Below the pieces are notes generated by a model that had not been told where the DNA came from, did not search any database, and was given only the letters and a program-made list of their open reading frames with translations. Shown here piece by piece: positions 1 to 52,136 of a stretch of DNA of 52,136 bases (its first letter is position 1; every line of letters begins with the position of its first letter). The position numbers and the translations under genes were made by a program. Origin of the DNA: Natronomonas sp. CBA1123 (GTDB taxonomy: Archaea; Halobacteriota; Halobacteria; Halobacteriales; Haloarculaceae); contig NZ_WPCC01000023.1 in assembly GCF_009741925.1 (NCBI RefSeq), forward strand, positions 1 through 52,136. The letters run 5' to 3'.

Positions 1-819
1 CCCCGAGAGGATGCCGTCCTCGCGGGCGGCGTCGATGAGGTCTCGGGCCCGACGCTCGACTTCATCCGAGAGGTCGAGGTCGCTGACGAACCGGGGGATG
101 TAGCTCTCGGGGTCGGCCGGCTTGACCTCGAGGTTCAGCTCGCGGATGATGTAGCGGTAGGTCCGCGTGAGCTCCATCTTTTCGACACGGGAGACGCGTT
201 CGACCTCGTCGAGGCTGCGGGGGACGCCGGCCTGTCGGGCGGCGGCGTACAGCGACGCCGTGGCGACGCCCTCGATGGAGCGGCCGGGCAGGAGGTTGTC
301 CTGCAAGGCTCGGCGGTAGATGACCGAGGCGGTCTCCCGGACGTTCTCGGGGAGGCCGAGTGCCGAAGCCATGCGGTCGATTTCGCCGAGCGCCTGCTTG
401 AGATTACGCTCCTTGGAGTCACGGGTGCGGAACCGCTCGTTCCAGGTGCGGAGCCGCTGCATCTTCTGGCGCTGGCGACTCGACAGGGAGTTGCCGTAGG
501 CGTCTTTGTCCTGCCAACCGATGTTCGTCGACAGTCCCTTGTCGTGCATCATCTTCGTCGTCGGCGCGCCGACGCGGGATTTGCTGTCCTTTTCGGCGGA
601 GTCGAAGGCGCGCCACTCCGGCCCGCGGTCGATTTCGTCCTCCTCGACGACCAGTCCGCACTCGCTGCAGACCGTCTCGCCGTGTTCGGTGTCCGATTCG
701 AGGCGAGCTCCACACTCCGGACACACGGTCGTGTCTTCGTGTTCGTGCTCGTCGGCCCGCTCGGTCGTCGTCTCGGTACTTCGCTCGTCGGTGTAGGTTC
801 GGATGCTTGTATCGCTCAT
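1..819 (-). CDS. tfb: Transcription initiation factor IIB (TFB), C-terminus cut off by window edge
   Basis: Archaeal TFB recruits RNA polymerase to TBP-bound promoters. The N-terminal zinc ribbon is visible (CPECG at residues 33-37 and CSECG at 51-55), followed by the B-reader/linker region (DRGPEWRAF) and the first cyclin fold, with the second beginning before the edge. About 273 residues are present. Full-length TFBs have roughly 310-330, so some 40-50 residues of the second cyclin repeat are missing. Haloarchaea carry many TFB paralogues, so the specific paralogue cannot be named. The predicted transcript start near 885 gives a leader of about 65 nt, long for this group, and a palindromic operator sits on it. 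This suggests a regulated, possibly stress-linked, TFB. Confidence 0.95.
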   Translation of the reverse strand, partial: MSDTSIRTYTDERSTETTTERADEHEHEDTTVCPECGARLESDTEHGETVCSECGLVVEEDEIDRGPEWRAFDSAEKDSKSRVGAPTTKMMHDKGLSTNIGWQDKDAYGNSLSSRQRQKMQRLRTWNERFRTRDSKERNLKQALGEIDRMASALGLPENVRETASVIYRRALQDNLLPGRSIEGVATASLYAAARQAGVPRSLDEVERVSRVEKMELTRTYRYIIRELNLEVKPADPESYIPRFVSDLDLSDEVERRARDLIDAAREDGILSG

Positions 820-880
820 TGTATGGGTTACGCCCGTCTCCGGAGGTGGAAAACCCGAAGAAATCCGGTATCGGACTGTT

Positions 881-922
881 GCTAACAGTATGTTAGTGCG
901 AAAGGTACTTAAACATTTCGCA
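881..922 (-). promoter_or_regulatory. tfb promoter: TATA box with flanking inverted repeat and HSR1-like operator
   Basis: On the minus strand the TATA element lies at 906-915 (TGTTTAAGTA). It is flanked by the 7-bp inverted repeat TGCGAAA (897-903) and TTTCGCA (916-922), so a GCGAAA BRE-like element is present on both sides. Downstream of it, at 881-897, is the palindrome GCTAAC-N5-GTTAGT, overlapping the predicted start site. The gap between palindrome and TATA is 8 nt, the same as in the cdc48 operon promoter. The rest of the 820-1109 intergenic region shows no gene; a lone GTTAGT half-site lies at 1011-1016. Confidence 0.7.
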
Positions 923-1109
923 GGTGTGTGGCTCGAATGCACCGATATCGGGCAGTAGAGACAGTATTGTGTGTTACCGTATGTCGTGTGACATCCCTTG
1001 CCCAATGATTGTTAGTGATAAATGTTGCTACGGGTGCCGGGCGCCACATAAAATACGTCACGGCGGCCGGCCCGCCGTTCCCGAGTCGGACTCGGTGTCG
1101 CGTTCGTCG

Positions 1110-3479
1110 TCAGTTCAGTCGGCGGGCGGCCAGCACCGCACCGAGGATGGCCACCAGCGCGACCACCGCACCGAAGCCGGCGCCGTCACCGCTGGAACCA
1201 CCGTCGGTTTCGGTCATGTCGTCCATGCCGTCCGCCTCAGTCGTCTCGCCCATGTCGTCGTCTTCGACCGTCAGCGAGGCGTCGTCGAGGACGATGTCGC
1301 CACCCTCCGTGGTGTAGGGACTGTCCTCGCCGCCTTCGGTGTCGACGAAGTCGTACTCCTGATTGCCGTTCGTATCGAAGTGCGGCATCGCGACGGCTGT
1401 GCCGTCCTCCTCGTACGGCGTATCCAGGCTGACCTCGATGTCGGAGTGGTCACCGGCTTCGAGGTACTCGCTGGTCCCGCGGACGCTGTCGAACGTCGCA
1501 CCGTCCAGGAGCGTCCCGTCGTGAATCGTCACGAACCCGCCCTGCGAGAGGGAGGCGCTGTCGACCGTGACGGACTCGCCGTCGGTCGTCTGGTCGGAGA
1601 TGGAGACGCTCGCCTCCGGGACCGCACTCACCGTCGCGGGTGCCACGTTGGCGCTCCCGGCGACCGTGTACGGCGTGTCGTCTGCGCCTTCACTGGTGAC
1701 GAAGTCGTAGGCTTCGTTGCCGTTCGTATCGAGGTGCGGCATCGCGACGAAGGTGTCCTCGCCGCCGGGCACCTCGTCGATGGAGACGCTGACGTTCTCG
1801 TGGGTGCCGGGGCCGAGGTACTCGCTGGTGCCACGGACGCTGTCGAAGACAGCGCCGTCGAGCACCGTCGAGTCGTGCAGCGTGACGAAGCCGCCGTTGT
1901 GCAGCGTGACGCTGTCCACAGTGACCGTGTCGGAGACGTCCTCCTGACCGGTGAACGTCACCTGTGCCTGTACGCTCGCTCGGTAGGTGTCGATAACTGC
2001 GCCGCCGTTGGCAGTGTAGGGGCCGTCTTCGGCGCCTTCACTGCTCACGAAGTCGTACTCCTCGTTATCGTTGGTGTCCCGGTGGGCCATCGGGATGGCC
2101 GTCTGGGAGGTCTTCATCGGTTCGTCCAAGGTAACCTCCACGTCGGAGTGGAAGCCGGCTTCGAGGTACTCGCTCGTGCCACGGACGCTGTCGAACGTCG
2201 CCCCGCCGAGCAGCGAACTGTCGTGAATCGTCACGAAGCCGCCCTCCGAGAGGTCGACGTGGTGGACCGTCACGGTGTTGCCGTTGGATTCCTGCTGGGA
2301 ACCGGAGACCAGCGCCGAAACCGTCGCGTTGGCGGTGTCGACGACCGCGTCACCGGAGTCGGTCGTGTACGGACCGTCCTGTTGGCCCTCGCTGTCCGGG
2401 AAGTCGTAGGCCTCGTTGTCGTTGGTGTCCTGGTGAGCCATCGGAACGAGCGTGTCGTCCTCTTCGAGCGGCTCGTCCAGCGTCACGTGGATGTCCTTGT
2501 GCGTGCCGGGTTCGAGGTACTCGCTGGTGCCGCGGATGCTGTCGAAGACATCGCCGTCGAGCACCGTCGAGTCGTGAACCGTCACGAACCCGCCGTTCGG
2601 CAGGAACGCCTCGTCGACAACGACGAAGTTCCCGCCCGTGTTCGTGTCGCTCATCGAGACGCTGGCCTCGTCGGTCGGCGTCACTGCCGCCGTGTCGACC
2701 GCGATACCGAGGTCGGAGTTGGGGTCCTCGAACGGCCCGTCCTCGTCGCCCTCGCTGGTGACGAAGTCGTACTCGCCGTTGTCGTTGGTGTCCTTGTGCG
2801 GCATCGGGATGATGGTGTCCTCGTTGTCGAGCTCGTCGTCGAGTTCGACCCGGACGTCCTCGTGGACGCCCGCAGAGAGGACGCCGCTGACGCCGCGGAC
2901 GCTGTCGAAGGTGTTGCCGTCCAGAAGCGAACTGTCGTGAATCGCCACGAAGCCGCTCTCGGAGAGTTCGACGCGGTCGACGGAGACCGACGAGCCGCCG
3001 GTCGACTGGTCGGACATACTGACCGTCGCGCTGGCGGTCACGTTCGCGCTGTCGACGACGATGTCGCCGTCCTCGTTCGTCGAGGGACCGTCTTCCTCGC
3101 CACCGCTGGAGACGAACTCGTAGGTTCGGTCGCCGTCGGTGTCGAGATGCGGCATCGCGATGAGCGTATCGTCCTCGGTGAGCGGCTCGTCCAGCGTCAC
3201 GGTGACGTTGCTGTGGTTCCCGGCTTCGAGATAGCCGGACGTGACACGAACGCTCGTGAGTACTGCCTCGCCACCGTCGTTGAGGCTGGAGTCGTGAATC
3301 GCGACGAACCCGCCTTCGGGCAGGTACACGTCGTCGACGACGACCGTGTGGCCGCCGCTCGTCTGGTCTGAAATCGATGCTGAAGCTACGTGGTTTGCCG
3401 ACACGACGCCCACTCCGGCGGTCGCGACGCTCGCGACCATGAGCAGTGTCATGACGACTGCACCTATGCGTCGATGCAT
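1110..3479 (-). CDS. DUF7282 six-repeat surface protein with PGF-CTERM anchor
   Basis: A 789-residue secreted cell-surface protein. Starting at this ATG gives a basic residue pair and a hydrophobic signal peptide (residues 1 to about 28, ending near SANH). Six DUF7282 modules of about 117 residues follow. Each carries a GGFV-[AT]-[IVL]-HDS/DGT motif, a YLE/LxxGxH segment and a P-H-x-D-T-[ND]-x-[ND]-x-x-YDF motif. A Thr/Asp/Ser/Gly-rich linker leads to a C-terminal hydrophobic helix preceded by GAGFG and ending in AARRLN. That tripartite tail is the PGF-CTERM type, processed by archaeosortase A with replacement by a lipid anchor. A TATA box at 3496-3506 is about 23 nt upstream, which fits this start and a leaderless transcript. 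An in-frame ATG 51 nt upstream lies beyond the TATA box and is unlikely to be used. Ligand or role is unknown. Confidence 0.9.
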   Translation of the reverse strand: MHRRIGAVVMTLLMVASVATAGVGVVSANHVASASISDQTSGGHTVVVDDVYLPEGGFVAIHDSSLNDGGEAVLTSVRVTSGYLEAGNHSNVTVTLDEPLTEDDTLIAMPHLDTDGDRTYEFVSSGGEEDGPSTNEDGDIVVDSANVTASATVSMSDQSTGGSSVSVDRVELSESGFVAIHDSSLLDGNTFDSVRGVSGVLSAGVHEDVRVELDDELDNEDTIIPMPHKDTNDNGEYDFVTSEGDEDGPFEDPNSDLGIAVDTAAVTPTDEASVSMSDTNTGGNFVVVDEAFLPNGGFVTVHDSTVLDGDVFDSIRGTSEYLEPGTHKDIHVTLDEPLEEDDTLVPMAHQDTNDNEAYDFPDSEGQQDGPYTTDSGDAVVDTANATVSALVSGSQQESNGNTVTVHHVDLSEGGFVTIHDSSLLGGATFDSVRGTSEYLEAGFHSDVEVTLDEPMKTSQTAIPMAHRDTNDNEEYDFVSSEGAEDGPYTANGGAVIDTYRASVQAQVTFTGQEDVSDTVTVDSVTLHNGGFVTLHDSTVLDGAVFDSVRGTSEYLGPGTHENVSVSIDEVPGGEDTFVAMPHLDTNGNEAYDFVTSEGADDTPYTVAGSANVAPATVSAVPEASVSISDQTTDGESVTVDSASLSQGGFVTIHDGTLLDGATFDSVRGTSEYLEAGDHSDIEVSLDTPYEEDGTAVAMPHFDTNGNQEYDFVDTEGGEDSPYTTEGGDIVLDDASLTVEDDDMGETTEADGMDDMTETDGGSSGDGAGFGAVVALVAILGAVLAARRLN

Positions 3480-3495
3480 ATCACACCGTTCTGGG

Positions 3496-3506
3496 ATATA
3501 TAAAAA
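3496..3506 (-). promoter_or_regulatory. TATA box of the DUF7282 surface-protein gene
   Basis: The minus strand reads TTTTTATATAT here, centred about 23 nt before the ATG at 3479. That is the usual spacing for a leaderless haloarchaeal transcript, and it rules out the upstream ATG at 3530. Confidence 0.65.
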
Positions 3507-3673
3507 GGCGTTTGCCGAACTGCCACCCAAATTCGACCCACAGCCGTCCGAATTACGGGGTCGTATGCCTATTTTGATGCGGACGTGAGAACTCTCGCCG
3601 CGAGCTGGTTACCAAAAACGTACTGGCCGAACGGCGCGGGAAAATCAGGTGGACGGGGCAGGTAAGCGGTGGG

Positions 3674-3979
3674 TCAGTCCCACGTAACCCATGTCAGAAA
3701 CGCGATACCGCCGAACTCGAAGACACGCAGGGTCGCGAGCGCGAGTTGAGCGGGGTACGGTACCATGTTTGGGTCGTGAATCCACGCCGAGAGGCCGGCG
3801 TGGAAGATGAACAGGTAGGCGGCGAGGGCGTTTTCGCCGAGGAGGAACACGCCGAAGAGGACGAGTCCGAGGGTGTGCTTCGACCGGAGTTCCAACCAGT
3901 TGCCGCCCCACACGTACAGCAGGGCACCCAACAGGAAGATGTTCAGGACGGCAAACACCTGGACGATACTGACGAGCAC
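3674..3979 (-). CDS. Small three-helix membrane protein, DUF7521-like
   Basis: A 101-residue protein with three or four hydrophobic segments: residues about 3-25, 37-60 and 80-98. Tryptophan and glycine lie at the helix ends (YVWGGNW; TWVTWD at the C-terminus). In haloarchaea, proteins of this size and pattern are encoded next to a winged-helix regulator, as here: the regulator ends at 4036, 57 nt upstream on the same strand. I recognise the family by pattern (DUF7521) and know no biochemical function. A role as a regulator-linked membrane sensor is only inference. Confidence 0.75.
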   Translation of the reverse strand: MLVSIVQVFAVLNIFLLGALLYVWGGNWLELRSKHTLGLVLFGVFLLGENALAAYLFIFHAGLSAWIHDPNMVPYPAQLALATLRVFEFGGIAFLTWVTWD

Positions 3980-4035
3980 TATGAACCACCTAACTTATCG
4001 ACGTACATATACTCTTACCCAAATTCCGCCCATAC

Positions 4036-4320
4036 TCAGATCACTTTCCCGATTATCTCCTCGACGGTGTCCCAGTGGACGCGGGCCGCCTCCGTCGGGA
4101 GGTACACTTTCCCGTAGTCGTCGCCGCTGTCGGTGACGACGTTGTTCTCCTCGAGGACATCGAGGTGGTGTCTGACTGTCTTGTAATCCAACTCGAGGTC
4201 CTCAGCCAACTGGTTGGCGTTTCGCGGCCGCTCGTCGAGTGCACGCAGAATGCGGGCGCGGTTGGCACCGCCACGCGTGCCCGAGAGTACGTACCAGAGG
4301 GCCGCCTCCATTAGCGACAT
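4036..4320 (-). CDS. Winged helix-turn-helix transcriptional regulator (ArsR-like)
   Basis: A 94-residue DNA-binding protein. After a short hydrophobic N-terminus (ALWYVLSGTRGG) comes a complete winged HTH. ANRARILRALDERPRNANQL forms helices 1-2, LDYKTVRHHLDVLEENNVV is the recognition helix, and DDYGKVYLPT is the wing. No metal-binding cysteines are present. I chose ATG 4320 because a TATA-like stretch on the minus strand (about 4338-4345) is 20-25 nt upstream; the ATG at 4332 would be too close. It is probably co-transcribed with the small membrane protein downstream, and the pair may form a membrane-coupled regulatory unit. Confidence 0.85.
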   Translation of the reverse strand: MSLMEAALWYVLSGTRGGANRARILRALDERPRNANQLAEDLELDYKTVRHHLDVLEENNVVTDSGDDYGKVYLPTEAARVHWDTVEEIIGKVI

Positions 4321-4387
4321 CCACACATCCAAACGACGTAAAATAGGGGGGTATCACTTCGATGTCATAGCGGTAACAGCGCGGAAA

Positions 4388-4406
4388 CCCACCCCTTCAG
4401 GGTGGG
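4388..4406 (+). repeat. Left-end hairpin of the tnpB element
   Basis: A perfect 7-bp inverted repeat with a 5-nt loop, almost the same sequence and orientation as the right-end hairpin at 5727-5750. In the IS200/IS605 group such hairpins are the sites recognised by the Y1 transposase TnpA. Confidence 0.75.
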
Positions 4407-4496
4407 AGGAAGCGCGTACGCTCAGTGCGACAACCCACCATCAATGACAAGGCCGACTCCCCAATATATTTGAATCATATAGTCTCCATTTGATGT

Positions 4497-5750
<1,254 letters not shown>

Positions 5751-5753
5751 AGC

Positions 5754-6038
5754 TTACACGGTGAATAAGTGTCCGTCGGTTGGTACGTCGAAGACGCCGA
5801 TTCGGGCGCCGGCGTCCATCCAGCCGTGTCCGTAGGAGAACGACGCCAACGCGTTGACCAAATCCTCTTCCTCCCGGAAGTGCCGCCCGTCCTCCAGATA
5901 CGACCGGGCCATCTCCTCGAACTCCTCGCCGGCCTCGTACAGGGGCGTCCCCTCCTGGGCAGCGATGTCGGCGGCGTCCAGCGCCTCCGCCAGCAGTTCC
6001 TCGTAACGGTTCGTCTTCTCTTCGAGGTCTGCAGCCAT
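5754..6038 (-). CDS. DUF357 family protein
   Basis: A 94-residue acidic helical protein that matches the archaeal DUF357 pattern: an N-terminal coiled-coil-like helix (DLEEKTNRYEELLAEALDAA), a second helix with YLEDGRHF, and a helix with ALASFSYGHGWMDAGARIG. Function is unknown; no catalytic motif is visible. The start is the ATG at 6038, where the family pattern begins; longer readings upstream run into the synthetase gene. Its stop codon is only 4 nt from the right hairpin of the tnpB element, so that insertion lies just past the gene and leaves it intact. Confidence 0.85.
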   Translation of the reverse strand: MAADLEEKTNRYEELLAEALDAADIAAQEGTPLYEAGEEFEEMARSYLEDGRHFREEEDLVNALASFSYGHGWMDAGARIGVFDVPTDGHLFTV

Positions 6039-6105
6039 ACGGAGGCCCTCACAGCGAAAGAACAAAAACGGGCAGCCTCGGCGGTCGAGCGTCGTTACCC
6101 GGCGG

Positions 6106-7779
6106 TTACAGTTCCTCGCTGGAGCCGAGCGGGCCGCCGAGACGCTCTTCGGCCTCCTCTTCGAGTTTGAACCGCTGGACCTTCTGGGTGGCCGACCGCG
6201 GCAGTTCGTCGACGAAGAATATCCGTCGCGGGTGGGCGTACGTCGCCACGTGGTCGAGGCTGAACTCGCGGAGTTCCTCCTCGCTGCGGTCGGCGCCCTC
6301 CTCGAGGACCACGAAGGCGACCGGCGCCTCACCTTTGATTTCGTGGGGTGCGCCGACGACGGCAGCCTCCGCCACGTCGGGGTGTTCGTAGAGGGCGTCC
6401 TCGACTTCCGCCGGGTAGATGTTCTCCCCGCCGGCGATTATCATGTCGTCGGCGCGGTCGACCATCCAGAAGTAGCCGTCCTGGTCGACGCGGGCGATGT
6501 CCTCGGTGTAGAAGAAGCCCTCGTCGTCGAAGACCGCCTGCGTCTTCTCGGGGCGGTTGTAGTACCCCTCGAAGACGGTCGGCGACCGAATCGCGATTTC
6601 GCCGGTGACCTGCTCTTCGTCCGAGAAGTCGATGTCGTCGCTGGGGTTCGGTTGGAGGTCGTCCGTCGAGATGCGCGTCTCGCGGGTGTCGGGGTCGACC
6701 AACTTGATTTCGATGTTCCGGAGCGCCGGACCGATACAGCCGGCGGATTTCCGGACGCCGCGGGAAGGTTCGACACAGCCGGCCGGCCCGGTTTCGGTCA
6801 TGCCCCACCCTTCGGTCATCGGGACGCCCCACGCCTCCTCGATGGTGCGGCGCGTGTCGTCGGCCAGCGGGGCGGCCGCACAGATGACGTCGGTCAGCGA
6901 CTCCATGTCGTAGGCGTCGGGGTCCTGTCGGTACACCTGCCACATCATGTTGTACAGCGCGGGGACCCCGGCGAAGTTGGTGACGTCGTTGTCCGAGATG
7001 GTCTGCAGAATCATGTTCGGGTCCGGCCGCGGAATCATGTGCATCTCGGCGCCGTTGTAGAGGTAGGTGCCCTGAATGGCATTGAGCGCGTAGATGTGGA
7101 ACAGCGGCAACACGAGGACGATGCTGTCGTCGGGGTCGATTGGGAGGCCACCCTTCGCGTAGGATTCGATGGTCGAAAGGAGGTTCTCGTGGGTCAGAAG
7201 CACCCCTTTCGGTTTGCCGGTCGTTCCGGAGGTGTAGGGCTGACACGCCACGTCGTCGAAGTCGCGGTCGACGGTGTCGAACTCCGCCGAGGCCTCGGCG
7301 ACGGCCTGAGAGTAGTTGACGACGCCGTCGTCGCTCACGCCGGAGACGTAGACGTTCGACACCCCGGCGTTGTCGGCGAGTTCGGTCGGCCCGATGATGC
7401 GCCCTTCCTCGGTGTCCATCCCACCGGCGAGCAGTGGGGACCCTATCATGTGGTCTACGTCGCCGTCCTGGAGGACGAACTCGAGGGTGTTGGGGTCCAT
7501 CCGGAGGTTCAGCGGAACCGGAATCGCCCCCGCTTTGATGGAGCCGAAGTACGACTCGGGGAACTGGTCGGTGTTGGGGATGTAGAGACCGACGCGGTCG
7601 CCCGGTTCGACGCCGTTGTCGACGAGGACGTTCGCGACGCTGTTGGCCGAGGCCTCCAGTTCGTTGAAAGAGGTCTCCTGGCCCATGAACGTAATCGCCG
7701 TCTTCTCGCCGTACCGGTCGGCAGCCATCGAGGGAAGGTCGCCCATGTTCCGCAAGGGTGCACCGTTATAGTGTTCCAT
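6106..7779 (-). CDS. AMP-forming acyl-CoA synthetase (fatty-acid/medium-chain type)
   Basis: A 557-residue member of the ANL adenylating superfamily, which activates a carboxylic acid to acyl-AMP and then acyl-CoA. The phosphate-binding motif YTSGTTGKPKG is at about residues 182-192. Later come GWGMTETGP, then YTEDIARVDQDGYFWMVDR with the hinge Asp, and AGGENIYPAEVE. The C-terminal lid has a lysine-containing segment (SATQKVQRF) that should hold the catalytic Lys. Substrate cannot be read from sequence. ATG 7779 is preferred because the TATA-like CTTTAATAG at about 7810-7820 is roughly 35 nt upstream; an in-frame ATG at 7806 lies too close to it. Confidence 0.92.
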   Translation of the reverse strand: MEHYNGAPLRNMGDLPSMAADRYGEKTAITFMGQETSFNELEASANSVANVLVDNGVEPGDRVGLYIPNTDQFPESYFGSIKAGAIPVPLNLRMDPNTLEFVLQDGDVDHMIGSPLLAGGMDTEEGRIIGPTELADNAGVSNVYVSGVSDDGVVNYSQAVAEASAEFDTVDRDFDDVACQPYTSGTTGKPKGVLLTHENLLSTIESYAKGGLPIDPDDSIVLVLPLFHIYALNAIQGTYLYNGAEMHMIPRPDPNMILQTISDNDVTNFAGVPALYNMMWQVYRQDPDAYDMESLTDVICAAAPLADDTRRTIEEAWGVPMTEGWGMTETGPAGCVEPSRGVRKSAGCIGPALRNIEIKLVDPDTRETRISTDDLQPNPSDDIDFSDEEQVTGEIAIRSPTVFEGYYNRPEKTQAVFDDEGFFYTEDIARVDQDGYFWMVDRADDMIIAGGENIYPAEVEDALYEHPDVAEAAVVGAPHEIKGEAPVAFVVLEEGADRSEEELREFSLDHVATYAHPRRIFFVDELPRSATQKVQRFKLEEEAEERLGGPLGSSEEL

Positions 7780-7883
7780 GGTAGCGTCCGCAACTCCGAA
7801 CGGCACCTATTAAAGATTCTCCCGGCTAAAATCGGTGGAAAAACCCTCTCCATCGGGGGATACGGAGTGTCGACGGGAACCGG

Positions 7884-8366
7884 CTACAGCGTTCCCGCGA
7901 CGTAGCCGACGGCCGCCGTCGCGGCGACGCCCAACACGAGCAGTCCGTAGTTGGCTATCGGGTTCGACGCCCGCGCGACGCTGAGCGAGTAGTCGGTGCC
8001 CGACAGCGGCCACAGGAGCGGAACGCCGGCGGGCGTGAGCGAGTCCGCGAGCAGGTGAGAGCCCACGCCGACGACGGCGACGACTGCCCCGAGTCCGGCC
8101 GCCAACACGGGGTCGACGCCGACCCGCTGTCCCACGAGGAATCCCGAACCGCCGAGGGTCGCCGTGACGGCACTCAGGAACAGCAGGGTGTGGGTGATGC
8201 CGCGATGTTCCAGAAACGGCACGCGGAGGTCGTAGTCGGGGAGGCGCGAGAGTCCGACGGAGCCGATACAGCCGGCGATGGCGACACCGGGGTCGACCGA
8301 CAGCAACAGGAACCCGACGGGCGCGTACACGAGCAGTGCAGCGCCGTAGTGCCCCGTTTTGTACAT
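7884..8366 (-). CDS. YdjM/DUF457-like membrane-bound metal-dependent hydrolase
   Basis: A 160-residue membrane protein with about four to five hydrophobic segments. The family signature is present: LEHRGITHTLL near residue 52 and SHLLADSLTPAGVPLLWPL near residue 103. The His and Asp residues in these motifs are the presumed metal ligands. Bacterial YdjM is LexA-regulated, but the physiological substrate is unknown. It is transcribed away from the small ORF at 8425, and the two share an intergenic region of about 58 nt. Confidence 0.85.
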   Translation of the reverse strand: MYKTGHYGAALLVYAPVGFLLLSVDPGVAIAGCIGSVGLSRLPDYDLRVPFLEHRGITHTLLFLSAVTATLGGSGFLVGQRVGVDPVLAAGLGAVVAVVGVGSHLLADSLTPAGVPLLWPLSGTDYSLSVARASNPIANYGLLVLGVAATAAVGYVAGTL

Positions 8367-8424
8367 ACCCCCCGTTCGACGCCGGGAGGGAAGAACCTGT
8401 ATATCGGCCGCCCCACGGGCCAGT

Positions 8425-8553
8425 ATGGCAGTCGATGTCCTCGGTCCGTTTCTGATTCCCGCCGGCCTGTTTTTCCTCGGCGTCGTCTTCTACGGCGTCG
8501 TCGTGCTGTTGGGACGACTGCGCGACGAAGACGACTACCGCACCGACGAGTAA
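8425..8553 (+). CDS. Single-span membrane microprotein
   Basis: A 42-residue protein: a short N-terminus, one hydrophobic helix (about residues 6-29, rich in Leu/Val/Phe with glycines) and a charged tail (RLRDEDDYRTDE). Upstream, at 8400-8405, CTGTATAT could serve as the TATA element about 22 nt before the ATG. Haloarchaeal genomes contain many such single-helix proteins. I recognise no specific family and assign no function. Confidence 0.65.
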   Translation: MAVDVLGPFLIPAGLFFLGVVFYGVVVLLGRLRDEDDYRTDE

Positions 8554-8604
8554 ACTAATCGACATCGGGGAACCAGTTTTACCATCGGAGGTCGAGTGAG
8601 AACT

Positions 8605-9171
8605 ATGAGCGACGATACGATGGGCCGGTTTCCGGTCCCCGACCACGATGAGTTGCCCGAGGACATCCGCGATCGAATCGAAGAAGAGACCGAACAAGCC
8701 GGCTTCACGCCGAACGTCTTCGAGGGATTCGCCTACAAGCCCAGTCACTTCCGGGCGTTTTTCGCCTACCACGACGCGCTGACCGAGGACACGCCGCTGG
8801 AACGCGAAGAGATAGAGATGCTCATCGTCACCGTCTCGGGCATCAACGACTGTCTGTACTGCGTCGTCGGCCACGGGGCCCTGCTTCGTATCTTTGCCAG
8901 CGCGCCGAAACTCGCCGACCAACTGGCGACGAACCACCGCACCGCCGACCTCTCGGAACAGCACCGCGAGATGCTCGACTTCGCGGTGAAACTGACCGAA
9001 GAACCAGGACGCGTCGACGACGACGACATCGAAGCGCTCCGGGACGTCGGGTTCTCCCAAGAGGAGATTTGGGACATCGGCAGCGTCGTCTCGGTGTTCA
9101 ACCTCTCGAACCGGATGGCGACGTTCGCCGACATGCGCCCCAACGACGAATTCTACGGGATGGGTCGCTGA
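8605..9171 (+). CDS. Peroxidase-related protein, AhpD-like fold
   Basis: A 188-residue carboxymuconolactone decarboxylase/AhpD-like protein. The redox motif CLYCVVGHG (Cys-x-x-Cys followed by His three residues on) lies at about residues 86-94, the hallmark of the uncharacterised peroxidase-related group. The flanking helices (EREEIEMLIVTVSGIND; HREMLDFAVKLTEEPGRV) match the family. It probably reduces peroxides with a thiol partner, but no partner gene is adjacent. ATG 8605 is chosen because TTTTACC at 8576-8582 is about 27 nt upstream; an ATG at 8596 is also in frame. Confidence 0.88.
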   Translation: MSDDTMGRFPVPDHDELPEDIRDRIEEETEQAGFTPNVFEGFAYKPSHFRAFFAYHDALTEDTPLEREEIEMLIVTVSGINDCLYCVVGHGALLRIFASAPKLADQLATNHRTADLSEQHREMLDFAVKLTEEPGRVDDDDIEALRDVGFSQEEIWDIGSVVSVFNLSNRMATFADMRPNDEFYGMGR

Positions 9172-9221
9172 CGGCACCGAAGCGCGGGGTTCATACTCCC
9201 GGCCCCGTTACGCCGAGGTAG

Positions 9222-10073
9222 ATGCGCGTCGAGACGCTGGGAGACGGCGACCCCGAAGTTGCTATCGTCGGTGGAATACACGGCGACGAGCCGTGCGGCC
9301 CGAACGCCGTCGATGACCTTCTCGACGCCGACTTCGACATCCAGCGACCGGTGAAACTCATCGTCGCAAACGAAGAGGCGCTCGAAGAGGGCGTCCGCTA
9401 CCTCGAAGAGGACCTCAACCGCGCCTTCCCCGGCGACCCCGACGCCGACACCCACGAAGGGCGACTGGCACACGAACTGCTACGTGAGATTCGCGGCTGT
9501 GACATCCTCTCGCTGCACTCGACGCAATCGTACGCCGCCCCCTTCGCACTCGTCGACGAGATGGACGGCTACGCCCGGTCGGTGTGTCCGTACCTCTCCG
9601 TCGAGGCCGTCGTCGAGACCGCCGGCTACAGCACCGGCCGGCTCATCGCCTACCCGAACGTCGTCGAGTTAGAGTGTGGCATCCAGCGGTCGGCGGCCGC
9701 CACCGAGAACGCCAAACAACTCGCTCGGGAGTTCCTCGTCGCGACGGGCGTCCTCTCCGGCGAGACCGGTAGCGGTCGACACCATCCCCTCCCGGTGTTC
9801 AGACTGGAACGGCAGATTCCGAAACCCGTCGGCGAACGCTACGAGGTGTTCGTCGAGAACTTCGAGCGCGTCGCGGAGGACGAGGCAATCGCCGCCGTCG
9901 ACGGCGAGGAACTGTTCTCCGAGACGCCGTTTTACCCCATTCTCCTGTCGGCCTACGGCTACGAGAACGAGTTCGGCTACGCCGGCGACCTTATTGGCCG
10001 ACTCGACGGCGACGAACCCGCGGTCCCGGCCCGAGAGAGCGCTTCGGCCCGCGCCGACGGCCGGAATCGGTAG
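9222..10073 (+). CDS. Succinylglutamate desuccinylase/aspartoacylase-like zinc hydrolase
   Basis: A 283-residue M14-type amidohydrolase of the AstE/AspA superfamily. The zinc-binding His and Glu are in GGIHGDEPCG (residues about 17-26). DLNRAFPG (about 65-72) is the substrate-binding motif, and LSLHST (about 92-97) supplies the third zinc ligand. These enzymes remove an acyl group from N-acyl amino acids. A second, more distant member lies at 46018-47028. The substrate is not known. Confidence 0.87.
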   Translation: MRVETLGDGDPEVAIVGGIHGDEPCGPNAVDDLLDADFDIQRPVKLIVANEEALEEGVRYLEEDLNRAFPGDPDADTHEGRLAHELLREIRGCDILSLHSTQSYAAPFALVDEMDGYARSVCPYLSVEAVVETAGYSTGRLIAYPNVVELECGIQRSAAATENAKQLAREFLVATGVLSGETGSGRHHPLPVFRLERQIPKPVGERYEVFVENFERVAEDEAIAAVDGEELFSETPFYPILLSAYGYENEFGYAGDLIGRLDGDEPAVPARESASARADGRNR

Positions 10074-10084
10074 CCCGACCGGGC

Positions 10085-10531
10085 CTACTCCTCGTCGGCG
10101 GCGAACTCGACGAGCGTCAACTCCCGGTCGAGCATGCAGTAGTCGTGCGGGGGGTCGCCGACGACTTCGGTAATCTGGTACTCCTCGTCGAACTCGGCGC
10201 CGGCGGGTTCACAGAACTCGTGGCTCGGACACTCGGTGTACGGACAGGGGCCGGCGAGTTTGGCTTTGCTGCCGGCGTAGGCGGCGTTCGTTGGGACGTT
10301 TGCGAGGACGGGGGCGGGTTCGACTTCGACGGCGGTGACGCCAGTGTCGTGGACGGCACACTCAAGCGTCCCCGAATCCCGGACGCCGGTCACGCGGTAG
10401 CGGCGCCCCTCGGTGAGGTTGAGACACTGCTCGCGGTAGGGACAGCCCTCACAGGCCTCGGACTCGCCGCCGTAGACGAACTCGGTGCCCACCTCCGCGA
10501 GCCGTTCGCCGATGAGCGTGACCTTCGACAT
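10085..10531 (-). CDS. UPF0179 family cysteine-rich protein
   Basis: A 148-residue archaeal protein of unknown function. The N-terminus (MSKVTLIGERLAEVGTEFVY) is typical of UPF0179. It has two cysteine clusters: CEGCPYREQC at residues 27-36 and CPYTECPSHEFC at about 96-107, plus Cys58 and Cys132. This arrangement suggests an iron-sulfur cluster or zinc site; that is inference. It lies 41 nt downstream of the DUF5820 gene on the same strand, so co-transcription is possible. Confidence 0.88.
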   Translation of the reverse strand: MSKVTLIGERLAEVGTEFVYGGESEACEGCPYREQCLNLTEGRRYRVTGVRDSGTLECAVHDTGVTAVEVEPAPVLANVPTNAAYAGSKAKLAGPCPYTECPSHEFCEPAGAEFDEEYQITEVVGDPPHDYCMLDRELTLVEFAADEE

Positions 10532-10572
10532 GTGTCGTTCTTTCCCCGGTGACGTGTTAAGGCCGTCGGCAG

Positions 10573-10965
10573 CTAGAGTTCGCGTCCGGTCAACTCGTCG
10601 AGTTTCTCGAAGTACCGCTCCCGCGGCACCTGATACAGTCCCCGGTAGTCGATGTCGCCGTCGGCGAACCGATGGGTCAGGTCCACGGCGCCGTCCAGCG
10701 CCGCCGAGCGGGTGTCGTAGGCGTCGGGGTCGCGGTTCACCTCGGGTTCCAGATACAGCGTCACCATCCACGGCGCGTTCGGCGGGAGGTTGCGGTTGCC
10801 CTCCGGCCGGCGGTTCCGTCGACCGCGCGTGACGTAGACCGTCGGCAGACACGCGGCGGGGAACTCGCTGCCGTTGAACACGTCGGGGCGGTAGGCGAGG
10901 ATGGCCCGAGTGTCTTCGGCGTTCCACACCTGCCAACCGTCGCCGAGTGCCGCCTCCTCGAACAT
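10573..10965 (-). CDS. DUF5820 family haloarchaeal protein
   Basis: A 130-residue soluble protein with aromatic-rich segments (GWQVWNAEDTRAILAYRPDVF; APWMVTLYLEPEVNRDPDAY). I recognise it as the haloarchaeal DUF5820 family. No catalytic motif or membrane segment is visible, and function is unknown. A palindromic TATA element, GGTTTATAAACC at 11001-11012, lies about 36-47 nt upstream, allowing a leader of roughly 10-15 nt. Confidence 0.8.
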   Translation of the reverse strand: MFEEAALGDGWQVWNAEDTRAILAYRPDVFNGSEFPAACLPTVYVTRGRRNRRPEGNRNLPPNAPWMVTLYLEPEVNRDPDAYDTRSAALDGAVDLTHRFADGDIDYRGLYQVPRERYFEKLDELTGREL

Positions 10966-11322
10966 AGGCTGGCTTCGAACTCGGCCCCTATCAGCCCCTC
11001 GGTTTATAAACCACGTCGGTCACTCGTCTGACGGACGGAAAACCGAAGACGATTAATCCGGCGTCTGTTGCTGGTTTTGCGTCATCGACTCGGCCGTGGT
11101 GCGTGTCAACTCCAGACAAGATTTATGTAGCAGCAGCACTCATATATAAGATAGTATCGGTGGCGTCGTCGCCACGTGCCGTCCCCGACCGTGTCGTTGT
11201 GCTCCGAGGCCGCCGGCCGGAATCGGGTCGTGGTATGTGGTGACGTACCGAGCCATCGAGACGACGGCCAGACGGCCAGCCCGGCCCCGCCGGGTGGGAT
11301 GCGTGAGCGTCCCCGTGATAGA
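10966..11322. other. Intergenic region before the prkA operon (357 nt)
   Basis: No convincing gene is seen in this divergent intergenic region. It holds the palindromic GGTTTATAAACC (11001-11012), probably the TATA box of the DUF5820 gene, and CATATATAAG at about 11141-11150, the likely TATA box of the prkA operon. From that box the transcript would start near 11170-11176, about 150 nt before the preferred prkA start. So either the operon has a long leader or translation begins at the in-frame ATG at 11176. Confidence 0.6.
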
Positions 11323-13398
11323 ATGAGCGATATGGAAACACTCGAGGAACTCAGCAAGGAGTACAGAAGCTCGATTCCGTCGGACCTCCGCGAGACGCGG
11401 TCGTTCGACTGGTATCTCGAAGAACTGTACGACAGCCCGAAAATCGCCCGCAACGCCCACCAACGCGTCGCGGACATGTTCGACTACTACGGCACGTCGT
11501 ACGACGAGGACGCCGGCGTCGTCGAGTACGAGCTCGCCTCCGAGGACCCACTCGGAAACGGCGAGAACACGTTTTACGGCCGCGTCATCCACGAGGCTAT
11601 CCACGAGTTCGTCAACAAGGTGAAATCGGGCGCCCGCGGGCTCGGCCCGGAGAAACGCATCAAACTGCTGCTCGGCCCCGTCGGCTCGGGGAAGTCGGAC
11701 TTCGACCGACAGGTCCGACGGTACTACGAGGACTACACCACCCGTGACGAGGGGCGGATGTACACCTTCCGCTGGACCGGCCTCTGTGACGTACTCAGGG
11801 ACCAAGACCCCGCCGACGACGTGGTCCGCTCGCCGATGAACCAGGACCCGGTCGTGTTGCTCCCGCTTGAGCAGCGCGAGGGCGTCATCGAGGACGTAAA
11901 CGAGCGCCTCGATGCACCGTACACCATCCGAAACGAGCAGGCGCTGGACCCGGCGAGCGAGTTCTACCTGGACAAACTGCTGGAGTACTACGACGACGAC
12001 CTCCAGTCGGTACTGGAGAACCACATCGAAATCGTCCGCCTCATCGCCGACGAGAACAAACGGCAGGGCATCGAGACGTTCGAACCGAAGGACAAGAAGA
12101 ACCAGGACGAAACCGAGTTGACCGGCGACGTGAACTACTCGAAAATCGCCGTCTACGGCGAGAGCGACCCCCGTGCCTTCGACTACTCGGGGGCGTTCTG
12201 TAACGCCAACCGCGGCATCTTCTCCGGGGAGGAGTTGCTCAAACTCCAGCGGGAGTTCCTCTACGACTTCCTGCACGCCACGCAGGAACAGACCATCAAG
12301 CCGAAGAACAACCCCCGAATCGACATCGACCAGGTCATCGTCGGTCGGACGAACATGCCCGAGTACCGCGACAAGAAGGGCGACGAGAAGATGGAGGCGT
12401 TCAACGACCGGACGAAGCGCATCGACTTCCCCTACGTCCTCCAGTACGAGGAGGAGGCGAAAATCTACCGCAAGATGCTGAAGAACGCCGACGTGCCCGA
12501 CATGCACGTCGAGCCACACACCCTGGAGATGGCGGGGCTGTTTGGCGTCCTCACCCGCATCGAGGAACCCGACGGCGGCAACGTCTCGGTCGTCCAGAAG
12601 GCCAAAGCCTACAACGGCGAAATCGACGAGGGCGACGACATCGACGTGAAGAAACTCCGCGACGAGGCGAGCGACACCGCCGACATCGGCGAGGGGATGG
12701 ACGGTGTCTCGCCGCGGTTCATCGGTGACGAAATCGCCGAGGCGCTGATGGATTCGATGCACCGAAATCGGATGTTCCTCTCGCCGCTGACGACGTTCAA
12801 CCACCTCGAGGAGAACCTCGAAAACCACGGCTCCATCCCCCAGGAGAACTTCGAGCGGTACTACCGCTATCTCGAACTGGTGCGCGAGGAGTACAAGGAA
12901 CGCGCCATCGAGGACGTCCGACACGCCCTGGCCTACGACCTCGACGAAATCCAGCGGCAGGGCGAGAAGTACATGGACCACGTGATGGCCTACATCGACG
13001 ACGACACCGTCGAGGACGAAATCACGGGCCGCGAGCAGGAACCCGACGAGAAGTTCCTGCGAGACGTCGAGGAAAAACTCAACGTCCCCGAGGACCGCAA
13101 GGACGACTTCCGACAGGAAGTCTCCAACTGGGTCTCCCGACGGGCCCGTGAGGGCGACACGTTCAACCCGCAGGACAACGACCGCCTCCGCCGTGCGCTG
13201 GAGCGCAAGCTCTGGGAGGACAAGAAACACAACATCAACTTCTCGGCGCTGGTCTCCAGCGGCGACTTAGACGACGAGGAGCGCAACGCCTGGGTCGACG
13301 CCCTCGAAGAACAGGGGTACAGCACCGAGGGCGCAAAGGAAGTCCTCGAGTTCGCCGGCGCGGAGGTGGCCAAAGCCGAGATGGAAGGGGAGGAATGA
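11323..13398 (+). CDS. prkA: PrkA-type serine protein kinase, first copy
   Basis: A 691-residue AAA+/kinase protein of the PrkA (YeaG) family. The P-loop GPVGSGKS is at about residues 118-125, and the C-terminal region holds the kinase-like PrkA domain. The bacterial homologue YeaG acts with YeaH in stationary-phase and nitrogen-stress responses; the haloarchaeal targets are unknown. It is the first gene of a four-gene operon and overlaps the next gene by 4 nt (ATGA). Start choice: ATG 11323 begins the conserved part, while in-frame ATGs at 11176 and 11299 would add a Pro/Ser/Gly-rich extension. The strong TATA box about 29 nt before 11176 leaves the longer form possible. Confidence 0.92.
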   Translation: MSDMETLEELSKEYRSSIPSDLRETRSFDWYLEELYDSPKIARNAHQRVADMFDYYGTSYDEDAGVVEYELASEDPLGNGENTFYGRVIHEAIHEFVNKVKSGARGLGPEKRIKLLLGPVGSGKSDFDRQVRRYYEDYTTRDEGRMYTFRWTGLCDVLRDQDPADDVVRSPMNQDPVVLLPLEQREGVIEDVNERLDAPYTIRNEQALDPASEFYLDKLLEYYDDDLQSVLENHIEIVRLIADENKRQGIETFEPKDKKNQDETELTGDVNYSKIAVYGESDPRAFDYSGAFCNANRGIFSGEELLKLQREFLYDFLHATQEQTIKPKNNPRIDIDQVIVGRTNMPEYRDKKGDEKMEAFNDRTKRIDFPYVLQYEEEAKIYRKMLKNADVPDMHVEPHTLEMAGLFGVLTRIEEPDGGNVSVVQKAKAYNGEIDEGDDIDVKKLRDEASDTADIGEGMDGVSPRFIGDEIAEALMDSMHRNRMFLSPLTTFNHLEENLENHGSIPQENFERYYRYLELVREEYKERAIEDVRHALAYDLDEIQRQGEKYMDHVMAYIDDDTVEDEITGREQEPDEKFLRDVEEKLNVPEDRKDDFRQEVSNWVSRRAREGDTFNPQDNDRLRRALERKLWEDKKHNINFSALVSSGDLDDEERNAWVDALEEQGYSTEGAKEVLEFAGAEVAKAEMEGEE

Positions 13399-15671
13399 CC
13401 GGACAGGAGTACATCGACCGCGCCGACGACGCCCTCCGGGAGACGTACGAACCGCCGATGTCGCTTTCGGAGTACGTCGAGACGGTTTTCGAGAATCCAC
13501 GGACGGCGGCCCACGCCTCGAAGTACCTGCTCGAAGCCATCGAGGCCGCCGGTACCCGGACCGTCGTCGAGGAGGGCGAGCGCAAGGAGCGGTATCGCTT
13601 CTTCGACGACCCACACAACGACGGCGAACACGCCATCCTCGGCAACACCGAGGTGCTGAACGCCTTCGTCGACGACCTTCGCTCCATCGCGGCCCGTCGC
13701 GGCAAAGACGAGAAGATACTGTGGCTCGACGGCCCGACGGCGACCGGCAAGTCCGAACTCAAACGCTGTCTCGTCAACGGACTTCGGGAGTACTCCAAGA
13801 CCGAAGCCGGCCGGCGCTACACCGTCGAGTGGAACGTCTCCGGGGCCGACAGTTCCCCGGGGATGACCTACGGCGACACGCCCGCGCCCGACGAGGACGA
13901 CTGGTACCCCTCGCCCGTGCAGGCCCACCCGCTGTCGGTGTTTCCCGAGTCCGTGCGGGAGGAACTGCTCGCCGACCTCAACGACGCCCTCGATGACCAC
14001 ATCCCCGTCCACCTCGACGCCCGCTTGGACCCCTTCAGTCGGGAGGCCTACGACCACCTCGAAGAGCAGTACCGCCGACAGGACACTGAGGACCTGTTCT
14101 CGGCGGTGACCGACGAGAATCACCTCCGGGTGAAGAACTTCGTCGTCGACGTGGGACAGGGCATCGGCGTCCTCCACAGCGAGGACGACGGCACCCCGAA
14201 GGAACGTCTCGTCGGGTCGTGGATGGCCGGCATGCTCCAGCGACTCGACTCACGCGGCCGGAAGAACCCGCAGGCGTTCAGTTACGACGGCGTCCTCTCA
14301 CAGGGCAACGGCCTGCTGACCATCGTCGAGGACGCCGCCCAGCACGCCGACCTGTTGCAGAAACTGCTGAACGTCCCCGACGAGGGAACGGTAAAACTCG
14401 ACAAGGGAATCGGGATGGACATCGACACCCAGATGATTATCATCTCGAATCCGGACCTCGAGGCGCAGTTGAACCAACACGCCGAACGCGAGGGACAGGA
14501 CCCGCTGAAGGCGCTGAAGCGCCGTCTCGACAAACACGAGTTCGGCTACCTGACGAACCTCTCGCTGGAGGCCGAACTCCTCCAGCGGGAGTTGACCAAC
14601 GAGACCGACATCTGGGAAGCCGACAGCTACGAGGGGCTGGAAGAGCGGATTCGCCAGCCCGTCACGATTTCGGTGCGGAACAGCGCCGGCGAGGTGCGGG
14701 AGCGCGAACTCGCACCGCACGCAATCGAGGCCGCGGCGCTGTATGCGGTCGTCTCGCGGCTGGACGCCGAATCGCTGCCACCCGGCCTGGATTTGGTCGA
14801 CAAGGCACTCGTCTACGACCGTGGCTACCTCCAGGACGGCGACGAGCGGCGATACAAGGAGGACTTCGATTTCGGCACCCCCGACGACGGCGACGGCGGC
14901 ATCCCGGTGACCTACACCCGCGACATCGTCGCGGATTTGCTGTACGAGGACACCGAGCGCTTCCACGCCGAGTTGCCGGTCGAGGACGTCATCATGCCGC
15001 GTGACGTGTTGAACGCGATGGCGGGGCGCTTCGAGGACGCCCCCGTCTTCTCGAGCAGCGAGCGCACGGAGTACGAGAACCGCCTCGTCCCGGTCAAGAA
15101 CCACGTCTTCGGCCGGCAGGAACAGGACATCATCGACGCCATCATGCGCGAGAAGCGTGTCGACGAGGCGACCGTCGAGGAGTACATCGAACACGTCTAC
15201 GCGTGGGTCGAGGGCGAACAGATAGAGAACGACCGCGGGGAACTCGAGGAGCCGGACCCGCTGAAGATGAAAGTGTTCGAAATCGAGCACCTCGGTCGTT
15301 TCGAGGAGGCGGATTACGACGGTGCCGAACCGACCGAGGGCGTCGAACGGTTCCGCGCCGAGAAGATAATCACGGCGTTGAACCGCCACGCGTGGCGGAA
15401 CCGCGACGACGAGTTCCGCGTCTCCGACGTAGACCCCCGAGAGATTCCGGTCATCGAGACGGTGTTGGGGAGCCACGACTGGGACGACGTTCGCCGCGCC
15501 CACGAGGACCTCGACCCCAACCAGTGGGACGACCCGCCGTCGGGGACCGATACCGAGGCAATCAAAGAAGAGACGATTCGGAACCTCCAGGAGATGTTCG
15601 GCTACTCGGCGGCCTCCGCGGAGTTGACCAGCCGACACGTCATGGGACAGGTGAGTTACCGATGGGACTGA
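13395..15671 (+). CDS. prkA: PrkA-type serine protein kinase, second copy
   Basis: A 758-residue paralogue of the preceding kinase. The P-loop-like DGPTATGKS lies at about residues 112-120. It has the same overall architecture but low identity to the first copy, so the duplication is old. It overlaps the upstream gene by ATGA (13395-13398) and the downstream yeaH-like gene by 10 nt, so translation is probably coupled. Tandem prkA genes followed by yeaH and spoVR are a recurrent haloarchaeal arrangement. The two kinases may form a hetero-oligomer, which is inference. Confidence 0.92.
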
Positions 15672-16990
15672 GAGACGACCTCGACCGCTTCCGTGAGGTC
15701 GGCGAGGCCAAGCGACAGGACCTCTCGGAGTTCATCCAGTACGGCGATTTGGGTCAATCGCGGCCCGACGAGGTGAAGATACCCATCAAAATCGTCGACC
15801 TGCCGGAGTTCGTCTACGACCCCCGCGACCAGGGCGGCGTCGGCAAGGGACAGGGCGGAACGCCCGACGTGGGCGACCCAGTCGGCCAACCCGAACCACA
15901 ACCCGGAGACGGCGACGACGATGGCGACGGCGACGAACCCGGCGAGGAGGGCGGCGAACACGAGTACTACGAGATGGACCCAGAAGAGTTCGCCCAGGAA
16001 CTCGACGAGGAACTCGGCTTGGACCTCGAACCGAAGGGCAAGAAGGTCATCGAGGAGAAGGAGGGCGACTTCACGGACATGACTCGGACGGGTCCCGCCT
16101 CGACACTGGACTTCGAGCGACTGTTCAAGGAGGGGTTGAAGCGAAAACTCGCGATGGACTTCGACGGCGAGTACGTCGAGGAAGCCCTGCGCGTCGACGG
16201 GTGGGGGCCGGCGAAGGTCTTCGAGTGGGCCAGAGCGAACCACATCCCCGTCTCGCGGCCGTGGATAGCCGACGCCTACGAGTCGATTCCGGCCGACGAG
16301 CGGGACCGCTGGTCGTCCATCGAGGAGATGGAAGAACACGTCGACAAGGAGTCGACGGCCGCCCGCATCCGCCGAGAGGGCGTCGACGAAATCCCGTTCC
16401 GTCGCGAGGACGAACGCTACCGCTACCCCGAAATCATCGAGGAGCGCGAGAAGAACGTCGTCGTCGTGAACATCCGCGACGTGTCGGGGTCGATGCGCCA
16501 GTCGAAGCGTGAACTCGTCGAGCGGACGTTCACGCCGCTGGACTGGTATCTGACTGGCAAGTACGACAACGCCGAGTTCGTCTACATCGCCCACGACGCC
16601 GACGCCTGGGAGGTCGAACGCGAGGAGTTCTTCGGCATCCGGTCGGGCGGCGGTACCCGCATCTCCAGCGCCTACGAGTTGGCCGCGGCGGTCCTCGAAG
16701 AGCGGTACCCCTGGAGCGAGTGGAACCGCTACGTCTTCGCCGCCGGCGACTCGGAGAACTCCTCGAACGACACCGAACAGAACGTGATTCCACTGATGGA
16801 GGAGATTCCGGCGAACCTCCACGCCTACGTCGAAACCCAGCCCTCGGGCAACGCCATCAACGCGACCCACGCCCAAGAGGTCGAAAGTCACTTCGAGGGC
16901 TCTGACAACGTCGCCGTCGCCTACGTCCAGAGCCCCGACGACGTGGTCGACGCCATCTACACCATCCTCAGCACGGAGGCAAACGAATGA
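15662..16990 (+). CDS. YeaH/YhbH (UPF0229, DUF444) protein
   Basis: A 442-residue member of the YeaH/YhbH family, the usual partner of PrkA kinases. Residues about 55-100 form a Gly/Asp/Pro-rich linker, followed by an acidic segment. A von Willebrand A-like domain starts near residue 270, with the metal-site motif DVSGSMRQS (DxSxS). The later sequence [13 protein letters not shown] is also typical. The ATG at 15662 lies inside the end of prkA2 (10-nt overlap); longer in-frame readings upstream are only a shadow of that gene. The stop overlaps the spoVR start by 4 nt. Confidence 0.92.
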
Positions 16991-18972
16991 GTACCGACGA
17001 CCGACTCGAAAAGCAGCGTATAGCCGAGGACCTCGAAGAGCCGGCCCGCGAGGCCAACCGCCTCGCGCGGAAACTCGGACTCGACCCCTTCGACGTGAAC
17101 TACTGGGTCGTCGACTACGACGAGATGAACGAACTCATCGCCTACGGCGGCTTCCAGTCGCGGTACCCCCACTGGCGGTGGGGGATGGGCTACGACCGCC
17201 AGCGGAAACAGCGGCAGTTCCTCGGCGGGAAGGCCTTCGAAATCGTCAACAACGACGACCCCTCGAACGCCTTCCTGCAGGAATCCAACGAGATGGCCGA
17301 CCAGAAGGCCGTCATCACCCACGTCGAGGCCCACGCGGACTTCTTCAAGAACAACGAGTGGTTCCGGCTGTTCGGCACGTCGCCGGACGCCGCGGCGATG
17401 CTCGAACGGCACGGCGAAGCCGTCGCCGAGTACATGGAAGACCCCGACATCTCCCGGGAGGCGGTCGAGGAGTGGATAGACCACGTCCTCTGTCTGGAGG
17501 ACAACATCGACCAACACCGGGCGTTCACGACGGCCGAGGGGTGGACCGAAGACGGCGAGATGCCCGAGGACCTCGCGGAGAACCTCGACGAACTCGACCT
17601 CTCCGAAGAAGTCCGTAAACAGGTGTTCTCCGAGGAGTGGCTCGACGCGATGGCCGACGACGGCGACGGCCCGACGTTCCCCGCCGAACCCGAAAAGGAC
17701 ATCCTCGCGTTCCTCCGGGCCCACGGGAAGGCCTACGACGACGACGCCGAGAAGGCCACCGACTACGAGGAGTGGCAACGGGAAATCCTCGAACTCCTTC
17801 GGAAGGAGGCGTACTACTTCGCCCCCCAGAAGATGACGAAGGTCATGAACGAGGGATGGGCCTCCTACTGGGAGTCGAAAATGATGGCCGGGGAACGCTT
17901 CGCCGACCCCGACGAGTTCGTCTCCTATGCCGACCACATGGCGCAGGTGTTGGGCTCGCCGGGGCTGAACCCCTACAAACTCGGCTTGGAGCTGTGGCAG
18001 TACATCGAGAACCGTCGAAACCGACGTGAGGTCGTCGAACACCTGCTGCGCGTCGAGGGCGTGACCTGGCGGAACTTCTCCGACACCGTCGACCTCGATT
18101 CGGTTCTCGAATCACTGGAACCGGACCCACTTGTCGCCGACCCGGTCGCACACCTCGATTCCCTCGACGCCGAGGACCCACGCATCGACGCCGACGCGCT
18201 CGAAGCAGCGAGAGCGGGCGATATCGACGCCGAGACGTACCCGTGGAAACTGCTCACCTACGAGGGATTGGCCGAACGTCACTACTCGCTCGTCCGCCCG
18301 CAGAGTCGCGGGTTCCTCAAGCGGACTTCCCAGGAGGAACTGGAACGCACCTCGCGGTACCTCTTCGACACCGAACGGTACGCCACGGTCGAGGAAGCCG
18401 TCGAAGCAGTCGACCGCGCCGCCGGCTGGGACCGGATGCGGGAGGTCCGGGAGAGTCACAACGACGTGACCTTCCTCGACGAGTTCCTCACCGACGAGTT
18501 CGTCGACGACAACGACTACTTCACCTACGAGTACACCCACACGACGCGGGACTTCCGTGTGACCTCGACTGACGCCGAGGACGTGAAAAAGAAGCTCATG
18601 CTGCAGTTCACGAACTTCGGGAAACCGACCATTGCGGTCCACGACGGGAACTACCGGAACCGCAACGAACTGCTCCTCGCCCACCACTACAACGGCGTCG
18701 GACTGGAGTTGACCGAGGCCAAACAGACGCTCGAGCGCGTCTTCGAGTTGTGGGGGCGGCCCGTCGCGCTGAAGACCATCGTGAAGGAAATCGACGAACA
18801 CGACATCGAGGTCGCCCGGCGCCGGGACCGCGAACCCGAACCGACAGAGCGGGGGAAACTCATCCGCTTCGACGGCGAATCCTTCGAGGAGGAAGAGTTA
18901 GACGACGAGGAGGTGGCCGACATCAGGGCGACCGAAGTGGACTACAACACCAAACCCGACGAGTGGCTCTAG
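16987..18972 (+). CDS. SpoVR family protein
   Basis: A 661-residue homologue of Bacillus SpoVR and E. coli YcgB, which typically go with PrkA and YeaH. The N-terminal domain contains conserved aromatic/His segments ([46 protein letters not shown]), and [18 protein letters not shown] lies near residue 285. The biochemical role is unknown; co-occurrence with the kinase module implies a stress or starvation function. It is the last gene of the operon. Confidence 0.93.
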
Positions 18973-19017
18973 GCGGAGAGGAGGTAGCTTCTTATTACCG
19001 CGTTCGTTACTCGAACT

Positions 19018-19567
19018 GTGTCAGAGAGCGCTGGGTCCGCCTCGGCGAACGGGGCGCTGGAAGAGGGGGAAATCCACGACGTTCTGCGGAACGGTCGTCG
19101 TCGGCTCGCCATCCGGTCGCTCCGGGAGGGCGAGGGGGAGATGAACGTCCGCGAACTCTCCGAGGAGGTCGCGGCTCGCGAGACGGGTGAGGACCCGCCG
19201 CCGCGGGACAAACGCCAGTCCGTCTACGTCTCGCTGCATCAGACGCACCTCCCGAAACTCGACGACCTCGGTATCGTCGACTACGACAACGACAGCAAGC
19301 GCGTGGCTCTGCGGGACCGCGTCCGCGAAATCGAGGTGTACATGGAGGTCGTTCCGCAGTACGGCCTGTCGTGGGGGGGAGTTCTACTTCGGACTCGGAT
19401 TGCTCGGCCTGCTCACCACGATTGCGGTTCTCGTCGGCGTCCCGGCCATCTCGGAAGTCGGGATGACCGTGGTTTCCGGCGTCTTCTTCGTCGGGTTGAT
19501 GGCGGCCTCGGCGTATCACGTGTACAGTCAGCAGGACCGCGTCATCTTCCAGCGACTCCGAGGATGA
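19018..19567 (+). CDS. DUF7344 HTH/membrane protein, frameshifted in a G7 run
   Basis: The N-terminal part (GTG start) is a winged-helix-like DUF7344 domain (IHDVLRNGRRRLAIRSL; VSLHQTHLPKLDDLGIVDYD). Two transmembrane helices follow, ending QQDRVIFQRLRG, but they lie in another frame. The switch is at the G7 run 19373-19379. With six Gs the reading is LSWGEFYFGLGLLGLL and the protein ends at 19567. As given, the frame instead continues through the next gene. A TATA-like CTTATTACC at about 18990-18998 is 25 nt before the GTG. The stop overlaps the next ATG (ATGA). Probably a membrane-tethered regulator; the frameshift is most likely a sequence error. Confidence 0.8.
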
Positions 19568-19944
19568 CGACGTTCACCGTCGACACCGACCGTCGCCTTC
19601 ATGTCCTCGACATTACGGACCGCGTCGAGGCCGCCGTCCCCGAGGACGCCAACGGTACGGTGACCGTGTTCGTCCGACATACGACCGCCGGCATTGCCGT
19701 CAACGAGGCCGAATCGAGACTGCTGGGTGATTTCGAGGCGTTCCTCGCCGACGCCGTCGACGACGACGGCTGGGACCACGACCAACTGGACGGCAACGCC
19801 GATTCACACCTCCGGGCGCTTCTGGTCGGCGCCTCCGAGACCCTCCCGGTCAGCGACGGCACGCTGGACCTCGGGACGTGGCAGTCGGTGTTGCTCGTCG
19901 AGTGTGACGGCCCGCGCTCGCGAACGGTCGACGTCCGAGTGTGA
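19564..19944 (+). CDS. YjbQ/UPF0047 family protein (secondary thiamine-phosphate synthase type)
   Basis: A 126-residue YjbQ-family protein. The conserved segments GTVTVFVRHTTAGIAVNEAE, LDGNADSHLRALLVGAS and GTWQSVLLVECDGPRSRTV are present, with the His residues that form the family's putative metal/active site. Some homologues have a weak thiamine-phosphate synthase activity, but the main role is unclear. The ATG overlaps the corrected stop of the DUF7344 gene by 4 nt, so the two are probably coupled. Because of the G7 frameshift the given sequence reads as one 308-residue fusion, which I do not believe. Confidence 0.88.
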   Translation: MTTFTVDTDRRLHVLDITDRVEAAVPEDANGTVTVFVRHTTAGIAVNEAESRLLGDFEAFLADAVDDDGWDHDQLDGNADSHLRALLVGASETLPVSDGTLDLGTWQSVLLVECDGPRSRTVDVRV

Positions 19945-19995
19945 GCGGGTTTCCGGCTTCCGCCGACTTTTGCGCCGAGACGTCCAATGGTGGGT

Positions 19996-21423
19996 ATGGA
20001 CACCGCCGTCGTTTGGTTCCGCGACGACCTCCGCGTGACCGACAACCCGACGCTTTCCGACGCCGTCTCGACCGCCGACCAGGTGGTGCCCGTCTACACG
20101 TTCGACCCCCAATGGCGCGGCCGGACGCGATACGGGCCACCGAAGATGGCACCCCATCGCGGTCGCTTTCGACAGGAAGCGGTCGCCGATTTGCGGGCCT
20201 CGCTTCGTGACCGCGGCGGCGAGTTAGTTGTCCGAAAGGGGTCGGCGGAGACGGTCGTCCCCGAGTTCGCCGAGGCGGTGGGGGCGGCGGCCGTCTACGC
20301 ACAGACGAAGCCCGCGACCGAAGAGCGAGCAGTCGAGGAAGCCGTCGGGAAAGCCCTCGCAGAGCGAGACATCGACCTCGAACGACGGTGGACGCACACG
20401 CTGTACCATCCCGATGCGTTGCCGACGCCGCCCGAGGACATCGACGACACGTTCACGCCGTGGCGACAGTCCGTCGAGGGAGCCATCGAACCGGACCCCC
20501 CGCGGGCGGCGCCCGACTCGGTTGCCGTCCCCGAGAGCGTCGACCCGGGTGCCCTACCGGGACTGGACGACCTCGGAATCGAACACCCGACCGACGACGG
20601 CCGAGCAGTGTTGCGGTTCGAGGGCGGCGAGACGGCCGGGAAACGGCGCGTCGAATCGTACCTCTGGGACGGTGACCACCTCCGGGAGTACAAGGAGACC
20701 CGAAACGGCCTGCTGGGGGCGAACTACTCCTCGAAGCTCTCGCCGTGGTTGGCAGCTGGGTGTCTCTCGCCGCGGTGGATTCACCGCGAAGTCCAACGCT
20801 ACGAGGACGAACGCGTCGAAAACGAGGACACCTACTGGCTCGTCTTCGAGTTGCTGTGGCGGGACTTCTTTCAGTTCCAGTTCCGGAAGTACGGCGCCCG
20901 GTTCTTCACTCCGGGCGGGATTCGCGGCGTCGACACCGACTGGAACCACGACCGCTCAGCCTTTCGACAGTGGGCCGACGGCCGGACGGGTGTCCCCTTC
21001 GTCGACGCGAACATGCGGGAGTTGAACCGGACCGGCTACATGTCGAACCGTGGCCGACAGAACGTCGCGTCGTTTCTCGTCAACGCCCTCGGCATCGACT
21101 GGCGGTGGGGTGCGGCGTACTTCGAGTCACGACTGGTCGACTACGACGTGGCCTCCAACTGGGGAAACTGGGCGTATCAAGCCGGCGTCGGCAACGACTC
21201 ACGGAACAATCACTTCGACGTCCTCTCACAGGGGGAGTACTACGACCCCGACGCCACCTACATCGGGACGTGGCTTCCGGAGCTGGCGTCGCTCCCGTCG
21301 GAGTACGCACATCGTCCGTGGCGGCTCTGCCCGGAAGAACAGGCCGACTTCGGCGTCGAGTTAGGCATCGATTATCCCCAATCGATGCTCGATATAGAGG
21401 CCCGGTACCGGGAGTTGGAATGA
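19996..21423 (+). CDS. Cryptochrome/photolyase, Cry-DASH type
   Basis: A 475-residue flavoprotein of the photolyase/cryptochrome family. The N-terminal Rossmann-like antenna domain begins DTAVVWFRDDLRVTDNPTL. The FAD-binding part includes ANYSSKLSPWLAAGCLSPR, LLWRDFFQFQFRKYG, GYMSNRGRQNVASFLVNALG and WGNWAYQAGVGNDSRN. GYMSNRGRQ and the DWRWGAAYFE segment are hallmarks of the DASH subgroup. These proteins repair cyclobutane dimers, at least in single-stranded DNA, or sense blue light. Start: ATG 19996, although ATG 19987 is also in frame. ACTTTTGCG at 19967-19975 is a weak TATA candidate. Confidence 0.92.
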   Translation: MDTAVVWFRDDLRVTDNPTLSDAVSTADQVVPVYTFDPQWRGRTRYGPPKMAPHRGRFRQEAVADLRASLRDRGGELVVRKGSAETVVPEFAEAVGAAAVYAQTKPATEERAVEEAVGKALAERDIDLERRWTHTLYHPDALPTPPEDIDDTFTPWRQSVEGAIEPDPPRAAPDSVAVPESVDPGALPGLDDLGIEHPTDDGRAVLRFEGGETAGKRRVESYLWDGDHLREYKETRNGLLGANYSSKLSPWLAAGCLSPRWIHREVQRYEDERVENEDTYWLVFELLWRDFFQFQFRKYGARFFTPGGIRGVDTDWNHDRSAFRQWADGRTGVPFVDANMRELNRTGYMSNRGRQNVASFLVNALGIDWRWGAAYFESRLVDYDVASNWGNWAYQAGVGNDSRNNHFDVLSQGEYYDPDATYIGTWLPELASLPSEYAHRPWRLCPEEQADFGVELGIDYPQSMLDIEARYRELE

Positions 21424-21535
21424 GAAGCGAGCCGTCGATTTCGGGGGGTTTCGATACACTCGAAACGTGGACCAGCCGAAAGGTCTAAACCCGCAAAACC
21501 GGTTTAATAGGCTGACAGGCCCCCGCCAGCCGACT

Positions 21536-22190
21536 ATGCGATACTTCGATTTCACGTTGACCCCGGAGGACGGCGCGATTCATCCCGTAGACCGGGCTAT
21601 CGCGGAGACGGGGGCAATCTCCCGAATCTCGCTCATGCACATCGACGCCCTCGGCGACGGGACGGGCGTGTTGCTCTACCGACTCGAGGGCAACTCCGAG
21701 ATACTGGTTCCCGACATCGGTGACCATCCCGACGTGATTTCCTACGACCTCCTCGACGCCGACGACGAGGAGTTTCACCTGTATCTCCACATCGAGCCCG
21801 GGAACCCTGCCGGGGCGTTGATGATGCTCGCCGAGAAGTACGCGCTGATGATAGACACCCCCCATCGATTTCACTCGGCGCGGAGCCCTCCGGTTGACCG
21901 TCATCGGCGCCCACGACATGGTGAAAGGGGCAATCGAGGAGCTCCCCGAGGACATCTCGGTCAACATCGAGCAGGTCGGCTCCTACACGCCGGACCGACA
22001 GGACACGCTCTCGGAACTCACCGAGCGACAACTGGAGGTGTTCCGGAAGGCCGTCGAGTTGGGGTACTACGAGATTCCGCGCAAGGCGACCCACGAGGAC
22101 ATCGCCGAGCGACTGGAGTGTGCGCCCTCGACGGTCGACGAACATCTCCGGAAGGCCGAGTCGCGGGTGCTTCGGACGCTGGTGGGGTAG
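21536..22190 (+). CDS. Bat-type HTH_10 transcriptional regulator, frameshifted in a C6 run
   Basis: The corrected gene encodes about 217 residues: an N-terminal sensor-like domain found in haloarchaeal Bat-like regulators, and a C-terminal HTH_10 domain. The HTH reads LTERQLEVFRKAVELGYYE...ATHEDIAERLECAPSTVDEHLRKAE. The two halves are in different frames, switching at the C6 run 21858-21863. Five Cs give DTPIDFTRRGALRLTVIGAH, which joins the halves smoothly. The TATA box GGTTTAATAGG at 21501-21511 is about 30 nt before the ATG. The regulator's target is unknown; neighbouring Cry-DASH suggests, weakly, light or redox input. Confidence 0.82.
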
Positions 22191-22225
22191 CGGGCCACAA
22201 CAAACAGACGGGAGTAATCGGTTAG

Positions 22226-22367
22226 CATCCGCGAGCGCCGAAGGCGCGAGCGGTTCTCCGCGCCGAGCGACAGCGAGGCGCGGGACCGAGGCCCGACCAA
22301 AGGGAGGGCCGACGTGTCTTTTTCATCGAAGTTTTTGCCGGGTCGGCGAAGCCGACCCGTGCAAAAA
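22226..22367. repeat. Cluster of GAA-loop palindromes between convergent genes
   Basis: This short intergenic region contains two palindromes with a GAA apex. One is GCGCC-GAA-GGCGC (22235-22247). The other is GGGTCGGC-GAA-GCCGACCC (22340-22358), extended outward by TTTTTGC/GCAAAAA (22332-22338 and 22361-22367) to a 36-nt near-perfect inverted repeat. It lies between the convergent ends of the HTH regulator and the carboxylase gene, so it may serve as a bidirectional terminator or belong to a dispersed extragenic palindrome family. Confidence 0.6.
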
Positions 22368-22374
22368 GTTCGGG

Positions 22375-24072
22375 TTAGAAGAAAACCGTCCCGTGATGCC
22401 GGGGTCGGTCGTCGCGCTGTTTGGTCTTGTAGGTGTCGAGACGAACTTCGAGTTGCTCCCGGAGGTCGCCGGCGGGAATCAGCTCGTCGACCTGCATCTT
22501 GCCGGCCTGCTTTTTGATGTCGATGTACTTGTCGAACTCCTGTTTAGCGGATTCGATGAAGGCGTCCTTCGTCTCGCCGTCCATGTCCTCGATTTGTCCG
22601 CCGAACAGCGCGTGGACGGCGGCATCGGGCCCCATCACCGAGATTTCGGCGGAGGGCAGCGCCAGCGTCGCGTCGGGACCGAACGAGGGGCCGGCCATCG
22701 CGTAGATGCCGGCGCCGTAGGCCTTCCGGGTGATGACACAGAACTTCGGCACCTGGGCGTTGGAGGTGGCGTAGATGAACTTCCGGCCGCGCCGGAGGAC
22801 GCCCTCCTTTTCGACTTGGGAGCCAATCATGAACCCGGGCGTGTCACAGAGGTACACGAGCGGGATGTTGTATGCGTCACACGTCCAGACGAAGCCGGCG
22901 CCCTTGTCGGCGGAATCCGGGAAGATGGCCCCGGAGATGTGGTCGGGTTGGTTGGCGACGATGCCGACGACTTGGCCGTCGATGCGTCCGAGGCCGGTGA
23001 CGAGTTCGGGGGCGAAATCCGGCTTCATCTCGATGAACGAATCCCGGTCGACGACGCGGTCGATGACCTCCATCACGTCGTAGGCCTTGTTCGGCTCTTC
23101 GGGGATGATGTCGTCGAGGCTGTAGGGGTTCTTCTTCGGCGGTTTCGGCGTCTCTTCGGGCGGCGATTCGGAGTAGTTCTGCGGGAGGAATCGGAGGACA
23201 TCGCGGGCCTTTTCGGCTGCGGTTTCCTCGTCGGGGACGACGAGGTCGGCGCTGCCGGAGTGTTGGGCGTGGACCTGCGGGCCGCCCAACTGCTGCATGT
23301 CGGTCTTCTCGCCGGTCATCGCCTCGACGATGCGGGGCGAGGCGATGGCCATGCCGGCGATGTCCTCGACCATGATGAGGTAATCACAGAAGACGGGCGT
23401 GTAGGCGGAACCGGCCACGTCCGGGCCGTAGAGAACGCCGATTTGTGGGATTTCGCCGGACATCCGACACTGGTTGTAGAACATCTTCCCGCCCCGGTAG
23501 CGGTCCATGTGGGTGTCGCCGGGTTCCCGCTCTTCGGCGTTGAGGCGTGCGCCCGTCGAGTCGACGAGCCGCAACATCGGGATACCGAGGTCCAGCGCCC
23601 GCTCCTGGATTCGGATGACCTTCTCGACGCCCATCTGGCCGAGCGAGCCGGCTTTGACGGTGTAGTCGTTGGCGGTGAAGGCGACCTTTCGGCCGTCGAT
23701 GGTGCCGACACCCGTGATGAGGCCGTCTGCGGGGAGTTCGTCGTCGTCGCCGTGGCGGGCGAAGGAACCGTCCTCGTATTCGATATCGTCGAAAATCATG
23801 TCGAGGCGGTCCCGGACGAACACCTTGCCGAGGTCCTCGATTTTGTCGAAACCGCGCTCGGGGCCGCCGGACATAATCGACTCGATGTCCTCCCGGATGG
23901 CCTCCTCGCGTTCGGTGACGACGGCGCCCTCCTCGCTCCAGTTCTCGCCGGCCTCGGCGAGGGTTCCGTCGTTGCCGACCAACTCGACGCCACGGCCCAG
24001 GTGTTCGGAGACGGCCGTCGCGATTGCCTGTGCGATTTCCTCGTCGGTGTCGTTGTCGATTTTGATTTCCAT
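22375..24072 (-). CDS. Acyl-CoA carboxylase, carboxyltransferase (beta) subunit
   Basis: A 565-residue carboxyltransferase of the propionyl/acetyl/methylcrotonyl-CoA carboxylase beta family. Two crotonase-like halves are visible. The N-terminal half has VGTIDGRKVAFTANDYTVKAGSLG and RLVDSTGARL. The C-terminal half has GRIDGQVVGIVANQPDH, LVYLCDTPGFMIG, RKAYGAGIYAMAGPSFGPD and EISVMGPDAAV. It transfers carboxyl from biotin to an acyl-CoA; the biotin carboxylase and carrier are not in this window. The insertion SPPEETPKPPKKNPYSLDDI between halves resembles methylmalonyl/propionyl-type subunits. It is divergent from an acyl-CoA dehydrogenase gene, suggesting shared acyl-CoA catabolism. Confidence 0.92.
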   Translation of the reverse strand: MEIKIDNDTDEEIAQAIATAVSEHLGRGVELVGNDGTLAEAGENWSEEGAVVTEREEAIREDIESIMSGGPERGFDKIEDLGKVFVRDRLDMIFDDIEYEDGSFARHGDDDELPADGLITGVGTIDGRKVAFTANDYTVKAGSLGQMGVEKVIRIQERALDLGIPMLRLVDSTGARLNAEEREPGDTHMDRYRGGKMFYNQCRMSGEIPQIGVLYGPDVAGSAYTPVFCDYLIMVEDIAGMAIASPRIVEAMTGEKTDMQQLGGPQVHAQHSGSADLVVPDEETAAEKARDVLRFLPQNYSESPPEETPKPPKKNPYSLDDIIPEEPNKAYDVMEVIDRVVDRDSFIEMKPDFAPELVTGLGRIDGQVVGIVANQPDHISGAIFPDSADKGAGFVWTCDAYNIPLVYLCDTPGFMIGSQVEKEGVLRRGRKFIYATSNAQVPKFCVITRKAYGAGIYAMAGPSFGPDATLALPSAEISVMGPDAAVHALFGGQIEDMDGETKDAFIESAKQEFDKYIDIKKQAGKMQVDELIPAGDLREQLEVRLDTYKTKQRDDRPRHHGTVFF

Positions 24073-24255
24073 GGTGTCCTCGGAAACTCACCGAATGTTT
24101 AGAGTTTCCAGCGTGTGCGTATGCCGTGATATACCAACGCGAGGTAAAAACATTGTGGGTACACGAGTCAGCCAAGCGGTAAGTTCCCGCCGGCCGATGG
24201 ACGGGCCTCTCAAAGGCGGCAGAAATCCTAAGTATGGTAACTGGGTACGAAGCGC

Positions 24256-25425
24256 ATGGCACTCGGAGAATCCGAACTCCACGACCTGATTCGAGAGTCG
24301 GTTCGCGGCATCGCGGACGACTTCGGCCGGGAGTACTGGCAACAGCACATCGACGACAAGGAGTTCCCCGAGGAGTACTGGCAGGCGCTGGCAGACGACG
24401 GCTGGCTCGGCGTCACCATCCCCGAAGAGTACGGCGGCGAGGGACTCGGGATGTTGGAGATGTCCATCATCATCGAGGAGTTATCTCGGGGCGGCGGCCA
24501 GGGTGGCATCATCTTCGTACTCACGCCCGTCTTCGGCGGTATCGGCATCCAGCGCCACGGAAACGAGGAGCAGAAACAGGAGTACCTGCCGAAAATCGCC
24601 GACGGCGAGATGAAGTTCTGTATGGCGCTGACGGAACCCGAGGCGGGGACGAACACCCTCAATATCTCGACGTACGCCGAGCGGGACGGCGACGGCGAGT
24701 TCCGCGTCGACGGACAGAAGACGTTCATCAGCGGCGTGGAGAACGCCGACACGATGCTGCTCGTCGCCCGCACCTCCGAGTTCGACAAATCGAATCCGAC
24801 TCACGGCGTAACGCTGTTTCTCGTCGACAACCCCGCCGAGCGCGACGGCATCTCGCTTTCGGAACTCGACACGACAGTCCCGTGGTTCGAGCGGCAGTAT
24901 CAGGTGCAGTTCGACGACCTCCGCGTGAGCGAAGACGACATCCTCGGCACGGAGGACGGCGGCCTCTATCTGCTGTGGGACACCCTCAACACGGAACGAC
25001 TCGGCGGTGCAGCGTCGGCGCTCGGCGGCGGTCTGCGGGCGGTCGACCTCGCCGTCGAGTACACACAGGACCGCGAAGTCTTCGGCCAACCCATCGGCGC
25101 CCACCAGGGCATCCAACACCCCATCGCCGAGTCCTACGCGAAACTGATGGCCGCCCGCGAAATCCTCTATAAGGGCGCCAAGAAGTGGGACGACGACGAG
25201 GACTGCGGACTCGAGGCCAACGTCGCCAAACTGCTCACCTCCCGGGCCGGCACCGAGGCCGCCGACCGCGCCATCCAAGCCCACGGTGGCAACGGTTTCA
25301 CCCGCGAGTACGAGGTGTACGACATCTGGCAGAACCTCCGGCTCACCCAGACCGCACCGGTCTCCAACGAAATGGTGTTGAACTTCATCGGCGAACACCA
25401 ACTCGGGATGCCACGCAGTTACTGA
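24256..25425 (+). CDS. Acyl-CoA dehydrogenase
   Basis: A 389-residue FAD-dependent acyl-CoA dehydrogenase that introduces the alpha-beta double bond during acyl-CoA oxidation. The N-terminal helical domain, the beta domain motif CMALTEPEAGTN (residues about 115-126) and the C-terminal motif QAHGGNGFTREYEVYDIWQN (near residue 340) are all present. It is divergent from the carboxylase gene. The catalytic base usually lies near the C-terminal Glu of Y-E-V-Y-D. Substrate chain length is not evident. Confidence 0.93.
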   Translation: MALGESELHDLIRESVRGIADDFGREYWQQHIDDKEFPEEYWQALADDGWLGVTIPEEYGGEGLGMLEMSIIIEELSRGGGQGGIIFVLTPVFGGIGIQRHGNEEQKQEYLPKIADGEMKFCMALTEPEAGTNTLNISTYAERDGDGEFRVDGQKTFISGVENADTMLLVARTSEFDKSNPTHGVTLFLVDNPAERDGISLSELDTTVPWFERQYQVQFDDLRVSEDDILGTEDGGLYLLWDTLNTERLGGAASALGGGLRAVDLAVEYTQDREVFGQPIGAHQGIQHPIAESYAKLMAAREILYKGAKKWDDDEDCGLEANVAKLLTSRAGTEAADRAIQAHGGNGFTREYEVYDIWQNLRLTQTAPVSNEMVLNFIGEHQLGMPRSY

Positions 25426-25496
25426 CCGCCGCAGTCGCTTCCCGCTGTGCCGGCCGGACCGCATCTTTATGAAACCGCCGACTGAAGTTCCGGGGT

Positions 25497-25706
25497 ATGC
25501 GAAAACGGATTAAACGAATACTGAGCCGCGCTCGATACGCAGCCATCGGCGGTGCAATCGGCGCGGGTATCGGTGGGTTAATCAGCCGGAACGCGGCGAG
25601 TACCGGCGGCGCTATCGGCGGACTCGTGGGTGCCACGCTGGGCGAGACGAGCGTCTCCGCTCGCTCGGCTATCGACGAGGTCAAACACCGCCGCGACGAC
25701 GACTGA
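25497..25706 (+). CDS. Small glycine-zipper protein
   Basis: A 69-residue protein with a basic start (MRKRIKRILSRARYA), a glycine-zipper-like hydrophobic stretch (GGAIGAGIGGLISRN...GGAIGGLVGATLG, residues about 18-48) and a charged tail. Such sequences insert into or span membranes. CATCTTTATG at 25462-25471 is a TATA candidate about 30 nt upstream. I recognise no specific family. It is probably a small membrane-associated protein. Confidence 0.7.
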   Translation: MRKRIKRILSRARYAAIGGAIGAGIGGLISRNAASTGGAIGGLVGATLGETSVSARSAIDEVKHRRDDD

Positions 25707-25716
25707 CTGCTCGAAA

Positions 25717-26010
25717 CTATCGCAGGAAGTCGAACCGCACCTCGTCGGCGGGAACGCGGGGGTCGATTTCTTCGCCGTTTTCGAACTTCACGAAACTGAG
25801 GTAGTAGGGTTCGCCACAGCCCTCCCCGTCGGTTTCCTCGGCGCCACAGACGATGACGACTCCTTCTCCGTCCTCGAAATCCTCGTAGGCATCCTCGTAG
25901 GTCCATCCCTCCAGGGGCTCGGCAGTGACGCATTTGTCCTCGAGGTAGGCGTCGCGTTCGAGTTCGGCGACAGCCCCACACCGCGGGCAGTAATACGAGA
26001 CGTCGACCAT
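25717..26010 (-). CDS. Small zinc-ribbon-like haloarchaeal protein
   Basis: A 97-residue acidic protein. A CPRCG knuckle sits at residues 8-12, and later cysteines (Cys27, VCGAEETDGEGCG) could complete a zinc site. It ends in FVKFENGEEIDPRVPADEVRF. CPxCG-type small proteins are abundant in haloarchaea and many affect motility or stress adaptation, but I cannot assign this one. It is convergent with the glycine-zipper gene, 10 nt apart. Confidence 0.75.
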   Translation of the reverse strand: MVDVSYYCPRCGAVAELERDAYLEDKCVTAEPLEGWTYEDAYEDFEDGEGVVIVCGAEETDGEGCGEPYYLSFVKFENGEEIDPRVPADEVRFDFLR

Positions 26011-26090
26011 ACCGCCTGTAGGGGCCGAACCGCCATAGGGCCGTCGGACGGTCCCGAAGGCCTATGGGCTCGCCGCACGACGGTACCGGC

Positions 26091-26945
26091 ATGATAGACG
26101 AGACCGCAGACGAGATTCGGGAGATGCAGACCCACTCCTCGTCGACCGTCGCCATCAAGGCCGCCGAGGCGTTGCGGGAACTCCTCGACCGCGAATACGC
26201 GACCGTCGAGGAGTACGTCCGTTCGCTGGACCGCAACAGCAGCGCCCTCCGGCGCGCCCAACCCTCCCACGCGTCGCTGCACAGCACCCAACGCGAAATC
26301 GTCGCCCGCGTCGAGGACGGCGACCCCGACACCGTCGAGGAGGCGAAGGACCTCACCGAGTCGGCCATCGAGGCCGTCGTCGACGACGTGGAGACGGCGA
26401 AACACGAGGCTGCCCGACACGCCGTCGAACTGCTCCCCGACGGGTCGACGGTGTTGACGCACGACTACTCCTCGACGGTGCTGGAGGCCATCGAACTCGC
26501 GGCCCAGGAGGGCCACCACATCGAGGTGTACGTCACCGAAGCCCGACCCCGATTCCTCGGCCGGAAGACCGCTCGGACGCTGGCGAGTATCGACCGCGTC
26601 GACGCGACGCTCATTGTCGACAGCGCCGCCGGCCACTACCTCGACGAGTGTGACCGGGTCGTGTTGGGGATGTCCTGTATCGTCGACGACACGCTGTACA
26701 ACCGCGTCGGGACGTTCCCCATCGCCGCGACTGCGGCGGAGTTGGCCGTCCCCGTCTCGGTGTTCGGCGCGAGCGCAAAGCTCATCGACGAGGGGTTCGC
26801 CTTCGAGAACGACTTCCGCTCTCCGAGCGAAGTGATGCGAGAACCGGCGGAGGGGTTCGATATCGAAAATCCGGCGTACGACGCGACGCCGACGCACCTC
26901 CTAGAGAACGTCGTGACGGACGACGGAATTCACAAACCCGAGTAA
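26091..26945 (+). CDS. eIF2B-like/ribose 1,5-bisphosphate isomerase-related protein
   Basis: A 284-residue member of the eIF2B alpha/beta/delta-MtnA-R15P isomerase superfamily. The N-terminal helical domain (TADEIREMQTHSSSTVAIKAAEALREL) is followed by the Rossmann-like domain: LLPDGSTVLTHDYSSTVLEAI, VYVTEARPRFLGRKTAR and GMSCIVDDTLYNRVGTFPIAATA. In R15P isomerases a Cys and an Asp are catalytic; the HDYS position here lacks the usual Cys. This protein may therefore be a regulatory eIF2B-like form rather than the AMP-pathway isomerase. ATG 26091 begins the family-typical sequence MIDETADEIREM. Confidence 0.82.
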   Translation: MIDETADEIREMQTHSSSTVAIKAAEALRELLDREYATVEEYVRSLDRNSSALRRAQPSHASLHSTQREIVARVEDGDPDTVEEAKDLTESAIEAVVDDVETAKHEAARHAVELLPDGSTVLTHDYSSTVLEAIELAAQEGHHIEVYVTEARPRFLGRKTARTLASIDRVDATLIVDSAAGHYLDECDRVVLGMSCIVDDTLYNRVGTFPIAATAAELAVPVSVFGASAKLIDEGFAFENDFRSPSEVMREPAEGFDIENPAYDATPTHLLENVVTDDGIHKPE

Positions 26946-27185
26946 CGGCCGGACTACAGCGAAGGAGCGCCACGTGGAGTGTGCCGCCGAGGGTTCGAAC
27001 TGCGGCTGGCTCAAAACCACGTCGCCACACTCCGGACATTCGGTGACCGTGCGGTCACCGTCGGTACCGTGACGGTGTCGGACCGACCACTCGCCGTCGA
27101 TTGGCGCCTCGTGGCCGCACGCCGGACAGAACAGGAGCGTCTTCCTGTCCGCCGGTGTGTCGGCGCATCGTCCTGTGGTGGTCAT
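26901..27185 (-). CDS. Small zinc-ribbon protein, C-terminus uncertain
   Basis: A 94-residue protein with two zinc knuckles, CPACG (residues 20-24) and CPECG (50-54), around a region with GEWSVRHR. TATA-like GTTTAT on the minus strand at about 27207-27213 is about 25 nt upstream of the ATG, which supports the start. The last 25 or so residues overlap the end of the eIF2B-like gene on the other strand by 45 nt and look less family-like, so the true C-terminus may differ. Function is unknown. Confidence 0.62.
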   Translation of the reverse strand: MTTTGRCADTPADRKTLLFCPACGHEAPIDGEWSVRHRHGTDGDRTVTECPECGDVVLSQPQFEPSAAHSTWRSFAVVRPLLGFVNSVVRHDVL

Positions 27186-27286
27186 CGCCCCGGTCTAGGC
27201 CGTCAGGAGATAAACCCTTTGTGCCTCAGATGCCACCATACACCACCAATTGGTATTCAAAGAAACAAAATGGAATAGAACGGTAG

Positions 27287-29554
27287 TTACTGGAACGTCC
27301 GGCTAATTTCGGGCTCGTCAGGTTCGCTGCCGTGGGTGAACTTCTCTTCGAGTTCCTCGTAGCGCTCCCGGACGTCCTCGTCGACGCTGGCACCGACTTC
27401 TTCGAGTGCCTGCTCGAAGTGCTCGCGAGTCACGCGGACGTTCTCGACGCTGGTCGCAGCCTCCTCGGGGGAGACGCTGTTGACGAACTCCCGGGTTGCG
27501 GCCATGGCGGCCTCCCGGCAGAGCGCCTCGATATCGGCGCCGACGTAGCCGTCGGTTTCGGCGGCCAGTTCGTCGAGGTCGACGTCGTCGGCCAGCGGCT
27601 TGTTGCGCGTGTGGACCTCGAAGATGGCCTTCCGTGCGTCCGTATCGGGGACCGGCACGTGGACGTGTCGGTCCAGTCGACCGGGGCGCAACAGTGCCGA
27701 GTCGATGAGGTCCGGCCGGTTCGTCGTCGCGATGACGACCACGTCCTCGAGCTGTTCGAGGCCGTCCAACTCGGTCAGCAGCTGGGAGACGACCCGTTCG
27801 CCGACACCGGAGTCGCCCATGCGGGCGCCGCGTTCGCCGGCGATGGAGTCGATTTCGTCGAAGAAGACGACGGTCGGCGCGTTCGACCGCGCCTTCTCGA
27901 ACACCTCCCGGACGCCCTTCTCGGACTCGCCGACGTACTTGTTGAGCAGCTCGGGACCTTTGATGGAGATGAAGTTCGACTGGGCCTCGTTGGCGATGGC
28001 CTTCGCCATCAGGGTCTTCCCGGTGCCGGGCGGGCCGTACAGCAGGACGCCCTTGGCGGCCTGCATGTCCATCTGCTCGAACACCTCGGGGTACTCCAGC
28101 GGCCACTGGATGGTCTCACGGAGGCGCTCTTTGGTGTCTTCGAGTCCGCCGACGGAGTCCCACGTGGTGTCGGGGACTTCGACGAACACCTCCCGCATCG
28201 CACTCGGCGTCACGTCCTTGAGGGCGCCCTTGAAGTCGCCCTCCGTAACCTGCATCGCCTCGAGTATCTCGGCGTCGATTTCGTCGGCTTCGAGGTCGAG
28301 TTCGGGCCGGATACGTCGCAGGGCGTTCATCGCGGCCTCCTTCGTCAGGCTCTCGATGTCGGCGCCGACGAACCCGTGGGTGTTCTCGGCGTAACGGTCG
28401 AGGTCGATGCCGTCGACCAGGGGCATCCCGCGGGTGTGGACCTGCAGGATTTCCTTGCGGCCCTCCTTGTCCGGGACGCCGATTTCGATTTCGCGGTCGA
28501 AGCGACCGCCCCGGCGCAATGCGGGGTCGAGTGCGTCGACGCGGTTGGTCGCACCGATGACGATGACGTCGCCACGCTCGTCGAGGCCGTCCATCAGGCT
28601 GAGCAGTTGGGCGACGACACGGCGCTCGACGTCGCCGCTGGTCTCGCCGCGCTTCGGCGCGATGGAGTCGAGTTCGTCGATAAAGACGATGGCCGGGGCG
28701 TTCTCGGAGGCCTCCTCGAACACCTCACGGAGTTGCTCCTCGCTTTCCCCGTAGTACTTCGACATGATTTCGGGGCCGGAGATGTTCGTGAAGTGGGCGT
28801 CTATCTCGTTGGCGACGGCCTTCGCCATCAGCGTCTTCCCGGTCCCCGGCGGGCCGTGTAGCAACACCCCTTTGGGCGGTTCGATGCCGAGCTGTTGGAA
28901 CAGCTCCGGGTGTCGCATCGGGAGCTCTATCATCTCCCGAACCTGCTCGAGTTCGTCGTCGAGCCCACCGATGTCCTCGTATCGCACCGAGGGAGTCCCG
29001 TCGCCCCCTGCGGCCGTGCTGTCGCCGGTGTCGGCGATTTGTTCAGCGGGCTTTTCGCTCACCTGGATGTCCGTCGAATCGGTGACGACGACCGTCCCGT
29101 CGGGGTCAGTGTCGGCGATTTTCAGCGGAATGCGCTGTCCGCTCTGTGAGGACAGCGGCCCGAGACCGAGCGAGAACGGGACGTTTTGCCCCTTGGTGAC
29201 GGCCTGTCCGCTGAGTTTGTCGCGGATGTGCGGGCCGATGTTCCCGCGGATGCGGAGGTTCTGCGGTAGCGCGACCGTCACCTGCTTTGCGGGGTTGACG
29301 TCGGCGGCCTCGACCGTCACGCGGTCGTCGATGCCGACGTTGGCCTCCTGTCGGAGGCGGCCGTCGATGCGGATGACGCCCTGGCCTTCGTCCTCGGGGT
29401 AGCCGGGCCACACCCGGGCGACGGCGCGGCCGTCACCCTCGATGAGGATGTAGTCACCGTTCTCGAGGCCGAGTTCGGCCATCGCCGCGCGGTCTATCGC
29501 CGCCAGTCCGCGACCGGCGTCTTTCTGTTTGAGGGGTTTGACCGTCAGTTTCAT
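27287..29554 (-). CDS. cdc48: Cdc48/VCP-like AAA ATPase
   Basis: A 755-residue double-ring unfoldase. The N-domain (residues about 1-180) is followed by D1, with Walker A GPPGTGKT near residue 235 and Walker [13 protein letters not shown]2 has a second GPPGTGKT near 510 and [11 protein letters not shown]. Both SRH regions ([40 protein letters not shown]) are intact. Archaeal Cdc48 unfolds substrates, likely for the proteasome. The C-terminus ends ISRTFQ, lacking the HbYX tail seen in some proteasome partners. It lies 3 nt downstream of the DUF7127 gene in an evident operon whose promoter carries an HSR1-like palindrome. Confidence 0.95.
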
Positions 29555-29557
29555 CGG

Positions 29558-29794
29558 TTATCGCTCCACCTCGATAGTAACGATTCCGTTGTTCATAATA
29601 GCACGGGATGCCCCCTCGGGCACTTCGTACTCGTACTGTTCGTCGTCGACGACCACGATAGCCGTCCCGTCGACGACGTCAACACCCCCTTCGACGGGGC
29701 CAAAGTCCGCGACGAGGACCGCGCCGTCGTCGTACTCGTACTGACGAACGATGCCGTCCGCGTCGCCGCGAATCGACTGCGTGTATTCAGTCAT
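29558..29794 (-). CDS. DUF7127 family small Hsp20-like protein
   Basis: A 78-residue protein, all beta by pattern. The segments DGAVLVADFGP, VDVVDGTAIVVVDDEQYEYEVPEG and IMNNGIVTIEVER resemble the ends of an alpha-crystallin domain, with the C-terminal N-x-G-[VI]-[LV] motif of Hsp20 proteins. It forms an operon with cdc48 (3-nt gap). The same gene pairing, a small Hsp20 with cdc48, occurs in the Archaeoglobus heat-shock operon, which supports a chaperone-like role feeding Cdc48. Confidence 0.82.
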   Translation of the reverse strand: MTEYTQSIRGDADGIVRQYEYDDGAVLVADFGPVEGGVDVVDGTAIVVVDDEQYEYEVPEGASRAIMNNGIVTIEVER

Positions 29795-29829
29795 ACTAAC
29801 TCAGAGTTAGTTACCATAGTATTTAAACC
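29795..29829 (-). promoter_or_regulatory. DUF7127-cdc48 promoter with HSR1-like palindromic operator
   Basis: A TATA box (minus strand GGTTTAAATA, 29820-29829) lies about 30 nt before the ATG. Between them, at 29795-29811, is the perfect palindrome ACTAACTC-A-GAGTTAGT, which can also be written ACTAAC-N5-GTTAGT. It abuts the start codon and covers the predicted transcription start, so a bound repressor would block polymerase. The 8-nt gap to the TATA box matches that of the tfb promoter at 881-915. Confidence 0.78.
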
Positions 29830-29972
29830 TTTCTCTAAAAATGAGGGGACGGGGTGGTGTATTGCAGTAACAGTAGAATTGCGGTTCACATCTATCTGGG
29901 GATGGTCCTGTCCCGAGAAAGCGGCGACGAGCGGTCGTCGCGTTTATCGGGTGACGCCGTGAGAACCAACGT

Positions 29973-30734
29973 ATGGAAACCGTCACTCACGACGGCCGGA
30001 CGACAGCCTACCGCGAGACCGGCTTCGGCGACGGGCCGACGGTCTGTTACGTTCACGGCGCCGGCGGCGACCACGGCGTCTGGGTCGAACAGTACGGCGA
30101 CCGCGAGGGGCCACCGGCCGTCGCCGTCGACCTCTCGGGTCACGGCGACAGCGACGACGTGACGACTGCACCGGGCATGGAGACGATAGAAGCCTATGCC
30201 GACGACGTGGTGGCCGTCTGTGAGGCGACCGACGCGTCGGTCCTCTGTGGCAACTCGATGGGCGGCGCCGTCGCGCTGTGGGTCGCCCTCGAAGGTGACC
30301 TCGACCTCGAGGGGCTCGTCCTCGCCGACACCGGCGCGAAACTCGGCGTCGACCCCGGCTTTCTCGAATCGCTCGCCCGGAACTTCGAGGCCGCCGTCGC
30401 CTCGCTGCACGTCCCCGACACCCTGTTTCACGACCCCGACGACGAACTCGTCAAGGTCTCGAAAGCCGGCCTTCTCGAATCGGGACAGGCGGTCACCGTC
30501 CGGGACTTCGAGAGCTGTGACACCTTCGACGTTCGCGACCGCCTCGACGAAATCGACGTACCCGCACTGGCGCTGTGTGGCGAACACGACCCGCTGACGC
30601 CGCCGTCGTTCCACGAGTACCTCGAAGCCGAACTTTCGGACTGCGAGTACGTCGAGATAGCCGACGCCGCACACATGCCGATGCTGGAAAAACCCGAGGC
30701 GTTCAACGAGTCGGTTCGCTCGTTCCTACTCTAA
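29973..30734 (+). CDS. Alpha/beta hydrolase
   Basis: A 253-residue alpha/beta-hydrolase-fold enzyme. The oxyanion-hole motif VHGAGGDHGVW (about residues 28-38), the nucleophile elbow CGNSMGGAV (Ser near 94), the acid in LCGEHDPLTPP (near 208) and the catalytic His in DAAHMPMLEKP (near 231) form a complete triad. The substrate is unknown; similar proteins hydrolyse esters or lactones. A TATA candidate (GTTTATC, 29941-29947) is about 30 nt upstream. Its end overlaps the convergent gins gene by 9 nt. Confidence 0.9.
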   Translation: METVTHDGRTTAYRETGFGDGPTVCYVHGAGGDHGVWVEQYGDREGPPAVAVDLSGHGDSDDVTTAPGMETIEAYADDVVAVCEATDASVLCGNSMGGAVALWVALEGDLDLEGLVLADTGAKLGVDPGFLESLARNFEAAVASLHVPDTLFHDPDDELVKVSKAGLLESGQAVTVRDFESCDTFDVRDRLDEIDVPALALCGEHDPLTPPSFHEYLEAELSDCEYVEIADAAHMPMLEKPEAFNESVRSFLL

Positions 30735-31718
30735 CGGCTTTGCGGCACCGTTGTCGACGAGCGCCTCGGCGGTCCCCTCCGGGAGGGTGACAACGTCTTC
30801 GGAACCGAGGTCGTAATCACGGTTGTCGGTGCCGACCATCTCGCCGACATCCGCCGTGATTCGGACCGTCGTTCGCGGGATGCCTGGGATGTCGGTGCGA
30901 CCCGAGTCATTACTCGAAGACTGTGAGTCATCCGCCCCTGCGGCGTCCTTCGGTCGTCGGTCGCCCTCGGACTCGGATGGACGGGACTCCGAGGAGGTTG
31001 CCGGCGGTTCGGGGTCGGGGTGGACCTCGGTCGTTTGTGACGAATCCGAGACGAGCGGGTCCTCCGAGAGGGACTCGGGGTCGGCCGCCGGTTCGTTTTC
31101 GGCGTCGGTCGAGGGCGCCGTCTCGGCGGCTTCCTCCGGGGCGTCGCTCGGACCGCTCCCCATCAACTCCGCCGCGCTGACGCCGTCGGTGTCGGACGCC
31201 GTCGAGGGGGTCGGTGACGGCTCTTCACCGGTGTCGAGAGAGCCTGAGTCGGCCACCGAACCGCCCCGAGCGGGGTCTGTCGGCGCCGTCTCGGAGGCGT
31301 CGTCGTCTATCGAACACGACACTGAGGGGGCGTCGCCGTCCAACACCGACAGGACGGATTCGCGGTTGTCCTCGATGCGGGCGACGAGGTCGTCGAACAG
31401 TGCCTCCTCCTCGTCGGTAAGGCCGTCGTCGTCGACCGGCATGCCGGCGGCGGCGATGGATGCTTTCTTGACTACCTTGCCGACACGGCGTTCGTAGATG
31501 GCCTCGACAGTTCCCTCGGCAGTTTCGATGTCGTCGGAGAGCCGTCGGACCTCCGACGACGAGAAGGGGTCCTCGGCTTGCTCGACCTTCCGCGCGCGCT
31601 CCTCGGTGAGTTCGTGGATGTACTCGCCGACCTCCCGATAGAACGACGAGCGCAGGTGCTGGAGGTCGCTGGATTGGCGCTCGCGGGCCTGTACCGATTG
31701 GAGTTCGTCGAGATTCAT
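30726..31718 (-). CDS. GINS complex subunit (archaeal Gins51)
   Basis: A 330-residue DNA replication factor of the CMG helicase. The N-terminal A-domain is helical (NLDELQSVQARERQSSDLQHL...FYREVGEYIHELTEERA). A long, acidic, Ser/Pro-rich linker (residues about 130-270) precedes a small C-terminal B-domain (VRITADVGEMVGTDNRDYDL...LPEGTAEALVDNGAAKPLE). The disordered linker is typical of haloarchaeal versions. The start codon overlaps the corrected priS stop (ATGA), so the primase and GINS subunits are translationally coupled, a common archaeal pairing. Confidence 0.88.
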   Translation of the reverse strand: MNLDELQSVQARERQSSDLQHLRSSFYREVGEYIHELTEERARKVEQAEDPFSSSEVRRLSDDIETAEGTVEAIYERRVGKVVKKASIAAAGMPVDDDGLTDEEEALFDDLVARIEDNRESVLSVLDGDAPSVSCSIDDDASETAPTDPARGGSVADSGSLDTGEEPSPTPSTASDTDGVSAAELMGSGPSDAPEEAAETAPSTDAENEPAADPESLSEDPLVSDSSQTTEVHPDPEPPATSSESRPSESEGDRRPKDAAGADDSQSSSNDSGRTDIPGIPRTTVRITADVGEMVGTDNRDYDLGSEDVVTLPEGTAEALVDNGAAKPLE

Positions 31719-32900
31719 TCTGCGGCTTTGGTGGCGTGGCCGCGAGCCATCGCGAACACGCCGACGTACTCTGGCATCGAATGCACTCCCTCCGAGAGCC
31801 TAAAGCTTTCCCCCCCCGAGTCGAATCGTCGTCTCCTCGCGGACGTACACCGAGATGTCGTTCCCGACGAACGTCTCCGGGACGGCGTCGACGAGCGGAT
31901 CGAAGGAATCGAGTTCGTCCCGCGGGATGTGTTGGACTTCGAGGCCGCTCCCGCCGTGGAGGCTGCCCGGCAGGCGGATGAGTCGGTTGATGTCCGTCGT
32001 CACCGGTTCGTCGATTGGTGCGGTCTGCTGTTCGAGTACGCGGGTCAACAGCGTCTCGGCAATCGTCTTGAGCGCGTTGTGAACGTCGATGTTCCCCGCC
32101 TCGATGGCGTCGCGCTGTTTCCGAATCGCTCCGAGCATCGTGGTCGCTTTCCCCTCGCCGATGCGGTCGAAGGCCGTAAGCCGCTCCATCGCCTCGTCGT
32201 CGCTCAGTCCGTCGAGTTCCTCGACGAACGCGTTCAGTTCGGTCTGGAGCCGCCGGCCCCACCCGCCGTCGTTCTGAAGCGTCCGTTTGTCCGCCGGCGT
32301 CTTCCTGCCGGAACTACCGGAGACCTTCTCCGTCTCGATGAGCGCCTCGATGTCGACGCCCTCCCCGAGGACGTAATCGACGATTTCCCGGCGGGCGCTG
32401 CGGCTCAACTCCAAGACGCCGGGGTCGCGGACGTGGACGTGATAGCCGCGGCCCCCGGAGAAGACGACTGTCAGGTCATCGAAGGCGAAGTCCTGTTCCA
32501 GTAAATCCAGCAGTCTGAGCAGCGCTTCCTTACACTCCGCGAGCATCTCGGCGTAGCTGTCGGCTTCGGGGTCGACGCCCGGGAGGTGGTCGGCGTCGAG
32601 GTCGAAGACGAGGTCCGACCCGCGCCAGCCCTTCTTCCCCATGCTGGATGCACCGGGGTCGTCGTACCGGCCGGCCGAGAAGTAGACGTGACGCGGGCGC
32701 TCGCCCGCGAGGAAGTCCCCCAAATCGCCGCCGCCGACCAGGTCCAGATGCGAGTGATGCCGAACCATCGTGGTCCCGCCCGAACTCCACGTGATGTACC
32801 CCCACTCCCGTTCGTTGGCCGCCGGGGGCGGGGAGATGTCGCTCCGACGGTAGTGGTCGCCGAAGCGACCCTTCAGGTACTCACGGGTGCGACCGTCCAT
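31715..32900 (-). CDS. priS: DNA primase small (catalytic) subunit PriS, frameshifted near the 3' end
   Basis: The catalytic subunit of the archaeal/eukaryotic-type primase. Visible features are the conserved REWGYITW segment, the metal-binding FDLDADH (about residues 98-104), the family-typical SGGRGYHVHV and the later GSLHGGSGL. The given frame ends early at RLGGGKL, within the C8 run 31810-31817 (G8 on this strand). With one base fewer, the frame continues RLGGESFRLSEGVHSMPEYV to GHATKAAE and stops at 31715, overlapping the gins ATG. That tail is typical for haloarchaeal PriS. The gene is essential, so the extra base is almost surely an error. Corrected length is about 394 residues. Confidence 0.9.
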
Positions 32901-32940
32901 GGCGTCGGCTTCGAGAGAGGTGCGAAAAAGCGTTGCCCTC

Positions 32941-33430
32941 TCAACCGCCGCGGACGAACTTGGATATCTTCGAGGCGAGGCCGCCCTCCCCGAGTCGCAG
33001 GTAGTAGGCGTCGCCGTGGTCCTCGTAGTAGTTGTCGACCCGCCGTTGAATCTCGAAGCCGAGCCGTTCGTAGAAGTCCAACGCGGCGTCGTTGGACGCC
33101 CGAGCGTGACACGTCACGGAGTTGTGGTCCTCGGCGACAGCGGCGACGAGGCGGCGGCCGAACCCCCCTGCGTCGGTGTTCCGGGTCGACGGCGAGAAAG
33201 AGGATGTAGCCGTCGCGTCGGGTGGCAGCGAATCCGAGGAGGTCGTCACCGTCGTAGGCGGGTTCGACGAGCGCGTACACACGCGAGCGCTTGTAGGCGT
33301 CGGTGAAAAAGCCCCGTCGCTGTTTGAGGACGCCCTCGGCGCGGCGGATGCTCTCTTTCAGTTCCCACGCCTCCTCGACGAACGCGTCGTCACCCGTCCC
33401 GAACACCCGAATATCGACGGTGACACTCAC
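32941..33430 (-). CDS. GNAT family N-acetyltransferase, frameshifted in a C6 run
   Basis: A GNAT acetyltransferase of about 163 residues after correction. The first half (VTVDIRVFGTGDDAFVEEAW...LLGFAATRRDGYILFLAVDP) and the second (RRLVAAVAEDHNSVTCHARA...ALDFYERLGFEI) lie in different frames, meeting at C6 33163-33168. Removing one base restores the acetyl-CoA-binding motif HRRRGFGRRL. The GTG start at 33430 is preferred because the TATA-like GTTATATTC at about 33449-33457 is 20-27 nt upstream. The substrate is unknown. Confidence 0.78.
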
Positions 33431-33548
33431 TGACACAACGTAGGAACGGGTCGAATATAACTCCACCGCCACCGCTCGGCCGCTCCGGGTTCAAGCAGCG
33501 GCGTTCTATGCCATAAGGCTTTCAATGTGTCAACGATTTCCTTCTCCA

Positions 33549-34460
33549 ATGCCTTCCGCGCCGGGCGACATCGAGGCCGCCGAAGAGCTCATCTCCGAGC
33601 GGTCCAACCCCAAAGACGTCCTCCGGAAGTCGTTCATCAAGGGACTGGCCATCCTCCTGCCGCTTCTCGTCACGCTGTTCGTTCTCTCGTTCGTGTTGGG
33701 GTTCGTCTTTCAACAACTGAACCCGGTCGCCACCGCCGTCGTCCAGGTGACGCCGTTTCAGAGCGAAATCGTCGTCGCGGCGTCGACGGTCGTCCTCTTT
33801 CTGTTGCTCGTCGTGGGCGTCGGCTCCGTCGCGGAGTACGGCACCGAAAACGACCGGCTCAGCGACCAGTTCAACGAGTTCATGGCTTCGATTCCCGGTC
33901 TCGGCTCCGTCTACACCAGTTTCAACGAGATGAGCGAACTCCTCCTCGATTCCGACACCGACAGTTTCCAGGACGTGAAACTGGTGGAGTACCCGGGGAA
34001 GGACTCCTATGTCGTCGCGTTCAAGACGGCCGAAACGCCGGAAGTCGTCGCCGAGGACACCGGCAACGAGGAGATGATTACGCTGTTCATGCCGATGGCG
34101 CCGAACCCCGTCATGGGCGGGTTCGTCATCCACGTCTCCACCGACCGCGTCGTCGACGTCGACCTCACTGTCGAACAGGGCATCCGCTCTATCGTCACCA
34201 GTGGCGTCGCCTTCGGCGAGGGCGACGGCGGACCGAGCGGTCTCAGCGAACAGCAGTTGCGCCAGCTCAACGCCGCCGACACCGACGGTGAGTCGCCGCT
34301 GGTCGACGACAGTAAAAGCGGCGAGGAACTACCGGAGACCGAAGAGATGACCGACACCGAATCCCGTGCCGCCGACATCGATGCGGAGGACATCGACGAC
34401 CCGGTTCCCTCGACCGATATCGACGCCGACGGTGACGCCGACCCCGGCGACGACCGATGA
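33549..34460 (+). CDS. DUF502 family membrane protein
   Basis: A 303-residue protein. Two transmembrane helices lie near the N-terminus (residues about 33-58 and 72-95). The cytosolic DUF502 domain follows, with IPGLGSVYTSFNEM, KLVEYPGKDSYVVAFKT and FMPMAPNPVMGGFVIHV. The last 80 or so residues form an acidic, Asp/Ser/Thr-rich disordered tail, common in haloarchaea. Function is unknown. ATG 33549 fits the TATA-like CATAAGGC at about 33511-33518; the ATG at 33525 is too close. The stop overlaps the archease start by 4 nt (ATGA). Confidence 0.87.
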   Translation: MPSAPGDIEAAEELISERSNPKDVLRKSFIKGLAILLPLLVTLFVLSFVLGFVFQQLNPVATAVVQVTPFQSEIVVAASTVVLFLLLVVGVGSVAEYGTENDRLSDQFNEFMASIPGLGSVYTSFNEMSELLLDSDTDSFQDVKLVEYPGKDSYVVAFKTAETPEVVAEDTGNEEMITLFMPMAPNPVMGGFVIHVSTDRVVDVDLTVEQGIRSIVTSGVAFGEGDGGPSGLSEQQLRQLNAADTDGESPLVDDSKSGEELPETEEMTDTESRAADIDAEDIDDPVPSTDIDADGDADPGDDR

Positions 34461-34867
34461 GCTACGAACTCCGTGAACACACCGCCGACGTAGCCGTCGA
34501 AGCCACCGGCGAAGACATCGACGAGGTGTTCGTGTACGTTGCAGAGGGACTGTCCGCCGCTCACTGTGAATCCATTCCGGAGGGCGTCGGCGAACGGTTC
34601 CCCGTGGTCGCCCACGCCGAGTCGAAGGACGCCCTCCTCTTCGAGTATCTCGACGAACTCATCTACCAGCGCGACGTTCGCTCGGTGCTCCCGGCCGGCC
34701 ACGAGGCCCGCGTCCACTGGAACGGCGAGTGGGTCCTAGAGGGCTCCGCCCGAGGCGTTCCCTTCGACGCAGTCGAGGCCCGGGAAATCAAAGCCGTCAC
34801 CTACTCCGAGATGGAACTCGAGGAAACCGACGAGGGCTGGCGGGCCTACGTCGTCTTCGACGTATGA
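34457..34867 (+). CDS. Archease
   Basis: A 136-residue archease, the activator of RtcB, the ligase that joins tRNA exons after intron removal. The conserved HTADVAVEATGEDIDEVF opening is present, along with SKDALLFEYLDELIYQRD and VTYSEMELEE. The N-terminal acidic metal ligand reads Glu in REHTAD, where many homologues have Asp. It is coupled to DUF502 by ATGA. An intron-containing tRNA-Glu gene starts 101 nt downstream on the same strand, a fitting neighbour for a tRNA-splicing factor. Confidence 0.9.
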   Translation: MSYELREHTADVAVEATGEDIDEVFVYVAEGLSAAHCESIPEGVGERFPVVAHAESKDALLFEYLDELIYQRDVRSVLPAGHEARVHWNGEWVLEGSARGVPFDAVEAREIKAVTYSEMELEETDEGWRAYVVFDV

Positions 34868-34933
34868 CGCTACGGGAGGAACCGCCAGAACGCACCGTGG
34901 TGACCTTTCACAGAACCCACCGCAAAGAGCAGG

Positions 34934-34940
34934 ATTTATA
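34934..34940 (+). promoter_or_regulatory. TATA box of the tRNA-Glu gene
   Basis: ATTTATA is centred about 32 nt before the 5' end of the tRNA at 34969, the expected position for an archaeal tRNA promoter. Confidence 0.6.
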
Positions 34941-34968
34941 CAACGGCGTCACCCAGAGTCGGGTACGC

Positions 34969-35077
34969 GCTCGCTTGGTGTAGCCCGGCCAATCATATCG
35001 GCCTTTCGGCCTCGGGGAGGGTTCCCCCTCCCGAGGGAGGACAGCCGATGACAGGGGTTCAAATCCCCTAGCGAGCA
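34969..35077 (+). tRNA. tRNA-Glu (UUC) with a 34-nt intron at 37/38
   Basis: The acceptor stem GCTCGCT (34969-34975) pairs with AGCGAGC (35070-35076), with discriminator A35077 and no encoded CCA. The D-arm (TGGTGTAGCCCGGCCAATCATA) is typical of haloarchaeal tRNA-Glu. The anticodon stem is TCGGC (34998-35002)/GCCGA (35044-35048). The T-arm is AGGGG-TTCAAAT-CCCCT (35053-35069). The anticodon is TTC (35005-35007). The intron is 35009-35042. The exons fold into a bulge-helix-bulge: bulge CGG (35007-35009), a 4-bp helix CTTT/GAGG, and bulge ACA (35041-35043). Cutting after the second base of each bulge gives the 7-nt loop CUUUCGA. Mature length is 75 nt. Confidence 0.88.
35009..35042 (+). other. 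tRNA-Glu intron (bulge-helix-bulge type)
   Basis: A 34-nt intron between nucleotides 37 and 38. Inside it, CCTCGGG-G-AGGG pairs with CCCTCCCGAGG, leaving one unpaired G in a G4 run (35013-35016). Because this sequence over-calls homopolymers, the true run may be G3, which would make the helix perfect and the intron 33 nt. Confidence 0.75.
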
Positions 35078-35091
35078 TCCTGCTGCCGTCG

Positions 35092-35763
35092 TTACGTCCG
35101 TTCGAACAGCCGTACCAGTGGGTGTCGACTCCCGTAGGTCGTCACCGACCACTCGCGTTCTTCCAGTTCCTCACGAATCGCTTCCCGATGTGAGTCCCCG
35201 CAGAGGACGGCCACCCGCTCGTAGGCCTGCTGGTCCGCGACGGCGGTGATTCGGTCGGCCATATGCGAGGCGCGACCGCCGCTAGCGACTGCGACGAGAA
35301 CCACCGAGAACGTGGCGTAGAGGTACGGAACCGAGAGCGCGAAGACGACGAGGACGAGGCGGTTGACGCCGGCAACAATCGCGAGAGCGAGCGCGGCGAC
35401 GAGCCAGCCTCCGAGGAGATATTTCCCCCAGCGGGGAACCATCTCGTAGACGGCCGCGGTGTCGGCGTCGATGCGGTCGTGGTAGTCGACGCCTGCCGCC
35501 TCGACGGCCGCCCGCAGCGACGTTTCCCCGGCAATCCGGGCCCGCGCTCGGGCGACGACCGCCTGTACCCACATCAGCGTCACGTACCCCATGAGGAAGA
35601 CGGCGTAGCCGACGGTCAGCTCCCGAACGACGAGCGTCGGTGAACGCCCTTCGACCAACACCGCGTCGTACTCCTCGAGGCCGCGCTCCAAGAGGGCGCG
35701 CTTGTCGCTCTCGGCGGCGTGGACTTCTCCCTGTACCGTCGCTTCCCGCTGTGACACGGGCAC
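35092..35763 (-). CDS. TraB/GumN-like membrane protein
   Basis: A 223-residue protein of uncertain family. The start (QGEVHAAESDKRALLERGLEEYDAVLVEGRSP) resembles the TraB/PrgY pattern of G-[TE]-x-H...S followed by D-x-V-x-[VL]-E. Hydrophobic segments lie at about residues 50-70, 116-137 and 140-158. The C-terminal VLCGDSHREAIREEL resembles the closing G-x-x-H motif of that family. TraB-like proteins are membrane-linked putative proteases. The assignment is by motif only. Confidence 0.6.
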   Translation of the reverse strand: MPVSQREATVQGEVHAAESDKRALLERGLEEYDAVLVEGRSPTLVVRELTVGYAVFLMGYVTLMWVQAVVARARARIAGETSLRAAVEAAGVDYHDRIDADTAAVYEMVPRWGKYLLGGWLVAALALAIVAGVNRLVLVVFALSVPYLYATFSVVLVAVASGGRASHMADRITAVADQQAYERVAVLCGDSHREAIREELEEREWSVTTYGSRHPLVRLFERT

Positions 35764-35797
35764 CTCTACGGACTCCGGTGGCTAAAAACTCGCGCCG

Positions 35798-36397
35798 CTA
35801 TGCAGCGATGACGGTCTCGCCGGCGCGGACCCGTTGGCCCTTCGAGACGCGGACGTCTTCGAGGTCGTACGCAGAGGACAGCAACACGTCTGCTCGCGAC
35901 CCGAAGGAGATGTGGCCGACCTTCTCGCCGCGTTCGAGGCGCTCGCCGCCGTCGACGTAGGGGTGGATGCGCCGGGCGACGGCACCCGCGATGAGCGACA
36001 GTTCGTACTCCGCACAGACGATGTCGACGCGCTCGTTGCGGTCGGACTCCTTCGAAAACGCCGGCAAGTGCTTGCCCGGGGTGTGGGTGACCGATTCGAC
36101 GGTTCCGGGCGCGGGGGCGCGGTTGACGTGGACGTCCGTGACGTTCATGAACACGGCGACGCGAACGCGGTCGCCCTCCTCGCGGACGACGGAGACGCGG
36201 CCGTCGGCTGGCGCGACGATTCCCGACGGCGGCGGCGACCGCTCGGGGTCCCGGTGGAACCACAGTGCGCCGAGACCGGCGAGCAGACAGACGACACCGA
36301 CGGGAAAGGCGAGTATCGACAGGGGAACCGAGAGCGCCAGCGGGACGGCAGCGTAGCGCCACCCGCCGGGGGCGATGTCGGGAAGCGAGGGGAACAC
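35798..36397 (-). CDS. asd: Archaetidylserine decarboxylase (protein-sorting-system type)
   Basis: A protein of about 199 residues of the phosphatidylserine decarboxylase superfamily that converts archaetidylserine to archaetidylethanolamine. After two N-terminal membrane segments come WFHRDPERSPPPSGIVAPADGRVSVV, FMNVTDVHVNRAPAPGTV and the C-terminal VGHISFGSRADVLL. FGSR is where the autocatalytic pyruvoyl Ser would form. In haloarchaea this enzyme makes the lipid used when archaeosortase A anchors PGF-CTERM proteins, such as the one at 1110-3479. The start is uncertain: GTG 36397 gives the usual length but touches a TATA-like run at 36398-36406, and a GTG at 36463 is also in frame. Confidence 0.82.
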   Translation of the reverse strand: MFPSLPDIAPGGWRYAAVPLALSVPLSILAFPVGVVCLLAGLGALWFHRDPERSPPPSGIVAPADGRVSVVREEGDRVRVAVFMNVTDVHVNRAPAPGTVESVTHTPGKHLPAFSKESDRNERVDIVCAEYELSLIAGAVARRIHPYVDGGERLERGEKVGHISFGSRADVLLSSAYDLEDVRVSKGQRVRAGETVIAA

Positions 36398-36461
36398 AAA
36401 TAAAACGGTACGCGCGAGGGGTCTTGGCCGTTTTGTTACCCGATATCGAACCCGTGCTATC

Positions 36462-36519
36462 ACGTATTACTACGTATTTATCCCCTCAGCGCGCCATAAT
36501 GCAGGTCGAATAGAGGTGA
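36462..36519 (+). promoter_or_regulatory. hsp20 promoter, inverted repeat and ribosome-binding site
   Basis: An inverted repeat ACGTA-N4-TACGT (36462-36475) abuts the TATA element TATTTA (36475-36480). The predicted start site is near 36505. A Shine-Dalgarno sequence GAGGTGA (36513-36519) lies 8 nt before the ATG at 36528. The transcript thus has a leader with a ribosome-binding site, unlike most genes here. No CTAAC-N5-GTTAG site is present. Confidence 0.6.
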
Positions 36520-36527
36520 AATTCAAC

Positions 36528-36923
36528 ATGCGATTAACTCCGTTCGACGAAATGGACCGCCTGCTGGAAGGAATGCGACGCTCGATGATGGGCGAAGGCA
36601 GTTGGTACGACTTCGGCCGCGACATCACCGTGCGCCTGGACACCGACTCCGAGGGGTACGTCCTCCACGCGGACCTGCCGGGGTTCGAGAAGGAGGAAAT
36701 CGACCTCCGATACGACGACGGGCGGCTCACCATCCGCGCCGTCCACGAGATGAGCGACGACTACGAAACGAGCAGCCGCCGCGTCCACGAGACTGTCCGC
36801 ATCCCCGGTGAACTCATCGTCGAGGACATCGAAGCCCACTACCACAACGGCGTCCTCGAAGTCCACCTGCCCACCGAATCCGATGTCGAGTCGGAGAGCG
36901 GCCACCGCATCGATATCGACTGA
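36528..36923 (+). CDS. Hsp20/alpha-crystallin small heat-shock protein
   Basis: A 131-residue small heat-shock protein. The alpha-crystallin domain spans residues about 30-125: VRLDTDSEGYVLHADLPGFEKEEIDLRYDDGRLTIRA through RRVHETVRIPGELIVEDIEAHYHNGVLEVHLPT. The HNGVLEVHLP motif is diagnostic. Such proteins hold unfolded proteins as ATP-independent chaperones. No C-terminal I-x-I anchor is obvious (the end is HRIDID, with I-D-I). The ATG at 36528 has a Shine-Dalgarno 8 nt upstream; longer in-frame readings run through the promoter. Confidence 0.92.
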   Translation: MRLTPFDEMDRLLEGMRRSMMGEGSWYDFGRDITVRLDTDSEGYVLHADLPGFEKEEIDLRYDDGRLTIRAVHEMSDDYETSSRRVHETVRIPGELIVEDIEAHYHNGVLEVHLPTESDVESESGHRIDID

Positions 36924-37096
36924 CTTCTCCGGCTTCCGATACGATAATCCGAAACTTCATTTCCGTTCTCTTCCGTTTCATCCCCGCTTTCCGTGAAATT
37001 CCCGCCTGATGGCTGAATGAATCTGTTCGACAGTAGACACTCGAAGCGAAGCGCCCCCATTAATATGGATGGCTCGTTACTCAACAATCACCTAAG

Positions 37097-39052
37097 ATGT
37101 CTAGCAACACTCCCGTTTGGATGCAGGCGGAGGCGGAGTACGAAGACGAGGTGATAGGTGACACTACCCTCCCTCGGATGTTCGAAGAGGCCGCGGCGCG
37201 TCACGCTAGCCGCGATGCCCAGTGGTACAAGGGCGGCGTCTACGACCGTTCGCTGGCGCCGGACATCGTCCCGGCCGCCCCGACCGGCCAGTACGCGGCG
37301 CTCACGTACGCCGAGATGCAGAACATCGTTCACAACCTCACCGCCGGGTTCCGCGAACTCGGCGTCGAGGGCGGTACCCGCGTCGGAATCTTCGCCAACA
37401 CCCGCATGGAGTGGGCCCAATCGGACTTCGCACTACTGGCCGCCGGCGGCGTCGTCACCACGGTGTACACCGAATCCGCGCCCGCACAGGTGCAGTACCT
37501 CCTCGACGACCCCGGCGCCGAGGGCGTCGTCGTCGAGAACGGCGAGTTGCTCGAACGCGTCCTCGAAGTCGAAGACGACCTCGACCTCTCCTTTATCGCC
37601 GTCATCGACGAGTTCGACGGCTACGACGACCGCGAGGACATCCTCTCTCTGGCGGAGGTGTACGAACTCGGCGCCGAGCACTTCGACGGCGACGCCTACG
37701 AGGAGTGGCTGGGCGAGCGTGACCTCGACGACCTCGCGAGCCTCATCTACACCTCGGGGACGACCGGCAAGCCGAAAGGTGTCCAGTTGACCCACGGCAA
37801 CTTCCGGGCGAACGTCAACGGCATCCGGAAGCGAGTCGGACCGCGTCCCGACAAGGACCCCGACATCCCCGTTTTCGACGAGAACGACCGGATGCTTTCG
37901 TTCCTGCCGCTGGCCCACGTCTTCGAGCGCGTCTCCGGGCACTTCCTGCAGTTCGGCTCCGGAGCGACCGTCGCCTACGCCGAATCGACCGACACCGTCG
38001 CCGACGACATCAAGATGGTCGGACCGACGGGCGCCTCCTCGGTCCCACGGGTCTACGAGCGCATCTACGACAACATCCGCGAGGAGGCTCCAGATGCCGT
38101 CTTCGGCCGGGCCGTCTCCGTCGCCCGCGAGTGGGCGACGACAGAGAACCCCGGTGTCGTCCTGCGGATGAAACACGCTCTCTTCGACAAACTCGTTTAC
38201 TCCAACGTCCGCGAGCAGATGGGCGGCAACATCGAGGCGTTCATCAGCGGCGGCGGCAGCCTCTCGAAGCGACTCTCACAGCTGTTCGAGGGGATGGGCC
38301 TGCCCATCTACGAGGGGTACGGCCTGACCGAGACTTCGCCGGTCGTCTCCGTGAACCCGCCGGAGGACTCCCGAGCCGGCACGCTCGGTCCGCCGCTTTC
38401 CAACGTCGACGTGCGACTCGACGAATCCGTCGTCGGCGACGACCGACGTGCGGAAGTCGACGGCGACATCGGCGAACTCCACGTGAAGGGCCCGAACGTC
38501 ACGCAGGGCTACTGGAACCGCCCGGGGTCGACCGAGGAGGCGTTCACCGAGGACGGCTGGTTCCGAACCGGCGACATCATCGAACAGGGCGACGACGGCT
38601 ACCTCGTCTATCACGACCGACTCAAGCAACTCATCGTGTTGGACACGGGCAAGAACATCGCACCCCAGCCCATCGAAGACGAGTTCGCCACCTCCGACCG
38701 CATCGACCAGGCGATGGTCATCGGTGACAACCAGAAGTTCATCGCGGCGCTGTTCGTGCCGAACTTCGAGGCCGTCCGCCGCTGGGCCGAAAACGAGGGT
38801 ATCGACCTCCCCGACGACCAGAAAGCCATCTGCGAAGACGACCGCGTCCACGAGTTCATCGAAAAAGAAGTCGAAGCCGTCAACAAAGAGCTCTCGAAAT
38901 CGGAGAAAATCAAGGAGTTCCGGCTGGTCTCCGTCGAGTGGACCGCCGACAACGACCTGCTGACGCCCTCGATGAAAATCAAGCGTCGGAACGTCCTCGA
39001 TGAGTTCGACGAGCAGGTCCGGGACATCTACGGCGAAGACTACGACGCGTAA
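37097..39052 (+). CDS. Long-chain fatty-acid-CoA ligase (AMP-forming)
   Basis: A 651-residue ANL-superfamily ligase of the long-chain FadD/ACSL type. It shows IYTSGTTGKPKGVQLTH at about residues 215-231, FLPLAHVFERVSGHF, GYGLTETSPVVSVNPP near 406 and WFRTGDIIEQGDDGYLVYHDRLKQLIVLDTGKNIAPQPIE near 492-530. It ends with the Lys-containing LTPSMKIKRR lid motif. The 80-residue-longer size and the HVFERV motif separate it from the 557-residue ligase at 6106. A TATA-like CATTAATATGG at about 37057-37067 lies 30-40 nt upstream. Confidence 0.93.
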   Translation: MSSNTPVWMQAEAEYEDEVIGDTTLPRMFEEAAARHASRDAQWYKGGVYDRSLAPDIVPAAPTGQYAALTYAEMQNIVHNLTAGFRELGVEGGTRVGIFANTRMEWAQSDFALLAAGGVVTTVYTESAPAQVQYLLDDPGAEGVVVENGELLERVLEVEDDLDLSFIAVIDEFDGYDDREDILSLAEVYELGAEHFDGDAYEEWLGERDLDDLASLIYTSGTTGKPKGVQLTHGNFRANVNGIRKRVGPRPDKDPDIPVFDENDRMLSFLPLAHVFERVSGHFLQFGSGATVAYAESTDTVADDIKMVGPTGASSVPRVYERIYDNIREEAPDAVFGRAVSVAREWATTENPGVVLRMKHALFDKLVYSNVREQMGGNIEAFISGGGSLSKRLSQLFEGMGLPIYEGYGLTETSPVVSVNPPEDSRAGTLGPPLSNVDVRLDESVVGDDRRAEVDGDIGELHVKGPNVTQGYWNRPGSTEEAFTEDGWFRTGDIIEQGDDGYLVYHDRLKQLIVLDTGKNIAPQPIEDEFATSDRIDQAMVIGDNQKFIAALFVPNFEAVRRWAENEGIDLPDDQKAICEDDRVHEFIEKEVEAVNKELSKSEKIKEFRLVSVEWTADNDLLTPSMKIKRRNVLDEFDEQVRDIYGEDYDA

Positions 39053-39078
39053 AGAGACGGCATCGGTCCGACCGACAG

Positions 39079-39087
39079 TTTTTATAT
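39079..39087 (+). promoter_or_regulatory. TATA box for the Cys-rich leader ORF and cysE
   Basis: TTTTTATAT is centred about 29 nt before the ATG at 39113. This spacing predicts a leaderless transcript starting at or near the small cysteine-rich ORF rather than at the acetyltransferase gene 158 nt further on. Confidence 0.65.
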
Positions 39088-39112
39088 CGTCGTCACGGCA
39101 TATGTAGGCAAG

Positions 39113-39190
39113 ATGGCACACAGCCACGCCGAACCGGGTTGCGCCGCAGGACTCCCGGTCGAAACGCTGGCGTGTCGTTGTTGCTGTTGA
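39113..39190 (+). CDS. Putative poly-cysteine leader peptide upstream of serine acetyltransferase
   Basis: A 25-codon ORF with five cysteines, four of them in the last five residues: it ends LACRCCC-stop. Its ATG sits 29 nt after a strong TATA box, so it should be the first thing translated on the cysE transcript. The next gene, 80 nt away, makes O-acetylserine, the precursor of cysteine. Ribosome stalling at the Cys codons when Cys-tRNA is scarce could expose or hide the downstream start. A possible stem CGGCC (39201-39205)/GGCCG (39221-39225) lies in the spacer. Comparable leaders are described in mycobacteria; I know of none described in haloarchaea. Confidence 0.6.
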   Translation: MAHSHAEPGCAAGLPVETLACRCCC

Positions 39191-39270
39191 GCCTCTTTTC
39201 CGGCCCTCGCTCCCAGTGACGGCCGCTCTGCTCTCGCCGCGCCCGCTTCCCAACACTACACGACTCAGAT

Positions 39271-39825
39271 ATGGTACTCAACCGACTCAGAGAGGACGTT
39301 CGCACCGCACTCGCAAAGGACCCCGCCGCCACCAGCGCCGTCACCGTCGCGCTGTTGTATCCCGGCCTCCACGCCGTCTGGGGGTACAGAATCGCCCACT
39401 GGCTGTGGGACCGCGGCAACACCTTCGCCGCACGCGCGCTCTCGCAGTTGGTTCGGCTTCTCACGGGCGTCGAAATCCACCCGGCCGCCGACATCGGGCG
39501 CCGACTGTTCATCGACCACGGGGCGAGCGTCGTCGTCGGTGAAACCGCCGACATCGGCGACGACGTGTTGATGTATCACGGCGTCACATTGGGCGGCGAC
39601 TCGATGCGGCGCGAGAAGCGCCACCCGACGCTGGAAGACGGCGTCACCGTCGGCGCCAACGCCACGCTGCTCGGCGCCATCACCGTCGGTGAGAACGCCT
39701 CCGTCGGCGCCGGTAGCGTCGTCGTCGACGACGTGCCCGCAGGGACGACCGTTGCGGGGTCGCCCGCGAAACCGGTCTCCGGAACCGGTTCCGACCGGGT
39801 CACCGAGGACTGTTCGCCCGAGTGA
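39271..39825 (+). CDS. cysE: Serine O-acetyltransferase
   Basis: A 184-residue left-handed beta-helix acetyltransferase that makes O-acetylserine from serine and acetyl-CoA, the first step of cysteine synthesis. LYPGLHAVWGYRIAHWLW, the hexapeptide coils (GVEIHPAADIGRRLFIDHGASVVVGETADIGDDV), the catalytic-type His in FIDHG and MYHGVTLGG, and KRHPTLEDGVTVGANATLLG are all typical. It is short, like EpsC-type enzymes, lacking the long N-terminal helical domain of E. coli CysE. A cysteine-rich leader ORF precedes it, suggesting feedback by cysteine supply. Confidence 0.93.
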   Translation: MVLNRLREDVRTALAKDPAATSAVTVALLYPGLHAVWGYRIAHWLWDRGNTFAARALSQLVRLLTGVEIHPAADIGRRLFIDHGASVVVGETADIGDDVLMYHGVTLGGDSMRREKRHPTLEDGVTVGANATLLGAITVGENASVGAGSVVVDDVPAGTTVAGSPAKPVSGTGSDRVTEDCSPE

Positions 39826-39855
39826 GTTTTATTCTCGCCGCACCGAGAGCCCTCC

Positions 39856-40458
39856 GTGCAGTCGCCACACGAGTCCCTCCGTGAAGACGCCTACGTCGGA
39901 CCGCTCATCGATGAACACGGCGTCCTCGAACTCGACACCGCCGACGACATGTTCGAGCGACTGGTCGTCTCTATCCTCCGCCAGCAGGTGTCGATGGCGT
40001 CGGCCGCGGCGACCCGAAAGCGGCTGTTCGAGTCGGTCGAAGTGACGCCGGAGGGCGTCCTCGCCGCCGACCCGGAAACGCTTCGGGACGCCGGTCTCTC
40101 CCGGCAGAAGACTCGGTACGTCCGCAACGTCGCCGAGGCGTTTCGCGAGGAGTACAGTAAAGCCTACTTCGAGGACCTCGGCGACGACGAGGTCGTTTCG
40201 AAACTCACGTCCATCACGGGCGTCGGCGAGTGGACCGCGAACATGCAGCTGCTGTTCTCGCTCGGCCGGCCCGACGTATTCCCGGTCGGTGACCTCGGCG
40301 TTCGGAAGGGGATGGAGACCCTCTTCGGCGAGATGACCCGCGAGGAGATGGTCGCCGAAGCCGAGCGTTGGGCGCCGTATCGGAGCTACGCCACCCTGTA
40401 TCTGTGGCGCATCGAGGAGGACATCGCGGAATCCGTGGCGGAAGTCATCGGGGAGTAA
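39856..40458 (+). CDS. DNA-3-methyladenine glycosylase (AlkA/HhH-GPD type)
   Basis: A 200-residue base-excision-repair glycosylase. The helix-hairpin-helix segment LTSITGVGEWTANMQLLFSL is followed by GRPDVFPVGDLGVRKG, which holds the catalytic Asp. LVVSILRQQVSMASA near the N-terminus is also typical (ILxQQ). It removes alkylated bases such as 3-methyladenine. The start is a GTG at 39856, 30 nt after the acetyltransferase stop, so co-transcription is possible. Confidence 0.9.
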   Translation: MQSPHESLREDAYVGPLIDEHGVLELDTADDMFERLVVSILRQQVSMASAAATRKRLFESVEVTPEGVLAADPETLRDAGLSRQKTRYVRNVAEAFREEYSKAYFEDLGDDEVVSKLTSITGVGEWTANMQLLFSLGRPDVFPVGDLGVRKGMETLFGEMTREEMVAEAERWAPYRSYATLYLWRIEEDIAESVAEVIGE

Positions 40459-40461
40459 CGG

Positions 40462-42107
40462 CTACGTCTCGTACCGTTTGGCGAGGCTGGCGTACCCGAA
40501 CAGCGGGACGAGGGCAACGAAGAACGCTGCCACGCGCCAGTCGAACGGTACTGTCGGGAGCCAGAACAGCGAGAGCGGAACCAGTGGAACGAACAGCAAG
40601 AGTGCATTCGAGACGCGGGACAGGGAAACGCCGAACTCGACGGCGTTCTTGAAGTAGTATCCGAAGATGGAGATGGCGGGGATGAAGACGACGAGTCCGC
40701 TACTGGCCACGCCAATCGTCGACCCGACGACGTAGACGCCCGCACAACTTACCGAGAGGGCGGTCATCGTCACGACGCCATCCCGAGTCGGGTACTGCCG
40801 TGGGGGTTCGAGCGACCGTCGAACGCCGACTCCCAGCGTCGCGAGCAAGACTGGGCCGGCGACCGCGAGCAACGTCTCACCGACCCACTGGTCGATGCCG
40901 AAGGCGTACCAGCGGTCGTACACCATCGTGAGGACGAACAGGACTGTCGCCGGAACCAACGCGTATGGTGGTCGGCCGACCGGTGGGAGGTTTCGGTCGG
41001 TCAGCGACACCGAATCGGCGTATCGGAGCGCCGTCGGCATCCGCCGTAACTGTCGATACCAGTACCACGAGTAATAGGCCGTAAGCAAGGGGACGGAGAC
41101 GAGGAAAACGGTCGCTGCGACCGCGTCGACGAGGAACCGTGGAAGTACGACGGGGGGGGACACCCCCCCGACAGCGCGTTCGCCACGACCGCGACGGCGA
41201 CCTCCCACTCGTGGGCGGCGTTGTTCGCGAACTGCCAGTATCCACCAAAACCGACGGCAAGCGGGAGTGCACCAAGTATGAACCCGAACAGACAGGACGC
41301 GTATCCCGCGATGCCGCGACCGTGTCTGATGCTCGACGAGAGGCTATCGTAGGCACGCGTCTCGACCGACCGGCCTTTGTAGAGGCGACGGCGCAGCGGT
41401 GTCGGCAGTATCGAGTCGAACCGCGCCGAGACGAGACCGACCACCAAGAGGAGTTCGAGCGCGGGGAAGAACGTTCCCAGAACCCCGCCGAGCATGCCCG
41501 CCAGATACGCAGGTGCACCGACTATCAAGACGCCGGCGATGAGTTCGACGCGTTCGTTGACACCCTCGAGCCACGGCGGAAGCGCGTCGTCATCGGGGGA
41601 TTCCGCCGATTCGGCGACGAGGATTCGAGCGAAGAGGTCCGACGCCGAGTCGATACCCACGTCTCGACGCCCCCAGTCCCAAAAGACGACTCCCGACAGC
41701 ACGGCAGCGGCGACGACGCCGAGCGCCGGCGGCCACTCCAGCGGTGGTGTCACATCCGAGAGCGCGTAGTACAGCGGTATCGCGGTAATCGCACCTATCG
41801 CACCGACCGACAACCGGAACACGACGGTCTCCCGTGCCGACCCCATCGAGTCCGGGTACAACTCCGGAACGAGCGTCGTGAACACTGCAAAAAAGAACGC
41901 GGCGTTCAGCAGAAACGCCAGCGCCGGCCCGAACGACCCCGTGTTCACCACCGCAGAGAAGACGACAGGGGCCAGTTCCTCGACGGCGGCGACACCCGTC
42001 TCCGGGAGCACGCTCCGAACCCCTGCCAGCGTGAGAGCGCTGCCCGCACTGACGCGTCTCGCGATTGTGCCGCTCCAGCGGAATCGTCCCCCCATCCAGC
42101 GGGGCAT
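40462..42107 (-). CDS. Large multi-span membrane protein, broken by two homopolymer over-calls
   Basis: The corrected gene encodes about 547 residues with roughly ten to twelve membrane segments, a central soluble stretch (LPPWLEGVNERVELI) and no motif I recognise. The first part ends in ALSGG in one frame and the rest (VVLPRFLVDAVAATVFL onward) is in another. The junction is G7-TGT-C8 on the minus strand (41152-41169). Shortening both runs by one base restores one frame (ALSGGVPPVVLPRFL). TATA-like TATTAATC at about 42122-42130 is 20 nt before ATG 42107. Function is unknown. Confidence 0.72.
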
Positions 42108-42198
42108 CGACCCCCGCCTAGATTAATACCTTTGCTCGACGCTTGGGTCGCGGCGCTGTGAACCAAACGGCTTTGCCGCTCCCGGACCCCTCGACGGT

Positions 42199-42402
42199 AT
42201 GGTCGACGCGAGTCTCGTCATCGCGGTGTTGGCACTGCTCACTGGATTTCTCGCCGGTGCAGCGTTCGCGTTCGTCGGCGTGCCGATTCCCGCGCCACCG
42301 AACGTCGCCGGCGTGCTCGGCATCGTCGGCATCTATCTGGGCTTCAAACTCGTCGAGTACGTCGGCTGGGGATACGACCTGCTGGGGACGCTGGGGTTGT
42401 AG
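42199..42402 (+). CDS. XapX domain membrane protein
   Basis: A 67-residue protein with two hydrophobic helices, the XapX type. The helix-1 segment LALLTGFLAGAAFAFVGVPIPAPPNVAGVLGIVGIYLG contains the conserved P-x-P-P-x-x-x-G-x-x-G pattern. In bacteria xapX-like genes often sit near transporters or nucleoside genes. Its role is unknown. It diverges from the large membrane protein gene with a 91-nt spacer. Confidence 0.85.
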   Translation: MVDASLVIAVLALLTGFLAGAAFAFVGVPIPAPPNVAGVLGIVGIYLGFKLVEYVGWGYDLLGTLGL

Positions 42403-42429
42403 CGAAAGGAAGAATCGAATCCGGCGGCG

Positions 42430-44265
42430 TCAGTAACTTCGGACTTTCGGCTCGTACTCCTTGTTCTCGCCTTCGAGAATGACCGGCTTGTAGTAGAGGT
42501 CCGGCGAGCCGCCGTTCCAGGAAATCATCGTGTGTTTGAGCCACTCGTCGTCCTTTCGCTCCTGGTGTTCCTGCCGCCAGTGGGCGCCGCGGAACTCCTC
42601 GCGGGCGAGCGCGCCGAGGGTGATGGTCTCGGCGATGTCGATGAGGTTTCGCGTCTCGATGGTGTGGATGAGGTCGGTGTTGAACGTCCGCGAAGGGTCG
42701 GCGACGGCGACGTCCTGGTACCGCTCGCGGCACTCACGGATGACCTCCAGCGCCTTTTTGAGGCCCTCCTCGTTGCGGAAGACGTTGACGTTCTCGGTCA
42801 TCGCCTTCTGGAGGTCCTCGCGGATTTCGGCGTGGTTGGTGCCGTCGCGTTCCAGCAGTTCCTCGATGCGCTGGCGTTCGCGCTCGACGGCGTTCTCGAC
42901 GACGGCCTTCGGGTCGGCGATGGCGCCGCCGTCGGCGGCGACGTCGTCGTCGACGCCGATTTCGCCCGGCGAGACCGGCGTCTCCAGCGACGTTTCGTCC
43001 TCGCTCTTCGCGGAGGGACCGGTCGGCACCTGTGCGGCCTCCATGTCCTTGCCGGCGGCGTGGTGGCCGGCACGGGCGCCCAGAACGATGAGTTCGGGCA
43101 GGGCGTTGCCGCCGAGGCGGTTCGAGCCGTGGACCGACGCACACGCACACTCGCCGGCGGCGTAGAGGCCGTCGATGCACGTCTGGCCGTTCTCGTTGGT
43201 CTCGATGCCGCCCATGTGGTAGTGCTGGCCGGGCTTGACCGGCATCGGCTCCTCGACGGGGTTGACCCCCTCGAAGTCCTCCGCGAGGTGGATGATGTTC
43301 TCGAGGCGGTCGTAGATGCGCTCGTCGCCGAGGTGTCGCATGTCGAGGTGGACGTACTCGTCGTTGATGCCGCGGCCGTTGTTGACTTCGGTCAACTCGG
43401 CGCGGGCGACGACGTCGCGGGAGGCGAGTTCGCCGGCGTTGCTCGCGTAGCCGTACTCGAACATGAACCGCTCGCCCTCGTCGTTGTAGAGGATACCACC
43501 TTCGCCACGGACGCCCTCGGAGATGAGGACGCCAGTCGAAGGCAGCGTCGTCGGGTGGAACTGGACGAACTCCATGTCCTCGACGGGGACGCCGGCTCGG
43601 TAGGCCATCGCCGGGCCGTCGCCCGTGTTGGCGACGGCGTTGGTCGTGTGGTCGAACACCTGTCCGTCGCCACCGGTGGCGAGAACGACGCCGTCGGTGG
43701 CTCGGAAGCCGGTGACTTCGCCGGATTTGATGTCGTAGGCAACGACGCCGTGACACTCGCGGTCCTCGGGGTCGTCGTGGTCGGTGACGGCGAGTTCGGA
43801 GACGTAGAACTCGTCGTACACTTGGATGCCTCGTTTGACGACCTGCTCGTACATCGTGTGCAGGAGGTGGTGGCCGGTCTCGGCGCCGGCGTAGGTCGTC
43901 CGCGGGAACGAGAGGCCGCCGAAGGGTCGCTGGGAGACGCGGCCGTCGTCCTCACGGGAGAACGGCATCCCCCAGTGTTCGAGTTGGATGACCTCCTCGG
44001 GGGCGTCCTGTGCCAGCGTCTCGATGGCTGGGGCGTCGCCGAGGTAGTCCGACCCCTTCATCGTGTCGTAGGCGTGCAGTTCCCAGTCGTCGCCGTCGCG
44101 CAAGGCGGCGTTGATGCCACCCTCCGCGGCGCCCGTGTGGGAGCGAACCGGATGGAGTTTCGTGACCATGGCCACGTCGGCGCCCTCCTCGTGGGCCGCG
44201 ATGGCCGCACGGAGTCCGGCGCCGCCGGCCCCGACCACGATAACGTCGTGTTCGTGTAGTGTCAT
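42430..44265 (-). CDS. sdhA: Succinate dehydrogenase/fumarate reductase flavoprotein subunit
   Basis: The 611-residue FAD subunit of complex II. The dinucleotide-binding motif VVGAGGAGLRAAIAA (residues about 10-24) is followed by SHTGAAEGGINAAL, with the site for covalent FAD attachment at the family His (RSHTGAAEGG). Later motifs are MEFVQFHPTTL, ISEGVRGEGG, HYHMGGIETNENG and GSNRLGGNALPELIV. It oxidises succinate to fumarate. It is the last gene of the sdhCDBA operon, 37 nt after sdhB. Confidence 0.95.
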   Translation of the reverse strand: MTLHEHDVIVVGAGGAGLRAAIAAHEEGADVAMVTKLHPVRSHTGAAEGGINAALRDGDDWELHAYDTMKGSDYLGDAPAIETLAQDAPEEVIQLEHWGMPFSREDDGRVSQRPFGGLSFPRTTYAGAETGHHLLHTMYEQVVKRGIQVYDEFYVSELAVTDHDDPEDRECHGVVAYDIKSGEVTGFRATDGVVLATGGDGQVFDHTTNAVANTGDGPAMAYRAGVPVEDMEFVQFHPTTLPSTGVLISEGVRGEGGILYNDEGERFMFEYGYASNAGELASRDVVARAELTEVNNGRGINDEYVHLDMRHLGDERIYDRLENIIHLAEDFEGVNPVEEPMPVKPGQHYHMGGIETNENGQTCIDGLYAAGECACASVHGSNRLGGNALPELIVLGARAGHHAAGKDMEAAQVPTGPSAKSEDETSLETPVSPGEIGVDDDVAADGGAIADPKAVVENAVERERQRIEELLERDGTNHAEIREDLQKAMTENVNVFRNEEGLKKALEVIRECRERYQDVAVADPSRTFNTDLIHTIETRNLIDIAETITLGALAREEFRGAHWRQEHQERKDDEWLKHTMISWNGGSPDLYYKPVILEGENKEYEPKVRSY

Positions 44266-44302
44266 TGTCTGTAGTTAGGATTCGGTGGACTTCAGCCTGC
44301 GG

Positions 44303-45167
44303 TTACCAGAACTTCAGGTTGCTCTTGACGGCTTCCCGTTTCAGTTCCTGGATGTGTTCGGTCAGCGGGATGTCCTTCGGGCACACCTCGGTACAGGAGA
44401 ACTGCGTCTGACATCGCCAGACGCCGTGTTCCTGCTCGATGATGTTGAGTCGGTGTTCCTTCATCGCCTCGCCTTCGCGTTCGTCCATCGCAAAGCGATA
44501 GGCCTTGTTGATGGCCGCGGGGCCGAGATACTCGTTGTCCCCGGCGGCGATGTTACAGGAGGACATACACGCGCTACACCAGATACAGCGCGTGGACATC
44601 TTCACCTTCTCGCGGTTCTCCCGGGTCTGTTTCTGCTCTTCGCCGGACGGGAGTTCGTCGGTCTGGAAGTACGGCTCGACGGACTCCATCTGGTCGTAGA
44701 AGTGCTCCATGTCGACGACGAGGTCCTTGACGACCTCGGCGTGCGGGAGCGGTTCGATGCGAACCGGCCACTCCAGTTCGGACATCTGGGTCTTACAGCC
44801 GAGACGCTGTCGTCCGTTGACGAACAGCGCGTCGGAGCCACAGATGGCCTGCCGACAGGAGTGTCGGAAGGTGAGACTCGAGTCGAAGTGGTCTCGGGCG
44901 AAGATGAGCGCGTCCAGTACCGTCATCCCCTTCTTGAACGGCACGCGGAACGTGTCGAATCGCGGGTCCTTCTTGCCCTCGACTTCGGGGTCGTACCGGA
45001 ACACCTTCAGCTTCACCGTCTCCTCGGCGTCCTTCAGGTTCGCCTCGGCACGCTCGCGCATGTCGGCGCGGTCGTGTTTCTCGGTGAGTCGCCGCTCCTG
45101 GTGAGTGGACTCCTCTTTTTTCTTGCGGTTCGGTCTCGGTTTCTTGTTCGGTTACTTGCGTGCTCAT
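44303..45167 (-). CDS. sdhB: Succinate dehydrogenase iron-sulfur subunit, frameshifted near the 5' end
   Basis: The electron-transfer subunit of complex II. All cluster ligands are in one frame: the 2Fe-2S loop CRQAICGSDALFVNGRQRLGC, then CIWCSACMSSC and CQTQFSCTEVCPKD. The first 18 or so codons (MSTQVTEQETETEPQEK) are in another frame, because of the T6 run at 45116-45121. With one base fewer the reading continues QEKEESTHQERRLTEKHDRA into MRERAEANL. A start at the internal ATG 45061 (252 residues) would also retain all clusters. The 5' end lies 2 nt from the sdhD stop. Confidence 0.9.
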
Positions 45168-45168
45168 A

Positions 45169-45534
45169 TCAGATGAGGTTCGTCATGGCGATTGCGACGC
45201 GGATGCCCTGCACCACGAGCATGACACCGGCGACGGCGAGCAGCCACTTGACGGCCGTCTTCGGGGTTCCCTCGAGGCCCTGATTGACGAGGGCGTTGTA
45301 CACGCCGTTGACACCGTGGAACGTCCCGGCGACGAGGAACGACACCATCGTGATGAAGTAGCCGACCTGACTCATCCGGGCGGTCGTCCCGGCGATGGTC
45401 ACTTCCGCTGCGTGGTTGACGAAGTGCAGCAGCATGAAGTGATACGCCAAGACGACGACGAGGAACGCTGCGGTGAGCCGCTGGAGCAGCCACCGCGTCC
45501 CCTTCGGTTCGAACGAGGAGTAGTAGTCTGCCAT
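45169..45534 (-). CDS. sdhD: Succinate dehydrogenase membrane subunit D
   Basis: A 121-residue membrane anchor of complex II with three helices (about residues 17-40, 55-80 and 95-117). His residues in LAYHFMLLHFVNHAAE and TFHGVNGVYN may bind haem and quinone. It lies between sdhC (1-nt gap) and sdhB, on the same strand, in the order C-D-B-A. Confidence 0.88.
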   Translation of the reverse strand: MADYYSSFEPKGTRWLLQRLTAAFLVVVLAYHFMLLHFVNHAAEVTIAGTTARMSQVGYFITMVSFLVAGTFHGVNGVYNALVNQGLEGTPKTAVKWLLAVAGVMLVVQGIRVAIAMTNLI

Positions 45535-45535
45535 C

Positions 45536-45928
45536 TCAGAATGCCCCCACGAGGAACGTCGGAATGCTCGCGACCGTGATGGCCGCGGAAACTATCAGTG
45601 CGGCGTAGAACGCCTTGTCCTGCGATTCCAGGCCGACACCGAGGTCGACGAACAACAGGCGGACGCCGTTGAGGATGTGGAACACGGCGACTGCGAGCAG
45701 GCCGACCTCGAGGATTCGGACCACCAGAAGACTCTCCAGACTCTGGAGCGTCATCGTGTAGGTGGCCCCATCCACCGTCGAGGTGCTCAACACGGCTATG
45801 TGCGTAAACAGGTAGCCGATGAGCACCCAGCCGGTGAACTTGTGGAAAATCCAAGCCCACATGCCGGCGGAGAACTCCTGCCACCGCCCGAAGTCCTCTA
45901 TCAGACCTCGGTCGTACGATTGACTCAT
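45536..45928 (-). CDS. sdhC: Succinate dehydrogenase cytochrome b556 subunit C
   Basis: A 130-residue cytochrome b subunit with three membrane helices. [17 protein letters not shown] includes the H-x-x-T-G-x-x-L signature of SdhC, and [16 protein letters not shown] holds the second haem-type His and Arg. It is the first gene of the operon. TATA-like CTACTATAC at about 45952-45960 is 25-30 nt upstream of the ATG. Confidence 0.9.
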
Positions 45929-46017
45929 GCACGGTAGGGTCGGGTCCGCGGTGGTATAGTAGTTACCTTCTGCGAACGTCTACCACCGTACTGAACTGGG
46001 CAACTCGCCGACACCAC

Positions 46018-47028
46018 TCAGGCCCGGTCGGCGAGTTTTCGTCCGCGAATCGCCCGAAGGGTCACCTCGTCGAGTTTGACCAGGTGACACAGGGGATTGC
46101 CGGGGTACACCAGCGGGTTCTCCAGAACGCCGACGAGCAGGCCGGTAAACGGTGCCTCGATGACCGTCGAGTCGGTCTTGAACGGGTTCGTGATGGTACA
46201 AACCCGGTCGCCTTCCTCGACGAGCGAGCCACGGTCGTGGTGCATCTCGACGAGTCCACCGGCGTCGGCCCGGAGCCACGTCTTCTCGTCGGAGCCGTCG
46301 ATGACGGTCCGCCAGCCGGGCCACTTCACCGTCTCGGTGTCACGCATTCCGTACTCGGCCATCACCGACAGGACGCCCTCGAGGGCTTCGTCGATGAGGG
46401 GGCGTTGGAATCGGTGGGCCTCGCCCAACTCGACGGTGACGGTTGGCGTCCCCGCATCGGCGGCTTCCCGGCGGAGCGTTCCCTCCGGGCCTTGCGTCGA
46501 GATGATGACGTTCGATGCGAAGGCGTTGGCGAGGCGTGCGACCGCGTCGTGTTCCATGTCCGCACGGGCGTGAAGCATGTTGGTTCGGCCACGCGTCGAG
46601 GTGTGGAAGTCCAGCCCCAAATCGCAGGGCTCGATGAAGTTTCGGAAGATGCGTGCGGCGATGCGTTTCGCGCTCGTCGAGGCGTCGTCGCCCGGGAACG
46701 ACCGGTTGAGGTCGCGGTCGTAGATGGGGAGATACCGCTGTTGGGCGATAAACGCCGGGACGTTGAGGACGGGCAGACAGACGAGCGTGCCGTGGAGGCC
46801 GGAGTGGTCCCACTCGTGGGCGACCTCGCGGACGATTTCGATGCCGTTGAGTTCGTCGCCGTGGGCGGCCGCCGAGAGAAACAGAGTCGGCCCGTCTTGC
46901 TCACCGTTGACGATGGTGACGGGAACGCGGACCGGGTCGCCGAGGTACGTTTCGCTGACGGTGTAGCGGACGTTTGCTATCTCCCCAGGGGCGACCGACC
47001 CACCGTCGTACGTGAACGGTTCCGACAT
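46018..47028 (-). CDS. Succinylglutamate desuccinylase/aspartoacylase family protein
   Basis: A 336-residue zinc hydrolase of the AstE/AspA superfamily. The zinc site is HGDELNGIE (near residue 56-64) with DFHTST (near 142) as the third ligand; DLNRSFPGD (near 106) and RTNMLHA are also present. The C-terminal part (residues about 230-336) is the beta-barrel domain of the DUF-type subgroup, unlike the shorter enzyme at 9222. ATG 47028 fits the TATA-like TTTTATAT near 47053. It is divergent from a RimK-RimB fusion, a pairing seen in many bacteria and haloarchaea, which suggests that the two enzymes make and break the same acyl-amino-acid or peptide bond. Confidence 0.87.
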   Translation of the reverse strand: MSEPFTYDGGSVAPGEIANVRYTVSETYLGDPVRVPVTIVNGEQDGPTLFLSAAAHGDELNGIEIVREVAHEWDHSGLHGTLVCLPVLNVPAFIAQQRYLPIYDRDLNRSFPGDDASTSAKRIAARIFRNFIEPCDLGLDFHTSTRGRTNMLHARADMEHDAVARLANAFASNVIISTQGPEGTLRREAADAGTPTVTVELGEAHRFQRPLIDEALEGVLSVMAEYGMRDTETVKWPGWRTVIDGSDEKTWLRADAGGLVEMHHDRGSLVEEGDRVCTITNPFKTDSTVIEAPFTGLLVGVLENPLVYPGNPLCHLVKLDEVTLRAIRGRKLADRA

Positions 47029-47117
47029 ACCCGACACAGGCGATAGTGATATAAAAGGCTCCGCACTCGTGGACCGTCGACCGTTAGCGTTTTGCCGAAA
47101 CCGACTGGAGTAGGAGT

Positions 47118-48464
47118 ATGTCTTCTGACCTCACTGTCGGCGTCCTCAGCCTTCACAGTTCGAAGGAGTCGAAAGCGATACTCAACGCGGTCGAGCAACT
47201 CGGATACGACACCGAGTGGCTCCGCGAAGAGAACACCGTCGTCGAAATCGAGGACGGCGAAGTGACACTGGAACCCGAGGTCGACATCGTGGTCAATCGA
47301 CTGTTGCTCTCGAAGGAAGAACAGCCGGCGGAGGCGCTCGGACTGGCGACGATGCTCGATCGGATGCGGCCGATGTTGAACACCCCAACGTCGACGATGA
47401 CGGCGATTCACAAGTTCGCGACGGGGACGGCGTTGGCCGAAGCGGACATTCAGGTTCCCGACGCGCTGTTGGCGCTGTCGGGAGAGACGCTCAACAGTCG
47501 CCGTGAGAAGTTCGGCGAGGAAGTCGTTTACAAAACCGCAATCGGGACCCACGGCGGCGGGACGTGGAAACTCGACACCGACGACCCCGTCAACTCGATG
47601 GTCGGGTCCCGACAGGCGTTCCTGCAGGAACTCATCGAACACGACGAACAGCAACATCACGACCTGCGAGTGTACACGGTCGGCGGCCGCGTCGTCGGCG
47701 CGATGAACCGCTACGCACCGGAAGGCGAGTGGCGGACGAACGTCGCCCTCGGTGGGTCGGTCGAAGACGCGACCGAAGACCTCCCCGAGGAAGTCGTCAC
47801 GATTGCCGAACGGGCGACCGACGTGGTCGGACTCGACTACGCCGGCGTCGACATCGTCGAGGGCGAGGACGGCTACTACGTCCTCGAAGTCAACCCGACA
47901 GCCGGGTTCAAGGGCCTGTTCGAGGCGACGGGGCGCTCGCCCGCACCCCACATCGCCCGCCTCGCCATCGAGCGTGCCGGCGGCGAAGTCGACGAGGAGC
48001 GGGTGTACGAACTGTCGGCGAACCTCGACGACTCCCGGCCGGCGTGTATGCCGCGGAAGCAGGCCGCCGGCCCGACGAAAACGGTCGTCATCGGCTACGT
48101 CGAGGACGTCGTCGTGATGGGAACCAGCGGCACGAAGTCGGTGCTCGCGAAGTCCGACACCGGTGCGACCCGGACGAGTATCGACGCACACCTCGCCGCC
48201 GAAATCGGCACCGGCCCAATCAAAGACATCGTCAAAATCAAATCGGGCAGCGTCAAGAGCGGTCGGTCCCGCCCCGTCGTCGACCTCGTGGTCGGCATCG
48301 GCGGCACCCAACACACCGTCACTGCCAGCGTCGAGGACCGAAGCCACATGGACTACCCGCTGTTGCTCGGCCGGGACATCCTCCAGCACTACCACGTCGA
48401 CGTCATGCGCCGCGCGGACGACGACGAACCGGAGCCGGCCTCCGACGACATCTTAGAGGAGTAA
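47118..48464 (+). CDS. RimK-type ATP-grasp ligase fused to RimB-like (PF05618) protease domain
   Basis: A 448-residue two-domain protein. Residues 1-290 form a RimK-like ATP-grasp ligase: STMTAIHKFATGTALAEA, VVYKTAIGTHGGGTW, FLQELIEHDEQQHHDLRVYTVGG and VDIVEGEDGYYVLEVNPTAGFKG. These enzymes join glutamate or another acidic amino acid to a substrate. Residues about 315-430 resemble the retropepsin-like RimB/ATP-dependent zinc protease family: AKSDTGATRTSIDAHLA holds the D-T-G-A active-site motif, and YPLLLGRDIL closes it. Substrate candidates are peptides, coenzyme F420 or N-acyl-glutamates; none is established. Confidence 0.87.
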   Translation: MSSDLTVGVLSLHSSKESKAILNAVEQLGYDTEWLREENTVVEIEDGEVTLEPEVDIVVNRLLLSKEEQPAEALGLATMLDRMRPMLNTPTSTMTAIHKFATGTALAEADIQVPDALLALSGETLNSRREKFGEEVVYKTAIGTHGGGTWKLDTDDPVNSMVGSRQAFLQELIEHDEQQHHDLRVYTVGGRVVGAMNRYAPEGEWRTNVALGGSVEDATEDLPEEVVTIAERATDVVGLDYAGVDIVEGEDGYYVLEVNPTAGFKGLFEATGRSPAPHIARLAIERAGGEVDEERVYELSANLDDSRPACMPRKQAAGPTKTVVIGYVEDVVVMGTSGTKSVLAKSDTGATRTSIDAHLAAEIGTGPIKDIVKIKSGSVKSGRSRPVVDLVVGIGGTQHTVTASVEDRSHMDYPLLLGRDILQHYHVDVMRRADDDEPEPASDDILEE

Positions 48465-48534
48465 AGCGCCTCGACCGACAGCAACCCGCCACCCAACCGA
48501 CCGGTTTTTCCACTCGCGCGACGACGACTTGGCT

Positions 48535-49716
48535 ATGCAGACAGTCATCCTCGCTGCCGGCGAGGGGACCCGAATGCGACCGCTGACAGAGACGGTTCCA
48601 AAACCGATGTTGCCGGTGGCCGACCGGCCGTTGTGTGCCCACACCGCCGATGCGGCGGTCGAAGCGGGCGCCGAGGACCTGATTTTCGTCGTCGGCTACG
48701 AAGCCGACGCTGTCCGGGAGTACTTCGGCGACGAATACCGCGGCGTCGAGGTTTCCTTCGCCGTACAGGAGCAACAGCGTGGCACCGCCGACGCGGTCCG
48801 GGCGGCACGGGAACACCTCGACGGCGCCTTCGCGGTGCTGAACGGCGACAACCTCTATGACCCCGAGAGTGTCGAGGCACTGTTCGACGCCGCCCCCGCC
48901 GTCGCCGCCATCGAAGTCGAGGACCCACGGAACTACGGCGTTCTCTCGGTCGACGGCGACCGAGTGACCGACATCGTCGAAAAACCCGAAGACCCGCCGA
49001 CGAATCTCGCCAACGCCGGCGCCTACGCGTTCCCGGAGGCGGCACTCTCACATCTCGACGTACCGCAGAGCGACCGCGGCGAGTACGAGATAACCGACGT
49101 TGTGGCACGGGTCATCGACACCGCGGACGTGACGGCGGTGACGCTGTCGCGGTGGCTCGACGTGGGTCGGCCCTGGGAGTTGCTCGAAGCCAACGAATGG
49201 AAACTCGGCGAACTCGACCGCCGCGTCGAGGGCGACATACGCGGCGACGCCGAACTCCGTGGCGACGTGGTCGTCGAGGAGGGGGCGACGATAGAGCCCG
49301 GGGTCGTCATCGAGGGGCCGGCACTCGTCCGGTCGGAAGCAGACGTTGGGCCGAACGCCTACATTCGTGGGGCGACGCTTGTCGGCGAGGGCTGTCACGT
49401 CGGCCACGGCGTCGAACTGAAGAACTCCGTCGTGATGGCCGACTCGAACGTGCCGCATCTCTCCTACGTCGGCGACAGCCTGCTCGCGCCGGGCGTGAAC
49501 TTCGGTGCCGGAACGCAGGTCGCCAACCTCAGACACGACGGGTCGGACGTAAAACAGACCGTGAAGAGTAATCGCGTCTCGACCGGCCGCCGGAAGTACG
49601 GCGTCGTCGCCGGCCCGAACGTGAAGACGGCTATCAACACCAGCCTCGCACCCGGCGTCGTGCTGTCGGCGAACACCCGAACCGAACCCGGGGAGTCGGT
49701 CACTCGGGACCGGTGA
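48535..49716 (+). CDS. Bifunctional sugar-1-phosphate nucleotidyltransferase/acetyltransferase
   Basis: A 393-residue protein of the archaeal GlmU/RmlA-like type. The N-terminal nucleotidyltransferase has LAAGEGTRMRPLTETVPKPMLPV (signature GxGTRxxPLT..K-P), DNLYDPE and LANAGAYAF. The C-terminal left-handed beta-helix has repeats such as ATIEPGVVIEGPALV, PNAYIRGATLVGEGCHVG and NTSLAPGVVLSANTRTEPG. It likely activates a sugar phosphate (glucose-1-P or GlcNAc-1-P) to UDP- or dTDP-sugar for glycans. ATG 48535 is preferred over a TTG at 48529. Confidence 0.9.
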   Translation: MQTVILAAGEGTRMRPLTETVPKPMLPVADRPLCAHTADAAVEAGAEDLIFVVGYEADAVREYFGDEYRGVEVSFAVQEQQRGTADAVRAAREHLDGAFAVLNGDNLYDPESVEALFDAAPAVAAIEVEDPRNYGVLSVDGDRVTDIVEKPEDPPTNLANAGAYAFPEAALSHLDVPQSDRGEYEITDVVARVIDTADVTAVTLSRWLDVGRPWELLEANEWKLGELDRRVEGDIRGDAELRGDVVVEEGATIEPGVVIEGPALVRSEADVGPNAYIRGATLVGEGCHVGHGVELKNSVVMADSNVPHLSYVGDSLLAPGVNFGAGTQVANLRHDGSDVKQTVKSNRVSTGRRKYGVVAGPNVKTAINTSLAPGVVLSANTRTEPGESVTRDR

Positions 49717-49794
49717 GGCGCCGAGACTGCCTCGGCGCCCGAATCGTTGCCGGACTAATCGGGTTTTAAGTTCACTGCCGCGAACGTGCGGGGT

Positions 49795-50659
49795 ATGACG
49801 CTCGAAAAGCCCGACCTCTCGGGACAAACCGCTTTCATCACCGGAACGACCCGCGGAATCGGCAAAGCCATCGCCCTCGCTCTGGCCGAACAGGGCTGTA
49901 ACATCGTCTCGACCGGCAAGACCAGCGAGAACGACGACTACGGCGAGGAGAAGGACCTCGAGGGCACCATCGAACAGACCGCCCGCGAGTGCCGCGAGAA
50001 GGGCGTCGAGGCCCACCCCATCCAGTTGAACGTCCGCGAGGAGGAGTCCGTCGAGGCCGCCGCCGAGGAGGCCATCGAGGAGTTCGGCGAGGTCAACATC
50101 GTCATCAACAACGCCAGCGCCATCCAAATCGCGAACGTCGAGGACTTGCCGGCGAACCGCTTCGACCTGCTGACCGACGTGAACGTCCGCGGGACGTATC
50201 TCACCTCCCGGGCCTTCCTCGACCACCTCAAGGAGGTCGACAACGCGTGGCTGTTGACGAACGCGCCGCCGGTCACGGTCGACCGCGCGCCGGGGGGAGG
50301 CACCGTATGCGTGGTCGAAGATGGGAATGTCGTTCCTCACGCTGTCGCTTTCGACGGAGCTCAGCGGCCACGATGTCGGCTGTAATTCCTTTTGGCCCGT
50401 CACCGCCATCGACACGCGGGCGACCCGATACTTCGGAATGGGTACCGAAGACGACTGGCGGACGCCCGAAATCGTCTCCGACACCGTTCTGGAGATACTC
50501 AGCCGCGACCCCGCCTCGTATACGGGCAACGCCGTCTACGACGAGGACCTGCTCCGGGAGGTCGGCGTCGAGGACTTCTCGAAGTACAACCTCACCGAGG
50601 GTGACCCGGCCCCGATGTCGGCCCAGATGTTCGACCCGAGCTACGAACGCCCGGAGTGA
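49795..50659 (+). CDS. Short-chain dehydrogenase/reductase, frameshifted in a G6 run
   Basis: An SDR of about 287 residues after correction. The cofactor motif TGTTRGIGKA (residues about 17-26) and NNAS (about 106-109) are in the first frame. The given frame is lost at G6 50292-50297. One base fewer gives PGEAPYAWSKMGMSFLTL, which restores the catalytic Tyr-x-x-x-Lys (YAWSK), and the reading continues to a stop at 50659. The loss of the catalytic pair in the given reading shows that the extra G is not a natural start or end. It is an NAD(P)-dependent oxidoreductase of unknown substrate. Confidence 0.83.
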
Positions 50660-50727
50660 CGGGAAGCTCTGGCACCGCCTGCGTGAACATAATCGTTCAT
50701 ATGGGTGCCTACTAACCGTACGACAAG

Positions 50728-50910
50728 ATGGTAGACCCGACTTCGGACCTCGGTGAGGATGTCACCGAGGACGATGCGCCGAGATGTGAGGTGTGCGACG
50801 AGCCGATAGTGAGCGAACCGACCCACCGCGTCATCACGTGGGTCGAGGACGACCGCGTCCACACCGCTCATTTCTGTGACGACGACTGTCGGGAAGCGTG
50901 GTCCACCTGA
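50728..50910 (+). CDS. DUF7576-like small zinc-finger protein
   Basis: A 60-residue protein with CEVCDEPI (Cys20, Cys23) and HFCDDDCREAW (Cys50, Cys54), the TRASH/treble-clef-like spacing of haloarchaeal DUF7576 proteins. It probably binds one zinc ion. Function is unknown. It is 68 nt after the SDR gene; a lone ACTAAC half-site at 50711-50716 lies upstream but has no partner. Confidence 0.75.
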   Translation: MVDPTSDLGEDVTEDDAPRCEVCDEPIVSEPTHRVITWVEDDRVHTAHFCDDDCREAWST

Positions 50911-50981
50911 ATCGGGGACTGCTGGGTGCTCTGGTTTTCGGTAGGCCGTAGGCTTATGCCCATCCGCTCGGAGTACAAAAC

Positions 50982-51416
50982 ATGGCCGAGCAAGACACGA
51001 ACGTCGAGGAGTTGATGACCTCACCCGTCGAGACGGTGTCGCCGGATGCGACCATCGCCGAGGCGGCCCGCATTCTCGACGAGAAAGGTATCGGTTCGCT
51101 CATCGTCGGCGAGGGCCGACTCGAAGGCATCGTCACCGAGATGGACATCGTCGCCGCCGTCGGGGAGGAACGGGACCCATCGACGACTGTCTCGGAACTC
51201 ATGTCCGACCCCGTCGTCACCGCACGACCCACGGAAACGCTGAAAATCGCGGCCGAACGGATGGGCCACAACGGCGTCAAGAAACTCCCCGTCGTCGAAG
51301 AGGGCAAGGCCATCGGCATCATCACCACGACCGACCTCGCGCTGTACCTGCCGAACTACCAGGTGAAGATGGCCAAACAGGCCGAAACCGACCTCGTCGA
51401 CGGCGAGTGGGAGTGA
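50982..51416 (+). CDS. CBS domain pair protein
   Basis: A 144-residue protein of two CBS domains: residues about 8-60 (VEELMTSPVETVSPDATIAEAARILDEKGIGSLIV) and 70-125 (SELMSDPVVTARPTETLKIAAERMGHNGVKKLPVVEEGKAIGIITTTDL). CBS pairs bind adenine nucleotides and act as sensors. The standalone form's partner is unknown. It is followed by an acyl-CoA dehydrogenase gene, 57 nt away. Confidence 0.9.
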   Translation: MAEQDTNVEELMTSPVETVSPDATIAEAARILDEKGIGSLIVGEGRLEGIVTEMDIVAAVGEERDPSTTVSELMSDPVVTARPTETLKIAAERMGHNGVKKLPVVEEGKAIGIITTTDLALYLPNYQVKMAKQAETDLVDGEWE

Positions 51417-51473
51417 CGCTAACACTGTAAACCCAGTGCGGAGTTTTATCATACATCGGTCACACAGTACGGT

Positions 51474-52136
51474 ATGGACTTCGAACTCTCCGAGGAGCAG
51501 CGACAGATTCGCGAAGAGGTCCGCCGCTTCGCCGATAACGAAATCCGACCGGTCGCAAAAGAGTACGACCGCGAGGAGAAGGCGCCGTTCGACCTCATCG
51601 AGAAGGGCGCCGAGATGGGGCTGTGTGGCGCACAGATTCCCATCGAGTACGGGGGCGCCGGCTACGAGATGCTCGACGTGGCGCTCATCGTCGAGGAGCT
51701 GTACGCCGCCGACCCCGGCATCGGCGGCAGCATCCTCGGCACCGCCTTCGGGAGCGAGGCCATCATCGCCTTCGGCACTGAAGACCAGAAGGAGCGATGG
51801 CTCCCGGACCTCGCTTCGGGCGACGCCATCTGTGGGTCGGCGATTTCGGAGCCGGACACGGGTTCGGACGTGTCGTCAGTGTCGACGCGTGCGGAGAAGG
51901 ACGGCGACGAGTGGGTCATCAACGGCAACAAGATGTGGATTACCAACGGGTCCATCGGCGACTTCTTCGTCGTGTTGTGTAAGACCGACCCCGAGGCCGA
52001 CGGCCGCTACAACGGCTTTTCGCAAATCGTCGTCGAGTCCGACCGCGACGGATTCGAGTCCGACAAGATTACGGGCAAGATGGGTATTCGCGCCTCCGAC
52101 ACCGCCGAGCTCATCCTCGACGACGTTCGCGTCCCC
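51474..52136 (+). CDS. Acyl-CoA dehydrogenase, C-terminus cut off by window edge
   Basis: The first 221 residues of an acyl-CoA dehydrogenase. The N-terminal helical domain (MDFELSEEQRQIREEVRRFADNEIRPVA), GLCGAQIPIEYGGAG, CGSAISEPDTGSD (the FAD-binding segment, near residue 120-132) and INGNKMWITNG are present. About 160-170 residues, including the catalytic Glu domain, lie beyond the window. The TATA-like GTTTTATC at 51443-51450 is about 30 nt upstream, indicating its own leaderless transcript. Confidence 0.93.
   Translation, partial: MDFELSEEQRQIREEVRRFADNEIRPVAKEYDREEKAPFDLIEKGAEMGLCGAQIPIEYGGAGYEMLDVALIVEELYAADPGIGGSILGTAFGSEAIIAFGTEDQKERWLPDLASGDAICGSAISEPDTGSDVSSVSTRAEKDGDEWVINGNKMWITNGSIGDFFVVLCKTDPEADGRYNGFSQIVVESDRDGFESDKITGKMGIRASDTAELILDDVRVP

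Follow-up and report, generated by a model that had tools for sequence, protein, structure and literature searches.

What links the promoter of a general transcription factor gene to that of an AAA ATPase operon in the haloarchaeon Natronomonas sp. CBA1123, such that the two carry the same palindrome at the same spacing? Both loci lie in the stretch of 52,136 nucleotides analyzed here (the window) and both are on the minus strand. The first is tfb (1-819, with its start codon at 819-817 and its reading frame running past the window edge), which codes for a TFIIB homologue with a zinc ribbon and cyclin repeats (Pfam TFIIB, 3e-29; Zn_Ribbon_TF, 2e-18) and is preceded by a 5' leader of about 60 nt that is possibly structured (820-880, minus strand). 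The second combines duf7127 (29558-29794), the gene for a 78-aa protein of the Pfam family DUF7127 with a predicted minimal alpha-crystallin (Hsp20-like) domain, and cdc48 (27287-29554), the gene for a 755-aa AAA ATPase with CDC48_N, CDC48_2, and AAA domains, whose start lies 3 nt past the duf7127 stop codon. A first-pass annotation, made from the letters of the window, had noticed GCTAAC-AGTAT-GTTAGT at 881-897 in the tfb promoter and ACTAAC-TCAGA-GTTAGT at 29795-29811 in the cdc48 promoter and had proposed that one particular TFB and proteostasis genes form a small regulon; both palindromes are present letter for letter.

The same annotation had placed each 17-nt palindrome 8 nt from a 10-mer, TACTTAAACA at 906-915 and TATTTAAACC at 29820-29829, which it read as a TATA box on the plus strand. 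The spacing holds and the strand does not: the true TATA boxes are TTTAAGTA (906-913, minus strand) for tfb and TTTAAATA (29820-29827, minus strand) for duf7127-cdc48, and since both transcription units run along the minus strand, the operators lie downstream of the TATA box. In both promoters 9 nt separate the 8-nt TATA core from the 15-nt core of the operator, CTAAC-N5-GTTAG (882-896 at tfb). Read in the direction of the genes, the two loci thus share the order BRE, TATA, 9 nt, CTAAC-N5-GTTAG, and start codon, with a BRE-like CGAAATG at 914-920 (minus strand) upstream of the tfb TATA box. The operators themselves, which we assign to neither strand, differ in their distance from the start codon, 62 nt from the core at tfb and 1 nt at duf7127, where the palindrome adjoins it. 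Given the usual distance from TATA to start, transcription would begin inside the operator at both promoters, which is the position expected of a repressor site.

In the 3.45-Mb genome, CTAAC-N5-GTTAG occurs exactly twice, before tfb and before duf7127-cdc48, and there is no other exact match, coding or noncoding. A first-order Markov model leads one to expect 0.007 such sites in the window and 0.44 per genome. The relaxed pattern HTWACN5GTWAG yielded four further sites in the whole genome, none of them beside a TATA box, and a search for a larger regulon with one mismatch or with relaxed half-sites recovered extras that nearly all fall in coding sequence or away from a TATA box. The simplest alternative is that the operators are fortuitous palindromes in AT-rich promoter DNA. 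Exact sites do arise by chance about once or twice per haloarchaeal genome: the pattern written backwards, used as a control, has two sites in the same genome and roughly one per relative, and 16 of the 73 exact sites in other genomes for which we inspected the surrounding DNA are background-like, many of them inside open reading frames. The other 57, however, precede just two genes, with 45 before duf7127-cdc48 and 12 before a TFB gene.

Within the order as a whole, 88 of 116 genomes possess an exact site, and the cdc48 locus was retrieved from 26 genomes that lack it. In 25 of these, CTTAC, ATTAC, ATAAC, GTTAC, or GTAAC followed by N5-GTTAG stands in the same place before cdc48; the exception, genome L202, has only a distant cdc48 with 42% identity. 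The operator was found in every one of the 70 cdc48 promoters examined, with a TATA gap of 9 nt in 69 of them, and the profile of these promoters reads GAAA-n2-TTTATATA-n9-CTwAC-n5-GTTAG, in which the GAAA occupies the position of the BRE-like element of tfb. The genome-wide and order-wide counts, together with this conservation, rule out a chance origin, to which we give virtually no weight.

At the TFB genes, conservation was surveyed in the promoters of 90 paralogues and in those of three named genomes. Sites with the same spacing were detected in eight haloarchaeal families (f1, f3, f4, f5, f6, f8, f11, and f12), and in the TFB promoters of Haloferax gibbonsii and H. denitrificans the site takes the form CTTAC-N5-GTAAG. 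Most operator-bearing genomes have it at a single TFB, and two genomes of f12 have it at two. The gap between TATA and operator is 9 nt in 36 of 47 TFB sites as scored; six more were scored to another TATA farther upstream, but a box lies at 9 nt in these as well, giving at least 42 of 47. Several genomes of f1, f5, and f10 have no site at the TFBs checked, which were a subset of their paralogues, and in Halobacterium salinarum (L349), the organism of the heat arrays, the cdc48 site is kept and the TFB site retains the left half only, at the same spacing. In the TFB tree the operator-bearing members cluster, with four label changes against 19 in shuffles; the backbone is unresolved and the tree does not show a single origin for them. 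The first-pass annotation had named two outcomes that would refute its proposal, many equally good matches inside coding regions and a lack of conservation at tfb orthologues, and neither was observed. The conservation at these orthologues, together with the uniqueness of the pair in the genome, supports the proposed regulon of a specific TFB and proteostasis genes.

With regard to the regulator, CTAAC-N5-GTTAG is the published operator of HSR1, a Phr-like heat shock repressor from Archaeoglobus fulgidus, where it lies upstream of the regulator's own operon with hsp20 (PMC9133787; the HSR1 regulon is that of Rohlin et al. 2005, as described there), and both operators in the window match it. 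Elsewhere in the phylum, in Archaeoglobi-like genomes, exact copies of the motif stand before an HTH_5 gene (hsr1) and before Hsp20 genes. Most gaps there are 8 to 10 nt, and the Archaeoglobi HSR1 members combine HTH_5 with HTH_Cmi2_C domains. A profile of the Archaeoglobi-like proteins recovered a single full-length HSR1 homologue in each of 39 haloarchaeal genomes (39/39), the one in Natronomonas sp. CBA1123 being encoded at 1503-2180 of contig C3 of assembly G000 (profile search, E = 6e-53), on another contig than the cdc48 operon. The closest solved relative of the haloarchaeal HSR1 profile is Phr (PDB 2p4w, 8e-37), which is also the best fold match of the predicted model (2.4e-9), in which residues 75-117 are uncertain; the Phr/HSR1 family constitutes arCOG01684 and is present in most euryarchaea (PMC5852551). 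The helix-turn-helix residues, including those of the PKAV..HL helix, are largely common to the haloarchaeal and Archaeoglobi-like members. On the basis of these sequence comparisons, the regulator that the first-pass annotation had left unnamed can be named, as a candidate, HSR1.

The promoter of hsr1 itself in Natronomonas sp. CBA1123 has no good operator, its best having four mismatches, so autoregulation of the A. fulgidus type is not evident here. In some families (L163, L170, L175, and L176), CTAAC-N5-GTGAA or GTTAA overlaps the hsr1 start codon, around -15, and such a half-degenerate operator might possibly allow weak autoregulation. The lack of a good operator at hsr1 also bears on a competing interpretation, namely, that the sites belong to another ArsR/MarR-like regulator that shares the CTAAC half-site, with the haloarchaeal HSR1 having another role. 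Haloarchaea have many winged-helix regulators, and binding of HSR1 at CTAAC-N5-GTTAG is known only outside them. Nevertheless, we regard this interpretation as quite improbable in view of an operator identical to the one published for HSR1, the single full-length homologue in all 39 genomes examined for it, the retention of its helix-turn-helix residues, and the occurrence of the motif before hsr1 itself in related non-halophiles.

DUF7127 is a family of unknown function whose gene lies directly before cdc48 across haloarchaea, in the place held by hsp20 in Archaeoglobus. A profile of the family against solved Hsp20 chains gave an E value of 8e-4, and the top Foldseek matches of its predicted model are sHSPs, with a probability of about 1 but E values near 0.02; the match of DUF7127 to Pfam HSP20 is not significant. 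We propose with moderate confidence that DUF7127 is a minimal, diverged Hsp20.

Published heat responses involve genes of the same kinds. Upon a shift to 49 C, Halobacterium NRC-1 shows increases of 5.6-fold for cdc48b, 3.4-fold for cdc48d, and 2.4-fold for tfbG (PMC1971269), and in Haloferax volcanii the tfb2 mRNA is up to eight-fold higher on heat (PMC2121645); the heat-induced cdc48b, tfbG, and tfb2 are putative counterparts only of the operator-bearing genes. We suggest that in the unstressed cell a winged-helix dimer of HSR1 would cover the start site of both promoters, in the interval that separates the TATA box from the start codon, and block the loading of RNA polymerase at tfb and duf7127-cdc48. 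Heat or protein damage would release HSR1, and the release would bring about a joint rise of a small chaperone together with the Cdc48 unfoldase and of one specific TFB, which in turn would help transcribe further heat shock genes that have no operator. This model, with operators of the HSR1/Phr family at both promoters, strikes us as highly probable. The sites themselves, unique in the genome and rigidly placed, their conservation, the HSR1 homologue, and the match to the published operator are observed, whereas binding in haloarchaea, repression, release on heat, and the downstream role of the TFB are inferred. We propose that the HSR1 regulon extends, in haloarchaea, to a general transcription factor.

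A different reading of the TFB arm deserves consideration: direct HSR1 control of duf7127-cdc48 would be real, while the tfb site would serve mild autoregulation or the steady-state balancing of the TFB paralogues, with no heat cascade. This would sit well with the weaker conservation of the TFB site relative to that at cdc48, its degenerate form in Halobacterium, and the genomes in which the TFBs checked have none, and also with the absence of an apparent phenotype in tfbG knock-outs of NRC-1 (PMC2121645). We nonetheless consider it rather unlikely, as the tfb site shares its placement and spacing with the one at cdc48 and haloarchaeal TFBs are known from published work to be induced by heat. 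A two-tier switch, in which HSR1 would hold Cdc48 and a dedicated TFB in check and the freed TFB would reach chaperone genes without an operator, is the arrangement toward which we lean, if only slightly.

Two further aspects of the tfb locus may be mentioned. Across 37 leaders of TFB genes the mean fold z was -0.84, compared with -0.33 for the DNA upstream and -0.02 for coding sequence; RNAalifold on a MAFFT alignment of the tfb leaders gave no consensus pairs, and the tfb leader had no match in Rfam. In related leaders (those of L045, L118, L121, and L126, among others) a hairpin is often possible, with letters that change between genomes, as in GGGTAA..CAGCG/CGCTG..TTACCC of L121. As the leaders are slightly more structured than the controls, a structured tfb leader stays a lead. 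Directly upstream of tfb, the gene at 1110-3530 (minus strand) codes for a large protein that is predicted to be secreted: it has a signal peptide, a unit of about 110 residues that is repeated several times, and a membrane segment at the C terminus. Beyond it, a small HTH protein is encoded at 4036-4332 (minus strand), adjoining the gene at 4497-5741 (plus strand) for a TnpB-like protein of the IS200/IS605 type with a CxxC zinc ribbon motif (RRCSHCG).

Compared with known systems, the arrangement is closest to the HSR1 regulon of A. fulgidus, with which it shares the operator, the repressor family, the target cdc48 together with an Hsp20-type protein (a putative one here), and the location of the operator just downstream of the TATA box. 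In Natronomonas sp. CBA1123, in contrast, hsr1 lies apart from cdc48 and lacks a clear operator, whereas in A. fulgidus it is the first gene of an autoregulated operon; further, DUF7127, as a putative diverged Hsp20, takes the place of Hsp20, and the targets include a TFB. Phr of Pyrococcus furiosus is likewise a homologous regulator that acts on hsp20 and an AAA ATPase gene and that, bound over the start site, blocks RNA polymerase, but its site is a 29-bp sequence with TTTA, TGGTAA, and AAAA elements (PMC9133787), and the literature covered does not mention a TFB among its targets. In the haloarchaeal system of Lu et al. 2008 (as given in PMC9133787), a heat-induced TFB paralogue that acts on hsp5 drives small heat shock genes via the core promoter. 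No regulator of that TFB had been named, and the operator described here supplies a candidate. A broader parallel is offered by the bacterial heat shock factor sigma-32, a transcription specificity factor raised by stress; the haloarchaeal factor differs in being a TFIIB homologue, with a DNA-bound repressor as its proposed control.

According to a 2022 review, halophiles had yielded no mechanism of the HSR1 or Phr type (PMC9133787), and we found no report of an HSR1 operator or of a TFB as its target in haloarchaea in the searchable literature. Haloarchaea keep many TFB paralogues, and an HSR1 operator before a TFB gene would explain how a particular one of them is raised on heat. The core promoter of hsp5 is enough for heat induction in haloarchaea, with heat-raised TFB2/TfbB proposed as the driver (PMC9133787), and the operator would supply the missing first step of this TFB-driven induction. 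The operator, the candidate regulator gene, and the targets can now be named, and the arrangement is kept across the order, including the genetically tractable Haloferax. If true, the two-tier switch would unite the repressor model of Phr and HSR1 with the general-factor model of TFB2/TfbB acting on hsp5, which have so far been treated as separate in archaea.
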